In this document: positions 1 through 64,000 of the stretch, in pieces
Layout of the letters: each line of letters starts with the position of its first letter
Numbering within the stretch: position 1 is the stretch's first letter
DNA from: Ampullaceana balthica
Taxonomy: Eukaryota; Mollusca; Gastropoda; Lymnaeidae
Length of the DNA stretch: 64,000 nt
Assembly (NCBI GenBank): GCA_944989445.1
Contig: CALYLW010000169.1
Span: 1,200,811-1,264,810, forward strand
Reading direction: 5' to 3'
Notes under the pieces: model-generated
Seen by the model: only the letters and a program-made list of their open reading frames with translations
Database searches by the model: none
What the model was told of the DNA's origin: nothing
Made by a program: the position numbers and the translations under genes

Positions 1-649
1 GCCCTTTGTGTATACCAGACAATTTTAAACAGTCAGTCCCCTACCTACTATAATATATGCCAATTACATTCATTTTCATTAATCGGGTAGCCTATATTAT
101 ATAGTATATTTGTATATTAATATTATTAATTAGTCTAATTAGTAGTATTAGTTTCCAGTTTAAACTTCTAAATATTGAGATAATATGAAAGCGGTTTGGT
201 TTGATTAAAATCTTCAAAACCAGAGAGAGAGTTGGAAAAAATTCAAACAGCAAAATATGCATTGTTGATAAATAGTAACCGAATATTATTTAAGAGTGAT
301 CTCCCTTCCAAATTTAGATTGTTGAGTTGTAGTACTTGTAGCGGTGTAAAAGCTCATTCACATTTTGTAAATAAATCTGTTTTGCAAGATGTCCAGAACA
401 GAAAATATTTAAAGATACTGGATTACGCTAAGATGGCTTAAAGCTACATAGCAATAAAAAGCTAACTTTCTGATGTCAAAAATACCCCTTAGCCATATTA
501 ATATTGGCACTGGTCTGCTTTTGTTATAGTATAGTTATAAGTTATAGTTATTATTATTATAAGTTATTTATTATTATAGTTATAGTGTTATACTATAAGT
601 TATAGTCAAAGTCTAATACTAATATAGAATATAGTAGAGTATAATAGAG
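1..649. other. AT-rich DNA without recognised gene
   Basis: An open frame near 232-441 needs a TTG start, and I see no convincing splice context or family resemblance. The stretch 525-650 is low-complexity (TATAGTTAT-like). I can support no gene here. An upstream ureF exon could lie outside the window to the left. Confidence 0.5.
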
Positions 650-969
650 CAGGGGTTTCCAACCTTTTTGTACTCTAGAGCACATTCTAAAATATCGGTA
701 GGGTGGCGGGCACCACCTATTTTTAATCGGCAAACTCCTTCCATTACTTCTCATTTTCCCATGCCCATTATTTATTTTCTTATATTCATAATTTATTGAT
801 AAACAACATTTTTCAATATAAGAAAATTATTATAATTATTCAAATTGCATACACACAGAGAAATGTATTTAACAAAACGTAAACAAAAGTAAACAAAAAA
901 CAAATACAAAGAAATTTTTTTTATAAAAAATAAATACAAATATAATATCAATATGTCAATGTGATCTTT

Positions 970-1640
970 GGCATTGCATATCATTGGCCAGTGCCTCATA
1001 TTTAGGAGAGTATGACAATAATCCTGTTAGCAAACAATCATAAAAATGCTCATCAGTGAGTCGAGATCTATATCTTGATTTTATTAAATTCATGTTTGAA
1101 AACAATGATGCGCATAAATATGTCGAATCGAAAAATGATTAAATTTAATTAATATGCCGCTTTCTTCAAAATTGTGAGCTTTTTTCTGTCCACTGTGTTC
1201 CAAAAGTCCTCTGATATTAAGAATTTTAGCAAAATATAATTCTTAAGGTCCAACATTTCTAACTCTAGTTCTTCTGTCTTACCTTTAACAAAATCTGCAA
1301 TACATGCTGCCATTTCCATTACTACTACATTTATTTGGCAAGTAAAAGGATTAATACAGAAGGAAACAACTGGCTCGACATGTGTAAACTGCAAAAATCT
1401 CTCTTCAAACTCTTTTTTAACACTTGCAGATGCTTAATAAATAATGACCCGTTTAATTCATTGTTACCTAGTATTTTCTTCATATGTGGGAAATGCATGA
1501 GAGAATTGATCTGCAGATGTGATATCAACAAATCCAATTTAGCTTTAAATGACTTTACAGAGCTTATCATTTCAGCTATGTTTTTGTCTTTCTCCTGCAA
1601 CTCCAAATTTAAAGAATTCAATTTTTCCATGATGTCTGTG
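970..1640 (-). pseudogene. hAT transposase remnant (EPM2AIP1/GTF2IRD2-like)
   Basis: Reading the minus strand, the segment starting near 1630 gives LNLELQEKDKNIAEMISSVK followed by SFKAKLDLL and HFPHM. This is the pattern seen in hAT transposases and their domesticated relatives (GTF2IRD2, EPM2AIP1, ZBED5 types). Further along, about 1145-1030, another frame gives STYLCASLFSNMNLIKSRYR then RLTDEH, the C-terminal hAT dimerisation motif. The parts are in different frames with stops between them, so this is a dead copy. Family assignment rests on recalled motif similarity. Confidence 0.75.
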
Positions 1641-1904
1641 AGAAATCCCGAATCAATCAGCCAGCGAGAGTCAGATAGTTCATCATAGTTTTCCTTTTTA
1701 TCGTTTATAAATTTTAGTTTTTATTTGTTCCATTAAACTCACAAATCTTGTAAGAACCTTTCCTTTACTGAGCCAACGTACTTCAGTATGCTGAATAAGA
1801 TCATATTCTTTATCTCCTAATTCGTGTTACGTCAGATGAAGATGTCTCCTAGCTGACTGTCGCGACACGAACGGGGCAGCAATCGCAATGACAACAACGT
1901 TGTT

Positions 1905-2104
1905 CCAGGTGGGGAATGCTATTTGCACATCACTCAATGTACACGCCGAAAACCCGAAGTGAGCCGATGATCGCGAAGCAATCAGAGTCATGTTCCATGT
2001 GTTTTGGTGCCTTCGGCGTTCATCGGCTAAGTTCGTGGTGTTCGTTCACTTCGGGTGCTCTGCATGTACAAGGAGTGATGTGCAAATAGCACTCCCCTTT
2101 CCAG
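1905..2104. repeat. 200-bp imperfect inverted repeat (nested MITE)
   Basis: The left arm GGAATGCTATTTGCACATCA (about 1912-1931) is matched in reverse complement by TGATGTGCAAATAGCACTCC (about 2076-2095). Both ends read CCAG/CTGG-like, and the central part (CCCGAAGTGAGC against GTTCACTTCGGG) also pairs. It lies inside the 650-2378 element, so it is probably a later hairpin-type insertion. No coding potential is visible. Confidence 0.7.
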
Positions 2105-2378
2105 ACTTTCGTGCAAAGTGTAGTCTGGCTCGCCGCTAGACAAGTTGCGACAAGTACTGTCAGCAAACCACTCATACATACAATACCGCAAAAATACGAA
2201 CATATTTAATAAACCTAGGCACTAAAAAAAATTAAAACTCTAAAAAATACATAAAAATAATTCACATTTTTAATTAATGTTTATGAAAAAAATTCTGTGT
2301 CTGTCGAATAATGGCGGGCACATACAAATTGTTCAGCGGGCGCCATGGTGCCCGTGGGCACGGGGTTGGGAACCCCTG

Positions 2379-3999
2379 GTATAGAGTATAGAGTGAGAAG
2401 TATAGACTAGAGTCTATAGTCTAGTAATAAATAAGAACATCTGCCTCAACTAACTACACTTCACTACAGTGTTTACACCTCTTTCACATTTGCGATGCCT
2501 TTTTGAAATGACTCTCCAAAATTGAACTTCCAGTTTCTTGATTTACGGAAAATGTTTTGAAAGTGTAATTACTTAATTTTTATTGACACTTGATTTTTGC
2601 GTGTTGCACCAAAAGCAAATTCAAATGTCTTATCTCTATCAACATCATTTTTAATAAAGGCCTATACTGTCTATAGTCTAAGAAGAGACCCTGGCTTCAT
2701 ACATATTTGAATAGCAATAATAAGTACTATGTTATATTCTAATAAAAAGTCCAGGCCTTAGTTGAATGTAAAATGAAGAAAGTTTTGTGGCAATTATTTG
2801 TTAATTTATTTGTTAAATATTTACAATTGCTTCTTTAATTTTACTATAGATTTCTTCATACTTGTATCAAACCCAACCCCCCCCCACCCCCCTTTACTAA
2901 TTTGCTTTGACCAGGGAAAGTAGACATTAAGAATGATAATAGGGTTTTAAATAATATAATTGCATTTTTCATTGTAATTTTTAAGTGGCACTTTTAAATA
3001 TATATATATATTTTGTGGTGCCAAAGGAGAAAAACTATCCCAATTTTCGAGACTTTAAAAAAATGTCTTATTTCATCATTTGAAATTTAAAAATTTAGAT
3101 AAAAAATGACCAAGTTATTGAATGAAGATATTTATTTTTCTACTATGTACCTTATAATAATAAAATGTGTTGAAATATAGCAAGAACCAAAAATGTTTGG
3201 CCTAAAATTGTAATGAAAAAAATATTTTAAAGTTTTAAGTTCACTGACACCACATTAATTTCATTTTACGAGTTGGCTGAAATAAACATTATTGTGAGAT
3301 TTATTTTTGCCATATTGAATTTCATACACTTTATAGCACATAACTTCACCAGTTTTTTTGTAATGAATACTCACGTTGGTTAACAATAAAATATCAACTA
3401 TTTTTGTCATCATTTGATGTCACCGTCAAAAATTTTATTTTGTTGTTGTTGTTACAGAAACTTTTGCGAGTAATTTATACTTAAAAAAGTAAAGCTTTTC
3501 AAGGAACGTAGCCACATGAACCTCAATTTTCCTAAAAATTTATATAATTTTTAAAAAAAATCACCTTTTAAAAAATTGGTTAGAGTTTTTTTTTAAAGAT
3601 TACGGGTAAACACCCCCCCCATAAAATCAGCTTACAAGATGTAAGGAAAATCTTACTTATAAAGAGAGCTGTCTGTAAAGTCTTAATTTTTTTTCTTTCT
3701 CAAAGCTGTATCAAAATATTTTGACCAATTAATTTGAATTCTCACACGTTTAATTTTTAGAACTTCTAGAATTTAAATGATTCTTATTTATTTTCATTCT
3801 CTAAAACAATCAAGCCACACAATTCAAATTAAATTTATTACCAAATTAGGTTTGAATTAACTTAAAAAAGGTCAGCAAGGGTCATTTTCATGTTATCACT
3901 TTACATCAAAATGTTTCAGAAAATATCTTGTTAGCGTTTTCTATATGTATCAATTTAAAAAAAAAGATACTTTAAAAGATTTCATGCATATTTTTATAG
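2379..3999. other. AT-rich intronic or intergenic DNA
   Basis: No exon with the expected N-terminal UreF sequence was found here, although the first recognised ureF exon (from 4000) needs one nucleotide from an upstream exon. Homopolymer tracts occur at 2878-2892 and near 3610. There is nothing else I can support. Confidence 0.5.
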
Positions 4000-6900
4000 C
4001 ATTCCCAACCGGAGGGTTTTCACACAGCCAGGGCATAGAAGCCTTCATACAACATTATGATCACATTGGCAAAACAAAAGGTAAATTCTTATACATCTAC
4101 TTACTTTAACTTACATCAAAAAGTTTGTAGGTACACAACTACTGGATGTAACAAAAATTGCAGGGGTTAATTTTAAAAATCTATTAGATTATGAACTGAA
4201 TTTTTAACAAAATTAAATACCGTATTTTACAAATTATGAGACGCACCTTAATTTTTAAGCAATTTAAAAAAAAATTACATTTGTGATTTTTAACATTAAA
4301 TTTCAAGTATAAAAAACACCTGAATTATGGAGGCAATTTTTCAAAGAAAAAAGTGTGTCTTTTAGTCCGTAAAATACAATGCTTTCCAATAACAATATTC
4401 CTATTTCAGTACTAGCAGACTGAGAATTAGTTTGGTAATTGGCCAAATCTTGATATTAGTAATTGACTTAAATGAAAAATACCAGTAATATTGAATATTC
4501 TTTTTCTCCTATTTTCCAGACCATGACAGATTACTTAATGCCTTTATTTGTATTTTGGAAAATTCTGGTAAGTGACAGTTAAGCATGTAAAAATTATGGA
4601 GAAAAAAATGTCTTAATTCCAATTCCAGTTGTTTTTGTTTTTTTACCTAATCCCATCTCAAGTACTAGCACCATTGTCTAGTATTAAATTTAACCTTGTA
4701 TTAATCTAACCAAGATCACTTGAACCCTAGCTAACACAAATACCATTGGCTATTCATAAAATTATAGTTCCAATTTAATACTCCATTGTTCTATCACCAT
4801 AAGTCTTAAGTTTTCATACAAAGTCCAATATGGATAACGCAAATTAACTGATGGGGTTATTTCTATTATTTAAGAAATTCCCACAAAATATAGTTGTTCT
4901 TTTAAATGTAGTACTGGTCACTAAAGTATTGTGTGTGGAAAAAGGGGGGGGGGCCTAAAGGGAAGAGTCTATTATGACACATTTTTATACACTCTGAGGT
5001 GCAGCAGCTTTGTTGTGTATTTTCTGGGTGGATCTTTTGCATATACAGACAGGCCTTCCCCATGCAGCATTGACATATGCAAAAATCAATAAATTTGATG
5101 TTTGTTCACATTACCAGAAATATTTATTGTTGGTCTAGTATTAAAATAAATGATTAAAATAACCTGGCATCCACATCACCAGTGATGTAAATAAAATACA
5201 GTTTGATGATTTGAGACAAGATGAGACTTACTTGGCACTCAATTTCTCCCCTGGATATAAAAAAAAGAATTAATATAAATAATTAAATTTAGTTCTGTCT
5301 ACGGTATAAAATTTAATGAATAAAAATTAAATGATACATCTTTTCTGAATCTTCAAACCATTGATGCAACACATCCACAAAACATATCCACATATGAATA
5401 TTAAATATCCACACATCAATGCAACAAGTCTAGAAAAAATACTTACAAAGCTCCTCTATGCATGAACATCATATCCGTACAGGTCATCTAAGCAGAGCCG
5501 CTAAATATATCCACAGGTAAATGTATAACATAAAAAAAGGGTATTAGTAGGCCTGACAGAACGTAACTCAATAGCGAACGTTTCGGCAAAGAGCCTTCCT
5601 CAACGGACTAATAGTACACAAATGAAACGAATATAACGAAATAATAAAAACACTTAGCTGCGGTGAAATCCAAGTAGTCCAGTAGTCCCCATTACTTTAC
5701 TTTAAAATATATCCACACAGCATAAAATTATGATTTCACACCCCATATTCAAAGCTTTAAAACATCTGAGCCTCTTGTATTTACATAAACTGGTCAAGTC
5801 AATAACATTTCTCCCACAGGTTCTCTCCAACTTCCCTTTGTGAGAGCGGCCCATGCAGTCTTCCTGGACTTGTGTACTCAGCCAAGGGATCCAATCAAAC
5901 GATCAACATGCTCAGTTCAAAGTGAAAATGGAACAAGTGATTCACCAGTCAATGAGCTGGATCAGTTGACTGCCAATGGATGTTCTGAATTAAGCTGTGC
6001 CGAATGTTCTTCCGATAGGATGCTAGATTCAACAAAGACCTTGGCCTTAAAACAGCTCGTGGAGCTTGATAAAACATTTGAAGCTTGCTCAACCAACCAC
6101 ATATCCAAACGAGCCAGTGCCAGACAGGTTTTAACATATTTTCAGTTTTTTTTTATTATGGTGTCTATTTATTTTGTTTTAGTAATTTAGTTATAAGGTC
6201 TGTAAAAATAGAATAAATCAAATGTAGTATATATTTTTAATTTAAGATTAGAGCTCTTCAATAAATACAAGTTGTAGATATTATTCCTGTTTAATTTGTT
6301 GCAGTTAGAGTATAATAAAACATGTATTAATCAAACAGCATTGCCCATTTAGAATAAGTTTTAAAATTTAAACAAAAATAATTATTTCTCTACTTTAAAA
6401 ATAACCAAAATTTTTTATTTTGTTTTTAAGTTATAATGTAGGTTTTGTTTTTTGCCTTTATCATCTCAGTTTATATTGTTGTAGATATGTTATTTATTAA
6501 ATCCTTTATATTAACTCGTGGTGTCTGCGGCCGACCTTGCTTGCTTGCTTGCTTGTCGCCAAAACTTTTGATAGATTTTTAACCCACTTGCTCGCAAGAT
6601 AGCGAGCTGAAATTTTGCAGGCAGTTTTGTACCGATGATAAAAACAATGTATCAAAATTTCAGATCGATCGCATGTACCGTAATTAAATTATTGATTTTT
6701 TAGATTATTTTATTTATTCCTATGTATCATGCTATTTTTTGAGATAGAGCGTCGCGGTGCGTATTATATTGAACAACCTTTCTGTCGCGCAATAAGGTGC
6801 GTATTTTACTGACAACACTTTTTATAAACCTATTCCTGATCGGTGCGCATTATATTAAACACGTTTTACGACACAACTGCAATTTTGTATTTTTGGATGG

Positions 6901-8290
6901 TCTTGCGCTGCGTGTTATAATGAACATTCTTTTAGTTACGTCTCATACGTAAAGGATTTATAGTCAAAAACTTGGTTTTTTACGGGTTGTTTTTATTTTT
7001 TGTTTGAAAATAAAATGAATAAAGGGGATAAAATAATTAGCTATTTTATTTATTCCACAATTTTTAGTCTACCTTTCTTTTCGTACTACTAAAATAGTGA
7101 TAGTGAAATATTTTAAAACAGTTTCACCCTTTTACCCAGCTCTAGTCTGAGGCTAATATATTTTCCTTTGAGAACACTTCAATTCCAATTAAAGTGTTAT
7201 TTACCCTTCAGTAACTGAGTTGCCCAGCTAAAGATACAATGTCAATGGCAATGGCTTTAATTAACTTAAACTCTTGTTAAATTTGGATTTATGTTTATTC
7301 AAATGTTTTATTAAGTAATATCGCAGTCACCAATGGGTTGTAACTTTTGATCAGATTCTTACTCTGGAGTGTGGGAATTTATTATTAATCTCACAGGAAG
7401 AAAATAGCACTCCACAACCACATTTTATGTTTTACTTAACTGAAAAGTAAAGATATTTGATTGGAAATGTAACACTGACCAGCTAATTGTTGGTCATAGG
7501 AAACAGATTCAAATTGAATTTGTCTTGATCTCTCAACATCAAATAAAAACAGCTTTTCTTGTATTTCAGGGAAAATCTTTCATTGAAGTTTTCAAGTTGA
7601 TCTACAGAAATCTTTACTTTGATTTGGTGTCCATTTTGTCAGAACTTCCGCATGGGCATCACCCTGTGGTTTATGGAGCAGTCATGTCTGTTATTGGTCT
7701 AGATTCTGAGGCTACTCTAGGATCTTACCTCTTCTGTGTTGTTCGGGGCCTGATAACTTCTGCCGTCAGACTGGACGTTGTAGGAGCCATGGAGGTACAA
7801 GTTATTTAGTATCACTTGATATAAATTAGTTGTGTTTTTTTATAGGTGAAATGAAATATACTCTCAGCACTACTAATTATACTCTTATATAACTCATTAA
7901 ATATACTCTCAGCACTACTAATTATACTCTTATATTACTCATTAAATATACTCTCAGCACTACTAATTATACTCTTATATAACTCATTAAATATTCTTTC
8001 AGCACTACTAATTATACTCTTATATAACTCATTAAATATACTCTCAGCACTACTAATTATACTCTTATATAACTCATTAATCTTTATAAAAAATGCACAC
8101 TCTTTCAGAAATCAAATAATTCTATTCTTTGCTCCACTGTGTCCGTCAACTTGCTTTTATTTCAATATATTGTGTAAAAATATAAATACATGTGTATATA
8201 TATTGCAGATTTAAACTTTAAATTTTCTTTTAAACAGGGACAAAAACTACAATGTGGTCTACAGCAAACAATTCCTGACATAGTAGCCAG
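4000..8290 (+). CDS. ureF: Urease accessory protein UreF (partial, 5 exons)
   Basis: UreF is part of the UreD/UreF/UreG complex that delivers nickel to apo-urease. Exons with consistent GT-AG junctions and phases are 4000-4080, 4520-4567, 5820-6127, 7570-7794 and 8238-8290. The first gives FPTGGFSHSQGIEAF, the diagnostic UreF N-terminal motif. Exon 3 starts GSLQLPFVRAAHAVFLDLC and ends EACSTNHISKRASARQ. Exon 4 gives ELPHGHHPVVYGAVMSVIGL and YLFCVVRGLITSAVRLDVVG, followed by GQKLQ in exon 5. About 238 residues are recovered. The residues before PTGG and the usual C-terminal tail (HD-x-LYSRLF type) were not found, so both ends are incomplete. A TATCTGC-starting exon at about 9188 would add a dozen unrelated residues and stop. 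Exon 3 carries a Ser/Thr-rich insertion (about residues 20-70 of the exon) before the conserved TNH motif. The gene is AT-rich but the frames are undamaged. Confidence 0.88.
4219..4379. mobile_element. Short palindromic DNA transposon (MITE) in ureF intron
   Basis: ACCGTATTTTACAAATTATG at the left is mirrored by the reverse complement of CTTTTAGTCCGTAAAATACA at the right. GACGCACC and GTGTGTC continue the pairing. The unit is about 160 bp with no coding capacity. This terminal motif (CCGTATTTT...AGACGCACC) is a widely dispersed animal MITE type; I do not assign a superfamily. Confidence 0.65.
6495..6990 (+). mobile_element. Dispersed element, family H, copy 1
   Basis: It begins AAATCCTTTATATTAACTCG and ends near GGATTTATAGTCAAAAACTTG plus a TTTTTTACGGG tail. 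Copies at 29175-29450 and 33161-33625 share both ends, and 36868-37370 is an inverted copy of this longer version. AAATCCYTTATAT near the left end is inverted as AAAGGATTT about 30 bp inside the right end, an asymmetric terminal inverted repeat. That layout resembles non-autonomous Helitron2/HINE elements, but the assignment is tentative. The interior (6730-6940) has four degenerate repeats of GGTGCGTATTATATTGAACA. Confidence 0.7.
7856..8080 (+). repeat. 45-bp tandem repeat, 5 copies
   Basis: The unit starts ATATACTCTCAGCACTACTA and ends with ATAACTCATTAA. Five copies fill exactly 225 bp with only a few substitutions. It lies in the ureF intron between the exon ending at 7794 and the one starting at 8238. 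Confidence 0.95.
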
Positions 8291-8699
8291 GTACATTGCA
8301 CTGTTAAACTGTTGAGTTTATTAAAGATTGGATTTATTTTAAGTACAAGGTACATTTGAGCATCAACTATAAGAAACATAATCAAAGTTTTTGTCTGATG
8401 GAAGCTGTTAAATCATTGACCAGTTAAATCATACTTCAAGTTTGAATGAAAATGAATATTAAAACTTATGGCAGCATTGAAGTACTGAAATCTTCTGCCA
8501 ATGTTAAGTAGTACAATGAAAATGTATTCCACTAGATTTGTTTATTCTATAACCCCCCTTCCCCCCATCTTACTCAGTCTCTTTAACATTAAAACAGTAT
8601 GACCTTAAATTTTGTACAAAGAATTTATTTTCTCATTTTTTTTATTCTCTCTCTGTCACTATCACTCACCACCCTGTACATGTTTTAAACAAATGTAAA

Positions 8700-8966
8700 T
8701 AGACAGATATAATAGACAGATATAATAGACAGATATAATAGTCAGATATAATTTACAGATATAATAGACAGATATAATAGACAGATATAATAGACAGATA
8801 TAATAGACAGATATAATATACATATATAATAGACATATATAATAGAAAGATATAATAGACAGATATAATAGACAGATATAATAGACATATATAAAAGACA
8901 GATATAATAGACCGATATATTATACAGATATAATAGACAGATATAAGATACAGATATAATATTAAG
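8700..8966 (+). repeat. 13-bp tandem repeat (AGACAGATATAAT)n
   Basis: About 20 copies of AGACAGATATAAT with single-base variants (for example AGTCAGATATAAT, ATACATATATAAT). The ISVYYICLLYL-type open frame on the minus strand is a by-product of the 13-bp period and is not a gene. Confidence 0.93.
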
Positions 8967-11855
8967 GTCTAGTAGACTTATCATTTCTAAATGAGCAATT
9001 GTAACTATCACCAGAAACAAACTTAAGGACACAAGATGTGTGAGTACAAGGTTTCCACTGGTGGACCTTCTACAGAACACTCAAGACACTTTGTTCTGTA
9101 AACTTTTCTATTCGTAATAAATTATTTTATTGGTTTAAATATTACATGTTCATTATTTGAATTTTAAAGTTAATTTTGTGTTTCCAGTATCTGCAATGTA
9201 CTAGAAATACATCAAAATGTATGAGTAAACTGAGAACAAGTCAAGTTACATGTACTTATAATTAGTCGAGAATTGTCACAGATGACAAATTATTAAATTT
9301 TTTTTAAACATAATATTATGTTGGTTCTTCTTTTGTTTTCTGTTAATGTTGGTGGTATTGTAGATAATGGGCTTTGCTGGGGAGATTGTGTGTGAACTTT
9401 GGCACCATAAGGGAGGGGGTATCATAACTAAGGACTGTGCTGTGAAGAGTTTGATTTTGACTGTGTGAATAGGTGAGTGTGTGAATAGCTGCCGTGGAAG
9501 AAACTTGTTGTAAAAGAGGATCAGGGGCATAGTTTAAAAAAAAAGATTTTGGTCATTAAACATCGTTGATGTGCAACAGTGGAGTATTTGATTTTGTTAC
9601 TGGTGAATGTGGTGTTTGTTGTTACTTGTGGTTGTGTCTGGATTTGTTTTAAGAATTTAGTCGCAGAGCATCACATACTTTCCCATTGCTATCAGTGTGA
9701 CAGAATTTTTGAAAGAAACAGATTTTCAAAGGCCTTTCTGAAATCCCACGATGGGCTGGAAATCTCCTTAGAATTCAAACAAAATAAAAAATATCCTGGA
9801 AAATTAAAAATAAAAAAATTCTCTTAAACTTAAAGTACCCAAAAAATGTTTTCAGAGAGGTAGAGGCCACAAAAATCTTTGTTGACACAGTTTACTGATC
9901 AAAACATCAGTTTGTTAGGAACAGGAATAACTATTTATATATTTGTTAAGCAACACGAAGAGCCTTCAAGCTTTGCATAGCCAAGTGTTTCCATGAGCAC
10001 AGCAGTCCTTGCTCTGTAAATGGATATATAATAATAACCGACTGACTGGACTGTGATTGGACGTACATTAATATTATTTACAAAAACTCGTGAATACAAA
10101 TTAAATTATATATATTTTTTAAGAGGAAGTTATTTTAAAAGATATTAAACCTGATATTTCCTGCCTTGTGGAAATGCTGTAGAGTAAAAATCACAAAGCA
10201 AAGTCAGATTTAGCTGAAAAGAAGTGAAATTCTTATAAATAAAAAAAACAAAAACAAGTCAAATTTTAATTTTCTCAGTGCGTTAATGACTTGAAATAAG
10301 AAAAACGATAGAAATGGATTGTGAATGAACACTTTGCTTAATTGCAACTAAGCGTTGCCTTTGGATGTCTCACATAATGGTGAACAGTGATTGAGGGGGG
10401 GGGGTCGGTCGGGTGTAAAACATCAATGTACGGCATCCTTCCGTCTGCGGGAGACGATGGATTTATCTTCTTAATGTGCAGCTCTTGTGTGGCTGGAGAG
10501 ACCAATCCTAGGATGGCAAAAACTTCCATAATATTTCAACAAATACAGATTGTGTTGAGACAGTTAAAGTCATTCAATAAGAATTTTTAAAAACAAAACA
10601 AACAGCCTACAACATATTAAAAGCAAAGATAAAATAAATTCAAAGCTTCATTGTTGCCATCCACCACGCTTTTCCGTTTTGCTTTCATGAGATAGACGGC
10701 AGTTGATGCGAGGTGGGTGAGAGAGCAGCGTGCATGTCAAGGAAGAATGGATACTTGTACATCCGGGGATTGCTTAAAGGGTAAACCAAGGGGTCGTAAG
10801 GTTAACGAGCAGCTTGCTATTAATTTATTTTTTACATAAAGGGACACAGACTTACGAAAAGGGGGTCGCTGAGGGGGATGCGTCAAATATATATATATAT
10901 CAGGGTGTCGTCACGGCAAAACAGCGGAGCTTTTTCATGGCAGGGGTTCCAAAGATCTCTCTTGGTGCACCGTGGTTGGTGCTGGCCCTGGTTACTCCAC
11001 TCAAAGAGAGGCAACTCAACATGTATGGTAATTTACCCACCCTCCACACATAATATTTTCCGGGAATTATAATATCGTTTAAGCGCCCCTGGTGGCCACT
11101 TGATTAACACCGAATTTCATGACAAACAGAACAACGTCCGTTAAGTCTAGTTGACACTGTACTACTCGCCCAAAGTGACAGCCGGTGGTGGTACTATAAA
11201 TTCCTCAGTTACAAAGTTGTAGTAAGTGGATAGTGAAAGTGGACGCCACAGAATGATGCCCTCTTGCAGAACTTAAATACGGATGACGGTTCTCAATTTT
11301 TTATGTAACATTTTGTAAACAGTCTGTACAGTGATCAAATCAGTCTCATTGAGAACCAGTCGTTAAATTGATTAAGGGAATTCCAACAAAAGGTAAATTG
11401 AGATTTTTTTAAAATACCTACATTAAATGTGATAACTTCCAATTATTTTGATATCCACACTCCACGCCATACACCTCACACACTTGCACCTCACACACGT
11501 GCACCTCACTCCACACTCCGTTCATCACACGCCATACCCCACAACCGTCACACAGGCAGTGGTCCTTAGTCTCAACAAATTTTGATAATGAACATTTAAT
11601 ACGTGTACTGTATTATTACCATTTTTAGACTTATCTGCGCCTATTTCAAGCGTCGAACTGGAACTTCGTCACACATTTATGTCAATAGCTTTTTGGGGTC
11701 ACTGAATTTAGTGGACGTCTTGTAATGGTTACCGATTATTGGCCTAGTAAATTGATTATTTATCCTTAAATTCAGCCGCGTAATGAGCTTGTTGTGGGAT
11801 TGTGGTAGTTTGAGTAACTTGATATGGTTTATTGCACCTTACCCCACCTGCCACC
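8967..11855. other. Downstream of ureF, no recognised gene
   Basis: The missing ureF C-terminal exon should lie here if it exists, but no LYSRLF-like codon run was seen. The open frame at 9579-9827 has a hydrophobic start but no splice or family support. 10400-11050 holds G-rich runs only. Confidence 0.5.
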
Positions 11856-12228
11856 CAATGTTCCCTCTAAAGTTCGTTGGTCCGTGTGCAAAGTGAAAAA
11901 ACTCGTGTGCAAAGTTGTACAACGACCATTATTTCTGCAATATTTAAAATATAAAAAAGGTGCTGCGCGGTAATTCTAAATTGCTGCGTGGCGTTGTGAA
12001 AATTGCTGCGCAGCTTAAAGGAAACATCGTACCCCACCTCCCCCTTCCCTCCCAAAGTTCCCTCTAAGGTTCTTTGGTCCATGTGCAAAAAAACCCAAAA
12101 AAAAACAAACAACTCATGTGCAACGTTGCACAGCATCCAATTTGGTGCAATATTTTACAAAATAATCCTAAACTGCTGCTTGGCGGCAGTCAGAAATCTG
12201 TACGGCCACGCAGCTTAAAAGGAATATT
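11856..12228. mobile_element. Two adjacent copies of a hAT-type MITE (family M)
   Basis: Copy 1 (about 11856-12029) starts AATGTTCCCTCTAAAGTTCG and ends GCGCAGCTTAAAGGAAACAT. Copy 2 (about 12052-12228) repeats the order AAGTTCCCTCTAAGGTTCTT to GCAGCTTAAAAGGAATATTG. The same family occurs at 15842-15936 (fragment), 21553-22048 (interrupted) and 23361-23543 (with 8-bp flanks). The pyrimidine-rich DNA beside each copy is alike, so the pair may have arisen by local duplication. Non-coding. Confidence 0.75.
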
Positions 12229-14092
12229 GCTCCTCCCCGTTCCCCCTCCCTCCCTCCCCCATTTTAAGATCACACTGACCATATTCTTCCTGTAACGTTA
12301 ACTACCCCCACCCCCACCCTAACCAAAATCACAACTTATAACGAATAATGCTATGCGATTAAAATGTTTTAGTTTTATTAAGTATGAATTAATTTTTAGA
12401 AGAATCTGGAAGTAAGTGACCTCCACGTCCTCACATTGTTAATTTAATGCCCACGCCCTTAGGGATATTTTGTGGTCTTAACAAAACTCTACATACTGGC
12501 TGACAGATCATTAACATAGCTGTATCTACACGTTAACATATATTATGTAAATGATCGGCGCTGTATTCCTCCACCTAGTCACAACAAACAAACACGAACA
12601 ACCTGTCTGCTCATTCATCACCAAGGGAAGCCATCACACCGACCAGTTAAGCCCCTTGCGTTATCAAAGACGAAAGGGAGAAAACTAGTTATTGGCCAAC
12701 GTTATCATAGGACAGGTGGAAGTGATTCCCAAGAGAGGGATAACTCACATTTCAGTTCGTACTTTGATATTCTTTTAATTTGGTTCGGATCTAGCTTTCC
12801 TTTTCATTTTGGATAATAATTTATACAAAAGAAAATTGTTAAATTAATAATTCATGTAATAAAATTAAATTTTTAAAAAATATATAAATATGGAGAAAAA
12901 AACACACATCATAGCAACAAATCTTACTCTGCTATGTTCGTCTTTCTGATGGTCTGTACTTAGGTACGATATGTGCAATAATATTTGTCCTATATCTATT
13001 GACAATATTTTACATTACTTACAAAATATGACACTTTTAGTATATTTTGTATATGAGAGAGCCGTATATGTTCCCATAAATATTCACGCATATCATTTGT
13101 ATGCTATTCGAATCAATTAATAGATAAAGTTATATTGATTAAATAAATTAGTATTAAATTAATGGCGCAAACTCATAAATCTGTTAAATAATATTTTAGA
13201 CCTTAAATAATTCTCTAAACACAACTCGAGTTGCCAAATGGCTGTCTCAAAAATACCGGTCAAAATTTATCGACATGATGACAATGTAGTCAAATTAAAT
13301 ATAAAATGTCCGGTGTTGCTTCAATTTTTCACTGGACAAAATAACGACAATACCTGACAGTCCGGTACAAAACCGGACATCTGGAAACCCTTAGCACAAC
13401 AATTTTACAGATGCAACGAAAAAAATCCACTTGAAGATCTTAAAAGCAATCCTCTTATACTTATACTATCATCCACTTAAATATCGCATAAGAGATCACC
13501 TTAAAGATTATTTATAAGAGTTCCACTTAGATATCCTATAAGAGTGTCACTTAAAATCTAACCTCCCCCCCCTCCCCGCCCACCTTTTTCAAAAGCCCAA
13601 CTAACTTGTCCTTGTTTGATAAATACGAAATATTAAATTTTCTGAAATGTACACAAAGTATTTTATAATAGGGGTTGTAGGGCGCCTACGGCGTCCCCTT
13701 TGTTTTTTTAATTTCATAATTAACCATCATCAAATCCTCTTTTTACATTGTTCCCTTTTCCAAAATTAAAATATGAGCTAAAACAATGACGTAATATAAT
13801 TTTTTTTTACAGCGCATCTTTAATTAGCACACCTTTTGATGCACACCTTGTATTAAATATAAGATCAAACAATGACGTCATATAATACATTACATCCATA
13901 CATACATACAGACAACTGGAATTATGTATATTGATCTTATAATGGATACACAATCATCAAATCAGATCGTTTATGATATTCACATTATGCTATTAAATCT
14001 ATACTCTCTAATCGCTTTGCCAACAAAATCAACAATTTAACTCTCGTTGTCCCCCCAGAGGAACCATTGAAAGAAATCGTTAAATCTTGAGG
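12229..14092. other. Intergenic DNA upstream of secreted-protein gene
   Basis: It holds a decayed CCGGTCAAAATTTA/ACCGGACATCTGGAAACCC inverted-repeat pair at about 13255-13390, a C-tract at 13563-13575, and two ACAATGACGT-containing similar segments (about 13784 and 13868). No coding exon is supported. The promoter of first exon 1a must lie just upstream of 14093, but I see no clear TATA box. Confidence 0.45.
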
Positions 14093-14321
14093 ATGAGTTC
14101 TCAGTTTCTTATTCCACCAACCAAAGGATGTCTGGTGTCCTTGGTGACCTTGCTGACCTTGACCCGGTTAATATCCTGTCAGACCATCAACTCGCACTGT
14201 GAATATCTGGTGGGGGCAGCTTCAAATGGGGCACCAGTGCCGGGGCTCAAACTCGATTCCCCTTTCAAAATCTACACCAAGGCCAAGGTTCAGGAAGTCA
14301 TGGGCGGTCACCCCATCCAAG
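14093..14321 (+). CDS. Alternative first coding exon 1a (signal peptide)
   Basis: The start is ATG at 14093, six bases after an in-frame TTG. The peptide has a hydrophobic stretch (CLVSLVTLLTLTRLISCQ) typical of a signal peptide, then SHCEYLV and PFKIYTKAKVQEVMGGHPIQ. It ends in phase 1 at a CAAG|GTCAGT donor. The layout and donor are the same as in exon 1b (18847-19051), so one is probably a duplicate of the other. Confidence 0.8.
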
Positions 14322-14845
14322 GTCAGTAGAACTCAAGTAAATGACTTTGCCGTTTGAGTAAATTTAGATTTAATTTCAAATAAATACCTTTTTGCTCTCA
14401 GGATTTGCTTAGCTTAAAAAAGAAGTAAGTTTGGGTGAAACGACTTTTTTTTTAAAGCGTATACTACAATACAAGAAATACATTTATACATTATTGTAAT
14501 GTAAATGTAGCAGACTTGAAACTAAATCTCATAGTTTCTATAATAATAATAACAAACAATCAATATACATAATTTGCAACCTCTGTCACCTCTGTCATGT
14601 CTGTCTGTCCGTGACGCTACTAAATTTAGAAAGCAGCGCATCTAATTACAGCACCAAAAATAACACTTTTCGAACATTCCGCATAAGATTGTTCAATATG
14701 ATAATAAATGAATCAAATAAAAATAAATAAAAGTTCTGTAGTACATTATTTATTATTCTGATGTGTATTTTTTCAACATTAATAGATTTGAGCTGAAATG
14801 TATTCATTTTGAAAACTTCCGTCATTTTTGACGGGTAACACACTA

Positions 14846-14944
<99 letters not shown>

Positions 14945-17900
14945 GTAATAATAATAATATAGTGATAATTTATATTGCGCTGTATCCCAGTAAGGAACGG
15001 GGTCACAGCACTTTACATGAAGATAATAACATACATATACGTTTCAAATAAACATTCATATCATAACAACCACATAAATGGCATTACGTTACACATAAGC
15101 TACATTAATCATTAAAAGAAATGTAGTTTCCTTAATTTTGAAAATAAATTTTGAAAAGATGTGTCTTAAGTGCCATCTTGAAAGACTTGGTAGTTGGAAT
15201 ACTACGGATGTGTAATGGTAGAGAAATCCATTGTATGGCTGCACAAAAAGAGAAAAACCTTTCACCAAAGTTTTAGCGCGTGTCTTAGGAACAGAAAGAA
15301 TGCGTATATCTGCAGAAGAGACCGACAGAAGTTCGGTAAATTAGGAAGGGCATGAGTCAGAAAACAAGTTGTGACAGAGGATGGCCAGTTTATAATCCAT
15401 TCGGGCTTGTATAGGTAGCCAATAAAGAAGCGGAGTAACATGTTCATGTCTTTTGCCTTAAGAACCAGTCTGGCAGCTGAAATGATACAATTGACCGTAC
15501 TTATTTTAATAACATACAATAAAATACTCTTTTTGACACACACTTCAGGTGACTCAACTCTATTTCTAATACATGTTCAAAAATAACATTGGGCATTCAC
15601 GTACGATCTTCAAACCTAAATGATACGTATACGATCTTCAAATCTAAATGATACATATACGATCTTCAAACCTAAATGATACGTATACCATTGACAGCCC
15701 GCAATCAATCCACACAAAAAATGCTTTTCTCCCCAAGCAGTATCTCTCAATTGTCTAGTTAACTCATATTTCCTCACAGTCTATATCTCTCTGTGGAGTT
15801 ACGTTACCTAATTTGATCAGGATAATAATATATGTGTTTGTGTAATGTACAATTTTGCAAGAAAAAAATTGATAATTTTCACACGAGTTTATCTTTTGTT
15901 TTTGCACACAAATCAACGAAACTTAGAGGGAACGTTGACCTGGAGTCTATATTAATCATCTTCACGTCTATATCACTTATCTCAGAGTCGACTCCCCTTA
16001 TCTTCCAGTCTATATTCATCATCTTCACGTCTATATCACTTATCTCACAATCGACTCCCCTTATCTTCCAGTCTATATTCATCATCTTCACATCTATATC
16101 ACTTATCTCACAGTCGACTCCCCTTATCTTCCAGTCTATATTCATCATCTTCACATCAGTATCACTTATCTCACAGTCGACTCCCCTTATTTTCCAGTCT
16201 ATATTCATCATCTTCACATCTATATCACTTATCTCACAATCGACTCCCCTTATCTTCCAGTCTATATTCATCATCTTCACGTCTATATCACTTATCTCAC
16301 AGCCGACTCCCTTAATCTTCCAGTCTATATTCATCATCTTCACATCTATATCACTTATCTCACAGTCGACTCCCCTTTATCTTCCAGTCTATATTCATCA
16401 TCTTCACATCTATATCACTTATCTCACAGTCGACTCCCCTTATCTTCCAGTATATATTTACCGGTACCGTAAATGTTCAAAATTTCAACTTCATTGTCTA
16501 TCGAAATATAGAAACAAGATAGAAGTCGTACAGAGTTAAGAGAGGCAAAAAAAACACACACCACCCACACACACCACCACGCACCCACGCACCACACACA
16601 CCACACACGCACCCACACTCACTAGCACGCACGCCGTAGCGCCGCGGGCGTCTAGTTGTTTTTAAATAAAAACTCCGTCATCCATTCAACGTTGATATTC
16701 ACTTCCTTCCTTTAAATACATTTTTTCAAGCTTCCCAGCTATTTACATTAAGCAAAGTCAGACAATTATTGTATAAACATCATCTCCCCCCGCTCCTCGC
16801 ACATCCCATCACTAATTTATTATGTTAGTATGGGGGCCCATCCATAAATGACGTCATGAGATTTTGGCCGATTTCTCCCCCCCCCCTTCTTGTCACACGT
16901 CGTCACAAAAGGTTAGACCCCCCCTCCAATATGGCGTCACAAAGCTTTTGCTCCCCCCCCTAAGTATGCATTTAGTGTAAGGCTGCACTCTAATGTCGTA
17001 GCACATGTGAAGCCATTTAAAACTACATTAAATAAATCGTAAGCAATGAAATTGTTAAGTGGAGCTTTAATTTAAAGTTGCCCATTTTTGATGTGACGTC
17101 ACAGTTCTTAAACATCCCCTCACCCCTCGTCACGCATACTTACAAATGTGTGACCCCCTCCCCCCTAGGCGCGTGACGTCATTTATGGACGGCCCCTACG
17201 CACCATTCCTCAGTTGTTTTTTTTTAAATTTAAAATCTTCTGTTTTTCGACTTGTTACATCTTCAAGTAAACACGAGCAGCAAGGTGGTGAATGAATGAG
17301 TGATGTCCCCTTGAGGCCTTTACAGTTTCTGTGGTGACATGAGACAGAAGGGAGAACACGCGTTCTATATTTAATATGGTCATGGAGGCAAAATAAAGAA
17401 CGGAGACAAAGAATGTACCGAAAGCCTCTATTTATATTTAAAATAAACACACTTACTAAAAACAATTGAGCCGGGACTTCGTTGTCATTGCCAAAAATGA
17501 GAGAGTTCGCCGCAAGCTTTAATATTTGAATAACGTTGTGAATAATTCAATGAAAGTCAACTGAGTGCTCAAAAATTTCTTATAGAAATATCCGAAAATA
17601 ACAATTAATGAAATTATTGATTGGCATGACACATTCCCACACATTCTTTGGGTTGAATTATCTAATGGTAACATATTTTTATGCAATCCTCGAAAGATTA
17701 CGCTTACACAAATGGATACTGTATAAGCCACAGAATACAGTGAAAATGGATATATGTTTGCTCATTGTCTAGCCCCCCTGACTCGTCAGAAGATTTTAAA
17801 AAAAGTACGGGTTACAAATGAACTGAAATTAGAATTTCTAAATTTATCCCAGACCACAATTGTACCATCTCGGTCTTTGAGGGAAAAAAAACTTCCTAAC

Positions 17901-20900
17901 AGACAGCCCTAAAGGAGAGCGCTGACCTGACCTTTGACAACCTGACACACAGGCATGACAAGAGCCGCTTTTCTCAACAACAAAAAAAAGGAAAACAAAA
18001 CACTGAGTTATTTCAGACTCAACGTTGTCGCTATACTTTTTGTACGAATGAAATCAGCCGTTTATAAATATTATGGGTTGTTTAAAAATGTAAACTGATG
18101 GGTTTTTTTTTATTTTAGGCCAAGCAGCTGTTTTCGCTTGTTCATCGTAACCAAAGGTTAAAGGTTTGGGGCCAGAAAGAGAGATTTATTGATTTAATGG
18201 TACTCGGAAATCAAAATTCGTACACGAGTGCGTCGTAGAGCAAAAATGGCTTACAGCTGGATTTAGCCCTCTACTTGAACACTGTCTCACTGGCTATCCC
18301 ATCCAGAGATCCTCAGCCTTTTCTATGCTTTATCCGAACACATATTTTATCAATGTCGATCACATTCGAGAATTTGAAGGTAGACATTAAAAAAAAATGT
18401 TTCTCGATAAAAGGTTACACAGAGCCAAAATATTGATATTTTTCTTGATGTTAAATTTGTGGCATAGCCACTGAGCCACTAGGCTGGCTTAAGGTACGGT
18501 CTCACCGCTCGCACCTCCAGAGGTTCACTCAAGTCTAAAATCCCATCTCGAAACCTTCAAGGGTCACATGCATCCAAGACGGGGGAACCCTTGTTCTACG
18601 GGGGTCTGGGCACAGGAAGTTCGGCGGAGGTACAGGAGACAGCAGTCATCACGATTTGACAGCACACCGTGCTCTACTCTGTTTTAAAACCTAGATTCGC
18701 TCTTAACACTTAACCTCCCGGTCTCTTGGTGAGGGGACGCTACTCTAGGTCTGACCACAGAAAGGAGGGGGAAAAGCAGCTATCGCTGTTCCGGAATACA
18801 GAGTCATCGATCGACTTCTAAAAGTCTCTTCCTCTAAGAAGTCATCATGCTGACGTCAGTGCTCGTGTTACAAGTCTGTCTGCAGATTGTGTTTGTTTCC
18901 CGCGCTGTCGTGTCCCAGGCGCCGACCGACCAGACCAGCCACTGCAGTTATCTGGTCAACTCTAAGTCACAGTTCCAGGAGAACGCCGCGCCCTTTAAGC
19001 TCTACACGCGGTCCAGGCAGCCCCGAATCACCAGCGGCGACCCCGTGGAAGGTCAGTGAGAGCGTGTCCATCAGTGTCGCGTCAATGTCCAGTCTTGTAG
19101 TTCTTAGAGTGCTGGGTTTTCTTAAAATATGTATTCTCTGTGAAATTTCTCAAAGATTTGGCTGTGCCTTAACTGCTTCGTGAGACAATGGACCTCGCTT
19201 CATGAGATATTGTATAATTTTAACTTCTTCCCAATGATCATTAAATGGAACTTTGAATTATTTAACTGGTGTGGCATTGTTTTGAAATACAAATGATTCT
19301 TAGTCGTAAAGTTATATTTTAGTTGTGGTTTAGTCTAATGCAGAGCCTATCGCAATACAACTTATGTACACGGAGAATAAGTCTATGAGTAAGTTTGACC
19401 CATTTCGCACAGAGAAAAACTATCATTAAAAAAAATTGATGAAAAGTTTTAGAAGTCTAAACACAAGAAATATACTCACTGTTAATGAAATCTACTTACT
19501 GTTAATGAAATCTACTTACTGTTAATGAAAGATGCTTACTGTTAATCAAATAGATATACTGTTAATGAAAGTTCGTCACTTATATACCGAGCCATTGATT
19601 AAATATGTACTTAAAACAGCAGCCAAAAAATCAAACAACGCCTTAACAGAGGAACGGAAGCAGAAAATAACACCACAAAATTAAACAATAAAATAATTTC
19701 CGCCAATAAAATTAAAATCACTAAATTAAATTAATTATTGAGTAAAGCTTCTATTTTTATTTTAAAATTGGATTTAATAAAAACTGATGTTTTTGAAAGT
19801 CTCTCATATGTCAACGCTTCAAGTATTCTTCTAAACATTTAGATCCAATGAGAGATCTGAAGTTTATATTTTCCGCCTTGTTCTGTAGCAGCTCATGAAG
19901 AACTCATCAAGCCGAAACTTAACAACATTAGAATTAGAAGAATTTTTTTTAAAAAGCGTTCTAAACACTTTATTTGAAAACTGTTCCATGTCGTCACGTG
20001 TCTTGAACACAGTCTGACTAACAGCTGACGCAATGATAAAATAAGCAACGTTATTTACGTCTGGAACAGCAACTATACTTTAACACGCTACAGGCTACGA
20101 CCAGTCGATAAGTTGTTATTTATTTTAAAAATGATTTATTCCAAAGCTTTGCAATTTGAATATAATTTTTTTAAATTAATAACCCAATAATTTCTATACA
20201 TTATGACGGCCCAACATGTTTTCATATGTACAATGTAGGACTTACAGTACACCCAGAGAAATTAATATTGAACTGCTCAATCCCTATTTAATTGACTTCA
20301 AGTTAACTTACTGTAAACCATGTTTTCGTGGTGCAACGTGCGAAGGATGTTTTTGGAGTGCGTAGATACTCTGTTTTTAAAACGACATATCAGTATTATT
20401 AGACATTTCATTTTTCAAATAAATGCGTCTTTGATTTTATTACTGAATTGGTCAGTTGGTAAGTGTCATCTATAATTATTCGTCGGTCTCAGACTACATA
20501 CGTTTAACTACGCCCCCCCCCTTCTCCAAATAGATGAATAGGAAGAAGAAATGTGAGTTTTCAATTTTGATTAAAGATGTTATTCGAATCAACTAATAAA
20601 AGTAGACATCGGCCAAAACACATTCATTGGTTGTTGTTGTCAGAGGCATAGCTTAAATATTTTGTGCCTGGGAAAAACTATAAGATTGAACAACCCACGT
20701 TTATTTACTATTTTATCCTTGTTCACATATAATGTGACATTAGAAGCCTTATTTTGGCGCCCCTGTAACTTAACACCCGGGGACATATGTTCCCCCTGCC
20801 CTCCCATCGCTACACATCTGGTTGTTGTGGAAGGCACTGATCTTTGAAATTAATTATAAACAATTTATTTCCCCCTTTTGGCCACCATTTCACGATCAGT

Positions 20901-23900
20901 GTGTTTTGTTGTCCCCCTTGTCACAGCATGACGTCAGTGCACTATATCTCTCAAATGTATGTGAAAAGAAAAAACAAACAAATGAATTAAAACTATGGCA
21001 ACAAGGAAGCAGTCGTCATGTGGATGACATTTCTTATAGTGTCTTGATTAAAAGATTCAATTTCTTTGTAGTAAAATATAGAAATATGTTTCAATGAAAT
21101 TGTTATTGTTACTGCAATTCCAGTCTGTAGTCTCTTTAGCTCAGTTTTAACAAAATTAGTTCACTAACAGTAAAAGTTAACCTGACGTTCCGTTACAAGT
21201 TGCAGTTTGTGCAGACACATACGATATATCCAAGAACTAGTTACAGGAAATGGAATAATTTAATTGTTGACGGCCATCACTCGGCAAAAAGCACGGCGAA
21301 GAATTAGGCAAACAAATAATTTTAAAAAGTTATATTGTTTTGGCTGTAATTGTTGCCCCTCCATGTAATTGTTGCCCCTCCATGTAATTGTTGCCCCTCC
21401 ATGTAATTGTTGCCCCTCCATGTAATTGTTGCCCCTCCATGTAATTGTTGCCCCTCCATGTGAAGAATGTAGCCTCCACACCTCGTTCATACTCAACAGC
21501 AATAAATTTCATTGATCATTCATAGAATTATAATAGCAGATTATAAATTATAATCAATCTCTCTTTAAGGTGCGTGGTCACGCATTTATGTGACAGACGC
21601 CACGCAGCAATTTTGAGAATCAATATGCATAATTCCCGTTGTCTGTATGTATGGATATAACTAGGTGGCGTTGTGAAATTTGTAATGCTGTTAGGTGGCG
21701 CTGCGATCAACATAATAAAATAAAATTACAGCACCAAAAAAACAACACTTTTCGAACGTTCCGCATAAAATTGTTCAATATGATAATAAATTAATCAAAT
21801 AAAAATAAATAAAAGTTCTGTATTACATTATTTATTATTCTGATGTGTATTTTTTCAAAATTAACAGATTTCAGCTGAAATGTATTCATTTTGAAAACTT
21901 CCGTCATTTTTGACGGGTTACACTAGTAATAATATAATATCTGTGTTTGGGGGGTGTAAAATTTTGCAACGAAAAATGCATGCTGTGAAACTTTGCACAC
22001 GATTTTGTTGTTTTGCACACGGACCAACGAACCTTAGAGGGAACATTGAAATTATACTAGACGCCCCGCGGCGTAGCATACGCCACAGACTTGCTCATGG
22101 AGAGTGCAAAGAAAGTGGAAAAAGAATGGACACAAACTACAGCGCGAAGAAATCAAAACAACGCGAGTGAACATCGTTTGGGGGGGGGGAACTGCCAACT
22201 CATTGTTGGTTTTGATGCATTCGCACTGTGGTTATCTACCTGCTCACCACCCTTTATCACATTAGCTTGCCAACCATAAACTGTGATTGGCCGACCCTAG
22301 CGAACAAGCATGACGAATGACGCTCGCTGGGGTCGACCAATGTCTCGAGACCAATAATGGTCCTTGCGTTCACTTGCGTTGTTCCTTCACAGAATAACAT
22401 GAGATTCGTAGTGTATTGGTTATCACGCCCGCCTTAAACGCAGACGGTCCTGGATTCAACCCCATCGAAAACATTATTTTTTAATTGTTAAAAATGTGTA
22501 TTTGTGCCCGTTCTTTTCCCCCTTTTTTGCGAACATGGCCGACCCTAGCGCAATCACAGTTTTGGGTTGGCAAGCAAGGGTGGTGAAGGGTGGTGGGCAG
22601 GTAGATAGCTGCAGTGCGAATGTCTCAAGACCAACAATGCGTCGGTGGTTCATCCCCCCCACGTTAACTCGCGTTGTTTTGATTTCTTTGTGCTGTAGTT
22701 TGTGTCCGTTCTTTCCCCCTTTCTCTGCACTATCCACGAGTAAGTCTGCGGCGTATGCTACGCCGTTGGGCGTATCTAGTACTTTAGAATACGATAAAAC
22801 GCACGATATCTTATCTATTACAGACGCTCATTCTATTAATTCTATACTGAAGATTATTGTGTCCTACATTTACCCATTGTTTATGTCTAGTCTTGCATTG
22901 TTATAAGAGTTTTAAATGTTGCTAAAGTGTTGCTCAGACAACCCACTCCACGCCCTGACTTACAGACCGCAAAATGGAGAACTTGTATGTTTTTATTCTT
23001 GCATATAGGGAATAAACAAAATGTTTTTTATTCCTATGTCTATCCGGGGGTTGTATTAGATTATCTTTGTGTTTCATTTCCCAGTTAGAGTTAATTGCTT
23101 TCAGTATTATTACTTCTTTTCGCTTTGTCCTTCTTTACTCTAGTCTCTAGTGTTTTAAAAGAACAACACTTTACGTTTAATGAGTTAACTAATGATGTTA
23201 CTCTTGTCAATGTTGTATATGCCCCAATGACCAATCTTGTCAATGTTGTATATGCCCCAATGACCAATCTTGCTGCTCTTTTTTGAATTTGTTCTAGTTT
23301 ATATTTTCTTTGGTTGATGGGTCCGATAAAGAAAATGCATATTCTAATATAGGTCTCAACCAATGTTCCCTTTAAGCTCTGCGGCTGAGCGAATGCGCAG
23401 TTATCATACCGACGCCACGCAGCAGTTTAGAATTACCGCACAGCAAATTTTGTTTTAAAAAAAATGTTCACAAAAAATGGATGCTGTGCAATTTTACAAA
23501 CCAGTTGTTTTTTTTTACTTTACACACGGACCAACGAACATTGGTCTCTACAAAGTAAGGCAGCGTTTTAGTTTTCTTTTTACATTTGTAAAAGTTTATC
23601 TTTATAAAGATTATATGAGAGGGCTCATCTGTTTTAATAACAAGATTTACTTGTGACTTACAATAAAACTTGTCTCTGGCCCGGGTGAGTCGAGATAGTA
23701 AACAAAAATATCGGTTTAAGCGATAACATGTTAAATATGATCACAAGTGAAAAGAGTTTCAAATGAATTATAACCCAAGCATTCTTTGACGATACTGTTG
23801 TTCTGTGGATCACTAAGCATTCTTTGACGATACTGTTGTTCTGTGGATCACTTTGGTTCACGTGGACTTCTCGGGCTCCGCGACCGCTCTAGGAAAGTTC

Positions 23901-26900
23901 TAAACACTTCCAAGACATAATATATAAGATTAGGCCTTACGTAAAGGTCTCACAAATACTTTATTTCTGTTGGGGGCTTTGTAGTGACAAATTTCGGGAA
24001 CCACTGTCTTGAAGTAAATTTTTTAAAGCTATGATATTGTGCTTGATCTTTACCCACCATACCATGATCTTGTGCTTGATCTTTACCCACCATACCACTC
24101 TGAATGTGTTTTGTACCTCGGCATTGCATGACTTGGCGAAAACTGTAAGGTAGACGACTTAAGTAGGGATTAGAAAGGGCAGTTAAAAGGTAGCGTTTCA
24201 ATTAATTTGCCAGTTTTTAACTGTTAGTTTTATTCTAGAGCACTGGTGGCCAGGCCTGTAGTAACTAAGAGCCATTTTAAAATATAAAAAAATTGTTGAG
24301 AGCCGCATGGAAGCACTATGGGTCATTAAACATGGCTTGGAAATCTTCCTATAATACTTGTAACATATCTCTTTTATCAATTGTCTGTGAGCCGCTATAT
24401 GAACACAGAAGAGCAGCATGCGGCTCGCGAGCCGTGGTTTGGCCACCGTTGTTCTAGAGAAACGATTTCCAATTCTTCAGATCTTATCTTATTTAATGTT
24501 ATATATTATGTTATCTTATCTTATCTTAGCTTATCTTATCTATTACATACACTCATTCAATACAGAAGATTATTGCGCACTACGCTTATCTATAGTTTTT
24601 ATCTAGTCTTGCACTTTTATTAGAGGTTTAAATGTTGATGTGATACATTGATACATCGCTTTGTCACGTGTGTGTTTACCAAATAACAGTCATCTTGTGG
24701 TGTTGTGGAGCAAAGATTAACTAAAGCGAATGCACAATCATAATCATAATATGGTAGTAATGATAAAGATCAAAAGACGAAAATCATTATTCGTTAACGA
24801 TATGGTAAATAGGTAATTGTAGAAGCGGTACAGTTTCATTCCACCTGTGTAGGAAAATCTTTTACCACCCCCCCCCTTCCCACCGACTTGCTGTATGACC
24901 AGGTTCAGATGATGAAGTACGAAGAGCCCCATTGTCACCACGACAGGACATCTATTATCCTGGCCTTATTTTGAGATCACTGGCCTGACATTTATTAGCG
25001 ACCTCCCACCCCCACCCCCCATCAGCCTGAACAAGTTGAGAAAGTCCGTATCTTTTTAGCCATCGTCTGTTCGTTAGCGGTACACAATCTCAAGATGTAG
25101 TTTGGACACACGAAAATAATAGGTCTTTTCTCCATGTATGTCAGAAGCATTAATGTGCTATGTAAACACTCCATTGTTAACCGTTATGTAAAGATGGGAA
25201 TGATATTAAATGATATACCAAACTAGTCTATAACTATAAATGATATACCAAACTAGTCTATAACTATAAGATCATTCTTTGTACATCAATGATGTCCTCT
25301 ATACATTGTATATTTTACATTTTTGATATTTTATGCTAACAATTATAAGATAGGTACACCGACGACGTGTGTGTCTTCTTATCTTTATCTTATCTATACA
25401 GACGCTCCTTCTATGCAGAAGATAGTTGCGTCCACAGACCATGACAGATGATCTGTTGGTAAGTGATGCAGCGTTCACATGACGGCTTTGTGGGTTCCAC
25501 GCATTACCCAGCCTAACTACGTGTAGTGTTAGGTACCCATTCAGAGCGGGGTGACTCAGGGACGCCCTAGGCCCCGGGAACAAACCTTCACACGGATTCG
25601 AACCCGTGACCATCGGTACGACAGTCCAGTGCGCTGCCACTCGACCACCGCGTCCCACCGCGTCGGTGGTACAATAGAATCCTGCTACGAGACCTTATAA
25701 TAATAACTACTGCTTTGACCTGATAAAACGGTTTATTTTGTGTAAACATTTACGTTATTGTAAACACACACTCATAACAGGTGAAAGAGTTGAGGTAACA
25801 CAACTTTTCTTGTCTTGTCCCGACAGTGACCATCGGGCCCTTCAGCCAGCACCTCAACTTTTTCAACTTCACCGACTTCATCCTGTACGCTACCCCATCC
25901 AACACAGCGAACATAGAGATTGAAATATTCGGGGGCCCTAACCCCCATGTCGGGGTCTTTCAGTTATTTGACCAGTGGAGAGCGGGGGCCAGTGGGCTGA
26001 ACTGTAACCCAAGGTCAAGGTAAGTGCAATGACCATGTTAAAAGTACAACTCGACCGCTAGGTGGAGTGATTTACCGGTGTACCATGATGGTGGCCGGTG
26101 ATTGGTGAAGGGCCGTCCAGAAATGACGTTACGCGATTCTGGCCGATTCCCCCCCCCCTCGTCACACGTCGTCACTAAATGTTAGGCCCCTCTTGAAATA
26201 TTACGCCACAAAACTTTGCCCCCCCCCCATTTAAAATCCACATTTCTTATTTGAAACTTAGCATGTTTCAAATCACTTTATTGTCACTTACACTAAATAA
26301 ATTGTAAGCAAGCAAATATTTAAGTGGAACTTTCGTTTAAAGTTGTGCGCTTTGATGTGACGTCACAGTTGTTAAACATCCTCGTCACACATCGTCACAA
26401 ATGTGTGAACCCCCTCCCGCCCTAGGTGCGTGACGTCATTTATGGACGGTCTCTGTCCGAATGGTGTGTTGTCGACAACCTGGTCAGGGAGAATTAATGA
26501 TGATCTCCAAGGATGGCGTAAGGGGAGGGCTGTGGTCGAAAGCGCAGGTTGAAAGGGGGAATTTATGCCAGGTGTCTAAAACATAGTGTGCCAAAGATTA
26601 GAATTTTTATTTTAGGGACGCTAAAATTCAGTTTTGAGCCACTACTTCATGGCACGACCCTGTAGACAGTTCATCTGCGATGCTACTTTATGTTTTATAT
26701 AGTTGTGACGTTTGTGTTCGTGTTTTCTTGAAATGCGTGCCTAGATTGTGGTCGTGCTGTTAAAAAAGTATGCGATTTAGCGGTTCTATAGTGCATACTT
26801 AACTTGTCTTAGTGGTAGATCGTACAAGTATTAGATCTTGGAAAATTCAGATTCCTTTTGAAAAAAAAACGTTCACTATCAGATTGAAAAATAAACATGC

Positions 26901-29900
26901 TAGAAAAGACGGGAGTAATTGGAAATCAGTTCATAATTCATTTAAAAAAATTTATACAAATCTTCAATCAAATGAAAATATACCCACTAAGGCACGTTCA
27001 CACAATCTATAACGAAAAGAAAGACACATAAAACAAACACACGCACACACACAAACACACTCACACATACACACACTCTCTCTCTCTCTATCTCATAATT
27101 CTTGTTCCTAATTTGTTTTAACCATTTGTTTTTCTTAATTTATTTGTTTCCCATTTATAATTTATAGTTGGGCCTAATTTATTAATGCCCCCATTTTTGT
27201 TGTTCTAATGTATTTTCCCCCGATTTATAATTGCTCATAATTTATTTGTTCTCCATTCATAGTGGTTCCTAATTTATTTTTAACAATTTATTGTTCTTAA
27301 TTCATTAGTTCTCCAATTATCGTTGCTCAAAATTTATTTGTCCTCCACTCATAGTTTCTCCTAGTTAATTTGCTCCTTATTTATTATTACTAATAATTTA
27401 TTATTTCTCAATTTATTTTTGTTCATAATTTATGCGATCTTCAGTTAAAGTTATTCACTACTTATGTTTGTCTTCCCCACTCGCCAGGAGTGAAGACTCA
27501 GTGGGTGCGTTTGAAGAGCGCCTCCTGGGCATCTTCAAGCGATACTACCCCAACAACCCGATGCTGATGCGCTACCAGCCCCCGGCCAGGAACCAGGTGT
27601 CGGTGCTGTGGTGGCCGACCAAAGAAGCCCTGGCCTACCCGGAGATCAAGTTTGTGTGAGTATTTAAATCTGTGCTGGACTTGTCCAATGCAATCAACAA
27701 TACGAATTAATTGGAAAAATCTTTCAAGATACATGTATTTTGAAAATTTTTGAGTGTGTTTAAGTTTGCCATTATTGCAATCATTGTTTTCAAACGGGTG
27801 TCACATATTTTTTTTAATGCATTTTTTACTTTGTAATTTTATTCACAGTTTCATTTGTTACTACATGAAGATTTTGTATTAAAACCTGCTCCTCGTGAAC
27901 ACAGCTTACTGTTTGATAGCCCCTGGGGTCCTGTAGGGCAGTGCTTCTCAAACTTTTTAGCATGGCGGACCGGCAAGGATTTTTTCCATTGCACCAGGGA
28001 CCGGTACACTATTTTCCCTGCACTGACAGTTTTGCCTGTCCTTTTTTAGACCTTCTGCGGACCGGCGGTGGATGGCCCACGGACCGGCACCGGTCCGCGG
28101 ACCACCACTTTGAGAAGCACTGCTGTAAGGCAAGGAACACATCACAATTGAAGCCACTGTTAAATAATACGCCTTCATTTAAGTTCATGTTGTCTTGAAG
28201 ATGTAGACTGCTTGAGAGTTTAATAATTGTATTGTGTCAGAATGAGGAAATGGATGTCATGAAAATGTGCTCTAAATTTAACTGACCTGTTTTTTTTAAG
28301 GGGGTTTGAGGTTCTACCATGAGAAGTACAAGGGCACCAGGAAACATGTAAATTCTTACCGGTAGGTTCGAAATTGCGCTCTGTTGGGACATGGGCAACA
28401 TAGCTGTGTTTAAAATTTTTAGTAATTTAATGGATCTTAATCTTAACAAATTAAAGTCGTTAAAAATGTTTTAAAAAATAGCTACACGTTTGCTATAATA
28501 AGACATTTTCTAGAAAGCGTTGCCTTGTTCTCATCCGTTGAGCTTCTGTTTGTGTTCAGATTTGGCTGAAGTTTGCATAATGATGATGATGGCCTTCTGC
28601 TAACATGCTATTTTCGCTCTAATGTACACTGAACCATATTTATATTGTGGTGTATTGTTGCATTGTCAACCATGTCTTGGTGTTAGAGATTAAACTTTGG
28701 GAACTTCAGAAAAATATTCACAACCTAAAGCACCAACCCTCATTTTTTTTTCTTATGTGGTAAAGGCGTCTCCAACACATTAGTCAACTGAAAGTTCGTG
28801 TCTAAACCACGATAAACTCCAGCTTAGTATCCCTTTCTTTTGTCATGGCTATAGAATAGCCGTCCCTAGACATACATATTCCCGCATATATATTTTCTAA
28901 GTTTAAACAATATTTTTTCCCCCTATGTGTTGAGATATCATTTTGACATGGTTCATAGAACAATATAATGCGACCTTCTGAAAAAAAAATATTCTGTCTT
29001 CCTAACTGATAACTTGTGGATGTAGTAGGCTGGTCCAAAGTAATTCCTCTGGTCCTCTCTTCTCCCTCACCCCTCTTCGGGGAAAGTTTGAGTTGAATGG
29101 TCTTGACAACCGCAATGGGCTATTGAGTATCTAATGAATGCATTTAGAAAAAAATATTGTTTGAACTAATTGTCTATTTTTAAATCCCTTATATTAACTT
29201 GCTTTGTAAGTTTAATCGGACATCCGAACCGACTATTTGTTTATAATTCTTTCACATGCCAGTTCCGTTCACGCTTTGACGCCTACCGTCGATGTTCACA
29301 CTCCCTACCGTCCCTGAGACCGGTTTTAAAACCAGGGGAGATAATTGAGTTTCAGTCTGTGAATGTCGCGTTTAGTTTAAACATAATCACTACTTTTAGT
29401 TATGTCTCATATATAAGAGATTTATATTCAAAAACTTTGTTTTTACATCTATTTTTAGAGCCAACTTAAAATCAATGAACAACTGGTTTAAAATTGAGTC
29501 GACTACCTGGAAGGTCAACCGACCAGTGGACCAGTGGGCAAGTAAGTACACGTCTGAGACCTGCCAGTTGTACAATACATACTACTTATTCTACACTGAG
29601 ACCTGCCAGCTGTACAATACATACAACTTATTTTACACTGAGACCTGCCAGTTGTACAATACATACTACTTATTTTACACTGACACCTGCCAATTTTACA
29701 ATACATACAACTTATTTTACACTGGGACCTGCCAGTTGTACAATACATACAACTTATTTTACACTGAGACCTGCCAGCTGTACAATACATACAACTTATT
29801 TTACACTGAGACCTGCCAGTTGTACAATACATACAACTTATTTTACACTGACACCTGCCAGTTGTACAATACATACAACTTATTTTACACTGAGATCTGC

Positions 29901-31412
29901 CAGTTGTACAATACATACAACTTATTTTACACTGACACCTGCCAGTTGTACAATACATACAACTTATTTTACACTGAGACCTGCCAGTTGTACAATACAT
30001 ACAACTTATTTTACACTGACACCTGCCAGTTGTACAATACATACAACTTATTTTACACTGAGACCTGCCAGTTGTACAATACATACTACTTATTTTACAC
30101 TGACACCTGCCAGTTGTACAATACATACTACTTATTTTACACTGACACCTGCCAGTTGTACAATACATACAACTTATTTTACACTGAGACCTGCTAGTTG
30201 TACAATACATACAACTTATTTTACACTGGGACCTGCCAGTTTTACAATACATACTACTTATTTTACACTGAGACCTGCCAGTTGTACAATACATACAACT
30301 TATTTTACACTTATGTAAAGTGCATGACAATTATTATTTGTATTTTAGATGTTAGATGTTAGATGCTATATTTTGCTCATATGAACATGAAATTTTTGTT
30401 ATAATGATATTTATAATTTTAAGGTATTTACCGTTAATAAAATGTAACGTTTACTCCCAACCCATTTTTTCAAATAAACGGAACCAATTGAGAAGAACGG
30501 ATTATTTGACATCTATAAGAAATGGCAACTGTCCACTACTATTACACTGGATTATTTTTTTCTGGTTCGTCAAGATAGAAGTTGCATAAACTTCTGCAAT
30601 AAAAAGAACAAAACAAAACAATCTAGGCAATCCGATGATGTCAGATGACGATTAAATTTATATAATCTACACGTACAGGAACGGGCATCCTTATAATAAA
30701 AATATGTTTGTTATTCTTACATTTATCGGATCGCTTCAGTGCATTACAAGCAGGCAATTGTGAATAGTGTGGCAATAATTTTTTAAAATGTGTAATTCTT
30801 ATTTTTCTACTGAAATATGTGCTGCCGTAGTCAGATCTTGTTAGCAACGTAATTGTGAAATTACCCGATTTTTAACAAAAAATTCTCAACATTTATGTGC
30901 ATAGACTGGCGTTCCTCACACACTGGGCCATCTTAACGCATAGGCCCGTTGGGCATTTGCCCGGGGGCCCTCGAGCATAGGGGCCCAATGGGAATATGTT
31001 TATTTATATATATTATGCATATATATTTTTTCCTGCCGGGGGGGGGGCGGGCGCACTCTTTCTTTGCCCTGGGGCCCAAAATGGTGTAAAGACGGCTCTG
31101 CTCACACTTGTCTTTTCGGCCGTGCATCTCTTACGCCTGCAAAGAGTCTCTAATATGTTAATTTTCACGAAGTGGAGATTTTTTAAAAAAGTCTTAGTAA
31201 AATAAATGGCCCCGTTTGAAATAATCTTGCAAGCTTTTTTTTTAAACCTTTAAATTAGAAGGAAAAAAAGTTAAAATTTGCGTTCTTTGTTTAAAAAAAA
31301 AGAAGAACTTTGACCTTTAAACTCTGCAGACACGGAGCGTATACTGACACAGTATCAGTCCATGCAGAGCAACATGCGAGCCATGGAGAGGCGTCTAGAC
31401 CAGCCCGTGTGA
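14093..31412 (+). CDS. Unrecognised secreted protein with two alternative first exons
   Basis: Either first exon (1a 14093-14321 or 1b 18847-19051) ends in phase 1 and joins 25827-26019, 27488-27655, 28311-28361, 29459-29541 and 31330-31412. All junctions are GT-AG with matching phases, and totals are 807 or 783 nt (268 or 260 residues). Shared parts include VTIGPFSQHLNFFNFTDFIL, IEIFGGPNPHVGVFQLFDQW, RLLGIFKRYYPNNPMLMRYQ, NQVSVLWWPTKEALAYPEIK, FYHEKYKGTRKHVNSYR, NNWFKIESTTWKV, and a helical tail ILTQYQSMQSNMRAMERRL. The exons use G/C-ending codons in an AT-rich surround, which supports real coding. The mature protein has a cysteine near its N-terminus (SHC) and one in LNCNP, so one disulfide is possible, plus one NFT glycosylation site. 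I do not recognise the family and assign no function. Poly(A) signals are at 31493 and 31829. Confidence 0.8.
14645..14843. repeat. Dispersed 200-bp repeat, family R, copy 1
   Basis: The run from ACAGCACCAAAAATAACACT to TTCCGTCATTTTTGACGGG is almost the same as 21722-21925, about 90% by eye. Both end in TTTTTGACGGGTWACACTAG and AT-rich DNA. There is no coding capacity or clear terminal inverted repeat. Confidence 0.8.
14845..15540 (-). mobile_element. L2/CR1-like LINE 3' end with (TTA)n tail
   Basis: On the minus strand the region 15500-15150 reads, with frameshifts, ISAARLVLKAK, YWLPIQARMDYKLAILCHN, RILSVPKTRAKTLGERSFS and SLPLHIRSIPTTKSFKMALK. This is the conserved C-terminal end of L2-type reverse transcriptase ORFs. 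It is followed by about 190 bp of 3' region and then a perfect (TTA)n run (14845-14958 on the plus strand as (AAT)n), the usual microsatellite tail. The copy is 5' truncated and frameshifted, so it is dead. Confidence 0.8.
15602..15688 (+). repeat. 28-bp tandem repeat, 3 copies
   Basis: The unit ACGATCTTCAAACCTAAATG plus ATACGTAT is repeated three times with two substitutions. Confidence 0.9.
15842..15936. mobile_element. Fragment of hAT-type MITE family M
   Basis: ACACAAATCAACGAAACTTA then GAGGGAACGTTG matches the right end of family M (compare 22010-22048). The left half is missing, and the 63-bp tandem array starts about 10 bp after its right end. Confidence 0.6.
15946..16450 (+). repeat. 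63-bp minisatellite, 8 copies
   Basis: The unit begins TCTATATTCATCATCTTCAC and contains CTTATCTCACAGTCGACTCC. Period 63 is a multiple of three, so long open frames (FTSISLISQSTPLIFQSIFI repeats) run on both strands. This is a consequence of the array, not a gene: one copy has a 1-bp insertion (about 16375) that shifts the frame. It is in the intron between alternative first exons 1a and 1b. Confidence 0.95.
16832..17196. mobile_element. MITE family G (GGGCCGTCCATAAATGACGTCA ends), copy 1
   Basis: The left end GGGGGCCCATCCATAAATGA is inverted at the right as TCATTTATGGACGGCCCC. Subterminal C-runs and CGTCACA repeats also pair. The flanking TA could be the target duplication. A second copy is at 26108-26452, and similar ends border 34756-36533. 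Non-coding; superfamily not assigned. Confidence 0.8.
17197..18846. other. Region upstream of first exon 1b
   Basis: No coding exon is supported. 18500-18846 becomes clearly GC-richer than the surround and probably holds the promoter and 5' untranslated region for exon 1b. I see no reliable TATA box. Confidence 0.4.
18847..19051 (+). CDS. Alternative first coding exon 1b (signal peptide)
   Basis: ATG at 18847 opens a signal peptide (LTSVLVLQVCLQIVFVSRAV) and then SHCSYLVNSKSQFQENAAPF and KLYTRSRQPRITSGDPVEG. It ends in phase 1 at GGAAG|GTCAGT, the same donor and phase as exon 1a. SHC-x-YLV, the PFK-[IL]-YT core and the GxPxxG end are shared with exon 1a, so the two are paralogous. It could be spliced to 25827 as the 5' end of the same gene, or be the proper first exon while 1a is a relic. 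Confidence 0.82.
19052..20643. other. Intron, no coding exon seen
   Basis: It holds a short CTGTTAATGAAATCTACTTA tandem repeat (about 19477-19570, four to five copies). Otherwise it is AT-rich with no recognised element. Confidence 0.5.
20644..20830. repeat. Dispersed repeat, family D, copy 1
   Basis: AAATATTTTGTGCCTGG, CCTTGTTCACATATAATGTG and AAGCCTTATTTTGGCGCC align in order with 41955-42140 (GATATTTTGCGCCTGG, CCTTGTTCACTTATAATATG, AAGCCTCATTTTTGCACC). The two are similar over about 180 bp. Element type unknown. Confidence 0.7.
21345..21458 (+). repeat. 19-bp tandem repeat, 6 perfect copies
   Basis: TGTAATTGTTGCCCCTCCA is repeated six times without a mismatch, which implies very recent expansion. 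The NNYMEGQQLHGG-type frames across it are artefacts. Confidence 0.97.
21553..22048. mobile_element. hAT-type MITE family M interrupted by a family R repeat
   Basis: The left part (CAATCTCTCTTTAAGGTGCG ... GACGCCACGCAGCAATTTTG) and the right part (ATGCATGCTGTGAAACTTTG ... CGGACCAACGAACCTTAGAG to GGAACATTG) make one family M element once 21722-21935 is removed. So the R repeat inserted into an existing M copy. Confidence 0.7.
21722..21935. repeat. Dispersed 200-bp repeat, family R, copy 2
   Basis: Nearly identical to 14645-14843, starting AATTACAGCACCAAAAAAAC and ending TTTTTGACGGGTTACACTAG. Its position inside a family M element gives at least one clean boundary. Confidence 0.8.
22066..22782. 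mobile_element. Fold-back element, 240-bp inverted arms around a tRNA-like core
   Basis: The left arm (about 22066-22310) and right arm (about 22530-22782) are inverted copies. Examples are GACACAAACTACAGC against GCTGTAGTTTGTGTC, AATCAAAACAACGCGAGT against ACTCGCGTTGTTTTGATT, and CACCACCCTTTATCACATTA against its near complement at about 22575. The outer ends are ACGCCCCGCGGCGTAGCATA and TATGCTACGCCGTTGGGCGT, flanked by CTAG on both sides. The 220-bp spacer has a tRNA-like stretch (22402-22472). No transposase frame is visible. Confidence 0.8.
22402..22472 (+). pseudogene. tRNA-like sequence (degenerate, Val-type backbone)
   Basis: TCGTAGTGTATTGGTTATCA resembles the D-arm/A-box region of metazoan tRNA-Val, and GGTCCTGGATTCAACCCC resembles a B box with one change (ATTCAA for GTTCGA). 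The anticodon stem has mismatches and the acceptor stem is weak, so it is a tRNA-derived relic or SINE head, not a working tRNA. It sits at the centre of the inverted repeat. Confidence 0.6.
22787..23590 (-). mobile_element. LINE 3' end (same family as 38713-41433), dead copy
   Basis: On the minus strand 23363-23091 encodes GPINQRKYKLEQIQKRAARL then VTSLVNSLN, the C-terminus of a Jockey/CR1-type reverse transcriptase, with an internal 33-bp duplication (LVIGAYTTLTR twice). DNA at 23544-23590 and 23335-23360 aligns with 38740-38830 of the larger LINE. A 300-bp 3' region ends with the segment GGACACAATAATCTTCAGTA ... GAGCGTCTGTAATAGATAAG, which is shared with the SINE at 25373-25656. A family M MITE (23361-23543) interrupts it. 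Confidence 0.78.
23361..23543. mobile_element. hAT-type MITE family M, full copy with target duplication
   Basis: It starts CAATGTTCCCTTTAAGCTCT and ends CGGACCAACGAACATTG. The flanks are gtctcaac (23353-23360) and gtctctac (23544-23551), 7 of 8 identical. Removing the element and one flank restores LINE sequence matching 38740-38800. This copy defines the true ends of family M. Confidence 0.88.
23780..23852 (+). repeat. Two-copy tandem duplication (about 37 bp)
   Basis: CATTCTTTGACGATACTGTT then GTTCTGTGGATCACT occurs twice in a row. A similar two-copy duplication (CTTGTGCTTGATCTTTACCC) lies at about 24030-24100. Confidence 0.85.
24241..24451. mobile_element. hAT-type MITE with perfect 8-bp duplication
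   Basis: The left end CACTGGTGGCCAGGCC is inverted at the right as TTTGGCCACCGTTG. The flanks are ttctagag at 24233-24240 and 24452-24459, identical. The motif GAGAGCCGCATG / GCATGCGGCTCGCGAGCCG occurs subterminally. 211 bp, non-coding. Confidence 0.9.
24484..24635 (-). repeat. LINE/SINE tail fragment
   Basis: TCTTATCTTATC repeats are followed by ACACTCATTCAATACAGAAG then ATTATTGCGCACTACGCTTA, the reverse of the LINE/SINE 3' terminal segment. It could be a severely 5'-truncated copy of either element. Confidence 0.7.
25207..25269 (+). repeat. 31-bp direct duplication
   Basis: AAATGATATACCAAACTAGT plus CTATAACTATA occurs twice in tandem. Confidence 0.9.
25373..25656 (-). mobile_element. tRNA-derived SINE
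   Basis: On the minus strand the head starts GGGACGCGGTGGTCGAGTGG (A box TGGTCGAGTGG) and has a perfect B box GGTTCGAATCC (plus 25594-25604). A GC-rich body follows, and then the 3' segment GGACGCAACTATCTTCTGCA ... GAGCGTCTGTATAGATAAGA with a GATAA-type simple tail. The 3' segment matches the LINE 3' end at 22787-22910. The RNA polymerase III promoter boxes look intact. Confidence 0.88.
26108..26452. mobile_element. MITE family G, copy 2
   Basis: It starts AGGGCCGTCCAGAAATGACG and ends GTGACGTCATTTATGGACGG. The interior CACTAAATAAATTGTAAGCA and TTTGATGTGACGTCACAGTT match copy 1 (16832-17196) in order. It lies 90 bp after the donor at 26020 in the secreted-protein gene. Confidence 0.82.
27025..27435 (+). 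repeat. AC/TC microsatellite and degenerate 30-bp tandem array
   Basis: 27030-27095 is an (AC)n/(TC)n run. 27100-27430 holds about ten degenerate units of AATTTATTTGTTCTCCATTT plus ATAATTGCTCCT. It ends about 50 bp before the exon at 27488. Confidence 0.7.
27939..28122. mobile_element. hAT-type MITE (Charlie-like ends)
   Basis: CAGTGCTTCTCAAACTTTTT at the left is inverted as CCACTTTGAGAAGCACTG at the right, with GCGGACCGG/CCGGTCCGC subterminal pairs. The flanks ctgtaggg (27931-27938) and ctgtaagg (28123-28130) match at 7 of 8. It lies in the intron between exons 27488-27655 and 28311-28361. Confidence 0.9.
29175..29450 (+). mobile_element. Family H element, short copy, at an exon acceptor
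   Basis: It has the left end TTTTTAAATCCCTTATATTA and right end GTCTCATATATAAGAGATTT then CAAAAACTTTGTTTTTAC. Internal sequence (TTCCGTTCACGCTTTGACGC, GTCAGTCTGTGAATG-like) aligns with 33161-33625. The right end lies about 8 bp before the acceptor of the exon at 29459. Confidence 0.7.
29555..30310 (+). repeat. 42-bp minisatellite, 18 copies, next to a splice donor
   Basis: The unit is GAGACCTGCCAGTTGTACAA plus TACATACAACTTATTTTACA and CT. 756 bp equals exactly 18 units. The array starts 13 bp after the donor at 29542. Several copies alternate GAGACC/GACACC and AACTTA/TACTTA, which suggests a higher-order 84-bp unit. Period 42 keeps long frames open on both strands (CQLYNTYNLFYTET repeats), so these frames are not genes. 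Confidence 0.96.
30923..31100. mobile_element. Short DNA transposon with 8-bp flanks
   Basis: CTGGGCCATCTTAACGCATA at the left roughly mirrors AATGGTGTAAAGACGGCTCTG-type sequence at the right, with GGGGCCC pairs inside. The flanks are ctcacaca and ctcacact (7 of 8). 178 bp, non-coding. Confidence 0.7.
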
Positions 31413-31828
31413 TCCGTGACAACCACATCTCTCGGCATCTCCACAAGAAACTCAACAACATCATTTCTTGGTAGACTTTTAAAGTGTCCAAAAATAAAAT
31501 GTTGTAACCTAACCAAGTCAGTCAGTTTGACCAGTGGTCAGTGTTTGGTGATTATACTTTCCATGGAATTAATTTGCTTAATTTTTTATACAGGCATGAT
31601 TATACCCCCCAAATGATGTTTGCTTGTTATTTTTTTAAAATATGCCAAAAATATTAGTAAAACGATAATAATAATACACGTGATTATGTCTCAAAACCAT
31701 AGTTTATGGCGGCAAGCCTTTAAAATGACGATTATATTTTGGAAGAAGCTATTTCGGCTTTTTCGGTGATTTTAAAATAGATTATGGCGTCAATTCTGTG
31801 AGAAATTTATGAATGTAATTAAATGATC

Positions 31829-31834
31829 AATAAA
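31829..31834 (+). promoter_or_regulatory. Candidate poly(A) signal of secreted-protein gene
   Basis: AATAAA lies 417 bp after the stop at 31410-31412, with a GTGTGGTC-rich stretch about 20 bp downstream. An earlier AATAAA at 31493-31498 is also possible. Confidence 0.45.
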
Positions 31835-32640
31835 AACGTTGCGGAATAATGTGTGGTCATAGAGTGATTGTCTGATTGGATCTGTTTGTGTTCTTGCTTT
31901 TCGTTGCTATTGGTGCCATCACAAGGCATGAACCGAGGAGCAATGACCAAGCTTGCGGCCGTGGGGAATAAGGGGCAATAGCTCAGAGTGAAACCTTGGG
32001 GGGGGGGTAAATGGGCAACGGCCAAGAGTGAATCCATCTAACCTTATACATTTCAAACGCCCATTCAATAAACGCACATAAGAAAACACAAAAGACAACA
32101 AGTCAGCGAATAGAATACCACAAAAGATCATTAACAATTTTCTTTTCTTTTTTAACATGACTAGAAATTTATTTTTATTTTTTGTGGATTATGGGCCCTC
32201 GTAGATGTGTGGGCCTTAAGAAACTTGACGTATGCCACATATACCGGTAATAAAATTAACATAATAATAAAATTTACAATTACAACTTATTTACAAACCG
32301 TGATTTTAAAGTTGATTTGTAAGTCATTTATATCAAGGAATATAAAGAACAGTGTGTGGTTAGTATTTGTGTCATTATAATTACTAGCAGGGGTGGAATG
32401 GTGGATGGATGGATGGATGGATGGGGACAGGGTTGCCAACTCGATAAAATAACATTTACTGACAAATATAAGAACTCTCAACTAAATATACGGACAAAAA
32501 CAATTTTTTACGGACACATTAAACATAAAATGTTGACCTTAAAACGAACGAATATGAAGCATAATCCAAGCATTGTAGCTAAAAAAAAGTAAAGTAACCA
32601 TATGAGCGGGTCTCTATTACCATGGTCATATTTTATACCG

Positions 32641-32900
32641 TTAGTTTATTGTATGACATTCATCATCAGTGACAGTGTTTAATTCCTCTTGCTTATGATC
32701 ATACATAGAAACATTTACACAGTCGATCATTGTGGGAGTAATTTGTCCCGTTCCATTTCTCTCAGTCAGTAAACTTTCCAACATTGGAGTAGACAATTTG
32801 TTTCTCAAGTTGGGTTTCAATAAACTAACAGCAAAAAAAACGCGTTCTACTTCTGCTGTTCCATGTGGATGCGCCAACATTCATTGTGCAAACTTCGAAA
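32641..32900 (-). pseudogene. hAT transposase C-terminal remnant
   Basis: The minus strand gives LAHPHGTAEVERVFFAVSLL then KPNLRNKLSTPMLESLL. This is the hAT dimerisation-region pattern (S/VER-x-FS, R-x-x-L). It stops soon after. No upstream transposase domains are visible, so it is a fragment. Confidence 0.75.
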
Positions 32901-33160
32901 GCCATTTTTTTAAAACAGATACTATTTTTTTTACATTTATGTCTTCATAATTTATGCGTAATTGTGACGTAATGATCTGTCTAAACAAGTCCATCTTGCC
33001 GCGATGCGTCTCGCCGCGCGAGCCTAACTGTCCAGAAAGCTCTTACAGTTTATTAATAGAGCGTGGGTTGCCACTAAAACAATTTAACAATTAAAATTTG
33101 AATCAAGAAAATAATTATCACTAACATGATTTACTGATTTTTTTTTAAACGTTGAGATTC

Positions 33161-33625
33161 TTTTTAAATCCCTTATATTAACTTTGCGGCCGTCTCATCA
33201 TCTCATCATCTCTGTCTTGGGCGGGCGGGCGGAAAAAGAAAAGTCGAAAATGACCCACTTCCAGTGATCCGATCGAGCTGAAATTTGGCACACAGACCCG
33301 ACTCACCTAACAATGCATCGTATCAAAATTTCAGATTGATCGATCGTACCGTAATTAAATTAATGCATTTTTAGTTTATCCTTATATGAGGTATGTAATT
33401 CAAATTCACGGTTTGTTATTGTTGTTTTCTTCCACTTCCACGTGAGTTTGAGTTGACGCCGACCGTCGTGCCGACACCCCCTCACGTCCCACCCCCATTT
33501 ATTAAAGACAAGGGACATCACTCGGTGTCAGTCTGTCAATGTTTGTAGCGTTTGAAAATAATCAATACTGTTAGTTATGTCTCATATATAAGGGATTTAT
33601 AGTCAAAAACTTTGTTTTTACGGGA
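33161..33625 (+). mobile_element. Family H element, copy 3
   Basis: TTTTTAAATCCCTTATATTA at the left and TATATAAGGGATTTATAGTC then AAAAACTTTGTTTTTACGGG at the right define the ends. AGCTGAAATTTGGCACACAG and AATTTCAGATTGATCGATCG match copy 1 (6600-6680). It is nested in the hAT element 32428-33745. Confidence 0.75.
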
Positions 33626-33751
33626 TTTTTTTTTGGACATTTTTCTTACGGACGTCATAATTTTTTTACGGAATTTTACGGACAGGCAATTTTGCGACAA
33701 ATTTTTACGGACTGTCCGTAAATTTACGGATGGTTGGCAACACTGGTTACT

Positions 33752-33860
33752 ATCTTATCTTATCTTATCTGTTTACAGACGCTCCTTCTATACAGAAGAT
33801 TATTGCGTCCTACGCTTATCTATGGTTTGTGTTTAGTCCTGCATTTACTAGTTACTAGTT
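33752..33860 (-). repeat. LINE/SINE tail fragment
   Basis: TATCTTATCTTATCTGTTTA, ACGCTCCTTCTATACAGAAG and ATTGCGTCCTACGCTTATCT show the shared 3' terminal segment on the minus strand. It abuts the right end of the hAT element at 33745. Confidence 0.78.
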
Positions 33861-34309
33861 CCTTCATGTTGAGTAGACTTAGTAATAAATTACTATTTAA
33901 TGAAATGGGTGTTAAGAATACCAAACAGCGTGTAATAACTTTAACATCAATTATGAACTTCCATACGTTCATTATAATCTCATTTATTTACAATCATATA
34001 TTTGTTACAGCGTATAACAAGGGTTCTTTCTAATTTGTAATCTTTTATTTCCATAATTTTAAAATGTGTTTTTTTCTGTTTTTGTTGTTGTCGGAATGTC
34101 TTTTATTTACTGAAAATCGTGTATGATCCATGAAAAGAAACCACGTCTGAAAACTGATAACCAGTTTTGTTTTAATACAGTAAAAAAAATATAATGAAGG
34201 TGTTAAAGAAATGACGCACCTAGCAAAAAGCACCCCCCCCCCACAACAACAACGAAAAAAAAACACAAAAAAAAACAACAAACAAACAAAAAACAAACAA
34301 ACTCTAGCA

Positions 34310-34690
34310 GAAAAACTAACTTGAACTTCTCCTTCAGGTCATAATTTGCTTTTAGGTTAAGCAGTTCTAACAGTATATCCTCTGGGGCTTAATCAGCTTC
34401 TGCACTAAATTGCGAACTGAGCGCATTGATGAGTGGTTCCCGGTCCTTGTAGTCTTGTAAACTCCTTTCAAATTCCATAGCAAAGGCATCCAAATGAGTC
34501 TTGTAACTGTCAGCCATTTTATCAGAATCGCGTTTCTGTTTCAGCAAACAGAAATGGCAAAACCTGTTTCCCCCTGCTTGCTAAGAGAGCAGGGATAGTT
34601 TTGCCTGAAATGATTTAACATGCACATGCATTTCATGTGCAAACAAGCTATTGACCTGAAGTTTGACATTCAACTTTTCCATAATGTCAA
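34310..34690 (-). pseudogene. hAT transposase remnant (GTF2IRD2/EPM2AIP1-like)
   Basis: The minus strand from about 34685 gives EKLNVKLQ, HVKSFQAKLSLL, then DKMADSYKTHLDAFAMEFER, SLQDYKDREPLINALSSQF and LNLKANYDLKEKFKLVFLLE, with stops and a frameshift. The order matches the middle-to-C-terminal part of the same transposase class seen at 970-1640. Its own terminal repeats were not identified. Confidence 0.72.
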
Positions 34691-34755
34691 TGGCAAAGGT
34701 GAAGTCTGACTTACACTCTTCATTAACCCCCCTTCCTCCTGTCACAAATCTTGGC

Positions 34756-36533
34756 CCCCCCCCTAAAGTACGTTACACTTTCGATTTAAAAAAAAATTAT
34801 CACCTAATTAAAATATTTAATTTAATACTTAAATTACATTTCACTATAAAACTGTATTAAAATATAAAATTTCCACTTAAAAGTAGGGATGTACCGGATT
34901 CAAAATTTTGAAATCCGACCGGAGCTGAATTTGGCCGGATTTATGAAATGAGATCCGGCTAAAGCCAAAATCAGATTTCTTAAAATGGCTGGATTCCGGA
35001 TTTGCCGGAGCCATAATGAATATATATATAGATTAGGAATCTACCGGCCAGCCGGATTTATGAAGTGAACCCTACCGGAGCCGAAGCCGAAACCAGATTT
35101 TTAAAAATAGCAGGATTCAGGATTTGCGGAGCTGGAGCCGAAATACCATACACCCCCACTTAAAAGAACTATCAGATTATTAAAATGACTTTAATAGTAG
35201 AATAGGTAATTGTCAACAGTTGTCGCAGTTATTCAATGTAACTCCATCTAGAATCTAGATCGAATTTGAAAACAAAAATTGCACAAATTAGACTTTACAA
35301 TTATATAATACACATCATTTATCTGCTACCTTTTCATTTACAATGGGTGAGGTCAAGTTTTAGATAATCTTCCGATTATGCAATCTATTGACACAGGATA
35401 AGAAGTAGATTAGCGAAACTTGACCTCAACCAGTGATTAAATAATAAAAAGGAAGCAAAACAATTTGACTAATAAAAAAAAGACTACATTGACAAATTAT
35501 ATGACCAACTCTTGTGCTATATTGAATCTGTTTATTATGGTCCTATGAATTATGTTTCATTAAAAAATATTCACTGGACATCATCTTACAACGGTGAAGT
35601 AAAGTTTTCATCAATAGTTACGACTGACATCAATCTTTCACCATCATCGTTTCCTGGAAGGATAATTGCAGACAGATCAACTCGTCCTCATCTAGCCACT
35701 CAACAGCCTCTGTATGTGCATTTTCTCTTCTGGCAATAACTGCCATAGGTTCTCTTTGCCTTCTAGAAACTAGAAGCGATTCTCAAAGGACGGATACGTT
35801 TTATCTGAGTTGATTCTTGAACAGTTTGGGTTGGCAGATTCTCCTGAGCCCGAGCTTGTGTTTTCCTGTATATTTCTTCAACATTGTTTATGAGGCAAAA
35901 TATAAGTGACTTACTTTGCAAAGTCGATCAAAGAAGCTGGTAATCATATGGTTGTACTTTAAAAACTCCTTTTGATATTGGCATAATTTCATCAAATTTG
36001 AGAGTTTGTGCCACAAACAAGGAATGACATTTATGAGAATCTGCATCTGCTCTTTCTGAAGCTTTGGGTCCATCAATTGTTTGGTTGATTGGGATTGGAG
36101 GAGGGGAAGAATCTTGAAGGTAAAACGTTGAAATATGAGCTTCTTGCTTTGTCGCAACATTTCATGTCCTGATATTTAACAATTTGAGTGAAGTATTGGC
36201 TGGTGGCAACATGATTGAATGATGATTGTCAAACCATACCTGATCCTTATATTAGTCCTGCTGCATCTAATTCAGATTTTGTGAAAACACATTCAGGAGA
36301 TACGCATTTCATGCTATTTTGACATAAAACTAATTCTAATGTTTCACAAAAATTTTTGAACATTATTTTTAAAGCTACTTTAATTCTATTAAAAAAATAT
36401 AAATAAATAAGAAAACAAAATTTAAAAAACAAATTTGTGACATCACGCATGCCCCCCCCCCGTCACAAAGTGTCACACTTTCTTACACCCCCCACCCTTT
36501 TCGGAGCGTAACGTACTTTATGGACGGCCCCTT
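34756..36533. mobile_element. Possible longer family G element
   Basis: The right end CGTACTTTATGGACGGCCCC (about 36509-36528) is a family G terminus. AAAGTACGTTACACTTTCG at about 34762 fits the inverted left end but has lost its outer bases. C-runs and GTCACA motifs border both. Frames inside (35512-35739 +, 35888-36160 -) are not recognisable. This may be a decayed parent of the short copies at 16832 and 26108, or two separate fragments. Confidence 0.45.
34866..35165. repeat. Ac-like MITE or direct duplication rich in GCCGGATTTATGAA
   Basis: TAGGGATGTACCGGATTC starts a 300-bp region in which the GGCCGGATTTATGAA ... GGAGCC ... CAGATTT ... GGATTTGCCGGAGC block occurs twice (about 34930-35010 and 35050-35130). 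TAGGGATGTACCG is a common Ac-type hAT terminus. The right end is unclear. Confidence 0.55.
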
Positions 36534-36628
36534 AGATTCTACACATCGTCACAAATGTAGACCCCTCCCCCCTTTTTCAAGTAAGAGCAGATGGCAGATG
36601 TAGCATGCATGTGATATTATTATTAACA

Positions 36629-36697
36629 TAGATAAGCGTAGGACGCAATAATCTTCTGTATAGAAGGAGCGTCTGTAAACAGATAAGATAACATAAT
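36629..36697 (+). repeat. LINE/SINE tail fragment
   Basis: ATAGATAAGCGTAGGACGCA, ATAATCTTCTGTATAGAAGG and AGCGTCTGTAAACAGATAAG show the shared 3' segment in plus orientation, ending in GATAAGATAA. Confidence 0.78.
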
Positions 36698-36867
36698 TCA
36701 GGTGCATTTTCATGTGAAAACTTTACAAAAGTAACTTACTCCTGAGCGAAATGGTCATGTGTGTCAAAGAAAAATATAATCAACTAACAGAAATGAAGAA
36801 GGCCGAAATTTTATTTTTTTTAAAATAAAAAATGTAGAAATTGAAATACACTGTTAAATTTTTTTTA

Positions 36868-37370
36868 AAAACCCGTAAAAAAACAAGTTTTTCACTATAA
36901 ATCCTTTATGTACTAGACGTAACTAAAAGAATGTTCATTATAATACGCAGTGCAAGACCATCCAAAAATACAAAATTGCAGTTGTGTCGTAAAACATGTT
37001 TAACATAATGCGCACCGATCACGAATATGTTTATAAAAAGTGTTGTCAATAAAATACGCACCTTATTGCGCGACAGAAAGGTTGTTCAATATAATACGCA
37101 CCGCGACACTCTATCTCAAAAAATAACATAATACATAGGAATAAATAAAATAATCTCAACATTCAATAATTTAATTACAGTACATGCGATCGATCTGAAA
37201 TTTTGATACATAGTTTTTCATCATCGCCACGAAACTGCTTGCTAAATTTCAGCTCGCTAGCTTACGAGGAAGTGGGTTAAAAATCGATCCAAAGTTTTGG
37301 CGACCGACAATCAAGCAAGCAATCAAGGGTTCAAACAAACAGACACCACGAGTTAATTTAAATGACTAGC
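36868..37370 (-). mobile_element. Family H element, copy 4 (inverted)
   Basis: This is the reverse complement of copy 1 (6495-6990) along its whole length: AACCCGTAAAA tail, CGTAACTAAAAGAATGTTCA, the GTGCG-type degenerate repeats, GCGATCGATCTGAAATTTTG, and CCACGAGTTAAT. The two long copies are 30 kb apart in opposite orientation. Confidence 0.8.
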
Positions 37371-37429
37371 AGACCCATCGTGCGTTGCAACGATCTCAGT
37401 AAAAAGGAATACATATAAATAAAAAAAGA

Positions 37430-38600
37430 ATTACATTATGGGTCACCGGGCCCATCAGTTTAACATGTGAAGTTCGATAATCTGTTCATTTCAATCAATT
37501 TCATAACAAATTTATAAATATATTTATCTATATTTCTCAATAACGTGTATATTTTAATGGGGAATACAATATTAAAAGTTTAATAAAAAAACACATTTAG
37601 GGCCCCCAGCCCCGAGGAAATTGACATTAGGCGTTCAGTGCCCTATAGTAATTTAATATAGGCTCTTAAGTTTTTATATACCGAGTTTGGTCAAAAAACC
37701 AGTTATTTTCTCATTATCTAACACTTAAACTAATTTTTATAACGCTAATATAAGGTAAAAACACATTAAGGGGCCCCCGCCCATTTGGTTCAAGATGTAT
37801 ATTTTGAAAATCTGTTCATTTAAATTCAGTCTCATCACGGATATATTTTCTCAAGGTCGTTAAAAACTGAGTGTAAAATAATATCTTGGAGTATACCCCC
37901 CAAAAAAATAGACATTTGGGTCCCCTGGACCATTCGATGTAAGATGTAAATTTCAAAATGCTGTTAATTTTAATTCAGTTTCATCAAGGATATATTTCTC
38001 AAGATCGTTAAAAATATAATGGCACATAATATCTCAAACATATAAGAAAAAAAAGACATTTGGGGCCCCCTGCCCTGAACAATTGGACATTAAAAGTGCA
38101 GTGCCCTTTTGTTTTTTTAAATATGGGCTACCAAGTTTTTATATACAAAATTTGTTTAAGATCCATTCATTTACTCAGTAGATAACGCATAAACTAATTT
38201 TTATATAGCTCATATGAGCAAAAAAAACACATTAAGGGCCCCAGGGCCCATTTAGTGCAAGATGTCAAGTTCAAAACACCTGTTTAATTCAATCAATTTC
38301 ATAATGGATATGTTTATCTATATTTCTCAAGATAGTTAATAATTGAATGGGGAATAAAATCTTAAACGTTCATGAAAAAAGACATTTTGGGCCCCCAGCC
38401 CCGAAGAAATGAACATTAGGAAATCAGTGCCCTATTAATGTTTCAATATTGGCTACCAAGTTGTTATATACAAAGTTTGGTAAAGATCCATCAATTTACC
38501 TAATAGCTAACGCATAAACTAATTTTTATATAGCTCATATAAAGAAAAAATTATATTATGGGCCCCCGGCGCTAATGAGTGTTAAATTTTGCAAAAAAAG
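37430..38600 (+). repeat. Degenerate array of two alternating ~150-170 bp units
   Basis: Unit A (GGGCCCAT ... AAGATGTAAATTTCAAAAT ... TTTCATAACGGATATAT ... TCTCAAGATCGTTAA) and unit B (CCCGA-GAAATTGACATTAGG ... CAGTGCCCT ... AGTTTTTATATACAAAGTTT ... AAACTAATTTTTATATAGC) are separated by GGGCCCCC boundaries. The order by eye is A-B-A-A-B-A-B-(A). The array starts after CTAGCAGACCCATCGTGCGT (37369-37388) and ends just before the LINE at 38713. No coding frame. The nature of the element is unknown. Confidence 0.75.
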
Positions 38601-38712
38601 TTGCCTATTACCATCCCAGGAGCGTACTCAAAAGTCTCCAAAAGTTTCATAAAGGGAAGCTACTCTTACTCACAAATAGTAACATAATATCATAGTAGCT
38701 GTCCTTTATTTG

Positions 38713-41433
38713 TCAAATACCACCTCTATTGACAGAAGATGCATATTCTAGTGCAGGTCTCACCAAAGTGAGGTAGCATTTTAGTTTTATATCTCTATTA
38801 CATTTGTTAAAGTTCCTTTTTATAAAGCCTAAGGTTTTGTTTGATTTTTTAATAACTTCATTGACATGGGGATTCCATGATAGTTTCTCATTTATTAAGA
38901 CTCCTAAGTATTTTGCATCTTTAGTTTGGGTCAGTTCTTTTCCATGAATGTAATATTTTGAATTTATTTGTTTCTTTTTCTTTGTTACTCTTAACAGTTG
39001 ACACTTTTCTGGATGGAAAGACATACTCCAGTTAGTTTCCCATTTTATCAATTCATCTAAGTCTTTTTGTAAAATTTTGCTATCTTGTTCTGATTTTATT
39101 GTTCTATAGATTATACAATCATCAGCAAATAGCCTAACTTTTGTACCTGTTGAGATGTTGTTGGGTAAATCATTTATATAAATTAAAAAGAGTAAGGGAC
39201 CTAGCACAGTTCCTTGTGGAACTCCTGAGTTAACCTTTATTGGTGCAGATTTAGATCCATTAATTATTACAGTTTGCTCCCTGCCCAAAAGGAAGTCTTG
39301 GATCCAGTGATGTAAGGAACCTGAGATTCCAAAGTAGTTAAGTTTTTTGAGTAAACTAAGATGGTGAACTTTGTCAAATGCTTTTGAGAAGTCTAGTAAT
39401 ATTGTATCTATTTGATCATTTTTGTCCAAGCCTTTTGATAGTTCATCTATTAAACCTATTAATTGTGTTTCACATGATCTGTTTTTTCTAAAGCCGTGTT
39501 GATGTGGGCATAGGGCATTATATTTGTCAAGGTGGTTAACTATTCTACTATATATTATGTGTTCTAGTAATTTACAGGTGATACTAGTAAGTGATACAGG
39601 CCTGTAATTACCAGGGTCTGATTTATCCCCTTTCTTAAAGAGTGGACTTACATTAGCTAATTTCCAATCCTGGGGCACTTTACCCTGGTTTAGAGAGGCT
39701 TGAAAGAGAACTACAAGGATTGGGGACAGTTCATTGCTTAGTTCTTTTAATAATCTTGCAGGCAAATCATCTGGGCCAGTAGCTTTGTTTATTTTTAAGT
39801 TTTTTAGGAGTGAATGTATACCTATCTCATCTACAGTTATGTTGCCTATTTCCTCCATTTTATTTAAATTTATTAAAACTTCCTTGTCGCCTGAGGCAGA
39901 AAAAGATGATGCAAAATATGTGTTAAGGATATTAGCTTTAGTTTCATTATCATTATAGGTTTTATTATTTGAGCCTTTTAGTGTGGCTATTCCTGAAGGT
40001 TCCATTTTTTTAGATTTGATAAAGGACCATAAGTTTTTATTGTTATCTTTGGTAATTACATTGTTTATATATTCATTTTGGAGGTTCCGACTAAGTTTTT
40101 GTGTCAAGTGTTTAATCTTTAAGTATTTTTTGTGTATCCTATATGAATTGGTAGCTTTATATTTCTTAAATAAGTTCTCTTTTAGTTTGCATAGCTTTTT
40201 CAATCTAGAATTGAACCAGCATTTGTTAATTTTATTTGATGTTAGTTTTGTTGGAACATTCTCATCCATTATAGTTTTTAGATTTGTTTTTATATCTTTC
40301 CAAATTTCTTCTACTGGGCTATTTGTGTTAAATTTACTTAGGAAAGTTTGTTGGAAGTTAGCCGCTGATTGGTGTAGTTTTATTGAATTACATTTATTCC
40401 AAAGATAGATTATTCTTCTAGGTATCTTATTAATTTTAGTTTTTATTGTATTGGTGACCCTAACAATATCATGGTCGGACAGTCCTGGAATTATTTTATA
40501 GTCTAACACGAGTCCTGGTCTATTTGTTAGGAATAAATCTAGTGTTTTATTTTTCCTTGTTGCTGTTTTTACTATCTGTTCTAGGTTTATGTTGTTTATA
40601 GTGTCTAGGAAGTGTTCATTAATTTCTTTGTTAGTTTGATGGTTATCAATTGTATAATTTTTCCAATTTATATCTGGAAGATTAAAGTCCCCCATAATCC
40701 ATAGAACTGCATTTTTATTATTCTCTTTTATGAAAGTTAATTGACTACAAAGATTGTTCATGTATTCTGGGTTTGTATTCGGAGGTCTATATATACTGCC
40801 TACAATAAGTGGGGATGAGTTTGGTGTAATTATTTTACAATAAATAGACTCTATATTAAAATTTTGCTGTGTAGTAATTTCTTCAGCTATGATATTTGAT
40901 TTAATTGCAAGTAGCACTCCTCCATAATTGTCTGATCTGTCTTTCCTAAAAATATTATAATTGGTGTTTAAAATCTCAGAGTTATATATGTTGGGGTTCA
41001 ACCAAGTTTCAGAACCAGCAATTATGTCTGGTTCTTCTGTTTTTATAAGTAGTTCTAAATCTGGAATTTTATTTTTTAAGCTTTGGAAATTTACTATTAG
41101 TGTTTTGAGAATGTTTTGATTATTATTATTATTAGATTTTTTATGGGTAATTTTATGGGTTTGTGTGGTTGGTTTCATTTTATCTAGTGGTTTATTTATA
41201 AAAGGATTAGCCAAAACACTGTAAGAGTTTGTGGTGATAAGGTCCTTATAGTTAAATAAATCTGAACTGATTTGGGGCAACCCACAATGTATGCAGTGCC
41301 AAGATGCATATTTATTTCTTAGGCCTATTGCTTTGTGCTTTGGTGTGTTAGAATGCAGGCATGCAATGTGGTAAAATTTTGCAAGTGGTAAGGAACTTTT
41401 GCAATTAGAAAATTGAGTACCGTACCTATTTAT
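38713..41433 (-). CDS. LINE ORF: zinc finger, endonuclease, reverse transcriptase (3'-truncated)
   Basis: An uninterrupted minus-strand frame of about 906 codons runs from 41433 to a stop at 38713. The first 50 residues give FSNCKSS, KFYHIACL and WHCIHCGLPQISSDLF, a PHD-like Cys/His cluster whose upstream part is cut by a stop. An apurinic-type endonuclease follows (IIAGSETWLNP, GDFNLPDINW, SDHDIVRV), and then the reverse transcriptase (KLANVSPLFKKGD, NYRPVSLTSI, HGFRKNRSCETQL, LLDFSKAFDKVHH, NSGVPQGTVLGPLLF, LFADDCIIYRT). The FADD catalytic motif is intact. The match is to the Jockey/CR1 superfamily. The frame ends abnormally after RPALEYASSV: the WDP-type continuation and 3' region are absent and the DNA switches to sequence next to the 37430-38600 array. 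With no stops it is young, but without its 3' end it should not be able to mobilise itself. Confidence 0.9.
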   Translation of the reverse strand: MNRYGTQFSNCKSSLPLAKFYHIACLHSNTPKHKAIGLRNKYASWHCIHCGLPQISSDLFNYKDLITTNSYSVLANPFINKPLDKMKPTTQTHKITHKKSNNNNNQNILKTLIVNFQSLKNKIPDLELLIKTEEPDIIAGSETWLNPNIYNSEILNTNYNIFRKDRSDNYGGVLLAIKSNIIAEEITTQQNFNIESIYCKIITPNSSPLIVGSIYRPPNTNPEYMNNLCSQLTFIKENNKNAVLWIMGDFNLPDINWKNYTIDNHQTNKEINEHFLDTINNINLEQIVKTATRKNKTLDLFLTNRPGLVLDYKIIPGLSDHDIVRVTNTIKTKINKIPRRIIYLWNKCNSIKLHQSAANFQQTFLSKFNTNSPVEEIWKDIKTNLKTIMDENVPTKLTSNKINKCWFNSRLKKLCKLKENLFKKYKATNSYRIHKKYLKIKHLTQKLSRNLQNEYINNVITKDNNKNLWSFIKSKKMEPSGIATLKGSNNKTYNDNETKANILNTYFASSFSASGDKEVLINLNKMEEIGNITVDEIGIHSLLKNLKINKATGPDDLPARLLKELSNELSPILVVLFQASLNQGKVPQDWKLANVSPLFKKGDKSDPGNYRPVSLTSITCKLLEHIIYSRIVNHLDKYNALCPHQHGFRKNRSCETQLIGLIDELSKGLDKNDQIDTILLDFSKAFDKVHHLSLLKKLNYFGISGSLHHWIQDFLLGREQTVIINGSKSAPIKVNSGVPQGTVLGPLLFLIYINDLPNNISTGTKVRLFADDCIIYRTIKSEQDSKILQKDLDELIKWETNWSMSFHPEKCQLLRVTKKKKQINSKYYIHGKELTQTKDAKYLGVLINEKLSWNPHVNEVIKKSNKTLGFIKRNFNKCNRDIKLKCYLTLVRPALEYASSVNRGGI

Positions 41434-42788
41434 TTATATATGCACTTACAGAGGAAAGCCAGGCTATTCCAGCTATGATACATTTAATTTCAGGTAAATT
41501 TAAATGATACGCTTGCCACGCCCACCAGCAGTTACTACTGAAGCTCACTGATCACTGACACTGGGCCGTGGGCCGGTAATTATTATTTGCTTGGCTATAG
41601 CCACTATAGGCTATAGTCTATAGTCTATAATGCTATACTAATAAAAAAAACACTTAACACTATGATGGGCCATAGTGCGCTTAGTCATAGTCAGTATTAG
41701 TGGGGTCAAGTGGTGAAGGCAGGTAAAGTGATTGTTGATGCAAATATTAATATTTTTTTTAAGGAATATATTTTTCTAAACTTGAAACTAAAGTTAAAGA
41801 CTAAAAAAATCCAAATTGTCTCCAGTTCAAAATAAAAAGTTAATAATGCAATGAAATTGCAGCCTACTTCTGGTCACTAATAATTCTAATTAACTATTAA
41901 TAATTAATCATCATTAAAATATGAGGCATATTATGGAGAGGATAAGCTTAGGCTAGGATATTTTGCGCCTGGTAAAAAGTATAAAATTGGCACCATCCCA
42001 CATTTAAATAAAATCTTTTTTCTTACTAATCTTACCATTCCTTGTTCACTTATAATATGACATTGTAAGCCTCATTTTTGCACCAATGTAAGTGGGGGAA
42101 ATAAAAAACCACTACCCCCCCCCCTTTTTTCGCTACCCTACTAATAAAAATAAAATGAAATCGTAGACCTGGTCTTAATTATTGATTACTAACACCACAA
42201 CTACTCTGTTTAGTCCAGGGGTGGGAAAAAGATTAAGATAACATGCAATTTGTCAGCATTGATATTCATTGTCATTTTTAAGAGCAGTTTAGTTCACTCA
42301 ATTTTTTTATATCACTTTCTTACTAATTACCTTTGCCTTTTACTTATCAGTATACATACAGTATACTAAGCAGGTCTTATATATTTTTAGTCGGAAATTT
42401 TAAAATTAACCCCAAAAGAACTTAAAATCAGATTGACATTAAAATCTTTAAATTAAGGCTCACTTAACTGTTTCCTTCAGAGAGGTCATACATTTTAAAG
42501 GGATGGCAAATGACATCATAGATACTTTGCTTTAAAGGGATGACAAATGACATCATAGATACTTTGCTTTAAAGAAAAAGACCTACTTAGCCCTACATGG
42601 GAAAAAAAGTATTTGCATTACTTGAATTTTTAAATCTAAAAATTTAGGTTACGCTTTCACTCTCAGTATAATGAAACAAACTACTATAAGCATTGTCATA
42701 AAGAAGGGGTAGGACTCCAGTGACTTATAACAATCCTGTTCTGCCTTCTTGTCACACATTGCTTTTTATTTGTGATAGTAGGCGTTAT
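41434..42788. other. Non-coding, with dispersed repeat family D copy 2
   Basis: 41955-42140 aligns with 20644-20830. 42487-42573 has a two-copy 43-bp duplication (GGGATGRCAAATGACATCAT plus AGATACTTTGCTTTAAA). No gene seen. Confidence 0.6.
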
Positions 42789-43610
42789 AGGATTTTGGTC
42801 TAACGATAAGCCTAAAAAAGACCAACACTATGAGACAAGGAACAGACTGCTTCCCAGCAATCTCCATTGAGGGAAACACCTTGGATGTCGTCGAGGATTT
42901 TACCTACCTTGGCAGTAACATCACAAGCACACTCTCCCTGGAAAAGGAAATTGAAACCAGAATCGGCAAGGCTGCATCATTAACGGCTAGGCTGAATCAA
43001 AGAGTGTGGAACAATGCACAGCTCACTGATAGGACGAAAATCACTGTGTTCCAGGCCTGCGTGCTCAGCACACTCCTCTATGGCAGCGAGTGCTGGACGA
43101 CCTATGCCAAACAAACAAAGCAACTCAACAGCTTCCACTTACGATGCTTGCGCAGGATTCTGCACATCAATTGCAGGACAAGATCACGAATGTCGAGGTA
43201 CTCAAAAGGAGTCATATGCTGAGCATGCACTCAATCCTGAGTGAGAGGCGCCTGCGGTGGTTGGGACATGTCCGCAGGATGAGCTCGGAGCGCATCCCAA
43301 GAGCCTTGCTTTACGGCGAGCTGGCAACTGGTATGCGGAAGAGAGGACGCCCCTGCTTGCGCTTCAAGGACGTCTGCAAGAAAGACATGACTCTGGCGCA
43401 GATTGACCATAAAACGTGGGAGACCATTGCTGAGGAGCGCACCTCCTGGCGGGCAAAAGTGCGCGAGGGCATTCAAGTCGCGGAAGCTTCCCTTACAGCC
43501 AGGAGCGAGGAGAAAAGGGCCAGGAGAAAGGAGAAGGGGGGTAGAGGAGCAGGAGAAAACGCCATCATCCCATGAGGATGGACGGATGCCATAGTAGTAG
43601 TAGTAGTAGT
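42789..43610 (+). mobile_element. 5'-truncated non-LTR retrotransposon (RTE-like), with target duplication
   Basis: A frame at 42830-43200 gives EGNTLDVVEDFTYLGSNITS, VFQACVLSTLLYGSECWTTY and LNSFHLRCLRRIL. After a 1-bp-type frame change near 43190, ITNVEVLKRSHMLSMHSILS, RRLRWLGHVRRM, LLYGELATGMRKRGRPCLRF and KDVCKKDMTL continue. This is the C-terminal reverse-transcriptase region of an abundant invertebrate LINE family, often labelled endonuclease-reverse transcriptase. It ends with an (AGT)n tail (43592-43610). aggcgttat at 42780-42788 recurs at 43611-43619, the target duplication. It is GC-richer than the surroundings. Clade assignment is uncertain. Confidence 0.85.
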
Positions 43611-43619
43611 AGGCGTTAT

Positions 43620-44363
43620 CAAATAACAATATCTCTCTCATAATGATTCCTTGAAACACTTAATTTTAATAAAATAAACTTTAATACTGGAATACTCGAT
43701 GATTACACAATCATTATGTACAAGAATATATTTCAATGTTCACATGGCGGAATACACTCAGCCATCTTGTCTTCCTCTCTCCTTCTCCTTTCACGCATTT
43801 GTCACATGATCTTTTTCTCTGCACGCAATCCCGTGATTCACACGTGACACTTCTGTTAAAAATAAATGAAGAATGTTCAGTTTTTTAAAATTTTATTTCC
43901 ACTTTGTCTATTTGATTATAATCCATTTTGAAAAATAAAGATTAAGCCAACCATTTTAACCTGACATCATATCAAAGAGAGAGTTGTGAGATTGAAAAAT
44001 AACAGGATATTTTTTAATGGAGCCTTAAGACACACAGCTGCAAGGCTATCTACAACCAATATTCTCGGAATCTTACATGTGCATATGATATTTTATTGAT
44101 GGGGAAAAGAAGAAATCACATATTGAAAACTTTTAGAGGCAAAATACAGTGGTACCTCTGTATACTTCCTTAATCCGTTCCAGACCCTTGGACGCAGGGG
44201 CAGATTACGACTGCACTGGGCCCCTGGCTGCAATTCAAACTGGGGCCCTGTCCAGCTCCAAGCAGCGTCTATTTAAATAAAATGATTGCTAGCAGCTAAT
44301 ATAAGACTTTAACTTGTAAGGCAGAGTGTAATAAGACAAAAAATTAAATAGAAGTCAATTAAA
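43620..44363. other. Non-coding DNA with terminal fragments of DNA transposons
   Basis: CAGTGGTACCTCTGTATAC (about 44148) resembles a Tigger/pogo-type terminus. CAGGGGCAGATTACGACTGC (about 44197) resembles a hAT-type terminus. Opposite ends were not found, so both are treated as fragments. Confidence 0.4.
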
Positions 44364-45150
44364 TTACTGTATATACTCGTTCTATAGCCAGTTCGTTCAT
44401 AAGCCGACCCCCCCCCCACTTTGGAAGAGAAAAGTATTAAAAGTGTATAACCCGCTCGCAAGCCGACCCCCCAAAAATAATAGGACAGCTTAAACAAAAT
44501 GGTACAAATTTTTTTAAACTACAACCTAAATGGGTCATTCATTATGATTGTTTACTTTGTACTGTCTATCTTTGTCTTTGTGCTCTTTGTTAGGCAAGAG
44601 TTACCGGTATTTAAAAAAAAATAATCTTTGGTAAACAGTGACAAAAGCGCGTACATTAAAATTTTAAAAATTTGTTATTGAAAACAAAATTTGTAAAACA
44701 ATTTATCAAAACGTTCACAAAAATAAATAAAATCATTAAATAAGGTAAGTGCAAATAGTAAAGCAGTCGAATCTTGTAGAATGTAGAAAAGGACCTTGAT
44801 GATCTACAACAGTGGTCTTCAAACTACGGCCCGCGGGCCAGATGCGGCCCCCGAGGCCCTCTCATCCGGCCCCTGGAGACCTTTTAATCTAAAAAAAAAG
44901 ATACTATTTTTACCTGTGGTTTACCACAAAACTTAATAGTTGTGGGTTAGTAGTCGGCCCCCAAACTGCTGTTTGACAGTTAATGCAGCCATCCGGGCAG
45001 AAAAGTTTGGAGACCCCTGATCTACAATAACACTGATATTCAATATCCATGCAGAAATACGTTAATGACCCGCTTGTAAGCCGAGCCCCCAACTTTTTCC
45101 CCTAGATTTTGTCCAAAATAGGTCGGCTTGCAAACGAGTATATACGGTAA
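44364..45150. mobile_element. TIR element with GTATATACTCG ends, carrying a nested hAT MITE
   Basis: TTACTGTATATACTCGTTCT at the left is inverted at the right as AACGAGTATATACGGTAA. GCCGACCCC / CAAGCCGA pairs follow on both sides (CGCTCGCAAGCCGAC, CGCTTGTAAGCCGAG). The MITE at 44810-45019 is inserted in it with perfect duplications. No transposase frame. Confidence 0.75.
44810..45019. mobile_element. hAT-type MITE with perfect 8-bp duplication
   Basis: CAGTGGTCTTCAAACTACGG at the left and AAAAGTTTGGAGACCCCTG at the right are imperfect inverted repeats. atctacaa occurs at 44802-44809 and 45020-45027. GGCCCGCGGGCC is subterminal. 210 bp, non-coding. Confidence 0.92.
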
Positions 45151-45433
45151 TGTAAAGTTAAACGAATCCACACTTCATTAAAATATTTATTATTATTTAT
45201 TTTGATCTAGAACCTTTGTTTGCGAACTTTTCTCATGACGAAATAGTTAATCAAGTCATTACAGCTAAGTGAGCTTATGATTTCCCTTACAATGCTCATT
45301 AGAGAGAGAGCTGTCTCAGTCTTTGTTGTCCCATATGTAACTTCTAATTTCATTTTTTATTTATTTCAACTTTGAAATGATCCTTCTCCGCTGCAGTTTG
45401 ATGTCTACATAATAGACAGATGCGAAGTGCTAT

Positions 45434-45620
45434 CAGTGGCGTAGCTAGAGGAGGGGGGAGTGGAGGTCCAAATTTGAAAGTCCCCCAGGGGGAGGCCCCC
45501 AAAGGAGAATCCAAATGTTTTTTACATAAAATATAATGCCACCACCATGTATGCAGGGCCCCCCAAAGAGGCCAAGCCCCTTGGGACCCAAATCCCTACA
45601 AATCCCTAGCTACGTCACTG
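45434..45620. mobile_element. hAT-type MITE (CAGTGGCGTAGCTAG ends)
   Basis: CAGTGGCGTAGCTAGAGG is inverted as CCCTAGCTACGTCACTG. The flanks are agtgctat (45426-45433) and agtgcgat (45621-45628), 7 of 8. The interior is rich in GGGGGCCC-type runs. 187 bp. Confidence 0.9.
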
Positions 45621-46049
45621 AGTGCGATGTGAAAATTTGGAAAGGACTATGTAAAATTTAGCTCATTCAAAAACAGCAACATTTTTTATTTTAGTTCTGT
45701 GCATGTATTTTGATTTTTGCATTGGGCTACTTTCTTTTCCTAAGCCTGGGGCTAAACAATAAATTTTTTTGAAGAGTTCTGAAAATTGAACTAATTATTA
45801 AGGAAAGCAGTCTTCAAATTCACTTGAATATTCTTCCTTGAATTTTTGTCTCGGAGAAAATACTGTTTTGGCTGATGTCCCTTCATCAAACTGACACTTT
45901 CTCTTTATTGGTCATATTGAAGATTGTTTATACTCTTTCTCCACGGACTTGTCCTTTCCTTTTTCTTCATAGGAATCAAATTCAGAATGCTGTCTTTTAA
46001 CAAACTCAAGGAGAGATTTCAACAAATGCATGGCTGAATTCAAAGATAG

Positions 46050-46720
46050 TCCCCGCTCTTAAAGGGATACATTCGTTTTCTGAAATCTTTCTAAAATTTT
46101 GTCCCAAATTTCAAGTAAAATAGCGAGTTCCAGTTGTTCAAGTTCCTTCCGAAATCCTTCTGCTTCAAGTCGACTGTCACGCGGCTGATTTTCGTCAGCT
46201 GCCAATTCTTCCAGTGCTGCAATGTTCTCATGGTATAATTTATTAACAGACCTTATAGCATCATGTCGGGCTGACCATCTTGTGTCAGACAAGGCTTTGT
46301 TAACGTGTAACCCTTACGGTTGTTTTTGAAGACCCTGCCAACAATGAGTAGATGCAACAAGCCAGGTAAAAGATTTTGCAGAATGCAAAAAAATCTGGCT
46401 GCAGCACAACCTTCTGCTGCACCTTTTCCAACAAAATAAAGGGAATGAGCTGTGCACGGCACATAATGGGAAACACTGCACTTCTCACGAAGGATAGGCT
46501 GGACTCCAATATACTTCCCACTCATATTTGCAGCATTGTCGTATGACAATCCACGTCATCTTGAATTCTTATTTCATTTTCTTCCAAAAATTAAAAATAA
46601 TTTGGTCAATTTCTAATCGAGTATGGGAATACATTGGTATGAACTTTATGAATCGCTCAACAGGACTGAAAATGGTATTTAGCAAAATAAAGGAGGGCAA
46701 CATTTCATTCAGGGGACCGT
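46050..46720 (-). pseudogene. hAT transposase remnant, DUF4371/ZMYM1-like
   Basis: On the minus strand, in order and in shifting frames: VERFIKFIPMYSHTRLEI (about 46660), MSYDNAANMSGKYIGVQPIL, VPCTAHSLYFVGKGAAEGCA, then after a frameshift LSDTRWSARHDAIRSV and a helical stretch ending LLEIWDKILERF. SYDNAxNMSGxYxGVQ and DTRWSARxDA are hallmarks of the DUF4371/hAT class related to ZMYM1. Several stops and frameshifts show it is dead. Terminal repeats were not found. Confidence 0.82.
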
Positions 46721-51850
<5,130 letters not shown>

Positions 51851-54829
51851 ACACCCCTTCAACCACAAAGCAATGACCATCACTGTTAACTGTTATAAAA
51901 AAATATGTCTCCTTCTATGAATACAAGGAATTTGTTATGTAAATTTCAATACGCCTGCCATATTTTAGGTACCTTAAAATTGAGATGATCCCGATGTTGT
52001 TGTTTGAACATTATTTGCTTCAATGTAATGGTATGTCCCTGCCTTGTTAGATATGTATGTTACTTACATCTGATTCTGTTAAATGATATGTACAAGTCTT
52101 GCTGGAGAGAGAATGTATACCTGCCTTGCTTAAGTATTTATGTTACATGCATCCATTTAAATGTATGTACTCGCCAAGATAGAGTGAGAATAACTGTAAA
52201 TAAAGAAAGAACTATCTAAAATGAAACTTATTCAGTTGCATTGACCAGTTTAAAAAAACAAAAAAAACTTTAAATGTAAGGTAATGTTTCATTAAAAAAA
52301 ACTTCAAAATTTGTGTTTGAAAAAAGTGTTTGCCTGTGGGGTGCAGTGGATCTGAAAGAGGAGTGAATGTGTAGGGGTGAGCCAGTCTTAAGTATGAGTA
52401 TTTCCATGCTGCAGAGATCATTGGCTGTTGTCCTTGGAAGATGTACAAGCCAGTGGGGGATAAGATCTATTAGATGGAGCTATCATTTTGTTCCATGTAA
52501 GATGTACAAGCCAGTGGGGGATAAGATCTATTAGATGGAGCTATCAGTTAGTAATGCTTATAAGCATAGGTTTAACTGAAAAATTCTGATAATGTTTGAA
52601 TGTATGTTGTTTTTTTTCCCATCAATTTAATTGCCAAGAGAAGATGTGTTCCATGTCAACAAACTGAGTCTAAAGTTCTACAGCTTTGTACACTTTTGGA
52701 ACCTAATGTAAAAATATTATATTATATATATATATTGTGTCTATATTAGTGTGCCTTGTTTGGCAATATAGATTGTGTAGTTTCTATTAACCTCCAATAA
52801 TTTCCACGTTGACTCTGTATTGAACTGGATTAAGTCGTATCTTCAACTTCAATACTTCTTGAGGACTGCATCAGGGTGAGGTGTTGCTGTGGCATTGACA
52901 CTATCCACTTGGCAATTTCTATGCTCAACACTTTAGTTTTGAAGGGGTCACAACTCATGAATAAATTAACTGGCCACCAATGTGTGGAACATGGCGTAAC
53001 GTGGCCGAACCAGACTTTGAGGGAATCACCAGCCGGCACCCAATCACCAGCCAGCACCCTAGATCTGCTCCCCACTGCCACAAGAATAAAAACATGAAAA
53101 AGGGAGGGGGTGGAAATTGGGGTCTTGGTGTTGGCACCATACAAACACAGTAGGTCTCACAAGGTGTTGAAAGTAGACTTGGCTAACAATGAAATACTGA
53201 AATATATGAATCTAGGGTGAGCAGTGGCAACTTGAAGATAAGAGTTTTAAAACAAACAGTCTTTATATGTCTATTCATATCAAACATTAGCTTATTGAAT
53301 GTAAATGTGGCATTACTGAAACACACCAATGTGAAAAATGAAAGTGAATAGATGATAAATGTTATTTATTTCCATATATTTCATGCAAGGCATGGTGCTA
53401 TAACAGTGGGGAAAACATATTTGTATATTTATAATTGCCTTCTAAAGTTGTCTCATTGTTATCAACATTAATGCAGCAAATGGTGAGCCATTATTGGCAA
53501 AACATTTCAAAAAATGAAGTAAGCTAAAAATTGATTAATCTGAATAAAAGACTTCAACTGTTTGCTATGTGGCATATAAATTAAAACTTAATATCTTTTT
53601 ACAAAGGCCAAATTTTAGTTTTTAAATTTTCACTTTTGGCTATGAAACTATGAGCAAAAAAAATTTTTAGTGAAAAAGTTTACATAATCCAAAAAATTTG
53701 TAAACGTTTCATATATTCAATCTTTTTTATGTGCAATAAATAACATTAAAAAATCCATCTTGACTATTGATTTTATCTTTGGTTTTTTAAGTTAGTTAAT
53801 TTCCCCTACATTTGGAGATTTAAAAAAAAATGTTATGTTTCATGAAAGTTAATGACACTTTGTAGCTAGGACCTGTGGTTGCAAGATTGCCTTACCTATT
53901 CACCCACACAGTGCTACCGGTAGATAGACATCTCATGTTTGAGCCAGACATGCAACTTAACACAGTGGGTGTGTGGAGTACAAATATTGAAAGGTTGCCT
54001 AGTTTAAAACTATTAAAAGTATGCAATAATTACATATCATACATGAAAATATAAAAACATTTTTAAAAAATGGTACAATTTAAAGATGTGGTACTCAACT
54101 TGTCTTTATGACATAACATTTAGGTAAGAAATTAATCAAACTAGATGTAAAAACAACCATTGTGGAATTTTAAAAGTAAAATATTATCATACCATAAATA
54201 AATAACATAAGTCTAGAAATAAATACAAAAGCTCATTCTTGTAGCTGTTACAAACATTACAAATTAAAAAAATTTTTTGGTTAAAACTTAAATCATTGAC
54301 ATAAAAATCAGTTATATTGATACAACATTATTAACTTAGTGTTTTAAAAGAGAGTGTAGAAATGAATGCAAACATTTTAAAAGTTTTCCCAGCAAATGTA
54401 AGCCTACATGTGAATAAATTATTATTCAACATTTTTAAATGAACAGAACAATATTTATTGCGGTAATGAAATTATTTTGAAAGGAAAAGTATATAAAACT
54501 AAGATTAAAAAATGTGATCAGTGAGGAAAATAAAACAAGTATAAAACATAACAGTTAACAAGAAGTTTTAAATAAATATCACAGACAGTAAAGAGTGTGA
54601 TCAAGCAATGAATCTCTGAGATCAACAGTAAATTGTTACATTTACAATATTCTTCTCATTGACTTTTTTATTTCGATTTTCATTAGTTTCTTGTCATACC
54701 AGATGTCATAAATTTTTATTACATGTTGACTCCAAAATATTAAAACTAGATTTTATTTATTAAAAATTTGAAATATTTTTACATGAAAAAAAATAAATCT
54801 ATTTAACAAATTAGTAACTTCATTAATTA
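51851..54829. other. Convergent intergenic region between LZIC and DIS3L2
   Basis: It contains the LZIC 3' untranslated region (to about 52220), a two-copy 61-bp-period duplication (52438-52555, AGATGTACAAGCCAGTGGGG), AT-rich DNA and presumably the DIS3L2 3' end. TTTATT near 54668 could be its poly(A) signal on the minus strand. No additional gene is supported. Confidence 0.5.
52199..52204 (+). promoter_or_regulatory. LZIC poly(A) signal candidate
   Basis: AATAAA lies 349 bp after the LZIC stop, the first canonical hexamer downstream. Confidence 0.55.
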
Positions 54830-57800
54830 TTAGTCCTCCTCAAAATCACTGTCAAAGTCAACTTTTTCCTTAGGCCTCTTGATGACACACTGTTAAAAAA
54901 GAGGAAATAGGAATTTTTGTTTTAAAACTGGTCTTTAAAAAATTATGTACATGTATTACCATTGCCATGAATTAAATTTTTCAGTTCATTTTTTGAGATT
55001 CTAACAAAATAAATTGTAAAAGGATCTACTTAAAAGTATAGTAACAGGAACAGCAGTGGCGGATTTAGCTATAGGGCAGGGGGGGCGGCTTGCCCCCCCG
55101 CGCCCCTGTTGGGTCTAAAATGGCGCCCCCTAAAGACGCCCTCGATGAACACTAAAAATGTGTCACTAGAGCAGAAAAAAATATTGCTAAACACGAAACT
55201 TCTAATCAACACCAAACTGCTTGCTAAATATCGTATTTCAAATGATGAAACTGTAATATCTTGCTTAAATCAATCACTCGCATCTGGATTATCGGCGACA
55301 ATTGATAATGAAGTTAAGTCTGCACAATTCTTTTCTTTAATTATTGTTTCAACCATTGATGTATCTAGAATTGATCAGATGTCAGTTTCTTTACGTTAAT
55401 TTTTTAAACAATCAGGACATGTTGTGGCAAGATTTATAGGCTTTTATGGATAGCGAAGTCAATAGTGTGCTCGCCCCACAAGCTGAGGGGCGTGGGATCT
55501 AGCCCACGATAAAGCCACAATAAAAATGGAATGACTAACGCTAAGAAAGTCCTCCGCTGACCTGGAAGGGAGATGGGGCGCCCACCAAGGTCTACCAAGC
55601 CCGCCCTTAGTAAGTTCTAATGGAAACATTAGGACCTGTACGACCACTGGTTGTGGGACTTTAAAAAAAATGCTGCCGCATTTGCTGAGAAGATTTTAAC
55701 GGAACTAAAAAAGCGAAACATTGATTTCACACTCGAGGACAAGCGTACTCTGGATTAAGAGTGGCCTTCAAACTCAAATGAAGAAACTTTCAACCAATTG
55801 TTGTGCCCATGTTTTGAATTTAGCTACTATGGAAGCAATGTCTGTAAACAGTGATGTTCAGTTGTTTTTTGGCACAGCTTTAAGGTTGTATGCATTCCTT
55901 ACGTCTAGTTTACCATGTCTACATACTCTTAAAGAACACCAGAAATCTCAATATGAGTCAACAGTCTGAAACGACTTTCTGATACAAGATGTGCAAGCCG
56001 TAAGCATGCAGTTCATGCAGTCGTTGGCTATTAAAGCCACACTTGATTCAGGGGAATCAACAGAGTAAAAGGAAATGTCAGAGCAGAAGCTATGGGACTT
56101 TCTGGTTTAATAACAAAATATTCTTTTGTTTTTCTGATGCTATTTGTACAAAAGTTATCTCGTAAACTACTTGCAACCCCTTGGCAAAACAATTGATCGA
56201 TGTTGGAAGAAATAAGTTTATTGAAATGAGAAGCGATGAAGCTTTTGAAATTCTGAATGTAGATGTCAAATCATTTATTAACGAAAATTGTTCCAAACTA
56301 GATGTTAAAACAGAATTTAAAGAAAAGCAAATTGAAAAGAAGAAAAGTATGGCAGGCGAACTTAGCAGAGATAAAATGGCTGATGATCCAACTACACTCT
56401 TTAAATCTGAAACGTACTTCACTATCATGGATACACTTGTAACACAAATAGATTATCGATTTAATGACTTTTGGAGCACAGTTACTTATTTCTATTTTAT
56501 TGATCCATCACAAATGTCGGAAGAAAATAAAGATTCTTTTCAAAGTTTATGCAAAATTTACTAACACGACATTAACCTTGAAGAAGCAATCGTAGAATAA
56601 GATACTTTCAAAGATTTGTATGCAACCATATATCAGACATTATCTGGTGAACTACAACTTAAAAAGGTTGACTGAAAAACCAATGGCATCAGGTCTCCCT
56701 AATTTGTCAATACTCTATAAAACTTTACTTTACTCTTTAAGTTAGCAGTGTTACTGCTGAAAGAAGTTTCAGTAGATTGAAACTCATCAAAAATTATTTG
56801 CGCTCAACAATGACAAACGAACGTCTGTCTGGATTGGCATTAATTTGAATTGAACGTGATCTAGTTGAGAACGTTGACTGAATCAACGATAAATCGTTTT
56901 GCTTCAATGAAATCCCGTAGAAAGCAATTTATATAGGGCTCAAGGCTCTTTCTTATCTTATCTTATCTGTTTCAGATGCTCCTTCTATACAGAAGAATAT
57001 TGTGTCCTATGCTTATCCATGGTTTGTGTTTAGTCCTGCATTCTTGTTAGAGTTTTAAATGTTTATTTTAAAGAACTTAAAATCATTGTTTGTGTAAAGG
57101 TCATTGATTTTCCCAAAGTTTGATGTTCATCAAACTTCCAATGAAAATTTATTCTTTTAAATTCTGAAGTAAATTGTTTAGTTTATTTATAAGTATAATA
57201 TTATTGGCACTCTTTGTGTGTGTGTTACTAATCCTGACCAATCCGCTCCACCAAAGTCTCTGTGTTTTTCATTATTTGTAGCATCAGATTGCCTGGTCTT
57301 AAAATGAACTATTTTGCCAGCTAAAATTCTCATTTCATTCTTTCAGATAGAAAACTATTACAAGAACTAAAAACAGTAGCTCTTGAAATTTTATTAGAAA
57401 AAAATAAGTTGTTCTCTTTGGAACTAAGTTCATAATTTACTGTCATCTTTTTATCCTACATATGATATTTGCATATAATATATATATGATAAATGATTTC
57501 TTTAATTATTTAGGCCTTTTATTAATTATTAACATTTTTTAAAATACATTATATTTTGTTTGCATTTGTGACCTATTACTCTCCTGAATATAAAGAAATT
57601 GTTTGTATATTGAAGAAATTCATTGAAATGGTTTGATGTAAACAAACATTATATTAAATAATGTACTTTGAATTATCAACGCAGCATATATATTATTAAA
57701 AATTTAGTTATTTGTTTGAGTTACTGTCACTGCTATTTATGGCAAGCTGAACAAACTGATGAGTCATCTTGCAGATAGTACAACAAACTATTGGAGGCCT

Positions 57801-60800
57801 ATAAAAAATTTTAAATCAAATTCTACCTCATTATCAAAACATTTTAGATGTATTATTTAACCCAAAGACTATAAAAATATTATGCTGAGTTTTCTATGTT
57901 AAAGTCTGATATGATATTCAGCAATTGAAAGTGAACACAAAGGATTATGAAAAATTAGATTTTGTCACAAATAACAGCTCCCAGATTAACTACCATTTTC
58001 ATAAAATCAATTGATTAACCATATCTACTTAAGACTAGATGTTTCTTTTTGTCTAGCAAGTTGCCACAGGGCAACTCTGAAAATGTGTGTAACATAAAAA
58101 AACACACTTTAGATTTCATATTTAAGACTGCAGCAGTCTCTTAAGATGAACACTTATTAAAGTAAATCTCACATTTAAAGTGAGCAGAAATGTTTTTTTC
58201 AACATAAATTATAGCAATAAGAGTGAATCTCATGTCAAATTTCTAATCTTCATTGCAGAACCAGCAATTTAGACAAATGAATTTTATTTCAGCACCTAGA
58301 AATATTTGCACTAAGTGAATGAATAAAAAAAAATTTGCGGGCGCCCCATGAAATTCTCCTCGACCCCCCCACGAAGACAAACCTAAATCCGCCACTGAGG
58401 AACAGGCTAATTTTTTTATGTTCATACCTACTAATCGACCAACAATAGAACTAATACATGCCTATTAATCCACAAACTATATTTGTATTCCCTAACATTT
58501 AACAGATTTCAATGAAAAAGTGACATGGAAATACAAGGCGAAAGCAATCTAATACCACACTCAAAAGACAAAGGGATAAAGACACATTTCTTGTTTTATT
58601 TGCAAGCACAAAACTTATTCAAATCTTCCCTCCTCTCATCTGGTATTTGGGCGTGGAATGGGTTTTCTGAACAAACCAGGAAAACAAAACACACATTAAG
58701 AAACAAACAACATTATAATAAAAATGAAAGACTAGCTGTAAACATGGATAAGCGAAGACACAACAATTTTTCTGTATAGACGTAGCATCTGTAATGATTG
58801 AAATAATATAATAAGCTAGTCTACTTACCGACCAGCCGGATGAATTTTCCTTTGAAATCAAACAGCAGTCAACAAGGGTTAAGAGTGTGATCATATGGTT
58901 TGTTGTCTGTCTGTTCTGTTGGTCTGCTTCCCACTGAATCAATAACTCTTTGCGTTTACCATTCATCCTGATTTTGTAGGATTTCAAAGGCAAATCCTGT
59001 AAGGGGAAGATTGGTCATTCTTTAATTGGAATGTTTCAGTTCATTCACTCAATAGTTGCCAAAACATATATAACAGAACATCCCATACCTGTCACTAACT
59101 CCATCCACCATGTGTTCCTAGTAAGTTCTGTTGCTAACAGACATTTGAAAAATACATGTATGTGTTCAAGATTCTAGAGTTTCAGTACTACATATTGGGG
59201 AGATTAGTTAACATCTAAGACTTATGTAAAATTCCTCAGTGTTGAGTGAAGGTAATGGCTAAACTGCCCACATTTATTTTGAAATAGAAAATAATTTACA
59301 TTCAAGATCTCTCATTATTTGTGCAGCATGTAAAAAAAATATTTTATAACAGTCCCCCTCAAACAATTGTGGCCATTTTGTCCAGTGCGACCACACAAAT
59401 TCTACCTGCAAAAAAACTTTTCTGACCACACCCAGGTTCAGTATCAAAACCTCAAAGGAATTTTCAAAGATTTCCTTTACAATGGCTCTTTCCTCTAGTG
59501 GTCCTGAATTCTGTAACATAAATAAAGATATCATTATATATATAATTTTGAATGAAAGGAAAGTATTGTTAATAAAATGTAAATAACAACAGCCAGATTA
59601 TATTCGCATCAAGATAAATTCTCTTTCCAATTCAGAGCAATTAGAACAAAGCCAACATGTTTAATATTTTAAGTAATTAATCCCACTGGCAAGGCCCCCG
59701 GGGCATTGTACTGGCCACACAATCCCTTGCTCATTAGTGGTGGCTAAATAAAAACTTGTGAACGCTACTTCAGATGCCCAATAGTCCGTCATGGACTGGA
59801 AAGGGGGTTATTATAATTGGGATTACAATGGAGTTTACCAAATCCTAGTAATGTAACATGTAATACATTTTTATCTACATGCAACAAATGTTTGGCCGAA
59901 ATACAGAGAAATGATATAAATATTGTTCAAGAGTACTCATCCTTTTAATTAAAAAAAAACAAACAACTAATTAAGACAACTCATTGCTTAATTACTGTTG
60001 TTTAAAAAAATTAGAAAAGAAACAAAAAATATTATTATTGATGTATCCCTAGTTAATGAGATGCATTTAATTGGTCTATATACTTTGTAAGTAAAGAAAC
60101 CAAAATATCATAACTGAAACCAATTTTTTTCTATAATAAAAGCTTGTCTTGAGTCTTTGCCTATTAAATGGTAATATTTTGGAACTTTTGGGTTGAAGTT
60201 TATTACTAAACTTATTCTTTTATGCCTATTCCCTCATGTTTACAATCTTTACATTTAGCCAAATCACATCCAGTGTCATTCAAGAGTCGGCAAGGGTAAA
60301 TGTTTATGAGTTGGATGCTGCAATTTTTGTATCTTTTTACATTTATCATAGATAATTTTTATCTTGAATAAATCATACTAAGAGAAGAGCTTTCCATAAC
60401 CAATTGATGGATGCAATTATTGGTCCCAAACTTTTCATATTTTATTATTTAATGGTAAAACATCATTAAAAAATGTATGCCAACAATAATATAATGCTGT
60501 AAAAAAATATAATATTTTGTCAGTTTACTGCATTCATGGATCATTACTAATACTAAGATGAGATATAGTTACCTTGATTAATGCAGATAGGAATAACTCA
60601 TCACTATCGCCAGAGGCACCTTTGGCATTCTTGATTTTGTCCACAAAAGAATTCATAATTTTCTGGAATTCTTCTGGTGAGTTTGAGGGTTGGGTGCAAT
60701 AGCCTGGACAAAGCAGAAAGACTAACTGACATGGGGAAGTAGTTAAATAATATATAATTAAACCAAATAACGTCCTAGCACAGAAAACTTAGCGTTGGAC

Positions 60801-63549
60801 TATAATTTACTCACATGATTATGAGATGCCATGTTTAACAAATTATTTAAAAAATTATTTGAGACATTAATAATTTTATTTAACTCAAATAATTATGCAA
60901 ATGTTGTTCTCACCACATGAGGCTGCCAGCAATCTATGCACAAGAATGTCTTGATATCTGCGGATAGGGGAAGAAAAGTCTGTGTAGAGAGGCAGGTTCA
61001 GGGAATAGTGGTGGAACATGTCTTGAACTGTGCCAGCACAGAAGTATTGTGATTTCTGAAAATAGACATTAGAGATTTTTTTTGTTTAAAGGGTCCTTCC
61101 TAACATTGAAAATATATTTAAAAAAAAATTGAATTTAAAAAAGGATAAATTATAAAATTCTGGCCTTAAATACTATAAATAAAAACAAAGAAAATCTTAG
61201 TTTAAAATTAAATGTTAACATTGACTTTTTAACACACTTAATTTAGTCATGGAAAAGAGTAACACTATAAACAGACAAAATTAACGATAAAACTATTCAT
61301 TGACATTGACAGAAATTATAGTTTTTGTGAAGTTCAAGAAAAAGAATTGTAATTTAATGTACTACCTACTACTCAAGAACAATTCCCTAAAATTGCCACA
61401 GATTTATTTATTACATGAGTACAGGTTCAACTTTTCTCAAATTCAATATGTAAATGGTCTACTGATACATATAATAGAACTACATCAGTTTTGAATAAAT
61501 CAGTGGAATTAAAGCCATTGTGGTTTGTGGAAAAAAACAACTTTTGAAAAACCCAAACATATTACAAGTTTGGCATACCTATTGATACAACAAACTATAA
61601 TTTTATTACTAGCTTTTTAATTTTATATAAGCTTATATTAATAATATTTTAAATATTAAATATTGAACCTAAAATTTAGTGGCCCTCATGATATAAATTA
61701 GTTATGTTTTCCTGACTCAAGTAATTAAGTTATAGCAAAGAAAGAAAAGTAAACTATGAACCTACCTGCATGGATCTTGCTATTACTTTACATAGTAATT
61801 GATATTTGGCCTGAGCTAATTCTCCTATTCCCTCTAATAATGATAATGATCTCTAATGAATAAAAGAAAAAAAGATAAATATATTATAATAATATATCCC
61901 AAGCATAAAATGAATATTCTTATCACCATATAAATGCTAAATTCTAATTACTGTAAAATTGTGACAGCTTCACTGTTAATTAGTTTAAAAGCTATATACA
62001 GGTGAGGAAATGATAGATATACAATGATAAATTGGATTTACCATTATCTCCTTGGCTGATCCAGTTTTCATGATGATGCCTGCAGCTTCACAAAAGTCTT
62101 TCTGTCAAATTAATTATTATTTACAGACTGAGTTAATCACAAAATTATCAAATCAAACTAGATTTTTGAAAGCCACACTTTTATTCTTAGATCAATCCAA
62201 GATAAGATAAGATGTATTTTATTCAACTCTTGCTGCTAACTTTCCTTAAAAATTCTTTTGGATAAAACCTTTGTTTAAAACAATAACAAATATTGAATTA
62301 CATGTAATAAAAATATTCTAAGAATATTTAGTCTTGAATAAAAAATCTAAATTAAAAAACTAAACCATTCTTATCTTACATAATTTTAACTTCAGAAATC
62401 TAAACCCCTAAAACCTCTAAAACGCTATGAATCATTCTCAAAATAATTTCATTTACAAAAAAATTATGTTTTCAATTTAGACTTATATTATCTACCTTCT
62501 AAGCATGTTTTAATTTAGACTTGGATTATCTACCTACTAAGCATGTTATAATACGATTTACCAATTTCCAGAGATGTTTTATGTTTAAAGTATTGCTAAA
62601 ATTAACTCACAAGATTTCATATGTGTTGGTGTTTTGATATTTTTTTTTAGGTTCCCACATGGGGTATGATAGTTAAGCAGGTCAGATTCTTACATTTTTG
62701 GGGGTTTTTTTGAGCCAAGGTAGAGTAAGCTTTGATTTTATATTCAACCCAGATAGACAGATATTCAAAGATAGGCAGTTCAAGTACATGTACAAGAAAA
62801 TTGTATTTTGTCTTTTTTAAAAAAAATCATTCAAAAATGTTTTTTTAAAAACATGTCTTGATATCAGAGATACATTTGTGTGCCAAGTTTCACTTCTCTA
62901 TATAATCTGGATTTTTGTTTAAACAAGTTCGCATCACAATATTTCTGGCAGTCACACTTGCAGGTCTGTGAGGTTATTTAAGATGTATAATGACAAACAA
63001 TAACTGGATTAGATCAACCAGAATAGTATTTTCCTTAAATTTTTTTATAAATGCAATCAATGAATTCGTAAATTCATTACTATTGTGAATAAAGCCAAAA
63101 CAAATATTTCCATAATTTAATTTCTAATAAAGCTCAAGTCTTAGTGCAAATTCATTAAGAAATTTTTACCATTTTCTGCAGTAGGTCATCACTTGGTGCA
63201 GGCTGCCGTCTCAGTATTGCAAGGTCAGGGTAGTGCCTGTAGATCTTTTGTGCTACAGATTTATTGGCCAGAACCATGAACTCCTCCACAAGCCTGAAAA
63301 ACAATTATTCTAAAATTGATGTTAGGTTCAGTCCGAAGAATCCTCTAGTTATATTGAAAAACGAAGTCATACATGGTCAATCAAATAGGCTGAAACATTT
63401 GTCTTATCACATTACTTTTTACTGCTTTCTCTCTCCCCACTGTAACTGGTGGGTAGTCCAGTCTCTGGATTTAAAGTGAAGTAGAGGTCAACCTGGTCCA
63501 GGAGCAAGGTGCCAGATTCTATCCTCTTCTTCCTGATACCTTCAGCAAG
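54830..63549 (-). CDS. DIS3L2: DIS3L2-like 3'-5' exoribonuclease, C-terminal nine exons
   Basis: DIS3L2 is the cytoplasmic RNase II/RNB-family exonuclease that degrades uridylated RNAs, independent of the exosome. Minus-strand exons, 5' to 3': 63416-63549, 63170-63293, 62042-62101, 61766-61852, 60914-61055, 60573-60703, 59406-59510, 58829-58996 and 54830-54889 (TAA stop). Together 1011 nt give 336 residues plus stop, with all phases matching. Key stretches are [60 protein letters not shown] and [20 protein letters not shown] (RNB C-terminal motif). The S1-like region follows ([40 protein letters not shown]) with an acidic end DFDSDFEED. The catalytic aspartates, cold-shock domains and start lie beyond the right edge. 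A 3.3-kb hAT element occupies the last intron. The C-terminal acceptor/donor chain leaves no gap, so the copy looks functional. Confidence 0.93.
55130..56870 (+). pseudogene. Decayed DUF4371-class hAT transposase
   Basis: In order on the plus strand: [20 protein letters not shown] then [16 protein letters not shown] (55270-55397). After the family S insert: [36 protein letters not shown] (55790-55940), an unassigned helical frame 56181-56564, and the C-terminal [20 protein letters not shown] then [13 protein letters not shown] (56750-56850). AERSFSxLKxIKxxLRS is the hAT dimerisation motif. Multiple stops and frameshifts show it is inactive. Confidence 0.85.
55447..55662 (-). repeat. Family S dispersed repeat, copy 3 (reversed, inside hAT)
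   Basis: The reverse complement of copy 1: TGGATAGCGAAGTC, CCCCACAAGCTGAGGGGCG, GGGGCGCCCACCAAGGTCTA, TTCTAATGGAAACATTAGGA and TTGTGGGACTT. It splits the transposase remnant between the [12 protein letters not shown] part and the AHVLNLA part, so it inserted after the hAT. Confidence 0.82.
56951..57060 (-). repeat. LINE/SINE tail fragment inside the hAT element
   Basis: TCTTATCTTATCTTATCTGT, CAGATGCTCCTTCTATACAG, ATGGTTTGTGTTTAGTCCTG and TTGTTAGAGTTTTAAATG extend the shared segment to about 110 bp, the longest tail-only copy here. Confidence 0.8.
58743..58800 (+). repeat. LINE/SINE tail fragment, diverged
   Basis: ATGGATAAGCGAAGACACAA, then TTTCTGTATAGACGTAGCAT and CTGTAAT keep the order of the shared segment with several differences. 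It ends about 28 bp before the DIS3L2 exon at 58829. Confidence 0.6.
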
Positions 63550-63862
63550 CTGCAATGTGGATGATTAATAGACATCATCGGCAGTGGCTATTGAGATGCT
63601 AACGTCTTAATAGCCCACAGGCTATTGAGACGCAAAAAAAATAAAAAATAGGCCAATGAATACTAAGTATTTACGGTTGGCGCATTTATTCTATTGATTG
63701 CGATAATAATTACATAACTGTTTTTATTTTTAAAGAAAGAAATGCATGTAAAAAGATTGGTGGGTAGAGGTAAATTAATTATAAGAGTTAAAATTGTTTT
63801 ATTTGTTTACACTCTAGGCCTAGGTCTCTAGGTTTTGTCTATTTAGTACCAAGTTTTTAATT

Positions 63863-63925
63863 AAGGTTGTTAACGGTTAACCGGTCCTCAGATCAGGACC
63901 GGTCCCGTTTAATCAGGACCGGTTA
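63863..63925. repeat. Palindromic GGTTAACCGGTCC motif (possible hAT end)
   Basis: GGTTGTTAACGGTTAACCGG followed by ATCAGGACCGGTCCCGTTTA and AGGACCGGTTAACCGCAAC can pair with itself. GTTGTTAACGGTTAACCGG resembles the left end of the Ac-like element at 50634. The rest of any element lies past the window edge. Confidence 0.45.
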
Positions 63926-64000
63926 ACCGCAACTTCAATAATCCTGTATGAGCACATTACCCGCAGTTCGTTTTTGTTTTGTTACGGTTAAGATGCAGGG
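63926..64000. other. DIS3L2 intron DNA at window edge
   Basis: No exon is visible between 63550 and 64000. The next DIS3L2 exon upstream must be beyond the window. Confidence 0.5.

What the first reader, a model, noticed from the sequence alone, without database searches (positions are those of the whole stretch)
14093..31412. Secreted-protein gene of unknown family with twin homologous first exons
Exons 1a (14093-14321) and 1b (18847-19051) each encode a signal peptide, a SHC-x-YLV motif and a PFK-[IL]-YT segment. Each ends in phase 1 at the same kind of donor, and either can join the shared exon at 25827. This gives two mature N-termini on one body (268 or 260 residues). I do not recognise the protein family. 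The layout suggests alternative promoters choosing between two leader/N-terminal modules.
Basis: partly seen in the sequence, partly recalled or inferred. Interest (0 to 1): 0.75.

Follow-up and report, generated by a model that had tools for sequence, protein, structure and literature searches.

The report
Snail secreted protein with twin beginnings
A freshwater-snail gene can start from either of two related first exons, putting two different front ends on one secreted protein that appears to have the same fold as a matrix-binding domain of human F-spondin; the layout is probably old and shared with another snail, so it is a solid but not startling find.

The parts
14093..14321 (+). Exon 1a: ATG, apparent signal peptide, Cys-bearing N-cap (SHCEYLV), strand 1 (PFKIYT), 1a-type loop ending HPIQ; phase-1 donor AAG|GTCAGT
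   Evidence: matched by B. glabrata isoform X1 (P0006)
18847..19051 (+). Exon 1b: ATG, apparent signal peptide, SHCSYLV, PFKLYT, basic loop TRSRQPRITSGDPVE; phase-1 donor AAG|GTCAGT
   Evidence: 68 of 68 residues identical in P0001
25827..26019 (+). Shared exon 2 (VTIGPF...PRS-R); acceptor CCGACAG, donor AAG|GTAAGT; conserved N-F-T/S sequon
27488..27655 (+). Shared exon 3 (SEDSVGAFEE...LWWPTKEALAYPEIKF-V); donor GT|GTGAGT
28311..28361 (+).
   Evidence: absent from 21 of 21 relatives; weak acceptor; would break predicted strand 185-194
29459..29541 (+). Shared exon 4 (ANLKSMNNWFKIES...VDQWA); last strands of the predicted Reeler fold
31330..31412 (+). Shared last exon: C-terminal helix TERILTQYQSMQSNMRAMERRLDQPV and stop

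Best explanation
This is one gene with two alternative, homologous coding first exons on one body. It makes two secreted proteins of 243 (1b) and 251 (1a) residues. Each is a signal peptide, one Reeler (reelin-N)-type beta-sandwich and a C-terminal helix. Each first exon supplies the leader, one of two conserved cysteines, the first beta strand and the loop into strand 2, so the choice of start swaps one edge of the domain and leaves the rest unchanged. Each exon presumably has its own promoter. The 1b product keeps the ancestral basic loop ([ST]RS[RK]) and is the likelier binder of glycosaminoglycan or matrix. In the 1a product that motif is gone and the loop carries a Glu, which would change its partner or where it acts. 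Shown: exon structure, homology of the exons, both types of start on an identical body in B. glabrata. Predicted: the fold. Inferred: promoters, cysteine bridge, ligand and tissue.
Against: No RNA evidence from the window's own species. Models are of middling confidence (mean pLDDT 62.9 and 63.8, pTM 0.53), and the stretch from the leader's end through the Cys helix is under 50 (residues 19-44 and 18-48). Pfam finds no Reeler and the PDB sequence profile none. The 1a form's lead over unrelated folds is small (9.6 against 7.0). In the window itself the net charge of the 1a and 1b loops after strand 1 is equal (+1 each), so the charge argument rests on the pattern across species. No 1a-type protein was found beyond P0006 and P0011 in three searches.
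Confidence: 0.8

Rival explanations
1. 1a is a relic: the first exon of a former tandem or whole-gene duplicate whose body is lost, no longer used in this species.
For: 1a diverges faster than 1b: window against B. glabrata 24 of 43 against 34 of 38 identical residues from the Cys on. Bradybaena P0011 has a 1a-like start on its own body. The close relative P0001 is 1b only.
Against: 1a is open, keeps ATG, leader, Cys, strand and donor, and B. glabrata carries the same type on the shared body as a named isoform. No body-like match lies between 14321 and 18847 in the tblastn rows seen (the listing was cut within P0010).
Confidence: 0.12
2. The two starts belong to two different genes, and the join of 1a to this body in B. 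glabrata is an annotation artefact.
For: P0011 in Bradybaena is a separate protein, listed with another contig length and locus number than P0009.
Against: P0006 switches at exactly the conserved phase-1 exon border (IQ|VTIGPF) and its body is identical to P0002. Exon 1a in the window has a matching donor and no body of its own in the window.
Confidence: 0.07
3. The body is a shell-matrix Reeler protein like Crepidula SMP1, and the two starts serve different mantle zones or larval against adult shell. (A reading of the role; it can hold together with the best explanation.)
For: Crepidula SMP1 is a gastropod Reeler shell protein expressed in the shell field (passages of PMC9365450 and PMC11401363). 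Haliotis shell matrix holds reelin-domain proteins (passages of PMC6003135).
Against: No sequence comparison with SMP1 was possible. The family is kept in Elysia and Plakobranchus, which have no adult shell (recalled). No expression data.
Confidence: 0.25
4. It is an immune Reeler protein, like the arthropod defence (hdd11/noduler-type; recalled) proteins, with two inducible starts. (Also a reading of the role.)
For: A title in a reference list ties a Reeler protein to crustacean antibacterial immunity.
Against: The body is well conserved among heterobranchs. No sequence link was found.
Confidence: 0.12

Closest known systems
LOC106070421 of Biomphalaria glabrata (P0006 1a-type 'isoform X1'; P0002 1b-type)
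   Same: Same body, same two first-exon types, same switch point.
   Different: Annotated only as uncharacterized or hypothetical. No report of the twin exons appeared in the listings of my searches.
Reeler (reelin-N) domain of F-spondin (2ZOT, 2ZOU, 3COO)
   Same: Predicted fold over about residues 32-210 of the 1b form; best match for both isoforms.
   Different: 13-18% identity in the structural alignments; no thrombospondin or spondin domains; C-terminal helix; not detected by Pfam.
Crepidula SMP1
   Same: Secreted gastropod protein with a Reeler domain (passages).
   Different: The paper describes a Gly/Gln-rich disordered stretch before the stop; this protein has a predicted helical tail.
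Genes with duplicated alternative coding first exons (UGT1A, clustered protocadherins; recalled)
   Same: Homologous first exons joined to one common body.
   Different: Only two first exons, and they carry the leader and cut inside a single domain.

Membership tests
Reeler domain family (Pfam PF02014; accession recalled) | Match to the Pfam Reeler profile | tested here: not met
   0 families for both isoforms (260/268-residue forms) at E<=10; no Reeler match in any of 19 relatives scanned, of 21 found. So it is called Reeler-fold, not a Pfam Reeler member.
Reeler domain family (Pfam PF02014; accession recalled) | Reeler-type beta-sandwich | tested here: met
Reeler domain family (Pfam PF02014; accession recalled) | Conserved disulphide cysteines | tested here: inconclusive
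   Two Cys conserved in 20 of 21 proteins; whether they bond, and match F-spondin's, was not checked.
Reeler domain family (Pfam PF02014; accession recalled) | Secreted, heparin or matrix binding | not testable with these tools
   A signal peptide is apparent by eye (no predictor was run); binding was not testable.
Alternative coding first exons | Two ATG-bearing exons with compatible donors to one acceptor | tested here: met
Alternative coding first exons | Both forms expressed from one locus | tested here: inconclusive
   Named isoform X1 in B. glabrata plus an identical body in P0002; no reads from the window species.
Alternative coding first exons | Separate promoters | not testable with these tools
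   Inferred from both exons being first coding exons 4.5 kb apart; no promoter scan was run.
Crepidula SMP1 orthologue | Sequence orthology | not tested
   Its sequence was not fetched or compared.

The most novel reading that the evidence does not exclude
The common ancestor of freshwater and land pulmonates had this twin-start gene. Pond snails kept both starts on one body. Land snails duplicated the gene and gave each copy one start: Bradybaena P0009 keeps the 1b type, and P0011 keeps the 1a type on a body that then diverged. Alternative promoters thus turned into separate genes, with the earlier state still alive in pond snails. In support, with heterobranch rows only, P0011's body groups with land-snail bodies (95/95 and, mixture model, 96/95), while its exon 1 groups with pond-snail 1a (96/93 with all rows; 90/85 and 93/100 with heterobranchs only). 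Against: the exon-1 segment is short and the 1a rows are long branches. AU p for P0011's exon 1 with land-snail 1b exons is 0.055 with all rows and 0.21-0.23 with heterobranchs only. P0011's body with pond snails or with sacoglossans is not rejected either (p 0.065-0.079). With outgroups in, the body tree leaves P0011 unresolved. It rests on one sequence.
Probability: 0.35. Interest if true: 0.55.

Novelty: new member of a known kind. Interest (0 to 1): 0.38.

Why it matters
It gives a Reeler-type fold to a gastropod protein family that carries no Pfam domain. It offers a natural pair of proteins differing only at one edge of that domain, so the role of that edge in matrix or glycosaminoglycan binding can be tested directly. 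If the land-snail split is right, it is also a readable case of alternative starts becoming separate genes.

Tried and rejected
Third first exon: the exon-1 profile found only two sites above the shuffle level in the window. A second body for 1a in the window: none seen by tblastn with the window proteins and the relatives (the listing was cut at P0010, and one search shows P0011 onward at E<=1). Alternative C-terminal tails as in P0017-P0019 and P0021: no match in the window, best E 0.49 (two tails tried). Sequence routes to the family: Pfam, PDB phmmer and PDB profile gave no Reeler. A wider profile search returned the same 21 proteins, with only the 7,996 candidates sharing most words scored. 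Rfam: no match at gathering score. Papers, listings only: 0 for LOC106070421; 2 papers, neither on this by title, for alternative first exon + mollusc + signal peptide; 0 for reelin domain-containing protein + snail + mantle and for two further term sets. dN/dS of exon 1a could not be computed because no relative's DNA was fetched. Rows dropped: and the exon-1 trees P0017-P0019 were left out as close to P0012/P0014 (P0017 has Ser where 15 of 16 1b rows have Arg or Lys at the loop's seventh place; the 16th, P0021, has Gln), and P0010 lacks the exon. The body trees also leave out P0010, P0017-P0019, P0006 (body identical to P0002) and the window 1a form (same body as 1b). The root was placed by me on P0021.

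Full report
What was checked. Both start with ATG, are open, and end in phase 1 at AAG|GTCAGT. Either joins the exon at 25827 in frame. By those coordinates the introns to the shared exon are 11,505 bases (1a) and 6,775 bases (1b).

That segment is probably not an exon. The homology search with the 260-residue product returned 21 proteins, and in the alignment 21 of 21 run from KF[VI] or its equivalent straight into the AN motif without it. Its acceptor (GGGTTTGAG) is poor by eye, and it would fall inside a predicted beta strand, residues 185-194. A short transposon-like element lies just upstream (27939-28122). The likelier products are 243 residues (1b) and 251 residues (1a).

The exons are homologous and conserved as protein. 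A profile of exon-1 segments made without the window and without P0001 scores 81.5 bits at 1b and 40.5 bits at 1a; the next window hit is 9.5, and the best of 20 shuffles is 12.2. Of 29 aligned codons in the two conserved blocks, 13 encode identical residues, and 8 of those 13 differ in codon. 1a evolves faster than 1b: between the window and Biomphalaria glabrata the segment from the Cys on keeps 24 of 43 residues in 1a and 34 of 38 in 1b.

The arrangement exists in another snail. B. glabrata P0006, named 'uncharacterized protein LOC106070421 isoform X1', has the 1a-type start. P0002 from the same species has the 1b-type start. Their bodies are identical over 175 residues, and the switch falls exactly at the exon border. 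Physella acuta P0003 is named isoform X2 and is 1b-type. P0001, nearly identical to the window (4 differences in 175 body residues; none in 68 exon-1b residues), comes from a 915-base contig too short to hold the introns, so it is probably a transcript (inference). I did not see B. glabrata isoform X2 under that name, nor any read from the window's own species; two near-identical B. glabrata loci are not excluded. The window species is probably a freshwater pulmonate: its body groups with Physella and Biomphalaria (95/98).

How the two starts matter. The border of exon 1 lies at residue 68/69 of the 1b product, inside predicted strand 67-73. Exon 1 thus supplies the leader, a short helix with one of the two conserved cysteines (20 of 21 proteins have both), strand 50-56 (PFK[IL]YT) and the loop after it. 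In 16 of 16 1b-type rows (two pairs of them identical) the loop begins [ST]RS[RK] and the net charge of exon 1 from the Cys on is +2 to +7. In 3 of 3 1a-type rows that motif is gone, net charge is +1, -1 or -2, a Glu sits where 15 of 16 1b rows have Arg or Lys, and the last whole residue of the exon is Gln in place of Glu. In the window itself the loop charge alone does not differ (+1 and +1), so this is a pattern across species. Heparin binding has been shown for the F-spondin reelin_N domain (passage of PMC3117680). I infer that 1b keeps a matrix- or glycosaminoglycan-binding edge which 1a has changed. Promoter choice, tissue and ligand are inferred.

History. The ten more distant proteins (P0012-P0021) all have a 1b-type exon-1 segment, and the seven of them that were put in the body tree, which I rooted on P0021, fall outside the heterobranch group (100/99; P0017-P0019 were not in the tree). 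So 1b looks ancestral. The 1a-type rows form one group with all rows in (96/93). This includes Bradybaena P0011, whose body, on heterobranch rows only, groups with land-snail bodies (95/95; mixture model 96/95). The conflict between exon 1 and body suggests that the twin-start gene was ancestral and that land snails split the two starts between two genes. A local exon duplication within pond snails alone, which would put their 1a and 1b exons together, has AU p 0.035 (plain model) and 0.085 (mixture).

Limits of that history. AU p for P0011's exon 1 grouping with land-snail 1b exons is 0.055 with all rows and 0.23 and 0.21 with heterobranchs only. P0011's body with pond snails has p 0.066 and 0.079, and with sacoglossans 0.065 and 0.071, so neither is rejected. 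The 1a rows are long branches (P0011 and the window 1a are flagged so). With outgroups in, the body tree leaves P0011 unresolved.

Possible roles. Reeler proteins are known in gastropod shells: Crepidula SMP1, expressed in the shell field (passages of PMC9365450 and PMC11401363), and reelin-domain proteins in Haliotis shell matrix (passages of PMC6003135). Others act in immunity (a title in a reference list). The family is also kept in sacoglossan slugs, which have no adult shell (recalled), so an adult shell role alone does not explain it.

Verdict. The arrangement is already implied by public isoform names in Biomphalaria, so it is a new member of a known kind, with a testable evolutionary twist.

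Noticed in passing
window 27939-28122: Short hAT-like element (class named from recall) with matching ends (CAGTGCTTCTCAAA...) and near-identical 8-base flanks (CTGTAGGG/CTGTAAGG) inside the intron, just upstream of the doubtful 51-base exon.
   Followed up: partly
window 29554-30311: 42-base minisatellite, 18 copies at 94% match, starting 12 bases after exon 29459-29541; it makes long false open frames.
   Followed up: no
window 15944-16458: 63-base tandem repeat, 8.2 copies at 94% match, between exons 1a and 1b.
   Followed up: no
window 38716-41433 (-): 906-residue open frame with endonuclease and reverse transcriptase domains, as in LINE-type elements; completeness not checked.
   Followed up: partly
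proteins P0012, P0018, P0019 (unnamed contigs): P0012 and P0019 share one N-terminus and body but have two different C-terminal tails (RTEYQ... or QRKK...EGKSV), suggesting alternative last exons in other members of the family.
   Followed up: partly
protein P0011 (Bradybaena similaris): The annotated start of P0011 lacks a clear signal peptide by eye, so its first exon may be annotated incompletely.
   Followed up: no
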